64,000 nucleotides of DNA from Hydractinia symbiolongicarpus (taxonomy: Eukaryota; Cnidaria; Hydrozoa; Anthoathecata; Hydractiniidae), in NCBI RefSeq assembly GCF_029227915.1, contig NC_079875.1, positions 29,260,001-29,324,000 of the forward strand, given 5' to 3'. A model generated the notes under the pieces. It searched no databases. It had not been told where the DNA came from and saw only the letters and a list, made by a program, of their open reading frames with translations. Positions 1 through 64,000 of this stretch are shown here, in pieces. Position numbers and translations under genes: made by a program. Position 1 is the stretch's first letter, and the number at the start of each line of letters is the position of its first letter.

Positions 1-120
1 CGAATTTGATCGTATTTGCTCCATAGAGTCTCGCGGCGGTCCTTGCGTAAGCTATTTTGCACAAATACGAAAAATCGTGTAGCAAAACCGTATGTTAAAG
101 ACGGTGTATTTGGAGGCTAA
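1..120. repeat. Dispersed ~120-bp repeat, copy 1
   Basis: This stretch is closely matched, in the same orientation, by 34580-34700. Shared blocks include the run around 80-95 (aaatacgaaaaatcgtgtag) and the spacing around it. Both copies lie on the downstream side of a minus-strand Ty3 pol remnant, so the repeat may derive from a Ty3-related terminal or untranslated region. No coding potential is seen. Confidence 0.75.
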
Positions 121-146
121 ATTCCAATCCATTCCAGTTTTGTTGC

Positions 147-368
147 TTACAGAGAATGAAATACTTCATCATCTTCATCATTGTAAAATGAGGTTTGAAA
201 TAATTGTTCCAGGCCTGGGCTTTGTATCCAGTCTTGCTGGTTGTGATATTCATAAGACACGCGTTTATCGTTATCGTCTCTATAGATTCTAACATCAAAT
301 ATTCTGTACAAGTAAAGTATAGGCAATGATTTCCATCGTAGATGTTCTGTATGTCGTAAGATCTTCCC
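147..368 (-). CDS. Probable terminal exon, unknown protein
   Basis: On the minus strand a strong acceptor (long T-rich tract ending tttcag at 369-371) is followed by 73 open codons and a stop. The peptide begins GKILRHTEHLRW and ends in an acidic tail, YNDEDDEVFHSL. Composition is protein-like and the frame has no break. It lies downstream of the Ty3 pol remnant at 761-2384 on the same strand, so it could be a pol 3' extension, but it resembles no pol domain I recognise. It may instead be the last exon of a host or transposon gene whose other exons lie elsewhere. Function unknown. Confidence 0.45.
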   Translation of the reverse strand, partial: GKILRHTEHLRWKSLPILYLYRIFDVRIYRDDNDKRVSYEYHNQQDWIQSPGLEQLFQTSFYNDEDDEVFHSL

Positions 369-760
369 CTGAAACAATAAAAGAAACAAAATAAAGAAGC
401 TCATGTTAGCATTGTATGTTGCTAAACTGTCTATCTACAAGTATCTGTTTAGCTATGTTGATATTTTCTCCAATGTTCAAGGGTGCGTCGTGGTAAAGTC
501 TTGCGCCGTGGTGTGATATGGTTGCTTGTTGTTCTTGTGCAATGTTGGTGGCAAGTTCTGAGAGTTTTCAACTTCAGGGTTTAGGCGGATCACTCCGTGG
601 GTTTCTACGTCATCCTCCTCCTCAGTGTCTAACGTGTTTCTCTAGTGCTGTCTCTGGTAGTTTTTTATAATAGGTTACATTGCGTGTAATGCGGTGATTG
701 GCATTCATGTTTTGCGCACTTATCATTGTACCTATGTCTGTTACACGATAGGGGTTTGGA
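369..760. other. No recognisable feature
   Basis: Mixed-composition sequence between the terminal exon and the Ty3 integrase remnant. No intact frame, LTR-like terminus or repeat copy was seen. Confidence 0.4.
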
Positions 761-2384
761 TTAAATGACTTTTCTGCGGTACATTGGATCTGATGGTGCT
801 ACGTTGGTGGATGTGTGTGATGTGATGCGATAGGTCATCAAGAATTTTTGAACTTCGTCAATACAATTTTTATTTTCGATGTGTGCGGTGCAAATAACTT
901 TTGTGAGGGGGAGCATAAACCTTTCAACCTCTTTGTTGGCTTGGAGCCACAATGGAGGTATTCGTTAATTTTTGATTCCTTTTTTTAGTGGTGTACTTTT
1001 TCACCTCTTTTAAACGAAATGGCGGCCAAAATGTGCGAAAGTGTTATTGCAGATTGAAGTAAAGGTTTGTGCTGTTCTATTATTTGTAAATGTCATGATA
1101 GGATATCGAGATCTTTTACCGATCATGACTAAAGCATATTTGTTATCTGGTAGTGGTCCAAGATAATCAGTGTTGATTGTTTGGCATACATGTTCTGGAA
1201 TCTGAGTTGGTTATAAAGGTGTTTTACTGTTTGTCTTCACTGTTGCTTGACACTATGCAGTTTTGGATTTCTTCCTCTTTTAGTTCGTCCATACCTATGA
1301 AGCATATTTTGCTTCGCAAAAGTGCTTTTGTTTTAGTAACTCCTTGATGTCCAATATGACCAAGTTTTACCGATATATGATGGTAAGTTCTAGGTAGTAT
1401 AATGCGTTTAGGATAATATTGTTCTCTTCGTTTACGGTAAGTGTATCTTTAAATTTTCTGTAATGCTTTAAACATTTTTGTTTCATCTGAGTGTGGTAAT
1501 TGATCTAACCTGTCCCATGTGTTCGATATAGTGATGTCAATGACTTTTTGTAAGAACGGGTCAGTTTGTGTAGCAAGCTTTATATCGTCTAATGAGTTTT
1601 TGACATTTGAAGTCGGGTGTTGGCTTGGGTAATCGGCGACGTTGTCTCCTGATTTTATTTATTCGGTGGTAAAGATATATTCTTGTTTTTGAAGTAACAT
1701 CCTTTCTATACGTGGGGGCGGTACTGATTTAGGGTTGTTAAGAATGTTTGTCAGAGCTTTATTGTCATTGTAAAGTATGAAAGGTCTTTCTAATAAGTAA
1801 AGGTGATTTTTCTCACATGATATTACTGCTAATGTTTCTTTTTCTATTTCGGAATATCTCATTTCTGTTTTGGCGATCTGGAGGAATAAGCTAGAACTTT
1901 TTTGTCAGCTTTTCCTTTTGTTCTCTGTAACAAAATAGCAGAAATGCCTACTGGACTGGCATCAAAATAAATCAATGTTTCTTTATTCTTGTTGAAGTAA
2001 GAAATGCATGAATCTTCTGACAGTGACTTTTAGCGTTTGAAATGCGGTTTCACACTCTGGACTCCATTCGAACTTCACATTTTTTTGTGTTAGGCATCTA
2101 AGTGGGTCAGTGATGTGCTGTATTGTGAAATGAATCTCTTCACGTAATTTGTCATTCCAAGGAAACTGGGAATTGTTTTCAGATCCCTCTGGACGGTTTG
2201 CATTCTTTAATGCTGACATTTTTTCTGGGCTCGGTTTGATGCCATCAGCTGAGAAGATATAACCAAAATACTTGAGGTTATTTTTATTGAATATACATTT
2301 CTTTAAATTTAAGGTTAGTCCCTTTTCGGCTACAGTACTGGAATCAAGACACCTAACATCGTGAGCGCGTATCATGCGCGACAC
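761..2384 (-). pseudogene. Ty3/gypsy pol remnant (RT end, RNase H, integrase)
   Basis: Read on the minus strand, the order is that of a Ty3/gypsy pol. Around 2280-2000 is the RT thumb and connection, including KYFGYIFSADGIKPSPEKM and a following FEWSPECETAFQTLK. RNase H lies at 1870-1650, with RYSEIEKETLAV and PPPRIERMLLQKQEY. The integrase H2C2 region is near 1440-1250 (LGHIGHQGVTKTKALLRSK) and the integrase core and tail run down to 761 (YLGPLPDNKYA; AHIENKNCIDEVQKFL). Frames shift several times, stops interrupt it, and the RT palm, protease and gag are absent, so it is dead. The active form would copy the element RNA and integrate the cDNA. No LTR was found on either side. Confidence 0.85.
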
Positions 2385-2410
2385 GAATGATCCGTGATCC
2401 TATCGTGATC

Positions 2411-2456
2411 ATCGCGATAGTTGCGATGTATAAAAAAATAACGATGCTATCGCGAT
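2411..2456. repeat. GATC-rich inverted repeat
   Basis: atcgcgatag at 2411-2420 is matched by ctatcgcgat at 2447-2456, a 10-bp perfect stem around a 26-bp spacer. The surrounding 2370-2480 is full of gatc and cgcgat words unlike the neighbouring AT-rich DNA. It could be a decayed transposon end. Confidence 0.5.
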
Positions 2457-2547
2457 CGTCACTATTAATCGTGATTGTCGCCATGGATCGTGAATAACAT
2501 TAAAAATATTAAACAAGTGATGCGGAAATACTTGCATATTAAAAAAC

Positions 2548-2720
2548 TTGTTTTCAAAAGTTATGCAGCACGTTTTTTTGTGTTGTTTTAAAAGTTGTAC
2601 AGCAAAAATTATTTTCGTGCTGTTTCGAAAGTTATACAGAACATACTTGCGCTGTTTTAAAAGATACAGCAGGTTATACTTAGGCTGTTTTGAAATTTAT
2701 ACTGCATGTTATTACTTTCC
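2548..2720. repeat. Degenerate ~40-45 bp tandem repeat
   Basis: Four imperfect units of the form 'ctgtttt(a/g)aaag t(t)atacagca' follow each other. The open frame across them is a by-product of the repeat and is not called as a gene. Confidence 0.6.
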
Positions 2721-2990
2721 GTTTATATAATAAAACACAAAATTTATTATAATAAAAAAGTTAAGTTCTTTTAATATTTTTTGTGCAGTCTTATAAGAAA
2801 ATTAATATTTAAGTGCAAAAAAGTTTCACAGACTATAGGTTCTTTCGCGACAGTAAAATTATTTATTTATTTATTTATTTCATAACGGAGGAGTGTGTTA
2901 CGACATGCGCATTTTACGTTGTTTTATATCATTGAAAAATATTTATGATATTAATTATTTTTCCTAAATGATATCGACTAAGAAATTTAA
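2721..2990. repeat. Simple repeats and a short direct repeat
   Basis: AT-rich DNA with a (ttta)n run near 2860-2880. A 24-bp block at 2881-2904 (cataacggaggagtgtgtta...) is repeated imperfectly at 3029-3052. No gene is seen. Confidence 0.55.
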
Positions 2991-3323
2991 GAAATTTGCA
3001 AGCAGCGTAATTTTAAACATATATTAATCATAACGAAGGAGGGTGTTACGACTTTCATACAGTACAGTGGTGGGTGTGGTGGTGATGGTGATGGTGCGGC
3101 TGCTGTTTCTGCTGCTAGTGGTGGTGGTGGTGGTGGTGCTGCTGCTGCTGGTCCCGATGCTGCTGGTCCCGATGCTGCTGACAGTAGGGGAAGTGGTGAT
3201 GCTGCTGCTGCTGCTAGTGCAGGTAGTGGCTGCGGTGGTGGTGGTGACGAATTTGGTTGTTCTCCTCTGTTTGGCTCACCATCATTTGGTCGACAAAGAA
3301 GAAATAATGTATATAATTTATAA
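2991..3323 (+). other. Gly/Ala-rich low-complexity ORF, possible exon
   Basis: A 110-codon frame is open from the stop before 2991 to the TAA at 3321-3323. It has no ATG at its head. The middle (3060-3260) is a GGT/GCT microsatellite giving runs of Gly and Ala broken by GPDAA twice. The end is ordinary protein-like sequence, EFGCSPLFGSPSFGRQRR. It might be an exon with an expanded repeat or only a chance frame through a trinucleotide tract. The frame shifted by one base gives a Val/Leu run and is a shadow. Confidence 0.25.
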
Positions 3324-3475
3324 CATCCTTTCTTTCCTTATTGATTGCATCAAGATGTTCTTACGAAATAATAGAAGAAGTGAAATTACTTTTGTAATGG
3401 TACCTTCTATAAAGGGAACATTTTACTTTTTTATCTGAACTAAATGTAACTTATTTTTTTACTTTTATGAAATTT
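3324..3475. other. No recognisable feature
   Basis: AT-rich spacer between the low-complexity ORF and the outer edge of the inverted-repeat arm. Confidence 0.4.
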
Positions 3476-4410
3476 TCCATCGCGTGAAATAAGAAAATTA
3501 TCTCGCTAAGACAATCAGCCATTGATTCTCATGTTTTTGAAAGGGTGTTTGCTTCAATGTGCACTCTGAAGCGATCAAAGATAGCCATCGGTTTTGCTAA
3601 AGAACTCTCACATGGAAAAGTAAACATTCTTTGCATTTCTTAATAGTCAGCCATTAAACGTGTGGAAAGGCTTTGGTATTAAATTACTTTTGTGGAAAAT
3701 TTATAGTTGGTATTGCGCCTTTATTCAAAAGGGATGAAAGGGGATGCATTCCACCAAAGTTTACTTCAAGTGATGAGAGAATCAAACTAAACAACATATA
3801 CGGCTACAAAATTTTTATTATCCACAGTATCTACCAGCAACCTAATCCAAGAATTGACAATGAATTATCTCATTTGCAACAGACTGAATTTTACACACAG
3901 TAATTAAATGTTTCTTTCATCGTCACTACTACTGCTATTGTCATTAATTTCCTCATGTCTCATCTGTGAGAAAAAATGAACTGTTTATGCCAAAAGGCAA
4001 CCGTTTAGAAGTAGCAGATCCACCCCATATCTTTACTAAAAAATCGTAGTGTTCAAAAACAAGTTTACCACTTCCAGAACGAGAACCAGATATTACTGGT
4101 TTTGAAATTTCACAGAACAGATTTCCTTTGTTTTTTCAATAACAATTTTTCCCTTTTCTTTGAACAACGCAGTTTTGGAAGTGGTTAACTATTATCTTTT
4201 GTGGTGTCTATGTTTCTTCTTATTCTTATTCCTCGTTACTAGTATATATTCTTAAAAAAATAGTAACACGACAAAAAAATAGTAACACTTAAAACTGTTT
4301 AAAGCGGTAGGAATGTCCACCTGTCAGCTTTCTCAACGACAGTCTCTTTTAATTGTTACTTGTAAATCATGGTTTAAATTTTTTTGTTTTTTCACGACCA
4401 TTAATTTCCT
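3476..4410. repeat. Left arm, outer part, of large inverted repeat
   Basis: This segment matches the reverse complement of 15222-16225 almost throughout with small indels. Examples are the blocks around 3500-3620 versus 16090-16210, 3680-3850 versus 15840-16020, and 4300-4380 versus 15240-15330. Homology begins at the cacgcgatg word (3479; its complement is near 16220). Short open frames inside both arms are fragments only. The arm is interrupted after about 4410 by the retrotransposon-bearing insertion and resumes at about 8970. Confidence 0.85.
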
Positions 4411-4667
4411 AATTATTTTTCCTTAAATTTTCAGGATTAAACAATAGACATAGTCATGCCACCAAAATCTTTACCTTCGATTGGACTATTTTTCGTGAGC
4501 TACTGCATTTCAGCAAATAGTGAAGAGGGGTAAGGGAGACAGACTGTAACGTTTCTCTCTGAAGCTATATGCAAAATTCAAAATAATGCAAGAATAAAGG
4601 ATTTTTTTTTTATTTTTGTCTACAAAAATGAGTATATTTTGTGTGAAAGAATAAATTCTTTTTCTTT
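4411..4667. other. AT-rich spacer beside the retrotransposon
   Basis: This stretch is absent from the equivalent place in the right arm (15222), so it belongs to the inserted DNA or to arm sequence lost on the right. No gene was recognised. Confidence 0.4.
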
Positions 4668-4893
4668 TTTTTTTCTTTTTTTTTTTTTTTTTAAAGTGGC
4701 TAGCCCAGAAAATCACAAAAACCTATAGTTAGTGGATTGTTTCCACTGGGGGCCACTAGAACAAAAAAAAAACAAAAAATGATAAACCTTAGACTGCCTC
4801 AGCTCAATCAAACATAGTAACATTTATAATCTGTGAAAATTGAAAAGAAAAAGAATAAAAAACAAAAATTAAAAAATTAAAAAGTGATCTCCA

Positions 4894-5430
4894 TTAGAAT
4901 TTGCCAAATACATTAGAGATGGAAGTCTTAAACGAAAGTAGACTTTCATCACAGGTCACTTGGTCTGGAAGATTATTCCACACTTTTGCAGCTCTAAATG
5001 GGAAGGCTTTTTTGCCAAATTCCGTGTTGACCAAGGGAAGTGTGAACCTGTTTTTTGAAGCTCCTCTTGTTTGATGATTATGACAGTTTTTTGTCAAAAG
5101 GAATTTTGAGCGCATGTAATCAGGAGCAATGTGATTTATGGCTTTGAAAACTAATATGGCATCGTTTTTGATGAGTAAATTATTCAGTGAATATTCCCTC
5201 TCTTTCCCAAGAAAGGTACGGACACATTTTAATCGTTTTTCTAGTTTTCCCAATCTACCTTGGGTGACACAAGCCCATGCCGAGGAGCAGTAGTTGAAAT
5301 ATGGCATGACAAGTGCATTAATTAAAAGGTTTTTTGTGTGAGGTGTTAAACAGGATGCAATGGTTCTAATTTTAGAATATTTAATTAGTATTTTTCTATT
5401 AATGTCATTAATGTGCTTTTCCCATTGCAT
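4894..5430 (-). pseudogene. Non-LTR RT C-terminal region
   Basis: The 178-codon frame continues the RT after a frameshift near 5440 (…LNILG in one frame, then QWEKHINDINRK in the next). It has the conserved CR1/L2 C-terminal features: LINALVMPYFNYCSSAW, the KLEKRLKCVRT-type helix, and RAAKVWNNLPDQV near the end. It is followed by about 200 bases of A/T-rich 3' untranslated sequence and the tail. Confidence 0.85.
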
Positions 5431-5444
5431 TTTTTGATCAAATG

Positions 5445-6656
5445 TTACCCCAAGATATTTAACTTTTCGCTCCTCTTCAAAGGAATACCCATATAGTTGA
5501 TAGATTTGTTCTCAACTTTTTTTAACTGGCTGTGGTTGCCGAAAAAGATTGTTTCAGTTTTGTCCGTATTAATAGTCATTTTGTTATTATTCAGCCAGAG
5601 GTCGACTTGCGAAAGTTCTAACTCGACCTGGGAGACAAGGGTATCCAAGTTTTTATGAGACGAAATAATTATTGTATCATCCGCATATAGATGGTGGTAG
5701 TTTGAATTGATGACAGATTTTAAGTCATCAATATACAAAAGAAAGAGCAGGGGCCCCAACACAGATCCCTGCGGCACCCCAAAAGCGTCTTCATGAAGCA
5801 GATCTGATCCTGTGTCGTTTACAAGAGTCAGCTGCATTCGGTCCGTTAAGTAGGACTCGAACCAGTCAAAGGCAGCATCTCTGATGCCAAAACACCATAG
5901 TTTTTTTAACAAAATTTTATGATCAACAGTGTCAAAAGCTTTTTTAAGGTCAATGAGCACAGCACAAACAAAGTTATGTTGGTCGAGCTCAGTAAGAATA
6001 AAATCAGAGACATCGACTACTGCAGTTTCTGTGGAAAAGAGTTTTCGAAATCCGGACTGTCTGTCATTCAGGAAGTTGTGCTCAGAAATAAAATGAGACA
6101 TTTGCTCATGCACTAACTTTTCAAAAATTTTCATAGGAATTGGCAAAATGGAGATAGGCCGATAATTAGTAGGATCTGTTTTATTGCCACTTTTAAAAAT
6201 AGGCGAGACCCTTTTAGTCTTCCAACATTTAGGTACATAACCAGTAAATAAAGATTTGTTGAAAAGACTTGATAAATAAATACTTAAAACTGACGAACCT
6301 GCTTTTAGCAGTCGTGAACCAATTCCGTCCAAGCCTGTAGCTTTATTAAGTTTTAGTGATCTAATTATTTTTTCGACACTTTTGGTCTCAATACGAGCCC
6401 ACCGAAAATCGTGTCCGCTAACAGGTGGATTAACATTAGTAGTGTCAGAAGTAAATTTAGAGGCTAGTTTGGCACCAACACTGACAAAAAATGAATTGAA
6501 TGTGTTGGAAATTTCTTTTGGGTGAGAAGTTTCTGTACCATCGTTTTGGACTACTCGTTTTATCGAGGTAGTATTGCCTGACTTATCAGGAACCAGTTTT
6601 TTTAGGGTTTTCCAAAGTTGTTTTGGCCGTTTTTTGAAAGTCCTGCAAAACGTCAT
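5445..6656 (-). pseudogene. Non-LTR reverse transcriptase domain
   Basis: This frame continues the endonuclease frame after a shift. It carries the RT blocks in order: a fingers region (LNKATGLDGIGSRLLKAG; NYRPISILP), the palm with LIDLKKAFDTVDH, GVPQGSVLGPLLFLLYIDDL, and the catalytic YADDTIIIS. The thumb region follows. This is a typical CR1/L2-group RT that would copy element RNA at a nicked chromosomal site. The core catalytic aspartates are present. The break at the C-terminal end (near 5440) moves the rest of the protein to another frame. Confidence 0.9.
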
Positions 6657-6814
6657 TATAGTACTCGTTTTTGAGGCGATTTTTGAGACCTATTACCTGG
6701 TTCCTTTTTTGTTTGAAAGCTTCCCAGTCTATGATGGATTTTGTTTTTGATGCTTACCGTTTCAAGAAGTCTCTTTCTTTGATGGCTATTATTAATTCAT
6801 CAGTGACCCATGCC

Positions 6815-8404
6815 TCAACACGGCCAAAATCTATGTGTTTTGAAAGGGGCATGTTTGTCAGCCACTGTTTTAACATTTTTATTCAGTTTCTCACATGCTT
6901 TATCAAGGTCATCAAAATTATTAAAATATGACCAGTCTAAATTCCTGAGGTCCTTCAGAAAAGCCTCTTCACTGAAGTTCTTGTAGCTACGAACCTTGCA
7001 TGTTTTAGGTTCAAATTTTGGCCTTTTGAATTTTCTGATCACATAAACTAAATTGTGATCACTGATGCCTAAATCCATGACACCAGTTTTAGAAATACAA
7101 GAACTGTTAGAAAGTATCAAGTCTATAAGAGTGCTACTATTTTCAGTAACACGAGTTGGCTCCGTAATATGTTGTTTTAGGAAAAGAGTGGAGCATAATT
7201 CCTTTATTTTGGAGGAAAGAGCATATTTTGAAAGCATGTTACAGTTAAAATCTCCCAAGATAAAAACTTCTTTTTCTTTTGGGAGCTTGTTAAAACACTG
7301 TTTAAAATGAGTACACAGGTTTTCGGTACTCTGCAAATCACTACCTCCAGGTGGCCTGTAAACCCCACACACGTTAATAGGTTTAGTTTTTTTCAGGCAC
7401 ACTTTCACCCATAGTGATTCAACATTTTCGAAGTAAAGGTGTTTTAAAAGGTGGCTATCCAAGTTCTCATTAACAAAAATTAGAACACCCCCACCTCGTC
7501 TATTCCGATCATTCCTATAACAAACATAGCCATCAATTTTAACGTCATTGTCAGTGATGGTGTCATCAATTTTGGTTTCACAGATGGAGAATACATCAAG
7601 TTTTGTTTGATGTAGCAGAAGTTTAACATAGTCTAGTTTGGATGACAGACCATTAATGTTGAGATGGGCCATTTTTAAGCCCTTCCCATTTCTGATTGCC
7701 TCAAAATCAAAGTTTTCATCAATAGTAATATTGATGTTGTCCGGAATTTCGTCACCAAATGACTCCTCATTAGCAAAGGGCAAATTACGAGAAAGACAGG
7801 GACTGCAAACAAAAAACAGTTTATCTTCAGGAGTCTTCATAAATTGTTGATATTTTTTATCAGAAATACGCTCACATTTTTTATGAGCCCATAATCCACA
7901 CTTGTCACAAGAAAGTGCTTTGTGTGTTTTTGCCACAGGTTTTAAGCATGAAGAACAGGGATACTTAACAGGACCTGGGTTGAGGCAGATGTCCCCTGAC
8001 AAGAGGATTAAAAAATAGAAATACTTGTGCCTGCTTGGCTTAAGTTTTGATAAAGCCATTAATTTTAATTGGAGAGTGAGCTGGCTTTCAGAAACTCTAT
8101 TGCAGGCATCAAGTGAAGAGATAGAAAAGAAACTCCTATCTAGTCGACTCATTTCGTTGTTGTTGGGTGAGCTACTTTTGAACGAAGGTTTTGTATTGCT
8201 CAAAAATACAACGAACACAAAAATCAGTTTTAGCGTAAATGTGGGGCTTCCTACCTGAGTAAAGTTATTTTTAAGTCGTAGAGAGATCATTCTACGGTTA
8301 TGTGCTCTTCCAAAACTATGTTTGAAGGATCTGAGGCAAGCCCTTTTCCTTACGATGTTACACAGAAGGAGCAGCAGGAACCCACAACACAGCAAAGCTA
8401 CCAT
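6815..8404 (-). pseudogene. Non-LTR ORF: PHD-like finger plus AP endonuclease
   Basis: I place the start at the ATG at 8402-8404, before a hydrophobic stretch (MVALLCCGFLLLLLC). The motif GDICLNPGP precedes a C4HC3-type finger (CSSCLKP, CDKCGLWAHKKC, FVCSPCL), the usual N-terminal layout of CR1/L2-like proteins in cnidarians. The endonuclease follows with MAHLNINGLSSKLDYV, ICETKIDD, RRGGGVLIFV, GDFNCNML and SDHNLVYV, which supply the catalytic and metal-binding residues of the exonuclease/endonuclease/phosphatase fold. It would nick target DNA for target-primed reverse transcription. The frame runs into a stop just after HAPFKTHRFWP, where a frameshift separates it from the RT part. Confidence 0.85.
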
Positions 8405-8660
8405 ATTAGATGATAGATGGATAAAAAACTGACTGGGATAAAAACAATTTATTAACAAAAACAATAATTTAAAAAACTTACAAAACAACAAATTAAAGAA
8501 ATGAAAAGATATAAATGAAGTAAAGAAGGCAGTACAGTATATAATAAATCAAAAAGGACTTAGCTGTCAAAGCAGGAGCTCTTCAAGCTTTAGTCTTCTT
8601 TTTTCTTTCTTCGACTTAGCGCGCCAAGACCGGAGCGTTTTAGATACGTCCGACCTCAAC

Positions 8661-8714
8661 GAGAGCTAAGCTCGGAATGAGAGCTAAGCACGGAATGAGA
8701 GCTAAGCACGGAAT
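8661..8714. repeat. Three tandem 18-bp units at retrotransposon 5' end
   Basis: gagagctaagctcggaat is followed by two copies of gagagctaagcacggaat. Short 5' repeats of this kind occur in the untranslated leader of some non-LTR elements and could carry promoter sites. That role is inference. Confidence 0.7.
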
Positions 8715-8740
8715 AAATAGAACAAGTTTCACAGTGGTGG

Positions 8741-8969
8741 AGGGTAATTAATCTGTCATGTGGTCACATTAGTTTTGATACCAGCACCATTACAACTATT
8801 ATCCCAGACTAACTTTGATGATTCAGTATCTTTTTAAGTTCTAGTGAAAAGAAAAAAAAAACATTTGGCACAAATTATACATAAAAAGGCGTTAAGAAGT
8901 GTCAATGTTTCATTGTTTACTTTGGAAAGGCATGTACTTAGTTGTATTCTATCACGTGTCAGGTAGCTA
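8741..8969. other. Sequence of uncertain origin before arm resumes
   Basis: This part has no counterpart in the right arm. A minus-strand frame continues the arm peptide (GEEAEQVNSYLTRDRIQLS) for about 45 codons, so it may be arm sequence deleted on the right rather than part of the retrotransposon. Confidence 0.4.
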
Positions 8970-9790
8970 TTAACTTGTTCAGCTTCTTCACCTGATGTGT
9001 TTACCTGGAGAACATGATTTGGAATCATGTTATTGACATAGCATTGTAACGTAACAAACTGAAAATTAAAAAATCTGTATGTATTTGACCTGACAAGACA
9101 TCTGGTTTAGTTTCGCCAGGCATCACTGAGACTGGGAGTTTCATTGGATCGGAAATAAACGAGTCGTGTAAATCGAGCCATAGCCAATATTTAAAAGTAT
9201 TCAATCATTAGGAACCTCATTAACAATGGCAAATCATCACCCGCAGCATATTCGTATCTCTTCATTTATTTTTGTCAAGGTTATCTTTGGTATATTTCCC
9301 AAAGTTTGATTGGGTCAAGAGTTATTTTTTGTGCACATTGATTGAACTTTTCATCATTAATAAGGAAATCATAAAAGTGCATTAACAAGGACAAATACTT
9401 CTTCACTAACAGTTGGGCATACGATTATTTTTCGCAGTATTTGGCAAGAAACTCATTTTTAATGATGTTCTGGTCCAGGAGGGCTGCTAAGTCATTCGTT
9501 TTCATAGCTTTCATAATATTTTAAATGTTTAAAACTTCCCTAGATGTGGTACTGGCATCTAATCTCCCTCCATCAACTGATGTCAACTGACAGGTATCGA
9601 AAAATGCATTTCTTGAATACACTTTTCCGTATCTATACATGTAAGCTGTTTTATGTGTTTTTTATTGTAATTTGGTACATATCCTTTTCTAAAACCGCTT
9701 CCATAAATTCTTTACAATGATGCCTTCATTGGACTTTATGCACATTAAAAACTTGTCTAGTTCACCCGATAGTTCATCTTTCTTCTCCAA
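8970..9790. repeat. Left arm, inner part, of large inverted repeat
   Basis: Matches the reverse complement of 14445-15222. Clear blocks are 8984-9030 (gaacatgatttggaatcatg), 9100-9290 and 9470-9770. Homology stops at the Leu-Asp-Lys-Phe coding block near 9765 and 14450, inward of which the two sides differ. Confidence 0.85.
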
Positions 9791-9883
9791 AAACATTCTA
9801 TCACGCAACCTTTTCACTGATTTGACAAGATAGTAATTTAAGTTGTGCCACATTCCAGCCTTTAAACTTTTATATTCTATCAT
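9689..9883 (-). pseudogene. Fragment of a zinc-finger/recombinase-like repeat protein
   Basis: A 64-codon frame reads SLKAGMWHNLNYYLVKSVKRL … ELDKFLMCIKSNEGIIVKNL. The same region recurs in the right arm (14446-14525) and a related N-terminal block (NLYYLIKRAAQLLQFYL) occurs at 17580-17640. I associate this layout with an uncharacterised repeat protein family, common in cnidarian genomes, that has C2H2 fingers followed by a helical domain resembling the core-binding part of tyrosine recombinases. That link is memory-based and weak. All copies here are broken by stops. Confidence 0.4.
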
Positions 9884-10492
9884 TGTTACAGAGTTACTTC
9901 ATAAAAAAACATATTTAAGTGAGTACCCTTGATTAAAAATCTTTTGTTTGGCGTCATCTATACGGAAATCGAAAAGATATAATACTAGGGATGTTTTCAG
10001 TTCTGTAAGTTTCCATATCTTAGTTATAAAACTGTAGTCTATGTTATCAACTGTTACTGACTTGTACCAGGTTTTCGTTCAGTTATTTGACTCGTGTTTG
10101 CAAAAGTTTCCCTCAGTTTGTTTCTATATTTAGATTTGCTCAAAAAGCCATGGTTTTTTAAAAATACTTTTAACAGCAGTAAAATTTAAAATCATTCCTT
10201 CGTCTTAGCTAAAAAGATTCACCCAAAACCTAGATAAAATACCAAAAAACACAACAATCTATAGTTTAAAAAATGACATATTTTCCAATTGCCAAAAAGA
10301 TATTTCTACTAAAAAATAGAAACTTGATATAATTCATATCAATTGTTGACAAAAGGTCTGCATTCCAATCCAAATCACCAAAGGCGTTAGACACTTGTCT
10401 GATTACAGCATGACTTTAGTGTTATCATCAGTTTTGAAAATATTCTCCTCTTCTACCCAATCCAGCAGGATTAGAAACCTACAAAAAGAAGA
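9884..10492. other. Unassigned interior of inverted-repeat element
   Basis: AT-rich. A minus-strand stretch near 10040-9900 (VDNIDYSFITKIWKL … LVLYLFDFRIDD) looks faintly coding but I cannot place it. Confidence 0.3.
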
Positions 10493-10606
10493 TTGTCGCT
10501 TTATAATCCGAGTCTTTTTCTCCTTCTTGTGCAGAAATAAGTTCACCAATATATTCTCCTATGAATTCATCCTTCTTAATTAGTCCAGTTACAAAGACTA
10601 CAAAAC
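10493..10606 (-). pseudogene. SET-domain exon (N-terminal SET motif)
   Basis: A minus-strand exon lies between an acceptor (cttttctgtag at 10607-10617) and a donor (gtaggt at 10487-10492). It encodes FVTGLIKKDEFIGEYIGELI followed by SAQEGEKDSDYKATIFF. The pattern 'G-[lI]-K-K-x-E-F-I-x-E-Y-x-G-E-[lI]-I-S-x-x-E' is the start of SET methyltransferase domains, closest to the EZH type. SET proteins methylate histone lysines. The following SET parts (NHS…C box and the GEEL..DY end) are not recognisable nearby, so this is an orphan exon. Its place inside the inverted repeat suggests capture of a host gene piece, which is inference. Confidence 0.5.
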
Positions 10607-11190
10607 CTACAGAAAAGCAAAGACGAACTAAATTTCCTAAAACATTTTCTTCATCAGTTTAATTAATTTAATTACTTTAAATGAGCCTCTGCGCAAAATA
10701 ATTGTAATGAAAAATATTACCTATCACAATTTTGTACTTTTCGATATGATCTGGGTTTGTACGAGACCGTATATGGTGTTTCGCAACATCACACAGAGTA
10801 TCTGGCTCTCTTTTTCTTGCCCTTCTCCAAACAGTGTAAAGTTATATGGGTAACCACAAATAACATTAACGAGGATCGGATAAGTATTTAGCAGACATCA
10901 AGTAAATTGTCTTAAATCATACTTAAATAGTATATGCTGACAAATTGATACTTTAATGCATGTGTGTGGAGATGAATATCTTTGACCACTGAAATATGAG
11001 TTCAAGAATAATTGTGACAAGGCACTTGAAGGTATTTCTGGTAAAACTACAATGGAAATTTTATTTTTAACAATCTGTCTAAGTAACGATTATTTCGAAT
11101 TTATGTCTCTTTTGCAAAGCATGTACCGTGTTTCAAGTACGATTAAATTTGTTTTCATTAAAAAAAAGTGATTTAAATTTCATTACTTAC
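10607..11190. other. Unassigned, possible minus-strand exon
   Basis: On the minus strand, 10860-10720 is open in two frames (GYPYNFTLFGEGQEKESQIL; or ARKREPDTLCDVAKHHIRSR) ahead of a gtaatat donor-like word near 10717. Function unknown; it may link to the kinase or SET pieces. Confidence 0.3.
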
Positions 11191-11479
11191 CACAACAGAA
11201 TCTTCAACCTTACTTTGAAACACTTCTAGAGCTTGTGTTGCATTCGGTTTATCTGAATAGTGAGACCTGCAATTTGAAATTAAGCAACAAATTTGATTTG
11301 CTTCTTCAACATATAGCTCCTTTAAGTTATTAACGTTAGGTCTTTGCCCCGATCCCATGGTGAGTTTAACTTACTTACAACTTCGAACAATGTTATGCCT
11401 AGGGCATAAATATCAGAATTTGTTGATGCCTCATTATCACCTTTGATTAGCTCTGTTGAAATATATGCCAATGTTGTGG
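11191..11479 (-). pseudogene. Protein-kinase C-lobe fragment
   Basis: After an acceptor (tttcag at 11480-11485) the minus strand reads TTLAYISTELIKGDNEASTN then SDIYALGITLFEVVSKLNSPW. This matches the kinase activation-segment end (Y-x-x-x-E, the APE position) and subdomain IX (SDIYALGITLFE). After a one-base shift near 11358 it reads GQRPNVNNLKELYVEEANQI … CRSHYSDKPNATQALEVF, the subdomain XI region (G-x-RP … C … P … R/N-A), ending at a gtaagt donor. The ATP-binding lobe and catalytic loop are absent, and the loop between the two parts is short. It is a broken piece of a Ser/Thr or Tyr-like kinase, probably captured. Confidence 0.6.
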
Positions 11480-11529
11480 CTGAAACATTTCAACACATTT
11501 TAATATTTTTATTTTACTTTACTCAACAA

Positions 11530-13480
11530 GTAATGGGTTTTTTATTAAAGCTTGTTTGCAATATCATTGAAGAAAATGAAGAAGATATTTACCATGCCAG
11601 AGCTTTACAGTTGCATTTGCAAGGCAATTGGACGAAATGGTGCTCTTATGTGAAAAATGATTTATCTTGGAGAACAATTCTTTCACTGCCACAATGTCTA
11701 ACTTCCTTTTGTATAGGGGCAACCTATGACACCCTTCCCTCTCCAACCAATCTTGTGAGATGGGGAATTGAGAAATACAAAAGTTGCACTCTGTGCAAGA
11801 AACCATCGTCAAATGTCTCATATTGGGTGCCTGTAGGACCTCCCTTACGCAGAGTAGATACACATACCGTCATGACTCGGTTTTAATAGTTTTGGTTAAG
11901 GCATTAAAAGAGTTTTTGGTATCATATGAACCTCTTAAGATTTCCAAGTGCAACAAAATTAATTTCATTCCGGCCGGTCAATCACCATCTAAGAAGAGAC
12001 ATACAAAGTGTCCAGGCCTTCTTCACCTTGCTTCCGATTGGAAAATACTGTCAGATTTAGATTCCGTTTTAGTTGTTCCACCATACATTGCAATAACACA
12101 ACTACGCCCAGACGTGTTATTAATATCCAGTTCTTTCAAAACTGTAACTATGGTAGAACTGACTTGTCCATGTGAAGAGAACACGGAATATTGGCACAAA
12201 CGAAAGCTTAACAAATTTTCTTCACTTTGTTATGCTATGAAAAACAATGGATGGATCGTGCATTTCTTTGCCATTGAGGTGGGTGCAAGGGGTTTCTGTT
12301 CAGAATCAGTAAGGACCTGTTTTCGTCGCCTTGGTTTCCCTAACAAGCCTTTACGTTCCCTATTAAAATCCCTAACTTTTACCTCCATGAGTGCTTCTTT
12401 TTACATCTTGATGTCTCGAAATTCTACCTCTTGGGTTGAGCCTGAAAAGTCCCCAATCATTCCTGAAGTTTCTTCTGTTACAAATATGGAATGTAAGAAA
12501 TCAAAAACCCTTGAGAAATCTTCCGCAAGTCACACAAAATCTTGTAAAATCAAACAACCCGAAAAGCTTACTACAAGGTCTTCCAAAACAACAGTCGCAT
12601 TGCCATCTAACCCTGATTTTAGGAATAGCGGTCTAAAAAACTTGGGAAACACATGTTATGCAAACTCCATCTTACAATGTTTTTATAACCTTCCAAAAGT
12701 TAAAGAAGCCAAAACAACCTCAAAGTTAGACGAAGCATTTGTAGGTGTTCTTCAAAGTTTGGCTGTTTCTAGAAGTCCAGTTGATCCCTCCCATTTTTTG
12801 CGTGCTATGAAACATCATATCTCAGCTGCGAAGGGAAGTGCATTTAATATCTTTGCTCAGCACGACGTCCCCGAGGTTCTTGAATATCTCCCACCTGGTC
12901 TGTCATTAGACTTTCCATTTCTTAATAGTCTTTTTAGTATTGGCATCAAGACATCAACCACTTGCAATTCATGTCATATTACCAGCTCCTCAGAAGTTAT
13001 AGCACCATGCATCCAACTTTCTCTGCACCCTACGTTACAATCTTCCTTAGATAATTTCTTCGAAAGCGAGGAGTTGTCAGACACCAATGCCTACTTCTGC
13101 CATGTTTGCAACGCTCATCAAACTGCTCTAGTTGAAAAAGAGGTAGTGTCGTGCGGTTCCCATCTCATTTTACAGCTAAAACGTTTAGCCAGTGCCAACG
13201 GCCTTGTGTCAAAAATTGCCTCTCGTATTACTGCTTACCCTGGTACCCTTTCCATACCTTTAACCGTAGATGGGGAAGTGGAATTTCGTAAAAATCTTCA
13301 ATTAAGGGCTATTATCAACCATTGCGGCAACTTAAATAAATCGGTTACTACACAACCATAGCTTTCGACCAAATGGTTCAGAGGTGGCTACATTACAACG
13401 ATAGAGCAGTAATTTTCTGTGATGACCGCCTTATTAACAGTCACGAGTCATATGTTTTCTTTTTAGAAGAGCTGAGGTAA
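11530..13480 (+). pseudogene. R2/NeSL-type retroelement tail fused to USP protease
   Basis: Three plus-strand frames join. From 11530 the peptide contains GATYDTLPSPTNLVRWGIEK and a zinc site CTLCKKPSSNVS; a one-base shift near 11815 continues it as ILGACRTSLTQSRYTYRHDS. This is the C-terminal CCHC-like finger seen after the RT in R2/NeSL-type proteins. Next comes LRPDVLLISSS … MVELTCPCEEN … K, a PD-(D/E)xK-like nuclease. From about 12615 there is a USP-family deubiquitinase: GLKNLGNTCYANSILQCF (catalytic Cys box), CxxC pairs CNSC and CHVC, LILQLKRL, then after a shift near 13340 GYYTTIAFD and WLHYNDRAV. The family His box is GHYT; here His is Tyr (codon 13346-13348), so the protease is probably inactive. 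The RT itself is missing. Confidence 0.75.
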
Positions 13481-13499
13481 GAATATTTTAACCAGAATG

Positions 13500-14315
13500 A
13501 GTCAGCAAGGGGGCTTGACTACACTCAGTCTTGTCTTTGGAGAGTGACGACTCCACTTGTTACCCAAGTCAAAAATAAAAATAAAAGCACAATCAAATAA
13601 AAATTAAGTTAGCAAGGGGGTTTGGTCATACTAGGTCTTGTCTTTGGAGAGTGACGACTCCACTTATTACCCCAGTTAAAAAAAATAAATAAAAAAAATA
13701 AAAAATATAATATTAGCCGGGGGGGTTTGATCACACATGATCTTGTCTTTGGAGAGTAACGACTCCACTTATTACCCAAGTCAAAAATAAAAATAAAAAC
13801 AAAATCAAATAAAAATTAAGTTAGCAAGGGGGTTTGGTCATACTAGGTCTTGTCTTTGGAGAGTGACGACTCCACTTATTACTTCAGTTAAAAAAAATAA
13901 ATAAAAAAAATAAAAAATATAATATTAGCCGGGGGGTTTGATCACACATGATCTTGTCTTTGGAGAGTAACGACTCCACTTATTACCCAAGTCAAAAATA
14001 AAAATAAAAACAAAATCAAATATAAATTAAGTTAGCAAGGGGGGTTTGATCATACTAGGTCTTGTCTTTGGAGAGTGACGACTCCACTTACTACCCAAGT
14101 CAAAAATAAAAATAAAAGCAAAATCAAATAAAAATTAAGTTAGCAAGGGGGTTTGGTCATACTAGGTCTTGTCTTTGGAGAGTGACGACTCCACTTATTA
14201 CCCCAGTTAAAAAAAAAAAATAAAAATAAAAAATATAATATTAGCAGGGGGGGTTGATCACACATGATCTTGTCTTTGGAGAGTAACGACTCTACTTATT
14301 ACCTGAGTTAAAAAC
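13500..14315. repeat. 106-bp minisatellite, 8 copies, dimeric
   Basis: The core tcttgtctttggagagt recurs near 13528, 13636, 13741, 13848, 13951, 14059, 14167 and 14268 (spacing 101-108). Units fall into two alternating kinds. One has a linker with 'acccaagtcaaaaataaaa' and gcaagggggtttggtcatac; the other has an A-rich 'ccagttaaaaaaaataa' linker and ccgggggggtttgatcacac. Thus the real repeat is a dimer of about 212 bp. A related monomer lies inverted near 42680-42790. Confidence 0.9.
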
Positions 14316-14324
14316 AAAGAATTG

Positions 14325-14530
14325 CTTGAAGGGAAACCTTATTACCTGATCAAACGTGCAACACAATTATTGCAGTTCTACTTGTCTAAAAAAGGTAAAG
14401 ATGAGGAAGCAGAATAAGTCGGTTTTTAGTTTTTTGGAAAAACTAGGTGAACTAGACAAGTTTTTAATGTGTGTAAAGTCCAATGAAGGCATCATTGTAA
14501 AGAATTTAGGGAAGCGATTTTAGAAAAGGA
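14325..14530 (+). pseudogene. Zinc-finger/recombinase-like repeat protein fragment
   Basis: Plus-strand pieces read YLIKRATQLLQFYLSKKGKD then, in a shifted frame, ELDKFLMCVKSNEGIIVKNL. The first block is shared with 17580-17640 and the second with the left arm at 9700-9760. The right side therefore joins sequence of two subfamilies. Stops and shifts make it non-coding today. Confidence 0.4.
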
Positions 14531-16225
14531 TATGTACCGAATTACAATAAAAAACACATAAAACAGCTTACATGTATGGCGACGGAAAAGTGTATTCAAG
14601 AATCGCATTTTTCGATACCTGTCATCTGACGTCAGTTGATGGAGAGAGATGAGATGCCAGTACCGCATCTAGTGAAGTTTTAAACATTTAAAATATCATG
14701 AAAGCTATGAAAACGGATGACTTGGCAGCCCTCCTGGACTAGAACATCATAAAAAATGAGTTTCTTAACCTAGTTAAGGAGAAAAAAGAGGTATTTTAAT
14801 TTGCTTTGTGGCATTTCAACTCGTTAAAATATGCGATAAAGTTCGATCATTGTGCACAAAACTAAGTCTTGATCCTAATCAAACTTTAAGAAATATACCA
14901 AAGGAAACCTTGACAGAAATAAATGAAGAGATACGAATATGCTGCGGGTGATGATTTGCAATTGTTAATGGGGTTCCCAATGATTGAATACTTTTAAATA
15001 TTGGCTATGGCTCAATTTACACGACTCGTTTATTTCCGATCAAATTAAACTCCCAGTCTCAGTAATGCCTGGCAAAACTACACCAGATGTCTTGTCAGGT
15101 CAGATACATGCATATTTTTTAATTTTCAGTTTGATTTTTACGTTTCAATGTTATGTCATTAACATGATTCCAAATCATGTTCTCCAGATAAAGACATCAG
15201 GTGAAGAGGCTGAACAAGAGTAATGATCGTGAAAAAAGAAGAAAAATTAAACCATGATTTACAAGTAAGAATTAAAAGAGACTGTTGTTAAGAAAGCTGA
15301 CAGGTGGACATTACCGCTTTAAACAGTCTTATTCCTCTTTTTTTAACTAATATTTCAAATGTTACTATTTTTTTGTCATTTTTGAGAATATATACCAGTA
15401 ACGAGGAATAAGAATAAGAAAAACCATAGACACCACCAAAGAAGATAATAGTTGACCAGTTCCAAAACTGCGTTGTTCGAAGAAAAGGCAAAATTTGTGT
15501 TATCGAAAAAACAAAGGAAATCCGTTCTGTGACATTTCAAAAGCAGTAATATCTGCTTCTCGTTCTGGAGGTGGTTAACTTGTTTTTGAACACTACAATT
15601 TTTTAGTAAGAAAATAATTTACAAAGAGGTGTCAAGCCACCTTAATGATGAACTCAACCTGTTAGGTCTTTGGAAATAAGCTAGAGGTTGAAGATAAGGG
15701 GTTAAGATATGGGGTGGATCTGCTACTTCTAAACGGTTGCCTTTTGACATAAACAGTTCATTTTTTCTCACAGATAACACACGAGGAAATTAATGACAAT
15801 AGCAGTAGTAGTGACGATGAAAGAAACATTTATATTATACAGGTTGCTAATAGATACTGTGGATAATAAATATTTTGCAGCCGTATATGTTGTTGAGTTT
15901 GATTCTGTCATCACTTGAAACAAACTTTGGTGGAATGCATCCCCTTTCATCCCTTTTTTTAACATGCAAATTTTTGAAGAAAGGTGCAATACCAACTATA
16001 AATTCTCCACAAAAGTAATTCAATAACAAAGCCTCTCCACACGTTTAATGACTGACTATTGAAAAATGCAAAGAATATTTACTTTTTCCATGTGAGAGTT
16101 CTTTAGCAAAACGGATGGCTATCTTTGATCGCTTGAGAGTGTAAGTTGAAGCAAACACCCTTTCCAAAACATGAGAATCAATGGCTGATTTGCTTAACGG
16201 GATAAGTTTTTTTTTCACGCGATGA
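14445..16225. repeat. Right arm of large inverted repeat
   Basis: Continuous inverted counterpart of 8970-9790 (inner part, 14445-15222) and 3476-4410 (outer part, 15222-16225). The arm is about 1.78 kb. The join at 15222 marks where the left arm carries about 4.5 kb of extra DNA including the CR1/L2-like element. I did not find a convincing target duplication at the outer edges. Confidence 0.85.
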
Positions 16226-16889
16226 AAATGCAAAATGCAAAGGGTGGCAGTTTTCTTGATAATAGCCGTATTTTGTCTGTATCTGCGAGGACCCGAAGTT
16301 GAGTTAAAAAGACGTGCAATGGAAACACAAATATCAAATGAGTTCACCACCAATAATAGCCCTATCTAATAACAGCCTCTGCCCAAAATAGTAGCGCAGT
16401 AGCCAACCACACACAATGCAGGATAAGGGAATCCGTAGATTTTTCGACAGACCAAGAACTAGTTCTAAATAATAGCGCAATAATTTCCGAAATTAAAAGA
16501 TATGTGCCATAATGTTCTCTATATAAAATAAGTTTTCAATATAACTATTGGGCTCCAGTAACTTATTAACACTTATTTGCATATAATGTAAAAGAGAATA
16601 TTTCTCAACACTTTTGTTAATTGACTACATATTCGTCGTAAAAGAATAATTTTGTTAATTTATAAAAAAAGTAAAAGTAATAATTTAAAGAGTTAAGGGA
16701 AAAAATATCGGTGTTTCAAATTGACATTTAGCTGTAAATCCTTTTATTTACAAAGATTTTGAACTCCCAAAATTTGTGATTACTTGGATGCAAACAAGCC
16801 AGGCTGTTGCCAAGACTGCACAGAATTAGGATCGATCTCAATTTTCCTGATGCTTGTTTAAAAAGGTGTTAAATGTTAAAGTCTTCTTT
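16226..16889. other. No recognisable feature
   Basis: AT-rich DNA outside the right arm. No gene, tRNA or repeat copy seen. Confidence 0.4.
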
Positions 16890-17660
16890 TCAGTTTTCCC
16901 TCATTTTAGAAGAAACAGGGCGAATTAAAATGGCCCAAACGATTATGCCCACTATGTTTGAAAATGAGATATAAATTGAGTAGACATTTAAAAAGAAACA
17001 TCACAACAACAAAAACGTCAAGAAAGCATTGAAATTGCCAAAGATTCAACGTTTCGAAAAAAGTCATTGTATTGTTTAACAAAGAACAAGCAGCAAATGA
17101 TTCTCTCAAATATTAAAGTGAACGAGATAACAAAAAAGACAAACCTTCGTCTTGCTGCAGCTATTGTGATGTTAATGTCATAAAGGAAAAATAATCCAGG
17201 CACAAGAAGAAATGCCCTGTAATGACAGACGATCTGTTCCACTGTCATTACTTAAAGTGGAGGAGCATGAAAACTACAATCCCGTTTTTTTAGACAGAAT
17301 TGTCGCAAAATTTAGAAACAGCAGCATTGGGAAGATATGTCGAACTGACAAGACTGTCATGCACATCAGATCTTGATTTTTCTGGCAATTGAAAGGGAAG
17401 GCGGACAAAGTGTTCGAGGTGTCAAGGTCGGTAAGACAGGAACTTGAGGCGAATAGCTCATTGTTATAACCACTTTAAAGTAAAGAAAGATGTGTTACAT
17501 GAACACAATGATACATATTCAATCTGGCAAGTTCCATCGAGTACACAAAAAGCAGCAGGCATGACATGAATGATGGCTTGAAGGAAAATCTTTATTACCT
17601 GATCAAACGAGCAGCACAATTATTGCAGTTCTACTTGTTTAATAAGGAAAAGATGACGTA
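16890..17660 (+). pseudogene. C2H2 zinc-finger repeat protein remnant
   Basis: Plus-strand pieces include CPLCLKMRYKLSRHLKRNH (a C2H2 finger of the form C-x2-C-x9-H-x4-H), then basic sequence, then VFEVSRSVRQELEANS and GLKENLYYLIKRAAQLLQFY near 17570-17640. The order (fingers, then a helical domain) is the same as in the fragments at 9689, 14325 and 24862. Several stops and shifts interrupt it. I regard it as a decayed member of the same repeat family; its function is unknown. Confidence 0.45.
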
Positions 17661-17677
17661 ACTGTAATGTCGTAAAG

Positions 17678-17716
17678 ACGTCGAAACCCGACGTCGCCAC
17701 AACGTGGTTTCGACGT
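17678..17716. repeat. 11-bp inverted repeat (hairpin)
   Basis: acgtcgaaacc at 17678-17688 pairs with ggtttcgacgt at 17706-17716 around a 17-bp spacer, which itself contains cgacgtcg. gacgta words repeat on both sides. It may be the tip of a small DNA transposon. Confidence 0.6.
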
Positions 17717-18325
17717 TACAAGGACGTAAAGATACAGACGAATCAAAAAATCTTCTCTTGCCAATAATTCGTTTACGGATGTGAAAATGTGTTTTCAAAA
17801 TCAAAAACAGAATGCAAACAAGAAAAAACAGATCTTTTTTTGAATAAACTTCTTTTAATTATATATTAATATTACGTACTGATAACTACAATAGCAATTT
17901 AAAGACAATATCACTATATCAATTATCTCAAGTTACTTCACAAATCAGAAAGACATCGCGTTTTCAGGAGCAAATATAACTACCCTGAAGCATTTACTGT
18001 TTTTGAGAGAAACAGAAGATACCTAAACAAGTACGTTTTTAAAAAAAGTAAACTAGTGAACTGGCAACTCTGGTAATTCTCTTCTTTCTTCACCTCTACA
18101 CCGCTCAAGAGAGTGCTTTAATACCGACGCAATCTTTTCTATATTGTACTAAGACGCTTGCTAAAAATTAAAAAAGGAGCTTAATTCTTTAGAAAGCACT
18201 TCCCGAATAAAGTTAATATATACAGTCTCTGTTCCTATCTTATCGAGGGACACATTTTTCTCTCTACAAAATGGCGATTATTTGTTAATTTTACCATTTC
18301 ACAACTTTGTCAGAAAACAGTTCAA
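17717..18325. other. AT-rich flank, possible 3' untranslated sequence
   Basis: Lies directly downstream of the DUF4806-like gene on its strand. No frame or repeat was recognised. Confidence 0.3.
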
Positions 18326-19815
18326 CTACAAAATCACTCCTTTACCAATGACTGCTTCACAAAGAAGTTTATCCTTGAATGAGATCTTTGCGTCACGATC
18401 TTTGCGTTTTTTTCCAGCCATATTAAAATATCTCATCAGCCTGTATGTCATTACTCTAAACGATAAGAAGAAAAAATGTAAGTCTCGTTTTCAGGCGTTA
18501 CGGCTCTCCACCTTTTACCACTACAATTTCTAAAAATTAAAAAGCGGACCAGCCCTCCTGCATTGAAAGCACCCCGTTAATTTCCTGAATAGCGCAACAT
18601 AAAACGTACTTTTCCAAAACATGTCTGGTGTTTTCTATTACGCTACCACCACCAACTCTTTTTAACTGCGGTACCTAAATTATAATTATCTAGAAATGAA
18701 ATAAAGTGCAAAAATTTGCCTTCAATTTGCCAATTTAAAGATTCACTTTTTTTCTTCTAGTAAAGCAGAAATTCTTACCAAAGAAGCAAATTTCTCTTAA
18801 TTTTCAAGTTCTATTTCAAACGCCTCCAATTCATTAACCGTTTTAAGTTGCAAAACTCTTGAGTCTACTTAAGAGGTCGCTGGTGGTGGTTTCACTAATG
18901 TTTTCTTTAGTGTTTGCAAGCGATCACAAATTTGTGCAAGCAGGTTGAGAATTTGTTTTTGAAACCCTTTGGAAGTTTTAAGATAACTAAAATCAATGAT
19001 AACGTGAATAAAGTATCTAACTTTAACAAAAATGTTAAGCAAAACTAATTAAAAATTACTTACTAGCCTGCTCCATAGGAAATTTTCCCTTTATATCTTC
19101 CGCTCCGTCTCTTCTAATTTTGGTTGTCGAAGTTTCATCATCTGAGCGATGTTCATCATCAAAATCGTCTTCTTGATTTCTCCGTAATCTTGCCAATTTA
19201 ATAGATATATCTTCGTCGTCATTCTGCCTTCGCTTTAAACTAGCCCTGCTGTTTTTGCCAATTGGTGTTTCGTTGCACTTTCTTACTTTGTTGACAGAAA
19301 AGCGTGGCGTACTTGGTAATTTAATAACAATAATAAATCCAGATAATAATAAGAAAAAACAACAAACAATAACATAAAAAATAGTGTAAAAACTGACTTT
19401 TCGTGAATTGGTTGCGTAGGTGACATAGTGCCTCTGAATCGCTTGAAGAAGAGGAGGATTTTTTCTCCACGTACTCGCTACAAACATCCTCTTCATCTAA
19501 AAGCAAAAAATATTTATAACAAATAAAAGCAATGACTTTTTACACAGTTCACTTAAAAGTACATTTATATAAACAATGAATAATGGAAAACATAAAAAAC
19601 ATATAATTACCAGATGTTAGTCTTGTCTTTATATATGTATAGCTTCTCCAGGTGTCTCTGTCAGGAAAATCATATATTTTTTTCCGAATGAGTTGGCCAG
19701 TTGGCCACCATAGAAGCTTCGCTTCTTTGTCTATCCATTTGATAGGGACGACACCTTGAGTTTCTTGCATTAGCCCTCCAGATTTCTCGTACCAGACAGC
19801 AACTGACCAAGACAA
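18326..19815 (-). pseudogene. DUF4806-like gene, six exons, two in-frame stops
   Basis: Six minus-strand exons join in phase through GT-AG sites: 19815-19611, 19496-19398, 19285-19064, 18966-18779, 18665-18610 and 18455-18326, together 900 bases ending in TAG. The first codes WSVAVWYEKSGGL … PIKWIDKEAKLLWWPTG, the tryptophan-rich N-terminal module common in DUF4806 proteins. The next two are Ser-rich, acidic and basic linker. Exon 4 has FQKQILNLLAQICDRLQTL and LQLKTVNELEAFEIELEN; exons 5-6 give KRVGGGSVIENTRHVLEK and MTYRLMRYFNMAGKKRKDR … FKDKL, the DUF4806 fold. Two TAA codons lie in exon 4 (near 18869 and 18800). No ATG is visible at the head, so a 5' exon is missing. Domain name is from memory; role unknown. 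Confidence 0.65.
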
Positions 19816-20583
19816 TTTTTACTTGATAACAGAAATTTTTTTAATTACTGGTAACTCTAATGATGAAATAATCAATTAAGTAATACTTAGCGCTTGCTAT
19901 GTAAATATGATATGCTAATGCTGTACAATCTGCTATTACTAGAAGAGATATCACCCATGCATATTAGAGTATAGCGCTTTGCATTGGAGGATATGAAATC
20001 TTTTATATGTATATTATATCTTTTTAAGAACAAACGTGCATGATGATACGTATTTAATAACTTTGTATATCCAACAGCCTTAATTCTAAAGTGGCTACAA
20101 CACTAAGATAGATCAATAAATATCAATACAATGATACGTTACTAAAATACAAAAGTTTGATCAATTTGTAAAATCTTTGTAAAACCAAAACTTTAAGTCA
20201 AAAAGCCGAAGTACAACTCCAAAACCGTCCAAAAAATGTCTTTTAAGCAGTTGAAAGAAAACTAGAAAGGGAAGGTTGTTTGTGCGTCTGCTTTATTTTG
20301 TTTGTTACCATAAACAGATAGGTGTTACAGTATGTTGGCTACTTTGTTGCTGTATAGTTTAGACCCGCAACAGCAATTTTAATAAGCCCAGTGCCAAATA
20401 CCTAACCTGATAGTTTTGTTTTAAAAATTAAAGTGTTTTTTTGCGGATAGTTTTTTCTGTAATTCTTTTATGAACATGATAAGTATAAGTGAGAAAGGAA
20501 AGTAACACAATATAAAATATAGCTGTTTGGCTACAGAGATAGATATGACAATAATGTATTTTCTTGTAGAATATGAACGCCTA
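19816..20583. other. No recognisable feature
   Basis: AT-rich DNA upstream of the DUF4806-like gene. I looked for a first exon with an ATG and found no convincing one. Confidence 0.4.
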
Positions 20584-20835
20584 TGATAAAGTAAGTAAGT
20601 AAGTAAGTAAGTAAAATATATTTTCAGGGCTTATTTATTTACAATAAAATGGCTCTTCATACCTATAAAAATTAACAAGAAATATATTACAGATAAAATA
20701 CAAGTAAATGATAAAATATTATTAAAAGATATTGAGTAACACACGGGAATGGAGCAAATATGCAAAGAAAAAAATAAATAAATAAATCAGTTTCCCGTAA
20801 GGGATCTTGCCATTGCAACATCTAACAAGTAGCCT

Positions 20836-21680
20836 TTAACGTTCTTGCAGAAGGTGGAATAAACGTTTTGATAACTTTCTAGCAAAATCTTGGAAAGCTC
20901 CTGATACAACCGATGGTTTAATACGGGTGTCAGAGTTCCACAATGTTCTTGTGTGCACTTTAACATCTAAATGACATGTATAAGGCCAGTATACTGAGTT
21001 TAACGCCTTATGTGTAGTTTTTAACAAGTTAAAATTTCTACGTTCTGTAATTAGTAACCATTTTAATTTAATAATATCTTCCAATTTGCAAAATCTACCA
21101 AAACCAAACCCGCATGCTACTTTCTGAATACGCTGTAGCTTTTTCAGCTGTTTATTAGAAGGTGTATATACATAGTCGTTGAAATCGATTTTTGACATGA
21201 CTAAGCTCTCAAGCAGCTGTTTTCGAAGAGCAAAATGAGTGTAGTTTTTCAGTTTACGTAGGCATGACAAAGTCCCGTAGCATGATGAAATAATATTGTT
21301 TAGGTGGCTCTCCCATGTAAGGTGTTCGTCAATTGTAATTCCAAGAAGATTTGAAGTTCGTGCTCTTTGTAAAGTTGAATTGTTGAACAATATGTTAGAT
21401 GAATCTTCATCTAAATTGTGCAATGCCAACAATCTACTCGATGAACACATCATGTATTTAGTTTTGGCAGAATTAACACATAGCGAATTTGTTGTGGACC
21501 ATATCGATATATCCTGAAGATGTGTATTGATCTCACTTTCAGCCTCGGTTATATTAGCTGGACGACAGGATATATAGATCGTGGTGTCATCAGCGTATTG
21601 AATCGTGCCATTGTTAATTATGTTTTGCAAGTTGTTTACGTAAAGGTTAAAGAGGACTGGTCCTAAAATGGATCTGAAAA
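20836..21680 (-). pseudogene. Non-LTR RT palm and C-terminal region
   Basis: Contains the catalytic YADD within IQYADDTTIYIS, the thumb (NSLCVNSAKTKYMMC), LLGITIDEHLTWESHLNNI, and the late conserved CR1/L2 part (KLKNYTHFALRKQLLESLVM; KKLQRIQKVACGFG). The start of the palm is cut by the deletion near 21690, so no working enzyme could be made. Confidence 0.85.
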
Positions 21681-22565
21681 GCTGGTTGGATTTTGGACTT
21701 TATTGACTGGTTGTATTCCAACTGACTTTCAATGTGCTGGAAAAAGATTTTCTTTTATGCAATTGTTGATAATGTGCGTGAGTGGAGAAGAAATATACTC
21801 AGCAGCTATTTTCAAATACTTTACTGGAATTTGATCGAGACCAATAGATATGTCATTACGTAATGATGTGATAATTTTGTATATTTGGACATGGTTTGTA
21901 TACTTTAGAGAAAAAGTGTCATTGTCAGTTTTAACATTGTCAATAAATGATAATGTTTCTGTGGGTGATATAGCTTCTTTACCTGTGGTACGCTCAGCAG
22001 TTGTCACAAAATGTGTATTCAAGTCGTCAGGTTTACTTTGGATACAGTTTGCAGGTGGATTTAAAACCGATTTAATAACTTTCCAAACTTCTTTGAGTTA
22101 TTTGAGGATAACAACTTTCTAAAAAAGTTAATTTAGCACCTCCATTTTTTTTTTTTGATAAATTTCTTAGCTCTCGATACTTCTCCCAATAACTAGGATC
22201 TGAGGTACGCTGTGCTTTATGACGTAGTTCGTTTCTTTCTTTGATCGTGGTTTGTATCGAATTGTCTTGCATCCACGGTGCAGGAGGACGTGTCATTTTT
22301 ACTTTTTTTAATGGTACATGTTCATTCAAACATGATTTAAATAGATCATTGAAAATGTCAAGTTGGGTGTTAGGATCATCTACTGCATAAATTACACTGA
22401 AAGGTACACGAGAAATATCTTCTACGAACTTTTGCTAATTAAATATTTTTTCAGATCGAATATATTTGAATCTTGGTTCGTATCTCGGTAGCTTTACGGT
22501 AAGAACTGCATATACTCCATCATGGTCACTAATGTGGCAACAGAGAAGGACGCCAGAGTGTTTTA

Positions 22566-23193
22566 TTATACTTTTCCGATCTGTTTGATCAAATCGATCA
22601 AAGTTGCTGATGTTTCAGTTGTTCTGGTTGGCTTTTCAATAACTTGTGTTAGATTAAATTGAGTCAGAGTTGAGTGAAATTCCTGCACATCTGTATTATT
22701 AGTGTCCAACATGTTGAGATTCAAATCACCAGATATGAGCACTGGAAAGTCACACATGATATTGACAGTAGATAACAAGGTCTCAAAGCGGTCAATAAAT
22801 TCGGCAGCTGTGCAATATTTATTAGATCGATAGGTGCTCTAGCTCGGTATCCAGTTGTTCAATGTCGTAGCGTCTTACACAGTTTAGTGAAGACTTTATA
22901 TAACAACCAACACTACCACCTTTGTATTTTTCACGTTTGTTATAATATAGTAGATAGTCAGGGATTTGAGCATAGTTAAGTTGTATAGGATTATCTTTTA
23001 ACCACGTTTCACTCATGCAGACAATATCAAAATCATAAGTATTCAACATAACCTTAAATTCATCAAAACTAGACATTGGAGACTGGGTATTTATGTGTAA
23101 AAACTTTAGATGATCTTTATAATGACTTAACTGTAGCGGATGGTCCTCAGCCATTACCGAAGTGTTTACAGACATATTTGAGCCACTTAGCAT
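22566..23193 (-). pseudogene. Non-LTR AP-endonuclease pieces
   Basis: Two frames give LKFLHINTQSPMSSFDEFK, IVCMSETWLKDNPIQ, KGGSVGCYIKSS and, after a shift near 22830, ISGDLNLNMLDTNNTDV and TSATLIDL. These are the catalytic Glu, the glycine-rich strand and the GD-x-N motif of the endonuclease fold. The final SDH motif is not recognisable, consistent with decay. Confidence 0.75.
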
Positions 23194-23380
23194 GTTTTAC
23201 ATCGTAACAAACGGAACATATAATTCGTTTCTTATTGCACTTGACTATTTTTCCACATTTACTACATTTTGGAGTAGCAGAACCAGGGCCTGGATTTAAT
23301 TCAACGTCTCCAGATACTATTAAATTAAATGTAAAGGAAGAGTTTGCGTAGTACAATATCGGTGCTTTATTTCTTTTCAC
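23147..23380 (-). pseudogene. Non-LTR N-terminal zinc-finger segment
   Basis: Reads LIVSGDVELNPGPGSATPKC then a Cys cluster CSKCGKIVKCNKKRIICSVC. The GD-x-x-LNPGP signature followed by a PHD-like finger is shared with the element at 4668-8740, so the two belong to related families. Confidence 0.7.
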
Positions 23381-23459
23381 TGGTGTTGTCGTTTGATAAT
23401 TCTTTAATTTCTTCAGTTGATTGCAATGGCCAGTTTGGGACTGCCAGTAGTAATTAGTT

Positions 23460-24240
23460 TAAAGTGCCTCGTTTACCAATTTTACGGCTATAATATATAT
23501 CACTGGAGAGGAAGTTGTCGTCCCTAAATGACAATTATTCTGTATCAATACTAAAATCGCCAATACATGACACTCGTCACTTTAAAATGACTCGTTTATC
23601 AATTTTACGGCTAAAAAATTTAGAACCTGAGACGACGTTGTTGTCCCCAAATGACAATTATCTTGTATCAATACGAAAAATCGCAAATACATGACATTAG
23701 TCACTTTGAAATATCTCGTTTATCAATTTTACGTCTAAGTTATATAGAAACTGAGACAATTTTGTTGACCCTAAATGACAATTATCCTGTATCAATACAA
23801 AAAATCGCAAATATATAACACTCGTCACTTTGAAATACCTCGTTTATCAATTCCACCGCTACGATATAAGAACCTGAGACGAAGATGTTGACCCTAAATT
23901 ACAATTATCCTGTATTAATACAAAAACGCGAAAATATGAGACTTTTAAATCCCCCGTTTATCGATATTACGGCTAAAATATAAGAACCTGAAACGAGGTT
24001 GTTGACCCTAAAGTACAATTATCCTGTATCAATACGAAAAATCGCAAATATACGAGAAAGTCGTCTGTTTTAAATGCTTTGTATATCAACTTTACGGCTA
24101 GAATATAAGAATCTGAAACGAGGTTGTCGTCCCTAAAGTATAATTTTCCTGTATCAATACGAAAAATCGCAAATATATGAGACACTCGTCTTTTTTAAAT
24201 GCTTCGTTGATCAATTTTACGGCTAAAATATATGGATTTG
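23460..24240 (-). repeat. Inverted block of the 124-bp satellite
   Basis: About six to seven diverged monomers of the satellite that fills 44.9-64 kb, in the opposite orientation. Marker words are cgtttatcaattttacggct and ccctaaatgacaatta, tgtatcaatacgaaaaatcg, spaced about 115-125 bp. The block abuts the 5' side of the non-LTR element at 20584-23400. Confidence 0.9.
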
Positions 24241-24396
24241 GATTTGGTCAGATAGGGACTGTCTTGTTATCTTTAAGGATATAATAAAATGCTGTGCTAT
24301 GCAATAATAAAGTCACAACCTGGAGAATGACTTTCTCCTTACAATTAATTGACTCAAAAAACAATTTTTTGTAACCATGCTTTAATACTGATTTTT

Positions 24397-24862
24397 GGTA
24401 AGTAAGTGAAATATATTTTCAGGGCTTATCCATTTACAATAAAATGGCTCTTCATCCCAATAAAAATTAACAAGAAATATATTACAGATAAAATACAAGT
24501 AAATGATAAAATGTTATTAAAAGAAATTGAGTAACACACGGGAATGGAGCAAATATGCAAAGAAAAAATAAATAAATGAATAAATAAATAAAACATCAGT
24601 TTCCCGCAGGAGATCTTGCCATTGCAACATCTAACAAGTAGCCTTTAACGTTCTTGCAGAAGGTGGAATAAACGTTTTCGTTTTTCCGTTTTGATGGAAG
24701 CTCATTGAACAACTTACTAGCAAAATATTGGAAAATTCCTGATGCAACCGATGGTTTAATACGGGTATCAGAGTTCCGCAATGTTCTTGTGTGCACTTTA
24801 ACATCTAAATGACATAAAGAATGCCAGTATACTGAGTTTAACGCCTTATGTGTAGATCTTTC
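24397..24862 (-). mobile_element. 5'-truncated copy of the 20.6-23.4 kb retrotransposon
   Basis: Nearly identical to 20600-21030: same tail (gtaagtaagtgaaatatattttcag), same 3' untranslated part and the last codons of the RT protein (ALNSVYWHSLCHLDVKVHTR). It also holds a segment absent from the longer copy (ELPSKRKNENVYSTFCKN). It starts abruptly at about 24860 within a zinc-finger exon, the usual result of 5'-truncated target-primed insertion. Confidence 0.85.
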
Positions 24863-24996
24863 TTTTTTCGTAAAGAAAAATGGCTGACTACCGCCTTGGC
24901 AGACTCGGCCGTCCATTTGTGATCTTTTCCCTGAAGATGTCTCGGGTGATTATATACTGCCTTCTTACACACTGGACATGTAAATTGTTGCCGTTT
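24862..24996 (-). pseudogene. C2H2 zinc-finger exon fragment
   Basis: The minus strand reads QFTCPVCKKAVYNHPRHLQ then DHKWTAESAKAVVSHFSLRK. It is a single C2H2-like finger (C-x2-C … H-x4-H) followed by a basic end. It resembles the fingers at 16920-16980 and of the repeat family described there. The truncated retrotransposon joins its end. No further exon is evident. Confidence 0.45.
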
Positions 24997-25170
24997 GTAT
25001 TTACTATAATAAAAATGACATACTCATTCTGTAGAAACTTACTATTTTTTTACAGTTTCGCTCCTGAAGTCAACACCATGTGTTTCTAAACATAATTTTA
25101 ATAAAAATGTAATTTGTGTAAAAATAACATGTGAAAAGTAAGACAAACCAAATCCAAAGAATTGTTAATA

Positions 25171-25534
25171 CTTCGAAGGGTTCGACGCCTGTCACGGTAG
25201 CATCACATTGTGGAGCATCTTTAAAAGGAGTTTCTAAACATAATTTTGATAAAAAATGTAATTTGTGTAAAAACAGCATGTGAAAAGTCAGACCAGTTTA
25301 ACCAAATGTAATACCTTCGAAGGGTTCGACGCCTGTCACGGTAGCATCACATTGTGGAGCATCGTTAAGAGGATTTTCTAAACATAATTTTGATAAAAAT
25401 GTATCTGACAGATCACAGGACTCCATGTGCAATGCAAAACAACTTTAATTATATGCAAAGAATTAATAATACCTTCCAAAGGTTCGATCCCTTCGAAGGT
25501 AAACTCAAATTGTCGACCATCGTTAAGAGGACTT
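25171..25534 (-). pseudogene. Three tandemly duplicated 62-63 bp exons
   Basis: On the minus strand three small exons lie at 25534-25473, 25377-25315 and 25233-25171, each after an acceptor (tatatgtag or atgtttag) and before a gtatta donor. They encode SPLNDGRQFEFTFEGIEPLE, NPLNDAPQCDATVTGVEPFE and TPFKDAPQCDATVTGVEPFE. The introns between them are also repeated (cataattttgataaaaatg). The third copy has lost one G at its donor, changing phase. The peptide module is unknown to me; it may be part of a repetitive extracellular protein. Duplication of exon plus intron is directly visible. Confidence 0.55.
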
Positions 25535-26853
25535 TCTACATATATCAGGATATCAAATTTTATGCAAGTGCTTTTTCTAAGTTCTGAGAATATGACGAGA
25601 AAATAGAAAAAATCTGATTAGATAATTTTGCACTAATTACGTTATTAAATGTACTTTTGTTTTCTTTTTTCATTTCGTCGCTCGTGTTTCCAATGTCCAA
25701 TTTTTATTCGTGTTTTAATTGTTCACAACCAAAGGAAATCTAAAAAAAGCATTCTAGAGAAATATGAATACAAATGTTGGATAGTAAAAACAAAAACAAT
25801 TTTTAACATACCCTGCATCTTTTCAGAATCCTATAAAGGAAACAATGTTTTCTTGTTATTTTGTTTTACATATCACCACAGTTCAAATAAAAAACTTAGT
25901 GCTTGAGTTGCTTAAATTTAAACAAACAATACATAGTCCGGATAAAGTGGCAATGTCTATTGGGTGCAAGTCTATTGGGTGCTTTTGAAATTTTACATTT
26001 ACGCAAACTTTCGACGCAACACAATGTTTATCGCAATGACTTCTTTCCTATGCAATGCAATACGGAGTGCCAGCGAAGTTGTATGTAGAACCTTTCGAAC
26101 GAGACTTAAGCCTGCCTGCTAACAGCCTGCTACTTTTGTTTTTAAAGGAAAATATTATTTTATGCTGGCCAATGTCAGTGTTGATATGGTTGTTACAAAT
26201 TCAGAGCCATGTTAATAAATGCTACTAATTTTAAATTATATTTATCGATCACTTAATAATGAGAAAAATTCCATTGGGAAAAGTGTTGCTTGCAAGAAAA
26301 TCCCCACTTTATAAAAACTAAAAATTTCACGTATAAAAGATTGTCCTTTTACTTGTGCGTGAAAAAGAATTCGTGTTGCAAACATATGCGATTTGTCCAT
26401 GAACTACGTACTATCATGTCTAACAAAAATCGCTCATCGTACATTTCTACCTAAAAATGCCTTGAGAATTCACGAGTGATGTTGGGATTAATTCACATCA
26501 TCACTCGCAGATTTCCAATGGCAAATTCCAGGATGGAAAACATATTTGACTATTTTTGTTAAAGTAGGAGAAAGGGTTCTGAGCTTGCGGGTAAACTTGA
26601 GGAAGCGTGACAAATAGACAGAGTTTGACATGACCAACCTGGCCAATGAAATAACTAGCTAGCCGCCTAAAAGCAAACTGAAAAAAATAGTTTCAAAGTT
26701 TAAATGTTTAGCTTCTTCTTTCATCAAACTATTAAAGTCGATATCCTTTCGTGCAATATCTACTAGGAATCATAGAAAGTTTTTCATACACTAATACAAT
26801 TATTACAACAACAACAACACCACCAAACGTAGATTTGCTAAATAAATTATTTA
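25535..26853. other. No recognisable gene
   Basis: AT-rich DNA. Short plus-strand frames at 25649-26088 lack protein-like composition or known motifs. Confidence 0.35.
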
Positions 26854-26979
26854 CTAAGGAATCACCTTTACGTCTACATAACGTCTATAAAAGATAGGCT
26901 TAAATTCTGTAGGACAACTTTTCAAAATACTTGCTAACGTAGGCCCGAAGGGGGAGCTTATAGCTACACCATCAATTTG
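26854..26979 (-). pseudogene. Penelope-like reverse transcriptase scrap
   Basis: The minus strand reads QIDGVAISSPFGPTLASIL then CPTEFKPIFYRRYVDVKVIP and a stop. This is the Penelope-like RT palm: the G-V-A-M-G-S-P-L-G-P-T-L-A block and the catalytic RYVDD, here RYVDV with the second Asp lost. About 15 residues between the blocks are missing. No GIY-YIG domain was found. Confidence 0.65.
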
Positions 26980-27357
26980 TTTTTAAACTTTGTTAAAATG
27001 CTAGCAGGCTAAATTGGTCACAAGTCCTAGGTAAATTGTTCTGGCTACGAGGTAGTATTTTAGACACAAACGTGCGAGATCATAAAACATCGTTGTTCCT
27101 CATCCAAATTTTCTGACATGCGTGACAACCTTGTCTTTGTAAAGAGCCAAAAATATATAAAATATACTCTTTTTTCCAATAAGAAGAAATATGAATTACA
27201 ATTAAAATGCTATGTTTTGTAAAGAGAAAAACATTTATAGCATAACCTAACAATAAATTGAATGTTCTATAATACTTTTAATGAATTTCAAGCCATGAAT
27301 TGATCAAGTCAATAACTTGTGTAAATTAATTTTCATCTTATTGCGAATGTTTGATGC
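26980..27357. other. No recognisable feature
   Basis: AT-rich DNA between the Penelope-like scrap and the 27.4-kb pseudogene. Confidence 0.4.
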
Positions 27358-29109
27358 ATGTTGCCACACTGTTTTATGATGAACTTGGTGCAAGCTTTCG
27401 TCTCTGGGTCTAAAATTGTCTCAGTGGTAAATGGTAAAGCAGCTTCCGGTGCCAGTTACACTACATACAAGGGATGGATTGCAGCTAGAGGAGCCAAAAA
27501 AATTGGAACTCCTTCCCAAGTAGATTTGATCACATATTTTGATAATATGCGGAAATACATTGTGAAAGACTACAGAGTGTTATCATCCGAGCGCAAAACT
27601 GCAAACGTGATAACAGCCGTGCTACATTTTATTTTGAAAGATACCTTTTTACAAAATAACGAAAGTTTAATACCTGGCAAACTACGAGCTGTGTACAGCA
27701 CTTCTGAACTGCAATCCAGCATGAAAGCTATCATCGATAAAGCCAACGTAACATTCAGAACTTTGAGAGTAAGGTTCATTGAGAAAATTTTGAAATAAGT
27801 TTCTTCCGAGAATGACGATGTTGAAAAGAAAGTTTTATCACTATCAGCTGCCAGAAGGAAGAGGAAATGTGATGTATGTTCCTCCAAAGTTATCAAGGAA
27901 GTGAAAGAAAATGTTCGATTTACTACTTCAGGTTTAACAGTAACATCAAGAAAGCAGACGTTAGATGAGAACGTTACTACTAAAAAAGTAAGGTTACAGA
28001 TGGGGGAACCAGTAATGGTTAACCCAAATAGATACGAAAGTGTTAATTTGCTTTAAATGAGCTCAAACAGCAACTTATTGACACTGATAGGCGTTGGGTT
28101 ATCCTTGGAAGTGACGGACCTCCTTATTGTTACACAAATCGCCTTATAGATAGCATCATTGGCTAACCACTGTCCCAGGACTTGGTCATTTGCACATGAA
28201 CCAGATGAAGTGCGTGTTTAAAATTCTTGATTAAATACTGCTAGATGCATTGGGGAAAGATGTTCTAGGATTTAAGACACCAAAAGCTTACAATTATTTT
28301 CAAAGTGCCAAGGACACCCATAAATCTTATCAAGCCTTGCTCATATTATTGGAGGAAACAGCGAGTGAGATGTGTCGCTTGTTCCTAACAGATTCAGCTA
28401 GCAAAGAGCCTAAAAATGCTCAAGGGTTTTTGAATTGGGACAGTAATATAAGTAACGAAACTTTTTCATTTGTGTATCAAATGATCTTCAACTTCGTCTT
28501 AGCTGTTTACGTCCAAAAAATTGGAGTTTGCATAAATAATTGGAACGTTATTGATGCTGGTCGGATGAACTTTCTGCCTCTCTTTTATGCTTTCAACCAC
28601 CCGATTTATCGAGAGGTGGAATACCGTGATTTGTCGCATAGAGCAATTATCCATATTGCATCACAGATTTGCTGAAGACCCAAAGCTGCTATAATACGTC
28701 AGATCTGGACATGAATCACCAAGGTGGAGACTTTTGCCTCGAAAATAAAATTAGAAGGCACAAGGCAGTTGCACCTAAAGGAAGAATATCTTACGAAATG
28801 TGGCGTACAATATCTCGCGAATTAGATCAAGTTGAGTTGGTACACAACAGAGCAGCGGAGATGCTGAAAATTCTAGAAGAAAACAGTTACAGAGATGTAG
28901 ATCTCTATAATGAAATCATAGCTTGGCGTGCTGTGCTTCGTTCGTCAAACATGTTCGGGGAAAAAGAACCAGAATTAATGATAAGAAACATTTATGGTGA
29001 ACCCTTGTCACTGGATCTAGACGACATATCATTGATTGTCACCGTTAAAATGAATAGGTTTTGGGAGCTAGTTGCTGATGGCCATCCTATTAACACAGTA
29101 TCAACTTAG
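27358..29109 (+). pseudogene. Transposon-associated gene with GGDF-x-LEN block, degenerate
   Basis: Plus-strand frames, broken by shifts near 27800-28250 and 28675, give one long protein. It contains GKAASGASYTTYKGWIAARG, TYFDNMRKYIVKDYRVLSSE, RRWVILGSDGPPYCYTNRLI, VPGLGHLHMNQMK…FKIL, LGFKTPKAYNYFQSAKDTHK, and QGGDFCLENKIRRHKAV with a tail to 29109. I recognise these blocks from an abundant uncharacterised gene family in corals and sea anemones that behaves like a transposon gene and is reminiscent in layout of DUF6589 proteins. That match is from memory. The gene is convergent with the HIRAN/PHD-type gene, whose end lies about 260 bases away. Several stops make this copy dead. Confidence 0.5.
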
Positions 29110-29367
29110 TACCCCCAAATTAGAGTATTAGACGTGATTGAAGATGATGAGGACTCAGCTGAAGACAATGACAATTATTTATAACAGATCATTTATTTTT
29201 AAATAACATAAATGGAATAAAACTTTTTTTTCTTTTTACTTTACATAAAGACCTAACACAAAGGTCAACTTCAATATATCTATCTATATATATGTAGTAA
29301 CAAAATATAAATAGTTAAAAAACTATAAACTAATGGAAAACACAATGTGAAATGTGAGCCTGTTTGT

Positions 29368-29720
29368 TCATTTCCTGTTAACTCGTGGAACTTTTTTAGG
29401 GTTGTGACTTGGACAATAATATTCAAATAATGTCGAAATTATCTCTACGCTTTCTGATTTCACAAAAATCCCCAAGCATTTGGCATGAATCCAATGATCA
29501 CACCGGCGGTGGCTACAGTTGATCCACATTGAATCAAATTCGTTGTCAGTGCGACTGCTGTGGACAATGAAGCATTTAGAACAGGTATTTCTCTCTACTG
29601 TCCTATGTTTTTTTCTTCTGCCAGCAGATGGTTTAGTCGTAACAGGTTGTTGAGATATCTCTGTTTCGTTTCCTGGCACATCGGTTGCAGATCCACACTT
29701 ACACTAGCACTAGCTTCAAG
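29368..29720 (-). pseudogene. PHD-finger end of HIRAN/PHD-type gene
   Basis: The minus strand reads ETEISQQPVTTKPSAGRRKK then a C4HC3-type PHD finger: CSKC, C…C (INCSHRRCDHW), HAKCLGI, and YYCPSH near the end, with a basic tail VPRVNRK. PHD fingers bind histone H3 tails or other proteins. It seems to be the 3' part of the gene at 29780-31190 on the same strand, with the same strand order as in related cnidarian proteins known to me only by memory. Confidence 0.5.
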
Positions 29721-29779
29721 GGTTGAAGTACTTAGGAGTACTAAGGAGGTACTAAGGAGGAATGATGCATAGAAGACAT

Positions 29780-30330
29780 GGCATTGACAATTAACTCTTT
29801 TGATGTGGCAAATCTTCTGTGGCATCATCTCCAGTTACAGTTTTGTATTCGCTGATCTTTCTCTGGAAGCCTTTAATGTGATTATACCGTTTTCCAGCCC
29901 TCCTTTTTGGGCATTCTTCATACTTACCACCTTAATGTACCAAAAAAAGAGAAAAAAGCTTAACAGATGCAATATATCACTCATTTAAAGATTTCACATG
30001 TTATTTACTTACCTCTAATCCCTCTGATTTTTTCAAAAGGCATATTACTAGTTACGTCAATGCGTCTCTTCTTTTTATTACCTTGTAAATTTACAGGTTA
30101 CAAATTTTCATCATAAACTATGACCTCTTCTCTTGTAGTTTCGTCATTTGACTCTAGGTCATTTAACTCTTCGTCGGAAGAGGAAGAGATGATGGTGTCC
30201 TCTTCAAAGTTCTCCTCCATTACTTTGTTTGTTTTGTTATTTGAACTTTTACCTGAAGAAAAATTGTAATTTGTAGAAATTTGTAGAAGAAAAATTATAG
30301 TCATTTGTAAAGAAGGCCCCAAAACAATTT
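29780..30330 (-). pseudogene. Middle exons of HIRAN/PHD-type gene
   Basis: Two minus-strand exons appear in phase. The first (about 30325-30013) has an acidic stretch DTIISSSSDEELNDLESND, an in-frame TAA after VIVYDENL, then NKKKRRIDVTSNMPFEKIRG and a gtaagt donor. The second (about 29938-29790) begins after an acceptor and reads YEECPKRRAGKRYNHIKGFQ and DDATEDLPHQ, then a stop. Function unknown; position suggests they join the flanking blocks. Confidence 0.4.
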
Positions 30331-30433
30331 CAGAAAAGAAAACAATTTATACGTTATAACATATGTATGATTTATTGCTTTAATACACATTTACATGTAA
30401 ACATCAGTTGATTTTGATTTAACTAGAATGAGG

Positions 30434-31192
30434 CTAATCTTTAATTGATAAAGTGTCTGTTCCCTTGAAATTAGCAAAAAAATTGTTAAATTGTTCCTTA
30501 ACATAATCGACCTTTCCAGTGGCTACCTCCAGTTCATAGTAGCAAGGAACAATAGCACCACCACCACGTTTACTAAAACCCCAAGGGTTGTATCGGTATT
30601 TTGTGCTAGCTACAGGCTGTTTGCTAACTTCAGGTTCCCCAGTTGCAATGCTAAAAAAATAATGCAATACATACTAAATATCATCCCTTATTCAGTAGTA
30701 ACAAACAAAAACACTAACGAAATCTGACAGTCTAAATTAGTTAAAAAGTTCAAAACTTACCATTTGATGCTCAAAAATGCATCTGATACACAATTAAAAA
30801 TAATGCCAAGATTAGCAGGTACTCGACCAACTAACTTGCCTGCAATTTGATGAACAGTTTGTTCCTTCTGACTCTCCTTTTCAGGGCGAGTTACCTCTTT
30901 TAGTAAATTTTTTGGTATGTTTTCCTGATTGGGCATCCAAACACAGTGAGCATTAGGCAGGTCTCACATCCATAGCTATATCCAAGTGTGGACGGACATG
31001 GTATATATGGTAGCCTTTGATAGAAGAATTCACAATCTTAACTTTCATGATTTCTGCTGCAAGCATGAACACTCTTCCAAAACAAAACAGCGTGGCCTCA
31101 GAACATTAAACCGGTGGTGCACCTCTTGCAAATAAGACATTGTTAGCGGCTCTCCTGCACGCATAAGACCACTTTGGTATGGATATATCTAA
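30434..31192 (-). pseudogene. HIRAN-like domain exons, cut by Harbinger
   Basis: Minus-strand pieces in order: DISIPKWSYACRRAANNVLF and GRVFMLAAEIMKVKIVNSSI (31190-31010), GYHIYHVRPHLDIAMDV, then NAHCVWMPN … HQIAGKLVGRVPANLGIIFN ending at a gtaagt donor near 30762. The next exon (30655-30434) reads TGEPEVSKQPVASTKYRYNP and GGGAIVPCYYELEV. The 'G-Y-H-x-Y … N-A … I-A-G-x-x-V-G-R-V-P-A-N' pattern resembles HIRAN-type domains, which bind DNA ends or single strands in helicase partners. The 5' side is cut at 31192 by the Harbinger element; TTTAG-bounded coding seems to resume at 34205-34245. Frames are broken. Confidence 0.45.
31190..31192. repeat. Harbinger target-site duplication, left (TAA)
   Basis: taa precedes the left terminus and taa follows the right terminus at 34202-34204. 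Three-base TWA duplications are the Harbinger signature. Confidence 0.85.
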
Positions 31193-31252
31193 GGGGCTGT
31201 TTATATGAGAGGCGGGACGGGACGATTGCCGGGACGGGACGTTTGCCGGGAT
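31193..31252 (+). repeat. Harbinger left terminal inverted repeat
   Basis: Begins ggggctgtttatatgagagg and ends near tgccgggatcc. Matches the complement of 34142-34201. Confidence 0.9.
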
Positions 31253-31340
31253 CCCGCTCTCATTAATAATTATACTGAAAATCACTTTGCGTTTATATGA
31301 GTGTGAGTTTGAGAACATTGACTTTGATGCAGACAAACCA

Positions 31341-31983
31341 ATGCAATACAAAGTCATTCCAACTGAGTTGGCAAAATTATATCAAAATGAAGAAGTGTTT
31401 GGGCCAGTGGAGGATACCTCCACTGAGCTCTCCCAAGAAAATGTTAGGGAAATGAAAAAAATGATAGCAAGAGGCTACCAAAGAGTGTTAGAAAAAATAA
31501 AAGATTTACGGCAGGGATTTTCTAAAGCAGTAATTAGTGGCACGCGTAGTGGCTGTGGCAGATTAGTGTGTGAACACTATGACAGTTTGAAGCTCCTTTG
31601 GAGTGGAAGTGCAAACACAGAGCCCCTACCCAATGGCATTGATAGTGCTGATGTGAATCAAACAAAATCAAGTAATGAAATGTTATCTGACCATGATGAT
31701 CCAACTGCAAATATTAATAGTGTTGACAGTGGTGAATATGAAGATCCAGCAGATGACGATAATTTGAGCTTGTCATCAAGTGATCAGTCAGTCTCGAAAA
31801 ATTCATGCATTGTTACTTCCACACCAAAAACTACATCAGCAGTGCCAAAACTTATTGATAATAAAAGAAAACAACTTGAGAGAAAGTTGTCATCTGCTCA
31901 GCGTGATACCTTACTGTTGAGAGAAGCAAAAGAAGAAAGATCTGATCGTAAAGAGCTCCATGAAAAAGGTTTACAATACAGCA
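31341..31983 (+). pseudogene. Harbinger second protein (Myb-like partner), partial
   Basis: The first in-frame ATG is at 31341; the frame is open upstream to about 31287. The peptide has TELAKLYQNEEVFGPVEDTS, an N-terminal helix REMKKMIARGYQRVLEKIKD, SGTRSGCGRLVCEHYDSLKL and WSGSANTEPLPNG, then an acidic Ser-rich region and a charged helical end (RDTLLLREAKEERSDRKELH). In Harbinger/ISL2EU elements the partner carries a Myb/SANT-like DNA-binding module that escorts the transposase. A clear Myb Trp array is not visible, so the N-terminus may be lost. The natural end is disrupted by the repeat at 31986-32228. Confidence 0.55.
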
Positions 31984-31985
31984 AG

Positions 31986-32228
31986 CTGCACTGAAGTATC
32001 TTGTCTACAGGGACGGTGGATGTAAATAAAATTGGGATTAGGCTCCCAGAAGAAGGTGCTGAATACACTTTCTTGCTTATTACAAGCATGAGTACTGTCC
32101 AACTTGGACCTATAACTATTGACAGAGCTAACATCATAAACGGACTGGTTACAGAACAAACACAAATGGAAAAAATGTATATGTCAAAAATATATAATAT
32201 AAAAAAGAATTATATAAAACCCTCGAGA
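31986..32228 (+). repeat. SINE-like dispersed repeat, copy 1
   Basis: Starts near tgcactgaagtatcttgtct and ends near aaaaccctc. A second copy is at 42240-42530 with the same ends and an extra internal stretch of about 80 bp. Inside is gggattaggctccc / gggattcgtctccc, loosely like a tRNA-type B box, but no clear A box was seen. It separates two parts of the Harbinger partner gene. Confidence 0.6.
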
Positions 32229-32515
32229 TGATTAAAATTTCTAATGAGTCCTTTACAGCTGCACTTAATAATATGAGCCAGGCTATGTTGCAAATTAGCG
32301 AAACTATATCACACTCCATGCAGCTGATGGCACAATCATTCAGCCAGCAAGCAGGTCCAAGCTCACAAAATTATGAAAGCTATGGTAGACGTCACCATTT
32401 TCAGCATATAAATCCAAATTGTAATGTCGTCTCAAGCATCGTAACCCAAAACAACAACATAAGTCCCAACGATCCCAGTGGCGGTGGTTATTATCAATCA
32501 TTAATGAGGGAATGA
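32229..32515 (+). pseudogene. Harbinger partner protein, C-terminal part
   Basis: The frame MIKISNESFTAALNNMSQAM … ISHSMQLMAQSFSQQ is a Gln/Ser/Met-rich helical tail like the oligomerising end of Harbinger partner proteins. It ends at a stop at 32515. It probably continued the frame at 31341-31983 before the repeat inserted. Confidence 0.4.
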
Positions 32516-32865
32516 TACGAAAAAAAAAACATGTGTATATAGTTCAGAGAGTGTTTCAGGAACAATTACATTGATGCAAGTTTATGTTCACAGACAAACC
32601 TAAAAGTTATATTATGTTGATTGCCTAAACATTTATGTTATGTTAGTTGCCCAACAAACTATATGCCCAAAACGTTCTAATCCGTAGATTTTTAACAAAA
32701 ATTAACAACAAACAAAAATATTTTCACTGTGAGTTACATTGAGCATAATAGGCTTTCAAATCTTTAGCAGTATCAGAAGAAACTTTTTATTGAAATTAAT
32801 GTGCAAATGTTTGAATTTAGCCTTTATCATTTCCTTTTACAGAACATGCAATACTTTATAAATCT

Positions 32866-33621
32866 TTACATTTTTTGTATATATTGTATATATATATAAT
32901 TGTTAGTAAGACTGTCCTGTATAAAATTTGTTATTACTTCCCGTACAACATCACCCTCTGCAAGATTTCCTAAATACACAGAGTAATCTAATTGTTGTGT
33001 CTCTGCTTTATGCTTTTCTATTTCAATTTTCACCAAATCAGGGTCAATAACACATTTGTTAAGTTCACATATATTGTGCAGCACAAAACATGCATAGATT
33101 GACACAAGAACAAAATCTATTTTTAAATCAACTTTCTTTGCTATAACACCCCATCTGGCTTTTAAGCGTCCAAAAGCACACTCGACTGGGTTTCTTGCTG
33201 ACCGGAGCATGTTGTTAAACAACACTTGAGCATTTGTTGAACAACTATGGTACTCTTTCATACAGTACGGTGTCAAGGGGCATGCAGGGTCACCAATCAA
33301 ATAGTTTGGAACTTTGGCTCGGCCTGGCAGGATGTCCTCATAAGTAATGGGTATTTCCTCATCTTTAAGTTTAGCAGCAATATTTGAGTTGGCGAACACC
33401 TTCGCGTCATGTACACTGCCTGGCCACCTACAATCAACATCCATGAAATAGCCACGGAAATCGCATACTGCCTGAACGTTAAGAGAAAAATACATTTTGT
33501 AAGAAAAATAATCTTGTGAATGTTCACTAGGTCGTAAAATTTGTACGTGGGTGCCATCTATGCAGCCAAAAGCTTGCGTCATTCCAAATTTGGCCTCAAT
33601 TTCTCCTACTTTTTCAAGCAT
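32866..33621 (-). pseudogene. Harbinger transposase, DDE domain
   Basis: The HARBI1-type nuclease: FGCIDGTHVQILRPSEHSQD (first Asp), DVDCRWPGSVHDAKVF (second Asp), GDPACPLTPYCM, and RNPVECAFGRLKARWGVIAK (catalytic Glu). These three acidic residues cut and join DNA. The C-terminal helix VLVSIYACFVLHNICELN matches the family. It continues from the frame at 33614-34057 after a deletion and shift near 33660, so no full enzyme can be made. Confidence 0.9.
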
Positions 33622-34057
33622 CTCTTCTTTCGTTTTTGGCAGCGCTATGTATTTTGGTCCAAGCTTGTAAGTACAACGTTACTGCAACTTTTTTTTCTGC
33701 AGACAAGGCTCGATAATTTGGAGATGTGTTGTCAGGAGTAATCCATATGCGTATTTGATCTACTAAATCAGTAAACATAGCCTTTGTCATTCTGAAGTTC
33801 TTTTTCCAATCCTCCTTGGGAAGAACATCAAAAAACATGTTCAACCACCACTGTTCCCCACGTCCTTGTTTGAACCATGTTGAATGAGGAATTCGGTTTT
33901 TCCTTTGCTCTTTCAATGCTTTCTGTTTTTTTATCCAACTGCTTCTACTCAAAAGTGATGCAGTTAAAAGAGTTCTATAGTGAGTGTATTGAAGTGCTAA
34001 ATTCATTAACAATGTATTGAGCTGCAATTTTGTTTTGTTTTTGTTTTGACGCGCCAT
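33614..34057 (-). pseudogene. Harbinger transposase, N-terminal part
   Basis: Begins MARQNKNKTKLQLNTLLMNL and contains QGRGEQWWLNMFFDVLPKED, WKKNFRMTKAMFTDLVDQIR and SAEKKVAVTLYL. This is the usual Harbinger N-terminus. The helix-turn-helix that should follow 'VTLYL' is missing; sequence jumps to LGPKYIALPKTKEEMLEKVG in another frame. That deletion removes about 50-60 residues of the DNA-binding part. Confidence 0.8.
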
Positions 34058-34141
34058 TATACTTTAGAAAAATTTAAATTTGGCGCTTGTGTTGTGAAAT
34101 CGTCCCGGCGCATTTTTTCCATATAAAGGCGGGATAAAATC

Positions 34142-34201
34142 ATCCCGGCAAACGTCCCGTTCCGGCAATCGTCCCGTCCCGCCTCTCATATAAACAGCCC
34201 C
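34142..34201 (-). repeat. Harbinger right terminal inverted repeat
   Basis: Complement of the left end, finishing cagcccc at 34195-34201, followed by the taa target duplication at 34202-34204. Confidence 0.9.
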
Positions 34202-34204
34202 TAA

Positions 34205-34579
34205 ATGTAATGGGTTGCTTTTGTATTAAAAGGACTTTTGGCGCCCCGTCCGCGTAAACCGGCTGCCGTAAAGCAAAAAAATCGCAAGTATCGCTCAATT
34301 AAGGGATATATCCCTCAATCCAGGGATCCCTCAATCTCATGATTTTCCTGACTGGGGGAGCTTTCTTAAATAACCAGTCCCGCATGTGTTCTGACAACAA
34401 GAAGATGTACATCTCTAAAACCAGACTTGTGTTTTCCGCGTTTGGACTCAATTGGCCACACTAGACTTTCAAAATAATCCTTACGAAACAACTGTTCATT
34501 CTTTATTAAGATACGAAATATAATTTGTAATGTGGGAAACTCTTTCAGCAAGAGAATAATGAGAATATATAATACAGGG
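34205..34579. other. Flank of Harbinger, no clear gene
   Basis: The first 40 bases look like upstream coding of the HIRAN-like gene on the minus strand. The rest, including a minus-strand frame at 34366-34560 (ESLVWPIESKRGKHKSGF), is unassigned. Confidence 0.35.
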
Positions 34580-34700
34580 CGAATTTTACCGTATTTGCCC
34601 TGCAGGGAGTCTTGTGGCGGTCCCGCGTACGCTATTTTATCCAGAAATACGAAAAATCGTGTAGCAAAACCGTATGCTATGGACGGCATATTTGGAGACG
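34580..34700. repeat. Dispersed ~120-bp repeat, copy 2
   Basis: Counterpart of 1-120 (see there); identity is highest in the aaatacgaaaaatcgtgtag block. Confidence 0.75.
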
Positions 34701-34790
34701 GGTAAATATTCCAATCGCATTTTGGCAAGTATCGACTTCCAATTCGTTCCGTTGAAGCCTTTATGATAACTGAATAGCTTTAAACTGACT

Positions 34791-35390
34791 CTAACACACC
34801 ACATCTTGCATTGCTTTACCATATGCATAGAGTGATGCATCTACAATTAATTTTGTATCAGCATATGGTTGATAATAGGCCATAACTCGCGAGTTAGTTA
34901 GTTCTTCCTTTAACTTGACAAATGATTTTTCTTGAGCTTCATTCCATTGAAATTCTACATTTTTCTTTGTGAGCTTTCGTAGAGGCTCTGTAAGATCAGC
35001 ATAATGATGAATGAACTGGGAACAGTACTTAACTAGTCCCAGAAAACTTCTTACTTCTGTGGCATTTGTAGGTCGTTTGGTTTGATTCACAGCATCCACT
35101 TTAGATTTATCAGGAAATATTCCTTTGTCGGTCAGTCTGTATCCAGAGAATGTGAGCTCATTTACTGCGAATACGCATTTGCTTGAGTTGACTCGCAGTC
35201 CATTGTCGTAGAGTGTTTTCAGTAATTTGTCCAGTCTTGTTGCAGTTTCATCTATGCTTTTTCCCCATAACAGGATATCATCCGAAATTGATTTTGTTCC
35301 ATCACATCCTGCAATACATTGCTCAATTGTTTTCTGAAATTGTTCAAATGCAGAATTAGCTCCATAGATGAGTCGTTTTGATTGATAACA
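34791..35390 (-). pseudogene. Ty3/gypsy RT palm-thumb and RNase H start
   Basis: Frames give AFEQFQKTIEQCIAGCDG, SISDDILLWGKSIDETATRL (the DD catalytic pair), GLRVNSSKCVFAVNELTFSG, then VRSFLGLVKYCSQFIHHYAD, PLRKLTKKNVEFQWNEAQEK and TKLIVDASLYAYGKAM (RNase H start). The order is standard for Ty3 RT. It joins gag after a large deletion and ends abruptly near 34791. Confidence 0.85.
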
Positions 35391-35464
35391 GCCTTCGTCA
35401 CTTGAGTTTGACTCTTCTTCACTTGCATTGTCTTCTGTGGTTCTAACTTTGTGTTTCTGTCTGT

Positions 35465-36280
35465 CTAATTTTGTTTTACAGCATTTTGCAAAGTGTCCAA
35501 TGAGACTGCATTTCTTGCATGTTTTCCCTTTGTTATTCTACAATCTTTGCTAGAGTGTGACGTCATACCACATCTACCACAGGGGTTATTGTTGTAGAAC
35601 TTTTTGCTGTCTCTGCTATCGTCACTCTTATTATAGACTTTCTTCCCATTGTTTTTGTTGTAATTTCGTTTGTTTCCGAAATGATTCCTTTTCATCATGG
35701 TGTTTACTTCACCTACACTTGATGCGTTTTCTTCAATTTTCTTTGTTTGACTTGCTGACTGTTCTAGAACTCTTCCTATTCTTAAAAGTTTCTCTAGATT
35801 CAAGTCTGTTTCCTGAAGTAACCTTTTGCGAAATTTTGAAGATCGACATTTTGCGATGACTTGATCTCTGATCTCATCATCCAGATTTGTGTACTCACAG
35901 TATTGTGCTAACTTCCTCAGTCTGGTAACAAATGCATCAACTGATTCTCCACTTTCTTGCTTTGCTTCGTGGAAAATAATTCTTTCATATGGTACATTCT
36001 TCTTGACATTGAATTGATCGTTCAACTTTGTCAATGCTTGTTGAAATGTTGTGGCTTCATCTGAATTGGGTAAAGTGTCAAAGATTTGCTGTACTTCCTC
36101 TCCTGCCATGTGCAGAAGTGTGGCTCTTTTTTGACCATCATTTACGATCCCAGACGCCTCAATAAAGTAACTAAAACTCTTTCTCCACTTCTCCCAACGC
36201 TGTGCTAAGGCCGATGGCTCCCCTTTTGGGTCAAACTGTCTTAATGCTGGCAACTGTACTGGTATTGCAGCTGTAGCCAT
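35465..36280 (-). CDS. Ty3/gypsy Gag with zinc knuckle
   Basis: An intact 271-codon frame with an ATG, starting about 90 bases inside the LTR. Residues 1-180 are the capsid region (QRWEKWRKSFSYFIEASGIV; LLHMAGEEVQQIFDTLP; ESVDAFVTRLRKLAQYCEY). A basic linker follows, then the CCHC knuckle CGRCGMTSHSSKDC (C-x2-C-x4-H-x4-C) near residue 235. Gag assembles the retrotransposon particle and packages its RNA. The frame has no break, but pol is gutted, so the element cannot move alone. Confidence 0.85.
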   Translation of the reverse strand: MATAAIPVQLPALRQFDPKGEPSALAQRWEKWRKSFSYFIEASGIVNDGQKRATLLHMAGEEVQQIFDTLPNSDEATTFQQALTKLNDQFNVKKNVPYERIIFHEAKQESGESVDAFVTRLRKLAQYCEYTNLDDEIRDQVIAKCRSSKFRKRLLQETDLNLEKLLRIGRVLEQSASQTKKIEENASSVGEVNTMMKRNHFGNKRNYNKNNGKKVYNKSDDSRDSKKFYNNNPCGRCGMTSHSSKDCRITKGKHARNAVSLDTLQNAVKQN

Positions 36281-36366
36281 TCTGATTTTGACTTTTTATG
36301 CTTTTGTTTCGATAACTAATTGTATTAAAACTTGCATGAACTCGGATCCTCTGCTCGTCGCCAATT

Positions 36367-36533
36367 TGTAGTGTTCTAATACCTAGCTGACTAAGATGAA
36401 CCTAGATTAGTCTGACCGATCAACTATGTGACACACACGAATTCTTATATTAAAAAATACCGCCATCTTATATTTCGTCTCCACGTTCTATATATACAAT
36501 TCTCACGGTCGCCGATTATATACAAATACTACA
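36367..36533 (-). repeat. Ty3 5' LTR, 167 bp
   Basis: Runs from tgtagtatttgt to aacactaca on the minus strand, with the TG…CA ends of LTRs and the primer site following directly. No second copy lies in the window to confirm length. Confidence 0.65.
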
Positions 36534-36542
36534 GATGCAATC

Positions 36543-37240
36543 TTGGCTGTTATTGATGAAGATTTATTAGAGAAAAATCGTGATTTAACTAAAGAATTAT
36601 CCGAAATTGTTGAAGAAATAGTTGACGACCCTTCTGAAAGCTGTTTTTCCTGTGATATATGCTCCAAAACATGCAAAACACAACGGGGACTCACAAGACA
36701 CCGAAATGCGAAACATCGTCAGCCACAAAACCAGTTAAATGACGACAGCCTCACTACTGCTGAAACCAAGCTCCATCCGTTAGACTTTAAGAAGTACACC
36801 CAATTAAGTGCAAGTAAACTTTCTAAAGATGAATGCTATAGTGAGAAGACCAGAAATGAATTTGTCAATTATGTTATTGCAAACGACGATACAAACTTTT
36901 CCTATAGTTTTGTCAGAGATGTGATTGGTAGTTTTAAAGGCGATGCTGAAAAATTTTATCCGGCCTTCTATAAATCTGTGTCAGAAAATATTGTTTTCAG
37001 AAATTTATCAAATCGAAGCTCTATTCTCCTTGGTTTTGAAGTGGCTAATCACGTACTTGCTCATATCACTAATTCAACTGTAAAAGAAAACACTGTAGAA
37101 TTTTCTTCCCATGTGAATTTTTCACCCAAAGAAAGAAACATAATTCAATATCTAAGTGGTTATGTATTTAGTACCCTATATCGTCGCATTAGGAGATCAA
37201 AAAAATCAAGAAGTATGCTCGGATTGATGGGTTATCTTTC
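36543..37240 (+). CDS. C2H2 zinc-finger ORF, transposon-associated
   Basis: A plus-strand frame, open through 37463, starts just past the LTR. It has an acidic head, then a C2H2 finger CDICSKTCKTQRGLTRHRNAKH (first 20: CDICSKTCKTQRGLTRHRNA), then NEFVNYVIANDDTNFSYSFV and FSPKERNIIQYLSGYVFSTL. The last block resembles C-terminal parts of P-like and other cnidarian transposon proteins. From about 37240 the frame is only the shadow of the minus-strand P-like gene, so the true coding ends there, truncated. No clear ATG context: the first ATG in frame lies at 37,000 or later unless an upstream exon exists. Confidence 0.4.
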
Positions 37241-37888
37241 CTATGACCAATTGCACGTTGACGACCAAAGTTTGAAATATCCTAGAAATGTTTCGGTCAA
37301 CCATAAGAATCTTTCATCATCAACAGATGTGTACGGTTTAAGAAATGGTTTACGTTTAATTGCTGCTTCTTTAGTATTCTTGACGTTAAGACAGTCAAAA
37401 AATTGGTCGAACATATTACAATATTTGGCAGTTGCATTAGCTTCTGGTGGTCCATACAATTGAAGAGCGTTAAAGACAGATTCGCTTAACACTTGTGCTG
37501 CCAGACGTACATTCATGACTGAATATGGTGTGAGCTTGATGTGGTCATTTGTTATTTTAGGAACAAGATGTAATCCACAGTCTAAGTCATCAAGGAATAA
37601 CTTTGAAATATGGTTCCAGGTGATATAACTTCCATCATTCCACATACTTCTGGTACATCTTCCTGCAAGAGAATTACTCAGGCAATTGCGGGCTGTTTTA
37701 ATTAAGTGTGGTGGATCTGAGATGAAGTAGATGTACCGTTCCTCATCCGCCATAACATTCAAAGTGCGGTATGTTACGTCAACTCCTGCATTAATGTCAG
37801 CTACACGGGTCATTGTGTTAGTGCCAGGATCATAAGATATGTTGTACTGGGTTGATAGCAACAATAAAGAAACCTGATCTGTGGCCAT
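37241..37888 (-). pseudogene. P-element-like transposase fragment
   Basis: An open frame of about 215 codons on the minus strand (ATG at 37886-37888). It contains YIYFISDPPHLIKTARNCLS, GRCTRSMWNDGSYITWNHIS, LFLDDLDCGLHLVPKITNDH, IKLTPYSVMNVRLAAQVLSE and LYGPPEANATAKYCNMFDQF. These match the THAP9/P-element transposase middle, where a GTP-binding insertion interrupts the RNase H-like fold. The N-terminal part with the first catalytic Asp and the C-terminal part are absent: it stops at FKLWSSTCNWS where it meets the opposite-strand C2H2 ORF. The family name is from memory but the blocks are distinctive. Confidence 0.65.
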
Positions 37889-38128
37889 TGTGCTCAATTA
37901 TGGATCTTCTCAGCATTGCAGCGTAATGTCAGTAGAACACCATCACTTTCTACAGTTACAAGCCGAGACATTTTCCTTTTTAATTTTTGTGTAAGCATGA
38001 CTTTTTTTGCAAGCACCGCATGTATACAACTTATCTTCAGGATAACAATCAACTATAAAATTACACAATGCACATAAATACACATCGGATCCTTCTATTC
38101 CTGTAATTGACACATCGGATATATTCAC
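37889..38128 (-). pseudogene. Zinc-ribbon/OB-like fragment
   Basis: The minus strand reads LCALCNFIVDCYPEDKLYTC GAC (C-x2-C … C-x2-C zinc ribbon; shown with a gap), then KSHAYTKIKKENVSA, then after a shift ARLVTVESDGVLLTLRCNAE and a stop. A zinc ribbon followed by 'ARL…LTL' recalls the C-terminal OB fold of RPA-like proteins found in some mobile elements. Tentative. Confidence 0.3.
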
Positions 38129-38386
38129 AAGAATTAAGGCGTGTTTTTTTTTCTACTAAAGTCGTAACGTTCCGCTTATGTACACTCTTACAAAATAATG
38201 CTAAAAAAGGTTTTTGAAATAATTTTTTGAGGAGACATGGCCAGAAATAGTTTTATAGAAAAAATTGACATGCAGCAAAAAATATATTTTCTTTTTTATT
38301 TATATACTGGAAAACTTAAATGCTGTTGTTTAAAATGATTATGTTGAAACCGAAAATTATATAGCGTATAAGAAGATTACCGTTAA

Positions 38387-38632
38387 AATTATAAAAATGA
38401 ATATGCGTCTCTTACACGCAAAATTAAGAACGAACTTGAATACCAACAAGTTAAAGCAGAAGAGCTCAAAAACACGATAACCTTTAAAGAAATAAGCGAA
38501 CAGTTAATGCTGCGTGACCGTATAATTAATTGGGGAAGGAACCTATCCTCCAAATACATATACATCTCTGTGGATAGAGCAATTGAAAGTAATGAGAGAA
38601 TAATTAATTCGATGAAAGGAATTTCTTTATAG
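38387..38632 (+). other. Unassigned ~80-codon ORF
   Basis: Open frame without a leading ATG: LTRKIKNELEYQQVKAEELK … FKEISEQLMLRDRIINWGRN … KYIYISVDRAIESNERII, ending TAG. Charged and helical, protein-like composition, embedded in AT-rich DNA. I do not recognise it; it may be an exon or the remains of a mobile-element gene. Confidence 0.3.
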
Positions 38633-40440
38633 ACACTGTTTCGTACACATTGTGTTTTTCTTGCATCTTTTTAATTAACATAACACCTTTGTAAATATAA
38701 AACGCTCTATTGAAAGTCTTGTTTTTATCATTAAAATACTGAAGATGTTTGGTTTATCTACATTTTTGCAAATTCATCTACAATAGGTGTTTGAAACCTT
38801 CTTTGAAAACTTGATGCTTCTATTTAAAATTAAATAATTATTTGAGGAAACATGACCACGTCAAGATAACAAAACCATTTTTGTTACGCAGCAAAAGTTC
38901 TTAACTGGTTTTGAGTAGCACTTTGTCGTTACAGAAAGTCCAATTGTCCAAATGAGAAAATATTTCATGAATATAATTACTTTGATGTATACATTGTTAT
39001 ATGTTTTCCATATTTAGTTATGCTATTCATAGTATGCCTGATCACCTTTTTAGCCTTGGTAAAAATAAGATAAGGTACTAATTAAGCTGAATATCGATTG
39101 CAATTTTTGTTTAAAACGTGAACTATTTTACTGGCTTAGAGTAAAATCTTATTTTATAAAGATAAGGCGTTCAAGACTTGACATGTCGCGTATTTTTTTA
39201 GTTTATACTTCTACAGCTTGATGCTTGCGTTAAATAAAAAGATTATTCTAAATTTAAAAAACGTTTTCTCTCGCACGATTTTGTTTTTATATTTTAAAGC
39301 AGTTCTTAAATTGTTTGAAAAGAAGATACATTTTGTTTGCTTTAGTAGCATGTTTTTTCACGTTTAATAAAAGTTTTTGTTTGTTAATTCGAATATTATT
39401 GGGGCAGATTTTATCATATTTAAGTAAACGAATACCTATAAAGTGAAATCTCCTAATAAAGAAAATACTGCTTAAAATATTTTGTGTAATATGTTGGAAT
39501 AGATCAAAGGGCAAAAATAATTTTTCACTTTAATATAAGTGTAACAGTAAGAAAAAATTGAAAGTGAAGATTATAATACAGCTGCCCAAAATAAACGTCT
39601 AGCTGAAGAGGACGAGACGAGAAAAATAGGTAATGAAAATAATTCGATCAAAAATACAAACGGTATAACTATTTTTAGGGGGTGTTTGAATTTTAAATTG
39701 GCCAACTTTTTCAAATGGGGTTATAAGGCTATCTTAAATTGTATACCAGAAATAATGTTATATTAATTTGACGCAGCTTTCTTCATTTAGACTTAGAATA
39801 ATGTGAAAATATCATAACGGGATTAACAAAAAGGATTAAGTTAAAGAGGTGGAGTTTTTGTGAAAAGTGAGTGTAACGTCATTTAGATAATGAGACTAAT
39901 TTGTGTAATATATTAATATGACTGTATAATAATTAAAATATATAGGTGTCAATCATTACAAAAGATGCTTCATACCTTTTCGGAAAAAAAACCGGAGGTA
40001 AAAAGAAAACATCGATTACTTTTGTGGATTATGTGTGACTAATATTGTTAATAACAGATAAAACATTTTTTTAGGAAATTTGTCGAGGAACAAAAAGATG
40101 TTAAAACAAGAAAATTAGGATATGTCTGTTACTGTATTTAAAGATAGAATGGTGTGAAAATGCAATAGAAGGTAGTACAAAATTTGGTAAATTTATGAAG
40201 CAATTGTTATCGACTATCCAAACAATCTTCTTTTGACAATTTTAGACAGTGGCACAATAAAATCGGCGAAAATAAGTTACAGATTGAAATTGCTAAGCAA
40301 TATTATAAACTATAGTGCAGATTTCTCTCTATTGCAATATAATTTTGACAGATGGATATTTCTGGTTTGTATAGTTGCCTGTAAAACATTATATTTCCGT
40401 ATTTACCCAAATTTATTTTTGACAACATAAAATAAATTCA
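38633..40440. other. AT-rich DNA, little recognisable
   Basis: A short plus-strand stretch near 39555-39630 (YNTAAQNKRLAEEDETRKIG followed by a gtaatg word) may be an exon. Otherwise nothing was seen. Confidence 0.35.
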
Positions 40441-40499
40441 GTGAAGGTGGTGTAAATGTGGGTAACAGTTATGACTTAAACACAGCAAAATCGTTGAAA

Positions 40500-42045
40500 A
40501 ATAATTGGTTTGTGTCTTCGTATTGGCAAATTCGGCATGAGTATTTAATTGATGCTGTTAATCAATTTGGTTATCCCAGTTTGTTCTTTAGATGAAAGAT
40601 TGTTAGAGAGGTTTGCCATATATTCAAATAATGTTCTCAGTAATGGTGTTGTATCAAGTATAAACATCATGTATACATTGGAGCAACTAATCCATGACGG
40701 GTAGTACTTCCGAAAGATGGAAAAGATCTCTTTTTTACAATGCACAGTCAGTTACTCATAACATTAGTTTAGTGAGTGGTATTAGTTTTGTAGGCTTATC
40801 AAAGCAGTATTTACAATGCAGTTTTTGCATGTTCTAGTATGCAAGACAGAGATGTGAAAACGTACTTTTACCAGTTTGAATGCCGAAAGCGAGGGACAAT
40901 ACATCTGCATTCACTAGTATGGCTGAAAATTATTTTGTAGATAGATTTAAAGAGGCCGAAATAGACAATGGAGTCCAATAATCCTTCAATCAGATAATAT
41001 GTGAGTAAAAACAATTCGTTATTAAACATGCTAATATTTTTGACTGTTAAGCACATAGCTAATGCTTTCATTTAATTCTATATCCACGTCTGCAACACAG
41101 CGTGGAAGCATACGCCCAAAATCTGAGAGCATATGTTGACACATTCTTGGGGACGCTATGGTGCAGAATGGACGTTCATGTATCACTACCATATTAGAAA
41201 TACTGCAAAAAATGAAGAGAAAATTAGACAGGACATCTATTAAAACCAAACGTTTTTTTCCCTAATTGTGAAAGATAGTCCTGTTGGACCAGCCTGAAAA
41301 CAGCTAATATACGGCTTTTTGAGACTATTTGCGACATTTTTTTACTCAAAAATGAGTAAGAAATTGTAAGGTAATTAATAATTTTAGTCACCTACACCAT
41401 ACTGGGTGAAAAACCACGACTTGTTGATACAAGATATCTTTCCGCTTTCGATATTGCATACTTTTGGCAACACACATGAATGTACCATTTTCATGTTAAT
41501 GAAGAAACAGAAACATTACCACCACGTATTTCGTATTTTGCGAATACCCTTGCTGTGAACAGTAAATAATGGGACGATGGAAATACGATAGTGCCTGAAA
41601 TATGTCAACAAAACTCATTTTATTCGAACTTTTCTTCTGTATTTTGAGTCTCTTAAAATTCAACTGTTTTTCTAAAAACTGGTGAATTACTTTCACATTT
41701 TTGTGTAATTATGTGGTATATAGATATTGTTATTTCTCTTCAATACTTAGTAAACTATTGTCCTTGATGTTTAGGACGGATCGCAGACACGTGTCCCACA
41801 GCGAAAACAGAATAATGTTTAGAAACCCTAACTGATGAATCAGGTTTTTTTATTCTGTAAAGAATATCATCTTAACAATCAACAAACCTAAAAAGTTTAA
41901 TCTTTACATTGAAAATAATGAATATCACTTAGTAGTGAAGAAGAAGTTGATCATGATGAACAACGTTTATGTAGAGAAACAAGTATGACACTAGAAATGA
42001 AGCAAAAATTGTTTTGTTGCAAGGTAATGCGGGAACAGGCAAATA
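40500..42045 (+). pseudogene. Helitron-like Rep/helicase remnant
   Basis: Widely spaced plus-strand scraps are in Helitron order. Near 40520-40600: WFVSSYWQIRHEYLIDAVNQ and FGYPSLFF. Near 40865-40930: YFYQFECRKRGTIHLHSLVW, resembling the Rep HxH motif (E-x-Q-x-R-G-x-x-H-x-H). Near 41420-41510: TRYLSAFDIAYF and MYHFHVNEETE, like the region after Rep. Near 42010-42045: LLQGNAGTGK, a Walker A of the helicase. Every piece is surrounded by stops. Rolling-circle replication is the family role; this copy is dead. Confidence 0.45.
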
Positions 42046-42239
42046 AAAATAAGATTGTTAGTTAAATTTTAATTAATAAGTAGATTAACTTACTTATACT
42101 AAGATTAAATTTTAGGCAAAACATTTTTGATCCAATGTATCATAGCAGATTTAATGCGTTAAGAATATGTTTTAGTAGCAACAACGACAGTAGTCATGAT
42201 CCACTTATACACTAAACTGCACGTTTTCCTTTTTTAGCC

Positions 42240-42535
42240 TGGTTGCACTGAAGTATTTTGTCTACAGGGACGGTGGTTGTCAAAACTGGGATTCGTCTCC
42301 CAGAAGTAGGTGCTGAAGACACTTTTTTGCTTCTTACAAGTATGACTACTGTCCAACTTGGACCTAAAAGCATTTTTTATGAAAATCGTAAAGAGAAAAA
42401 CAATTCTTCTATCACAAACAATACGACACAAAAAAAGAGCGAACAACACAAACGGTCTGGTTACAGATCGAACACAAATAGAAAAATGTATATGTCAAAA
42501 ATATATTAATATAAAGAATTAAATAAAACCCTCTT
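42240..42535 (+). repeat. SINE-like dispersed repeat, copy 2
   Basis: Second copy of the repeat at 31986-32228, from tgcactgaagtattttgtct to aaaaccctc, with an extra stretch around 42366-42450. No target duplication is obvious. Confidence 0.6.
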
Positions 42536-42599
42536 GTGCGCCAGAACTTGTGACTCTGGCTGTAGCTTTTCACGTGTTACAGGGTCCCAACACTCAGCC

Positions 42600-42850
42600 T
42601 TAGACAGGAGGTTGTCACGACAGGACCAGCCTGTGAATATTTTGACTAAGGACAGCAGGGTTGTCAAGCCTGAAGACTAAATTAGTAAACTTGGGCACCT
42701 TACTGAACTGGGGTAAAAAGTGGGGTCCGCCCAAAGACAGGCTAAAACCAAACCCCCTTGCTAAGCATTGTAAAAGTCACCAGAGAAGAGTTCACTCTTT
42801 ATCCTCTGGGTGTTTACTGGGTAAACTGGCTTGTATGAACCAGCTGCGGT
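42600..42850 (-). repeat. Monomer related to the 13.5-kb minisatellite
   Basis: Its complement contains ttagcaagggggtttggt, cctgtctttggg and ttttaccccagtt in the same order and spacing as the 13.5-14.3 kb units. It is a single copy, so it may represent the pre-amplification form. Confidence 0.55.
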
Positions 42851-44874
42851 AATACAAAACCGCTCGGATTTTCATTTTCCTCCCCATGACCATGGAAGTA
42901 CAGGTTTAAAGCAACAGCAAAGGTATTTTAAAGAGTAAAAAAAAAAAAAAAAAATAGCAGCGGGTATAAAAGAAAACATATGATGTAGTGCTGTTGAGCG
43001 TTCTTGGATCAACTTTGGTTATTTATTGCCTTATCATTGCAGAGGTACCTTGTTTTCCTTGTGCTCTCTTGGTCTGAAACATTATGGGCGAAACAATTTA
43101 TATTCATTCTCCAGATTTTCAGAATCTAAAAATGTACTAACTGACAATTGGACGCTGGAAGACAGTGACAGTGTTAGGGATGTCCTGATTTTCAACAGTA
43201 ACTGAAGAAGTGAGACAGGTGTTACAGCTAACTGACACCGATATTCTGTCGAGATCTTTTGAGACGCAATTACCGAGAACCCTTTCAATTCATCTATAAC
43301 AAGAAGTAACATCACTGTTACATCTTGCTGAGAATTGTATTTCTAGGGCCTAGAGAAAGTTTGAAGGATCAGCAGGGGTCAAAGAACGGTGTAGCATGGT
43401 TATGTTGAGAGCAATCGCCCTCATAATTTGTGACAAACGGAATGACTCCGAAGGACCATAGGGATGTGATAGTATTTAGTGCTTGCAAAATAACTTTGGC
43501 ATAGCACGTATTGCCTTTGTTGACAAAACCTGCATTTATAAAATTTGACTTTGTTTTGGCACTACTTTTGTTATGGTTGATTTTTAGAGAAGCCGCAGTG
43601 CGTGAACCAGACGCAACAGACTTGGGTGAAAAAGTCTTTATCGCTCCAGGTGCCTTAATTAAGGAGTCTTGAGACGAGTCTCTTGACAGAACAGATATGT
43701 CATACCGATTTTACCAAGGTTTTTCGAGGTCGAATATGCCATTGTATTGGAAAAACCTAGCCTTTCCAGACACAACGTGGTTGTTCTTGCGCAATAACCT
43801 CTTGCCCGTATTTCTACAGCAAAGTCAAGCAAGAATGTTTAGCTACTTTGATGGAGTGCCAATAGTTTGTTTTTCTTCGCAATGGCAAGTGAGTTCGATA
43901 ATTATAACTCGTTTAAGCTTATTTGAGAAGATAACTTATCAGGTATTAGTTGTGACACAGCAATGTGGCCTGGAAAAACAAAGTTAGGACTAGTGTCGGC
44001 AAGGCTTATATTCGTTATGTTGTTACATATTTAAGAAAGAGGCTGTAGTTAAGAAACATAATAATTATAATGTTAGAAAAAAATAAACGCATCCAGCTTT
44101 AGGTAAAACTCGGACATTACATTCACGAAGAAATTCAGTATTTATATTTAACAATCGTCTTCTTGCAAAAAATGTACTTACATCTTAAAAATCATTTACT
44201 TCTTACCATAAATCCGTTTGTGTTAATTTCTTTCAAAAGGCGCAAATAATAGACCTTTCCCAAATTTCCTAATTATGCAAAACTGAATTACAGAGGTCGA
44301 TACTAAAAACGATTCCTCTCGGTAAGTTTTTCAACAAAAGGTAGACCAAATTAGCTAATTTCGTAAATATTTGTTCGTTAAGTGCCTCAGTTCCGAGCTG
44401 GAAGTTACGGTCAAATCCTCTTCAATTTTATAATCTATCTGAATATCCTTATTTGAAGAGCACAGAACCATTATTATATTTTGAATAACGTCATAATAAT
44501 TATAATTTATAAAATTTGGGAAAAGTGTATTAAAACTAAGGAAGACAATTTTTGATTTATTCGTGTACGTTGCGAAATTACATTGATAAATTAAATTGCG
44601 TCTAACCGAAACACAGAGGTCTGTAAATTTTATTCGCTATTTTTGCCGAAAAAAGCTGCGCACAACAACTTAGATTCACACATATTTTATAGTTACGCAT
44701 TTACAGCATGTTTATCTTTTTCTCCCCTGAGATATTCATCAAAACAAATATAACAGGTGCTTTTATTATCAAAATTTTGTGTACAAAATGTGGGCTGTCT
44801 TACCAAGAAAACTCACCCTGGAAACATTCTTAAGATATTCTTACAATTTTCGCAATTTTCATTCTTAGGCATTT
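42851..44874. other. No recognisable gene
   Basis: AT-rich, with an A run near 42939-42955. The plus-strand frame at 43697-43987 has no known motif and I do not call it. Confidence 0.4.
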
Positions 44875-45647
44875 AAAAGAGACAAATGTCTCATATATTT
44901 GCGATTCTTCGTGTTCGTACAAGATAATTGTCATTTTGCGATTCTTCGTGTTCGTACAAGATAATTGTCATTTAGGGTGGACAACCTCATCTCAGTTTCT
45001 ATATATTTTAGCCGTAAAATTGATAAACGACGCATTTAAAAGAGACTAATGTCTGATATACTTGCCAATTTTCGTACTGACACAAGATAATTGTCATTTA
45101 GGGACGACAATCTCGTCTCAGGTTCCATATTTGCGATTTTTCGTATTGATACAAGATAATTGTACCTTAGGGTGAACAACGGGTCAGTTTCTATATATTT
45201 TAGTTGTAAAATTGATGAACGAGGCATTTCAAAGTGACGAGTGTCATGTATTTGCGATTTTTCGTATTGATACAAGATAATTGTACCTTAGGGACGACAA
45301 GCTCGTCTCAGTTTCTATATATTTTAGCCGTAAAATTGATAAACGAGGCATTTAAAAGAGACAAATGTCTCATATATTTGCGATTTTTCGTATTGATACA
45401 GGAGAATTGTCACTTACGATCGACAACCTCGTCTCAGGTTCTATGTATTTTGGCCGTATAATTGATAAACGATGCATTTCAAAGTGACGAGTGTCATGTA
45501 CTTGCGATTTTTCGTATTGATACAAGATAATTGTCATTTGGGGTCGAGTACCTCGTCTCAGGTTCTATTTATTTTAGCCATAATATTGATAAACGAGGCA
45601 TTTCAAAGTGACATGTATTTGCGATTTTTCGTATTGATACAAGATAA
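44875..45647 (+). repeat. 124-bp satellite, proximal block
   Basis: About six monomers of the satellite described at 51737-64000, same orientation, ending in acaagataa (45639-45647), the left target duplication of the inserted element. Confidence 0.95.
45639..45647. repeat. 9-bp target duplication, left
   Basis: acaagataa; identical copy at 51737-51745. In intact monomers the sequence reads gatacaagataattgtca, the empty site. Confidence 0.92.
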
Positions 45648-45731
45648 CAACCTCGTTCCCAGGGCTTTTTGTCTCTCATCGGCGCTGCGCTTATTGATAG
45701 GTCTGACGAAAAAGGCCCTGGAGGAAGCTGG
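45648..45731 (+). repeat. Terminal inverted repeat, left
   Basis: Outer 17 bases caacctcgttcccaggg, then tgtctct, an unmatched GC-rich middle, and ggccctggaggaagctgg at the inner edge. Confidence 0.8.
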
Positions 45732-46348
45732 TTTTATTCCGAGCCGTGATTGGTCGAGAATTTCACCTAATTATGCGAAAGATAAAACGTCACTCGGTCC
45801 GTGAAATATTCACGCTGAAACTAACTGTAAACAATAAAGATGGCCGACACTGTGCATACATGTTTTGTATCAGAAAAAAATATTTGAAAAATACATTTTG
45901 GCAAGAAACTTTTATGGCTTCAATTAGTTTTAACTAGTTAACTCTCAGTCCAGATGTGCTTGTATGTAACTACATGCTACTTATGCTCAAATTAATATTA
46001 GCAACTGACCAAGAGATTGTCTAGAGCTAGCTAGTTATAAAACAAGAAGTGTAGACATATATATAGTTACAGATAGATAGCTACTAGTTATTTATTATTA
46101 TTATTACTACTGAACATCAGAATACAAAGTAAGCGCAGTTAGCTACATCAACGCAAAAACAGATAAAGGATTGGATGTATTTTCCATGCTAATTACACAG
46201 ATTTTACATATTGCAAGAATTCTGTTAACTCTTAAAATGGTAAGGGATTATATATAAGATAAAAACACAAAGCTATCTATACATTTATATATATACATCT
46301 ATATTGCTAAATATAAAAATTTTCTTTTTTTATTCAAGGTATAGAAGA
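45732..46348. promoter_or_regulatory. Leader of the DUF6589 gene
   Basis: Subterminal sequence without coding potential, between the left terminus and the ATG at 46349. A promoter must lie here if the gene is expressed, but no TATA box is distinguishable in the AT-rich DNA. A T-rich tract with 'attcaag' at 46322-46337 could be an acceptor of a leader intron. Confidence 0.3.
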
Positions 46349-49288
46349 ATGGCTAAGCCAGCTACTCCTAAGAAGATTTACTTTCGTAACACTTCCAATG
46401 ATGGAAATTTCTGCAGGTTATGTGCCAAATTAAAACAAAAATCTTTGTTTATAAAAATATTCAGCAATATTGGAAAAAACAAAAACATTGAGAACAAAAT
46501 AAGTCTAACATGTGGGTTAAGAACAACGGAACTGGATGCTCTTCCAACTGTTATATGTCAGTCTTGTGTCACCTTTGTCGAGAAAATGTCAGACTTTCGG
46601 AAAAATGTTTAACTGGATCAAATTCAGTTACGACAAAACGTGTCTGTCAAACGTGGCATATTGTCTCCGCATAACGAGAAAAATCAAACTATTGAAAGTG
46701 AGAAAAAGAACGAAAAAGGAAAATCTAGAAAGCAACTTAACTTTGCTGAAAACAAGGAGTTAACTGAAGTTCCTACCACACAACTGCAACCACGCAATAT
46801 TGTTTCTCCCGAAGACAATATACCAGCAATGCAAAAATTAAAACTGGAAACAGCGCTTAAATCCAATAATAATATGGTAGTAGCAAATACAATCATTAAC
46901 CACTGTCCAACTATATCTACATATTTGAAAAATAATTATATTAATAATTTGAAAAGTTCCTGTAAAAAACTTGCCACAAGAAAAAAACCATCAATTTTAC
47001 ACAAAAAAGGGTATGAAGAGATGCAAAATTTTAATATTGAAAAACTGTGGGCTGAGATCAAAGAAAATCATCCATTACTTGTTGATGTTCTTAGTGCTGT
47101 GTGTGGGCAAAAGGATATTGTACTTGAAACTAAAAACAAATTTTGTTTCATATATTCCATACTGATGCAAATGCGGTGGCATGAACTTAGTTTATATCAG
47201 AGAGTCAACACTGTTTTGATCATTGAGGGTCGATGCAGCAAAAAGGTAATATATAAGTCAGTAGATGTAAGATGTAAATAATGGGAAATGCTCTTGAGAT
47301 TTTAACTCCGACTAATAGAAAAAGTTTCTGTTCTTATTTTGCTTTTTATAGAAAGGTGAAAATTTATCCAAAAAATTCTAAATGTATATATATATATATT
47401 AAAACTTTTCATTAAAACATGTTTTTGGATATAAGTAAACATAACGAACAACTAAATTAAGCTATGTTGGGTACTTATATTCTAGTTACAAGAAAGATTC
47501 AACAAACTAGGAGTATGCCTGTCACACAAGATGAAAGGAAATCTGTTAAACTTGATTGGAAGCCACTATATGGAAAAGGCGATTGATTTAGTGAAAAACA
47601 ACACAACACTCAGAGGAAGCGGCGATAACTGGGATCTGAAAGTACTAGTGGAGACAAGAAAGGGTGTTGACAACAAAGATTACCATCTTTTTGCAACAAA
47701 TCTAATCGCAAACAGAATTCCTTTTGACCATCTTCCAAACAACCAGCCAATTGGAGATATTCGATATATGGACAGGAAGAAATTTGCTGTCAATATGGCA
47801 GAATGGGAATGTTACAGACAGACAACAAAGGTTCTGATTGGAAGAATTCTGGTTGAGTTTTTCCCAAAATTTAAATTTTTAAAAAAAGTAATCCCAGATC
47901 ATATTGACAACAGATTTAGTGACAAAATGTCCCAAAAGTCAACAATAATTTCAATGCCGATCATTGATGCAAATGAAGCAAGGTATGCAGATTGTGTCCT
48001 GCGAACATATGAGAAATGGATTGCAGAGATATACCAAAAGGCTGGTAAACTGACTGACATGCCAATTATCGACAATACACCATTACCTAAAAACACAGCT
48101 GAGCCAGGTCAATCATATTCTCATACTGTGTTTACCAACGAAGATCCAATGAAGGACATGAAAATAATGTTTAGTGGTGATCAGCTGACACGAGTCCGTT
48201 TCGCTGGTGCGAAATCCCTATTAGCTGAGAATCACACACCAACAGACCGGTTGGAGCATTGTTCCCCTTTCAAAGCTGCAATGTGGCACTGTAAGGCATC
48301 TTTACTTCAATATTCATTTGCTCTGCTTTACTCAGCAAACTCTGTCAACCAGATAGGAACACTGAAGTATTTCAGGAAGAAAATGAATAGAAGGAATTCA
48401 ACCCCAGGTAAAGTGTTAGACTCATACGAAGGTAGTGAAGATCTGTTTTTAAGTGTTGGTAGAGCATATGTTGTTGTAGCAGCAATGTCTTTTTTGGAGA
48501 TGGATACATTGGAAGATGAACCAAAAAGACATCCCTTTCCTAAAAATTTGGTGCATGCTAGCAAAGAGGTAAAAAAAGAATATTTTAACACTTTACTGGA
48601 TAATTTTGTCGATCAATTTGTTCTCCAAAAATCAATTGAAGATGGTGATCAAGTGAAAAATTACGGTCTGTGTATCATTTTCTTAACAGTCCTCATCCTT
48701 CAGATGAAAGATACAGCTAAAGAAGGAGATGGTGACAGAAACCTCATCAATCAAAAGCTTTTGTTGTCAATATTTCGATCACTTGGTGCATACAGTAAAT
48801 ATGCGATAGAGATGTTTGTAAGCATTGCACAAGTAGAATGCTTGTTGACACCTAGATTGTCTGAGGAGTTCAAATGGGGATACTTTTCAAATTGGAGAGG
48901 TGGAGCAGGGCAAAACATTGAAGATGATCTATCACAAGAAATCAGTAATCGTTTAGGAAAACACATCGTGCAAAGAATGGGAGCAAATAAAACAATAAAA
49001 TCCATTAGCAAAGTGTGCAAGGCTGCGAGCGGTGTAAAAGAAATCAAAGAAAATTATGATCAAAACCTAATTATTCATGATACATCGGTCCAACACTCTA
49101 AACGAGAGTCCATATCTGATGAAAAAGAGATGACAAACGACCTGCTTAATCTTCGCCCATTTAGCCACATTGTTGGAAGAGCTCATCAAAGTTTTCCTGA
49201 TATTAAACGTTCCCCACTACGTTACTTGAATATTGTAGAACATCAAAAATGGTTAGAAAAACATAAATTACAGCTATATGTTCCCTAG
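46349..49288 (+). CDS. ZAD-like finger + DUF6589 protein (transposase candidate)
   Basis: Two exons, 46349-47245 and 47486-49288, joined in phase 0 through GT (gtaata) and AG (ttctag); total 899 codons plus stop. The ATG at 46349 precedes a ZAD-like zinc site: FCRLCAK … CGLRTTE … VICQSC, about residues 15-80. A single in-frame TAA sits at codon 88 (46610-46612); the same frame continues at once. A charged linker follows. From about residue 330 is the DUF6589 domain: GSGDNWDLKVLV, NKDYHLFATNLIANRIPFDH, GRILVEFFPKFKFLKKVIPD, GDQLTRVRFAGAKSLLAE, RLEHCSPFKAAMWH and, near the end, WRGGAGQNIEDDLSQEISNR. Conserved acidic residues (D of GDQLT, others) could serve catalysis; that is inference. Convergent with the RecQ gene, 227 bases apart. 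Confidence 0.8.
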
Positions 49289-49515
49289 GATTTTATAAAG
49301 TAAGAATCTGTTATATCAAGGTGAGTTCCATAAACGTATATATATTATTTATGCTAACATTGACTGCTGATAATTCAAACCTCCAGAAAAAGTAGAACTT
49401 TTTTAAATTCTGTCTACTGAGTGCTTTTAATCTTACAAGTTTGTTTTATCAGAAGTGAATATTATATACTATATATTTTAAAGTTTGTTTATATATATTT
49501 ATATATATACCTAAA
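49289..49515. other. Convergent gene junction in the element
   Basis: Tail-to-tail spacer of 227 bases, very AT-rich with (ta)n runs, likely holding both polyadenylation sites. Confidence 0.5.
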
Positions 49516-51477
49516 TTATTTATGCTTTGGGGCATACTTATTTATTTTATCGTATATGGTGGTAGCATATTGATCATCCCAAACATCATATTCAAATAAC
49601 AGATCATTTTTAGATCTTATAAATGGAAGTTTACTCAATAGTGTTTGAACCAAATTTTTATTGATAGATGGAAGTTCATAAGTTTGATCAAGGGTAGTCA
49701 ATAGCGAAAGTCTCCAAGTTTCAATAATTTCTTTCAGCTCAGTTTGTAAGCATTTAAAAGCATCTTCTGATACTAAATCACGGCAAGGTAATGTTGTTTC
49801 TTTTATCAGCAAATTAGACTTTGTACAATTTGAGCAACAATTATCTTGTTCATATTTTTTAAAACCAAAGAAATTTAGAATAAATTTCCTTAAGCACAGA
49901 TCTGTTTTGCAGAAGCACTTCATGCTATCGTCAACATTATTTTTATTAACAGCAATATCTGCATTATTGTAATACAATGTTGCAGTTGAGTTTTGCCCAC
50001 GCCTTCCAGCTCTACCAATTTCTTGCATGTAAGATTCAATATTGGCTGGAGGCGTTATGTGGATAACTTCAGTAACCTTTGGTGCATTAACACCCATCCC
50101 GAGTGCTGTGGTTGCAAACACAACTCTAATAGACGAATCTTGTTTTGTAATTTCATCTAAGATTTCTTTCTTCATTCTAGATGTTTGAGGAGCATGAAAT
50201 TGACAAAATAGTTTTGTGTTATTTGGAGTTACTGTTTGCTGAAATAACGAATAAGCATAGCCACAATATTTTAGCTTCATGTAAATGATTGTCATGGGAT
50301 AATCATCCCGTAATTTATTTAACTCTTTAGCAATGGGAACTAAAATATCGTCATAGCTTCTTAAGCCAAAGTTGTTTCCGCGTCTTGGCAATTTCTTTAA
50401 AAATATATTTTTTCTATTTGGATTTGCAACAACAACCTTACAATAAGGACTGAAACATAGTTTCTCTTTTAAATTTTTTATTTTGCTTGGGGGTGCTGTT
50501 GCTGTCAAAGCAATCATGGGTGTGCTTGGAAAAAGAGCTTTCAGTGTGCATAATTTTCCAAAATCTTCACGAAATTCAGCACCCCTAAAACATATAAATG
50601 GAGTGTTTTTTTTAAAATTTTGTATAGCTAATATATTAGCAATTTATTATATTATGTACCAACAGATATATATTATCAACTTGTCAAAAGATATGTTCGT
50701 TTATATTAGTTTCATTATATATTTTCATATATATATTACATATAGCTATATATATATAACAGATTTTTATACTGTATATATTCAGTTTTGTTAAATATTT
50801 CATATGATATGTGCTATATACATACCTACAGTACTTTATTATTATTTTATAAAATGAATTTTAAAAACCACCAAAGTTTTTTTATAATTTTATAATCTAT
50901 ATTCTTGAATAGCCAGCTAGAGCTAGTTTACTTACCACATTTCAACACAATGCGCTTCATCAACCACGCAAGCTACCACATTTTGTTGATAAATTTTGCT
51001 CTTTAAAATTGAACGCCCTTGATCAGATAAAAAGGATTCTGGATGGGCAAATAAAATCTTAATATCTCCGTTTTTAATACCACAATCAATTGTAATATTT
51101 GTACCATCATGGTCGTCCTCCACTGCATCATTACTTCCAAACAAGCTCTCATCTGCCTCAAACTTCCTCTGTTCCAAGTTCAATACAGCAGCAGAAAAAC
51201 CAATCCCATTCAAGTATTTCACCTGATCATTTATAATGGAAGTTAAAGGGCTGATGACCAAAACAATATTCTTTTCATTTTTAACTGGGAAGAGATCAGC
51301 AAGTAAATGAAAAATAATTGATTTTCCACATCCAGTAGGCAGAACTGCCACCACATCATTCCCCTTTAACAAAGCTTCCAAACATATGACTTGCTTTGGT
51401 TTCAGGCAAAACTGAAAAATGTAATTATTTAATGCGAAAGATATTCGCTTTAAAATATCAATATACGTTAGAGCCAT
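49516..51477 (-). CDS. RecQ-type DNA helicase of the element
   Basis: Two minus-strand exons, 51477-50936 and 50584-49516, joined between G-TG and GGGT (…HCVEM-W-GAEF…) through a gtaagt donor and a ttttag acceptor; 536 codons plus stop, no break. Motifs in order: LKPKQ (motif 0), AVLPTGCGKSIIFHLLADLF (Walker A), SPLTSIINDQV (Ia), VVDEAHCVEMW (Walker B, DEAH), MIALTATAP (III), FATTALGMGVNAP (V), QEIGRAGRRGQ (VI with arginine finger), then a Cys cluster (MKCFCKTDLCLRKFI; CCSNC) like the RecQ zinc-binding part. No HRDC domain. It would unwind DNA in the 3'-5' direction using ATP. The ATG at 51475-51477 is preferred over the GTG just before it. Its tight place between the inverted repeats argues it works with the DUF6589 protein. 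Confidence 0.9.
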
Positions 51478-51660
51478 CACGACCTAAAGCCTTCAAGGTC
51501 CAGTCTTCACTAAAAAGTTCTATTTCCATCGATCACGATAAAATCCAGACCCTAATAATTAAATTGAAACTCGCTTACCAAAGACTAGGAAGTATAAAAT
51601 TCCTGATAAACGAGACACGAGTGCATTAATTAAAAATCTGCGAAAATCAAAGATTTTTGA
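51478..51660. promoter_or_regulatory. Leader of the RecQ gene
   Basis: Short non-coding stretch between the RecQ start and the right terminus; any promoter for the minus-strand gene lies here. Not distinguishable by eye. Confidence 0.3.
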
Positions 51661-51736
51661 CCAGCCTCCACCAGGGCCATGTTCGTCTCGCCGTCCGATA
51701 TCCAAAAAGAGACAACTTGTCCTGGGATCGAGGTTG
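51661..51736 (-). repeat. Terminal inverted repeat, right
   Basis: Read from the outside: caacctcgatcccagg, then gttgtctct, an unmatched middle and catggccctggtggaggctgg. Confidence 0.8.
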
Positions 51737-54700
51737 ACAAGATAATTGTCATTTAGGGTCAACAACTTCGTCTCAGGTTCCATATATTTTAGCCTTAAAA
51801 TTGATAAACGAGGCATTTAAAAGAGACAAATGTCTCATATATTTGCGACTTTTTGTATTGATACAAGATAATTATCACTTAGGGTCAACAACCTCGTCTC
51901 AGGTTCTATGTATTTTAGGCGTATAATTGATAAACGATGCATTTCAAAGTGACGAGTGTCATGTACTTGCGATTTTTCGTATTGATACAAGATAATTGTC
52001 ATTTAGGGTCGAGTACATCGTCTCAGGTTCTATATATTTTAGTCGTAAAATTGATAAACGAGGCATTTAAAAAAGACAAATGTCTCATATATTCTTCGTA
52101 TTGATACAGGATAATTGTACCTTAGGGCGAACAACGGGTCAGTTTCTATATATTTTAGTTGTAAAATTGATAAACGAGGCATTTCAAAGTGACGAGTGTC
52201 ATGTACTTGCTATTTTACGTATTGATACAAGATAATTGTCATTTAGGGTCGACAACCTCGTCCCAGTTTCTATGTATTTTAGCCGTAAAATTGATAAACG
52301 GGGCATTTCAAAGTGACCAGTGCCATGTATTAGCGATTTTTCGTATTGATACAGGACAATTGTCACTTAGGATCGACAACCTCGTCTCAGGTTCTATGTA
52401 TTTTGGCCGTATAATTGATAAACGATGCAATTCAAAGTGACGAGTGTCATGTACTTGCGATTTTTCGTATTGATACAAGATAAGTGTCATTTGGGGTCGA
52501 GTACCTCGTCTCACGTTCTATGTATTTTAGGCGTATAATTGATAAAAGATGCATTTCAAAGTGACGAGTGTCATGTACTCGCGATTTTTCGTATTGATAC
52601 AAGATAATTGTCATTTAGGGTCGAGTACATCGTCTCAGGTTCTATATATTTTAGTCGTAAAATTGATAAACGAGGCATTTAAAAAAGACAAATGTCTCAT
52701 ATATTCTTCGTGTTGACAAGATAATTGTCATTTCGGGTCAACAACGTCTCAGGTTCTATATATTTTAGTCGTAAAATTGCTAAACGAGGCATTTCGAAGT
52801 GACATGTATTTGTGATTTTTCGTATTGATACAAGATAATTGTCATTTAGGGTCAACAACCTCGTCTCAGGTTCTATATATTTTAGCCTTAAAATTGATAA
52901 ACAAGGCATTTAAAAGAGACAAATGTCTCATATAATTGCGATTCTTCGTGTTGATACAAGATAATTGTTATTTAGGGACGACAATCTCGTCTCAGGTTCC
53001 AAATATTATAGTTCTAAAATTGATAAACGATGCATTTCAAAGTGACGAGTGTCATGTACTTGCGACTTTTTGTATTGATACAAGATAATTATCACTTAGG
53101 GTCAACAACCTCGTCTCAGGTTCTATGTATTTTAGGCGTATAAATGATAAACGATGCATTTCAAAGTGACGAGTGTCATGTACTTGCGATTTTTCGTATT
53201 GATACAAGATAACTGTAATTTAGGGTCGAGTACATTGTCTCAGGTTCTATATATTTTAGTCGTAAAATTGATAAATGAGGCATTTAAAAAAGACAAATGT
53301 CTCATATATTCTTCGTATTGATACAAGATAATTGTACCTTAGGGTGAACAACGGGTCAGTTTCTATATATTTTAGTTGTAAAATTGATAAACGACGCATT
53401 TCAAAGTGACGAGTGTCATGTACTTGCTATTTTTCGTATTGATACAAGATAATTGTCATTTAGGGTCGACAACCTCGTCCCAGTTTCTATGTATTTTAGC
53501 CGTAAAATTGATAAACGGGGCATTTCAAAGTGACCAGTGCCATGTATTAGCGATTTTTCGTATTGATACAGGACAATTGTCACTTAGGATTGACAACCTC
53601 GTCTCAGGTTCTATGTATTTTGGCCGTATAATTGATAAACGATGCATTTCAAAGTGACGAGTGTCATGTACTTGCGACCTTTCGTATTGATACAAGATAA
53701 TTGTCATTTAGGGTCGAGTACATCGTCTCAGGTTCTATATATTTTAGTCGTAAAATTGATAAACGAGGCATTTAAAAAAGACAAATGTCTCATATATTCT
53801 TCGTGTTGACAAGATAATTGTCATTTCGGGTCAACAACGTCTCAGGTTCTATATATTTTAGTCGTAAAATTGCTAAACGAGGCATTTCGAAGTGACATGT
53901 ATTTGTGATTTTTCGTATTGATACAAGATAATTGTCATTTAGAGTCAACAACCTCGTCTCAGGTTCTATATATTTTAGCCTTAAAATTGATAAACAAGGC
54001 ATTGTAAAGAGACAAATGTCTCATATAATTGCGATTCTTCGTGTTGATACAAGATAATTGTCATTTAGGGACGACAATCTCGTCTCAGGTTCCAAATATT
54101 ATAGTTCTAAAATTGATAAACGATGCATTTCAAAGTGACGAGTGTCATGTACTTGCGACTTTTTGTATTGATACAAGATAATTATCACTTAGGGTCCACA
54201 ACCTCGTCTCAGGTTCTATGTATTTTAGGCGTATAAATGATAAACGATGCATTTCAAAGTGACGAGTGTCATGTACTTGCGATTTTTCGTATTGATACAA
54301 GATAATTGTAATTTAGGGTCGAGTACATCGTCTCAGGTTCTATATATTTTAGTCGTAAAATTGATAAATGAGGCATTTAAAAAAGACAAATGTCTCATAT
54401 ATTCTTCGTATTGATACAAGATAATTGTACCTTAGGGTGAACAACGGGTCAGTTTCTATATATTTTAGTTGTAAAATTGATAAACGACGCATTTCAAAGT
54501 GACGAGTGTCATGTACTTGCTATTTTTCGTATTGATACAAGATAATTGTCATTTAGGGTCGAGTACCTCGTCTCAGGTTCTGTATATTTTAGCCGTAAAA
54601 CTGATAAACGAGGCATTTCAAAGTGATGAGTGTTATATATTTGCCCTTTTTCGTATTGATACAGGATCATTGTCACTTAGGGTTGACAACCTCGTCTGAG

Positions 54701-57700
54701 GTTCTATATAATTTAGCCGTAAAATTGATAAACGAGGCATTTCAAAATGACGAGTGTCACGTACTTGCGATTTTTCGCATTGATACAGGATAATTGTCAC
54801 TTAAGGTCGACAACCTCGTCTCAGGTTCTATGTATTTTAGCGGTAAAATTGATAAACGAGGGATTCAAAAGAGATAGATGTCTCATATATTTGCGATTCT
54901 TTGTCGTGATACAAGATAAATGTCATTTGGGGTCTACAACGTCTCAGGTTCTGTATATTTTACTCGTAAAATTAATAAACGAGGCATTTCATAGTGACAT
55001 GTATTTGGGATTTTTCGTATTGATACATGATAATTGTCATTTAGGGTCAACAACCTCGTCTCAGGTTCTATATATTTTAGCCTTAAAATTGATAAACAAG
55101 ACATTTAAAAGAGACAAATGTTTCATATATTTGCGATTCTTCGTGTTGATACAAGATAATTGTCATTTAGGGACGGCAACCTCGTCTCAGGTGCCATTTA
55201 CTTTAGTCGTAAAATTGATAAACGAGGCATTTAAAAGAGACAAATGTCTGATATATTTGCGATTTTTCGTATTGATACAAGATAATTTTCATTTAGGGAT
55301 GACAATCTCGTCTCAGGTTCCATATATTTTAGTTGTAAAATTGATAAACGAGGCATTTCAAAGTGACGAGTGTCATGTATTTGCGATTTTTCGTATTGAT
55401 ACAAGATAATTGTACCTTAGGGACGACAAGCTCGTCTCAGTTTCTATATATTTTAGCCGTAAAATTAATAAACGAGGCATTTAAAAGAGACAAATGTCTC
55501 ATATATTTGCGATTCTTCGTGTTCGTACAAGATAATTGTCATTTTGCGATTCTTCGTGTTCGTACAAGATAATTGTCATTTAGGGTGGACAACCTCATCT
55601 CAGTTTCTATATATTTTAGCCGTAAAATTGATAAACGACGCATTTAAAAGAGACAAATGTCTGATATACTTGCCAATTTTCGTACTGACACAAGATAATT
55701 GTCATTTAGGGACGACAATCTCGTCTCAGGTTCCATATTTGCGATTTTTCGTATTGATACAAGATAATTGTACCTTAGGGTGAACAACGGGTCAGTTTCT
55801 ATATATTGTAGTTGTAAAATTGATAAACGAGGCATTTCAAAGTGACGAGTGTCATGTACTTGCTATTTTTCGTATTGATACAAGATAATTGTCATTTAGG
55901 GTCGACAACCTCGTCCCAGTTTCTATGTATTTTAGCCGTAAAATTGATAAACGGGGCATTTCAAAGTGACCAGTGCCATGTATTAGCGATTTTTCGTATT
56001 GATACAGGACAATTGTCACTTAGGATCGACAACCTCGTCTCAGGTTCTATGTATTTTAGGCGTATAATTGATAAAAGATGCATTTCAAAGTGACGAGTGT
56101 CATGTACTCGCGATTTTTCGTATTGATACAAGATAATTGTCATTTAGGGTCGAGTACATCGTCTCAGGTTCTATATATTTTAGTCGTAAAATTGATAAAC
56201 GAGGCATTTAAAAAAGACAAATGTCTCATATATTCTTCGTGTTGACAAGATAATTGTCATTTCGGGTCAACAACGTCTCAGGTTCTATATATTTTAGTCG
56301 TAAAATTGCTAAACGAGGCATTTCGAAGTGACATGTATTTGTGATTTTTCGTATTGATACAAGATAATTGTCATTTAGGGTCAACAACCTCGTCTCAGGT
56401 TCTATATATTTTAGCCTTAAAATTGATAAACAAGGCATTTAAAAGAGACAAATGTCTCATATAATTGCGATTCTTCGTGTTGATACAAGATAATTGTTAT
56501 TTAGGGACGACAATCTCGTCTCAGGTTCCAAATATTATAGTTCTAAAATTGATGAACGATGCATTTCAAAGTGACGAGTGTCATGTACTTGCGACTTTTT
56601 GTATTGATACAAGATAATTATCACTTAGGGTCAACAACCTCGTCTCAGGTTCTATGTATTTTAGGCGTATAAATGATAAACGATGCATTTCAAAGTGACG
56701 AGTGTCATGTACTTGCGATTTTTCGTATTGATACAAGATAACTGTAATTTAGGGTCGAGTACATCGTCTCAGGTTCTATATATTTTAGTCGTAAAATTGA
56801 TAAATGAGGCATTTAAAAAAGACAAATGTCTCATATATTCTTCGTATTGATACAAGATAATTGTACCTTAGGGTGAACAACGGGTCAGTTTCTATATATT
56901 TTAGTTGCAACATTGATAAACGACGCATTTCAAAGTGACGAGTGTCATGTACTTGCTATTTTTCGTATTGATACAAGATAATTGTCATTTAGGGTCGACA
57001 ACCTCGTCCCAGTTTCTATGTATTTTAGCCGTAAAATTGATAAACGGGGCATTTCAAAGTGACCAGTGCCATGTATTAGCGATTTTTCGTATTGATACAG
57101 GACAATTGTCACTTAGGATTGACAACCTCGTCTCAGGTTCTATGTATTTTGGCCGTATAATTGATAAACGATGCATTTCAAAGTGACGAGTGTCATGTAC
57201 TTGCGACCTTTCGTATTGATACAAGATAATTGTCATTTAGGGTCGAGTACATCGTCTCAGGTTCTATATATTTTAGTCGTAAAATTGATAAACGAGGCAT
57301 TTAAAAAAGACAAATGTCTCATATATTCTTCGTGTTGACAAGATAATTGTCATTTCGGGTCAACAACGTCTCAGGTTCTATATATTTTAGTCGTAAAATT
57401 GCTAAACGAGGCATTTCGAAGTGACATGTATTTGTGATTTTTCGTATTGATACAAGATAATTGTCATTTAGAGTCAACAACCTCGTCTCAGGTTCTATAT
57501 ATTTTAGCCTTAAAATTGATAAACAAGGCATTTAAAAGAGACAAATGTCTCATATAATTGCGATTCTTCGTGTTGATACAAGATAATTGTCATTTAGGGA
57601 CGACAATCTCGTCTCAGGTTCCAAATATTATAGTTCTAAAATTGATAAACGATGCATTTCAAAGTGACGAGTGTCATGTACTTGCGACTTTTTGTATTGA

Positions 57701-60700
57701 TACAAGATAATTATCACTTAGGGTCCACAACCTCGTCTCAGGTTCTATGTATTTTAGGCGTATAAATGATAAACGATGCATTTCAAAGTGACAAGTGTCA
57801 TGTACTTGCGATTTTTCGTATTGATACAAGATAATTGTAATTTAGGGTCGAGTACATCGTCTCAGGTTCTATATATTTTAGTCGTAAAATTGATAAATGA
57901 GGCATTTAAAAAAGACAAATGTCTCATATATTCTTCGTATTGATACAAGATAATTGTACCTTAGGGTGAACAACGGGTCAGTTTCTATATATTTTAGTTG
58001 TAAAATTGATAAACGACGCATTTCAAAGTGACGAGTGTCATGTACTTGCTATTTTTCGTATTGATACAAGATAATTGTCATTTAGGGTCGAGTACCTCGT
58101 CTCAGGTTCTGTATATTTTAGCCGTAAAACTGATAAACGAGGCATTTCAAAGTGATGAGTGTTATATATTTGCCCTTTTTCGTATTGATACAGGATCATT
58201 GTCACTTAGGGTTGACAACCTCGTCTGAGGTTCTATATAATTTAGCCGTAAAATTGATAAACGAGGCATTTCAAAATGACGAGTGTCACGTACTTGCGAT
58301 TTTTCGCATTGATACAGGATAATTGTCACTTAAGGTCGACAACCTCGTCTCAGGTTCTATGTATTTTAGCGGTAAAATTGATAAACGAGGGATTCAAAAG
58401 AGATAGATGTCTCATATATTTGCGATTCTTTGTCGTGATACAAGATAAATGTCATTTGGGGTCAACAACGTCTCAGGTTCTGTATATTTTACTCGTAAAA
58501 TTGATAAACGAGGCATTTCATAGTGACATGTATTTGCGATTTTTCGTATTGATACAAGATAATTGTCATTTAGGGTCAACAACCTCGTCTCAGGTTCTAT
58601 ATATTTTAGCCTTAAAATTGATAAACAAGACATTTAAAAGAGACAAATGTTTCATATATTTGCGATTCTTCGTGTTGATACAAGATAATTGTCATTTAGG
58701 GACGGCAACCTCGTCTCAGGTGCCATTTACTTTAGTCGTAAAATTGATAAACGAGGCATTTCAAAGTGACGAGTGTCATGTATTTGCGATTTTTCGTATT
58801 GATACAAGATAATTGTACCTTAGGGACGACAAGCTCGTCTCAGTTTCTATATATTTTAGCCGTAAAATTAATAAACGAGGCATTTAAAAGAGACAAATGT
58901 CTCATATATTTGCGATTCTTCGTGTTCGTACAAGATAATTGTCATTTTGCGATTCTTCGTGTTCGTACAAGATAATTGTCATTTAGGGTGGACAACCTCA
59001 TCTCAGTTTCTATATATTTTAGCCGTAAAATTGATAAACGACGCATTTAAAAGAGACAAATGTCTGATATACTTGCCAATTTTCGTACTGACACAAGATA
59101 ATTGTCATTTAGGGACGACAATCTCGTCTCAGGTTCCATATTTGCGATTTTTCGTATTGATACAAGATAATTGTACCTTAGGGTGAACAACGGGTCAGTT
59201 TCTATATATTGTAGTTGTAAAATTGATAAACGAGGCATTTCAAAGTGACGAGTGTCATGTACTTGCTATTTTTCGTATTGATACAAGATAATTGTCATTT
59301 AGGGTCGACAACCTCGTCCCAGTTTCTATGTATTTTAGCCGTAAAATTGATAAACGGGGCATTTCAAAGTGACCAGTGCCATGTATTAGCGATTTTTCGT
59401 ATTGATACAGGACAATTGTCACTTAGGATCGACAACCTCGTCTCAGGTTCTATGTATTTTGGCCTTATAATTGATAAACGATGCATTTCAAAGTGACGAG
59501 TGTCATGTACTTGCGATTTTTCGTATTGATACAAGATAATTGTCATTTGGGGTCGAGTACCTCGTCTCAGGTTCTATTTATTTTAGCCATAATATTGATA
59601 AACGAGGCATTTAAAAGAGACAAATGTCTCACATATTTCCGATTCTTCGTGTTGATACAAGATAAATGTCATTTGGGGTCAAGAACGTCTCAGGTTCTAT
59701 ATATTTTTGCCTTAAAATTGATAAACGATGCATTTTAAAGTGACGAGTGTCATGTACTTGCGACTTTTTGTATTGATACAAGATAATTATCACTTAGGGT
59801 CAACAACCTCGTCTCAGGTTCTATGTATTTTAGGCGTATAATTCATAAACGATGCATTTCAAAGTGACGAGTGTCATGTACTTGCGATTTTTCGTATTGA
59901 AACAAGATAATTGTCACTTAGGGTCGAGTACATCGTCTCAGGTTCTATATATTTTAGTCGTAAAATTGCTAAACGAGGCATTTCAAAGTGACATGTATTT
60001 GCGATTTTTCGTATTGATACAAGATAATTGTCATTTAGGGTCAACAACCTCGTCTCAGGTTCTATATATTTTAGTCGTAAAATTGATAAACGAGGCATTT
60101 AAAAAAGACAAATGTCTCATATATTCTTCGTATTGATACAAGATAATTGTACCTTAGAGTGAACAACGGGTCAGTTTCTATATATTTTAGTTGTAAAATT
60201 GATAAACGAGGCATTTCAAAGTGACGAGTGTCATGTACTTGCTATTTTTCGTATTGATACAAGATAATTGTCATTTAGGGTCGACAACCTCGTCCCAGTT
60301 TCTACGTATTTTAGCCGTAAAATTGATAAACGGGGCATTTCAAAGTGACCAGTGCCATGTATTAGCGATTTTTCGTATTGATACAGGACAATTGTCACTT
60401 GTGATCGACAACCTCGTCTCAGGTTCTATGTATTTTGGCCGTATAATTGATAAACGATGCATTTCAAAGTGACGAGTGTCATGTACTCGCGATTTTTCGT
60501 ATTGATACAAGATAATTGTCATTTAGGGTCGAGTACATCGTCTCAGGTTCTATATATTTTAGTCGTAAAATTGATAAACGAGGCATTTAAAAAAGAGAAA
60601 TGTCTCATATATTCTTCGTGTTGACAAGATAATTGTCATTTGGGGTCAACAACGTCTCAGGTTCTATATATTTTACTCGTAAAATTGATAAACGAGGCAT

Positions 60701-63700
60701 TTCAAAGTGACCAGTGCCATGTATTAGCGATTTTTCGTATTGATACAGGACAATTGTCACTTAGGATCGACAACCTCGTCTCAGGTTCTATGTATTTTGG
60801 CCGTATAATTGATAAACGATGCATTTCAAAGTGACGAGTGTCATGTACTTGCGATTTCTCGTATTGATACAAGATAATTGTACCTTAGGGACGACAAGCT
60901 CGTCTCAGTTTCTATATATTTTAGCCGTAAAATTGATAAACGAGGCATTTAAAAGAGACAAATGTCTCATATATTTGCGATTCTTCGTGTTCGTACAAGA
61001 TAATTGTCATTTTGCGATTCTTCGTGTTCGTACAAGATAATTGTCATTTAGGGTGGACAACCTCATCTCAGTTTCTATATATTTTAGCCGTAAAATTGAT
61101 AAACGACGCATTTAAAAGAGACAAATGTCTGATATACTTGCCAATTTTCGTACTGACACAAGATAATTGTCATTTAGGGACGACAATCTCGTCTCAGGTT
61201 CCATATTTGCGATTTTTCGTATTGATACAAGATAATTGTACCTTAGGGTGAACAACGGGTCAGTTTCTATATATTGTAGTTGTAAAATTGATAAACGAGG
61301 CATTTCAAAGTGACGAGTGTCATGTACTTGCTATTTTTCGTATTGATACAAGATAATTGTCATTTAGGGTCGACAACCTCGTCCCAGTTTCTATGTATTT
61401 TAGCCGTAAAATTGATAAACGGGGCATTTCAAAGTGACCAGTGCCATGTATTAGCGATTTTTCGTATTGATACAGGACAATTGTCACTTAGGATCGACAA
61501 CCTCGTCTCAGGTTCTATGTATTTTGGCCGTATAATTGATAAACGATGCATTTCAAAGTGACGAGTGTCATGTACTTGCGATTTTTCGTATTGATACAAG
61601 ATAATTGTCATTTGGGGTCGAGTACCTCGTCTCAGGTTCTATTTATTTTAGCCATAATATTGATAAACGAGGCATTTAAAAGAGACAAATGTCTCACATA
61701 TTTCCGATTCTTCGTGTTGATACAAGATAAATGTCATTTGGGGTCAAGAACGTCTCAGGTTCTATATATTTTTGCCTTAAAATTGATAAACGATGCATTT
61801 CAAAGTGACGAGTGTCATGTACTTGCGACTTTTTGTATTGATACAAGATAATTATCACTTAGGGTCAACAACCTGGTCTCAGGTTCTATATATTTTAGTC
61901 GTAAAATTGATAAACGAGGCATTTCAGAGTGACATGTATTTGCGATTTTTCGTATTGATACAAGATAATTGTCATTTAGGGTCAACAACCTTGTCTCAGG
62001 TTCTATATATTTTAGTCGTAAAATTGATAAACGAGGCATTTAAAAAAGACAAATGTCTCATATATTCTTCGTATTGATACAAGATAATTGTACCTTAGGG
62101 TGAACAACGGGTCAGTTTCTATATATTTTAGTTGTAAAATTGATAAACGAGGCATTTCAAAGTGACGAGTGTCATGTACTCGCGATTTTTCGTATTGATA
62201 CAAGATAATTGTCATTTAGGGTCGAGTACATCGTCTCAGGTTCTATATATTTTAGTCGTAAAATTGATAAACGAGGCATTTAAAAAAGAGAAATGTCTCA
62301 TATATTCTTCGTGTTGACAAGATAATTGTCATTTGGGGTCAACAACGTCTCAGGTTCTATATATTTTACTCGTAAAATTGATAAACGAGGCATTTCAAAG
62401 TGACCAGTGCCATGTATTAGCGATTTTTCGTATTGATACAGGACAATTGTCACTTAGGATCGACAACCTCGTCTCAGGTTCTATGTATTTTGGCCGTATA
62501 ATTGATAAACGATGCATTTCAAAGTGACGAGTGTCATGTACTTGCGATTTTTCGTATTGATACAAGATAATTGTACCTTAGGGACGACAAGCTCGTCTCA
62601 GTTTCTATATATTTTAGCCGTAAAATTGATAAACGAGGCATTTAAAAGAGACAAATGTCTCATATATTTGCGATTCTTCGTGTTCGTACAAGATAATTGT
62701 CATTTTGCGATTCTTCGTGTTCGTACAAGATAATTGTCATTTAGGGTGGACAACCTCATCTCAGTTTCTATATATTTTAGCCGTAAAATTGATAAACGAC
62801 GCATTTAAAAGAGACAAATGTCTGATATACTTGCCAATTTTCGTACTGACACAAGATAATTGTCATTTAGGGACGACAATCTCGTCTCAGGTTCCATATT
62901 TGCGATTTTTCGTATTGATACAAGATAATTGTACCTTAGGGTGAACAACGGGTCAGTTTCTATATATTGTAGTTGTAAAATTGATAAACGAGGCATTTCA
63001 AAGTGACGAGTGTCATGTACTTGCTATTTTTCGTATTGATACAAGATAATTGTCATTTAGGGTCGACAACCTCGTCCCAGTTTCTATGTATTTTAGCCGT
63101 AAAATTGATAAACGGGGCATTTCAAAGTGACCAGTGCCATGTATTAGCGATTTTTCGTATTGATACAGGACAATTGTCACTTAGGATCGACAACCTCGTC
63201 TCAGGTTCTATGTATTTTGGCCGTATAATTGATAAACGATGCATTTCAAAGTGACGAGTGTCATGTACTTGCGATTTTTCGTATTGATACAAGATAATTG
63301 TCATTTGGGGTCGAGTACCTCGTCTCAGGTTCTATTTATTTTAGCAATAATATTGATAAACGAGGCATTTAAAAGAGACAAATGTCTCACATATTTCCGA
63401 TTCTTCGTGTTGATACAAGATAAATGTCATTTGGGGTCAAGAACGTCTCAGGTTCTATATATTTTTGCCTTGAAATTGATAAACGATGCATTTCAAAGTG
63501 ACGAGTGTCATGTACTTGCGACTTTTTGTATTGATACAAGATAATTATCACTTAGGGTCAACAACCTCGTCTCAGGTTCTATATATTTTAGTCGTAAAAT
63601 TGATAAACGAGGCATTTCAGAGTGACATGTATTTGCGATTTTTCGTATTGATACAAGATAATTGTCATTTAGGGTCAACAACCTCGTCTCAGGTTCTATA

Positions 63701-64000
63701 TATTTTAGTCGTAAAATTGATAAACGAGGCATTTAAAAAAGACAAATGTCTCATATATTCTTCGTATTGATACAAGATAATTGTACCTTAGGGTGAACAA
63801 CGGGTCAGTTTCTATATATTTTAGTTGTAAAATTGATAAACGAGGCATTTCAAAGTGACGAGTGTCATGTACTTGCTATTTTTCGTATTGATACAAGATA
63901 ATTGTCATTTAGGGTCGACAACCTCGTCCCAGTTTCTACGTATTTTAGCCGTAAAATTGATAAACGGGGCATTTCAAAGTGACCAGTGCCATGTATTAGC
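51737..64000 (+). repeat. 124-bp satellite array with higher-order repeats
   Basis: About 100 head-to-tail monomers, 116-126 bp, mean near 121, running off the window end. Typical words per monomer: tttttcgtattgatacaaga, taattgtcatttagggtc, acctcgtctcaggttctata, tattttagccgtaaaattga, taaacgaggcattt. Two main variants end 'caaagtgacgagtgtcatg' or 'aaaagagacaaatgtctcat'. Longer repeats are layered on top: blocks at offset 1,093 bp (53406/54499, 56935/58028), 3,529 bp (53406-54900 versus 56935-58430) and 1,693 bp (60819-62070 versus 62512-63770). Open frames on both strands are by-products: monomers near 42 codons stay open. No transcription signal was seen. Confidence 0.95.

Follow-up and report, generated by a model that had tools for sequence, protein, structure and literature searches.

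The window analysed here is a stretch of 64,000 nucleotides from Hydractinia symbiolongicarpus, whose published assembly comprises 15 chromosomes and 483 Mb (PMC10411563). An element of 6,089 bp (45648..51736, plus strand), read below as an AcademH transposon, is surrounded by a 124-bp tandem satellite. The target-site duplication acaagataa flanks it on the left (45639..45647) and on the right (51737..51745), and its ends are common to 14 other copies with exact duplications of 9 or 10 bp. The terminal inverted repeats are 29 bp each (5': 45648..45676, plus strand; 3': 51708..51736, minus strand) and agree at 24 of 29 positions. With up to two mismatches allowed, the 16-base terminal motif CAACCTCGWTCCCAGG occurs within the 64,000-nt window at the two element ends only, against a chance expectation of 0.01. 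A subterminal motif, GGCCCTGG (45714..45721, plus strand), has an inverted copy at position 59 from the 3' end; in a related subfamily, L029, the same motif lies at position 61 of both ends. A preliminary description had placed a 6,089-bp segment with inverted ends and acaagataa on each side inside the satellite, and its coordinates and duplications proved exact. The restoration of a normal monomer on removal holds as well: once the element and one duplicate are taken out, the joined flanks agree with a further satellite monomer at 101 of 103 bases.

The satellite itself (window positions 44898-45647 and 51737-63995) contains CAACCTCGTCTCAGG, which is close to the element end CAACCTCGTTCCCAGG. 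On the plus strand of the satellite, 24 of 5,000 shuffles score as well against one element end and 68 of 5,000 against the other, and on the minus strand the corresponding figures are 1,155 and 3,746 of 5,000. Judged from this post hoc sequence test, the satellite may have descended from an AcademH-like end, or the likeness may be due to chance.

Two convergent genes occupy the element. The transposase gene lies on the plus strand, with a zf-AD zinc finger in exon 1 (46349..47245; Pfam, E 4.6e-9), a GT...AG intron (47246..47485), and DUF6589 in exon 2 (47486..49288; PF20231, E 1.7e-35), for which an RNase H-like DDE core with a helical insertion is predicted. These Pfam matches agree with the ZAD-like/DUF6589 protein recognised earlier, and the splice sites of the gene are identical in all eight full-length copies. 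The window copy is defective in this gene because of a premature in-frame stop codon in exon 1 (46610..46612, plus strand), which is absent from that codon in all seven other full-length copies. Relative to six of those seven, exon 2 of the window copy is also short by 6 bp. The convergent arrangement of the genes, with a single intron in each, had been described correctly at the outset, but the stop codon had been overlooked.

The helicase gene lies on the minus strand and has an open frame of 536 amino acids. Exon 1 (50936..51477) encodes a DEAD domain with the motifs GCGKS and DEAH, and exon 2 (49516..50584) a Helicase_C domain, both by Pfam, with a RecQ zinc-binding match below the cut-off; an intron (50585..50935) lies between them. 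When the exons were scanned apart, both matched the RecQ family TIGR00614 (E 1.2e-37 and 3.7e-21), with scores of 129.8 and 75.5 bits that each fall under the whole-protein cut-off of 219.8 bits. These matches and the open frame uphold the RecQ-type helicase named beforehand. No nuclease was matched by Pfam among five translations spanning both genes, a weak negative, as the same search also misses the nuclease-like domain of a sister lineage. Both genes are fully explained by non-nuclease domains.

Among the eight full-length copies, the transposase gene is open in four and the helicase frame in seven, one of the latter with a changed splice donor. Both genes are open in three copies, one of which has a GC helicase splice donor. 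In copy L014, the donor of the helicase intron is GC instead of GT.

Copies of the element in the genome

A 171-base query from the 5' end gave 491 candidates in the genome; 40 of these were scored, all of which matched. The analysis covers 21 loci, namely the window copy and the next 20 by score, with 19 lower-scored matches and 451 unscored candidates left aside. Both ends and an exact duplication are present at 15 of the 21 loci; these duplications vary in sequence, and in a control with wrongly paired flanks, 0 of 208 agreed. The search by element end that had been proposed at the start yielded 14 further copies with such duplications, and the 9-bp stagger put forward with it applies to 13 of the 15 duplications, the other two being of 10 bp. 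L025 and L027 are older copies, with two mismatches in a 9-bp duplication and three in a 10-bp duplication, respectively. At L028 the 3' end has decayed and no clean duplication is seen, and for L015, L022 and L026 no 3' end was found within the retrieved stretch.

The full-length copies are 99.4-99.9% identical, which points to recent movement of the family. Copies shortened by internal deletion keep the family's ends and are likewise flanked by exact duplications. Three of the loci (L011, L016 and L019) lack parts of one or both genes, yet are flanked by exact 9-bp duplications; such deleted copies were either mobilised in trans or shortened once they had inserted.

One copy, L009 (G000:C1:30981800-30988400), lies 1.7 Mb from the window copy and has the same duplication in the same satellite phase. 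In ungapped comparison, the left flanks of the two are identical at 113 of 113 positions and the right flanks at 323 of 391. The pair has two sites common to these copies alone, against 17 and 20 private sites. They are counted as one insertion copied along with the satellite array, which leaves at least 14 independent insertions; independent insertions into a reused target site are also possible.

Other DUF6589 lineages

The genome holds at least 101 DUF6589 matches, exons and fragments counted. The named relatives of the protein that were met with belong to cnidarians, molluscs, a priapulid and a brachiopod, with no fungus among them. A convergent RecQ-type gene accompanies DUF6589 in four of the five lineages examined: that of the window, L029, L030 and L032. 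The L029 transposase is 62% identical to that of the window element, and L029 has 77-bp ends, the 9-bp duplication acgtaaggc and a convergent helicase gene. In L030 (transposase 53% identical) the helicase is identified from its Helicase_C exon only, and in L032, a deeper lineage, Pfam recognises only the DEAD exon; element ends were looked for in both and not found. This linkage supports the earlier proposal that RecQ is a dedicated partner, and the L031 lineage has a nuclease-like domain instead.

The L031 lineage (L031, L033 and L034) has 3-bp matching flanks at all three copies, those of L034 lying within TA-rich sequence that would also allow a 5-bp match. These AcademX-like copies are very young (99.7% identical) and have inverted arms of about 358 bp. 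In P0162, a protein 45% identical to L031, on which rather than on L031 the fold comparison was made, the C-terminal domain is modelled like the nucleases EXO1, FEN1 and XPG. Foldseek alone gives weak matches for this model (Transib, E 0.086; FEN-1, E 0.15), and the fold-comparison rows scarcely cover its N-terminal half. Pfam does not recognise the nuclease-like domain of this lineage, and a profile of the nuclease-bearing lineage matched a single ribosomal protein in PDB (E 0.11).

Additionally, DUF6589 matches at G000:C5:26536994, 26546029 and 26555062 are spaced by about 9,034 bp, and a further pair on C5 (27905703 and 27913359) lies 7,656 bp apart. These spacings possibly reflect tandem amplification of whole elements.

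Classification and alternative readings

DUF6589 has no assigned function in Pfam. A comparison with RNase H-like transposases had been suggested at the outset, and in it the predicted structure resembles the transposases of P element, Hermes, RAG1 and Transib. With hAT, P element and Transib/RAG1, it has in common a predicted RNase H-like core into which a large helical segment is inserted; sequence searches of PDB with the DUF6589 protein and with its profile gave no match at E values up to 10. The hAT, P element and Transib/RAG1 transposases are not known to have a helicase partner. The DDE fold match, the exact 9- or 10-bp duplications at 15 of 21 loci and the presence of the domain in two mobile lineages together support the initial proposal that DUF6589 is the transposase, probably that of Academ. 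Catalysis would fall to three candidate residues of exon 2, namely D47, D232 and either E485 or E479.

AcademH was reportedly described by Kojima in 2020 (Mob DNA 11:15), in a paper whose title gives animals and fungi as its sources. AcademH produces duplications of 9 or 10 bp and AcademX of 3 or 4 bp, a difference linked to helicase versus nuclease (PMC10045372), and a RecQ helicase in Academ was already mentioned in 2013 (PMC3627910). The window element has inverted ends, exact duplications of 9 bp (13 loci) or 10 bp (2 loci) and a TIGR00614-family helicase beside its transposase. The DDE type of that transposase is predicted from the fold, and DUF6589 is common to the nuclease-like sister with 3-bp flanks. 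No XPG nuclease was found in the five translations by Pfam, which is equally blind to the nuclease-like domain of that sister. As far as the available AcademH description extends, no distinguishing difference emerged, the comparison being with description rather than consensus sequence. AcademX, in contrast, carries a nuclease instead of a helicase; its likely member in this genome, the L031 lineage, shares DUF6589 and has 3-bp matching flanks, whereas the window element, with its helicase and 9-bp duplication, does not fit AcademX. Because both published patterns fit two lineages of one protein family, the window element is assigned to AcademH and L031 probably to AcademX. The main reading, highly probable at about 0.93, takes the window element as one copy of an AcademH DNA transposon that was active in H. 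symbiolongicarpus until recently, with DUF6589 as its DDE-type transposase and RecQ as a dedicated accessory. Academ-like elements had been named as possible relatives; that lead was right, and with it the novelty is removed, as AcademH is already known and the window element is a further example.

Kolobok elements follow a TTAA target rule, hAT and P elements generate 8-bp duplications, and inverted ends and target duplications set an element apart from Helitrons. With duplications of 9 or 10 bp and no hAT or P profile in Pfam for the five translations, the window element was not placed in hAT or P. A new superfamily separate from Academ, with an independently acquired RecQ helicase, might be considered for a domain to which Pfam assigns no function and which the literature searched does not mention. 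The combination of helicase and 9- or 10-bp duplications is, however, exactly the published AcademH pattern, and that of AcademX suits a DUF6589 sister whose flanks match over 3 bp and which has a nuclease-like domain, so that such a superfamily is very improbable. Still less likely, with an almost negligible chance, is some other kind of element that carries a helicase, a RecQ-bearing Kolobok or a Helitron for example. KolobokH, a different superfamily, resembles the window element in pairing a DDE transposase with RecQ and is reported only from fungi (PMC9587614); in the same source, one red-alga Kolobok has its RecQ helicase on the complementary strand, as in the window element. However, the 15 duplications are of 9 or 10 bp and varied, and none is TTAA; a Helitron is contradicted by the inverted ends and target duplications.

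It is also conceivable, though unlikely, that the element is driven by DUF6589, with the helicase as a passenger gene that plays no part in transposition. The three loci that lack gene parts and keep exact 9-bp duplications would suit a passenger, be it through movement in trans or later loss. Against it stand the gene pair in four of five lineages and the helicase frame, open in seven of eight full-length copies (one with an altered splice donor) as against four of eight for the transposase.

Proposed mechanism and significance

Under the AcademH reading, the DUF6589 DDE-type transposase would cut the terminal inverted repeats and join the ends to target DNA, and target cuts staggered by 9, sometimes 10, bp would give rise to the duplications. 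The zf-AD finger probably aids DNA binding or multimer formation. The RecQ helicase, as a dedicated accessory, would act on a transposition intermediate, probably unwinding it at the ends, the donor gap or the target. Transposition may proceed by cut-and-paste rather than copying. A more tentative and rather doubtful proposal gives the accessory enzyme, instead of the transposase core, control over the distance between the two target cuts. On this view, DUF6589 sisters would produce 9-10-bp staggers when paired with a RecQ helicase, but 3-bp staggers when joined to a FEN1-like nuclease; recent copies of both occur in one animal that is amenable to experiments.

The word DUF6589 was not found in the literature searched, so that its equation with the Academ transposase may be missing from that body of work, though it could have been published elsewhere. 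From the present analysis DUF6589, a Pfam family of unassigned function, gains a probable function as Academ transposase and candidate catalytic residues. The link between duplication length and partner enzyme is already published (PMC10045372); with its young sister lineages, one helicase-bearing and the other nuclease-bearing, Hydractinia makes the cause of the differing duplication lengths testable.
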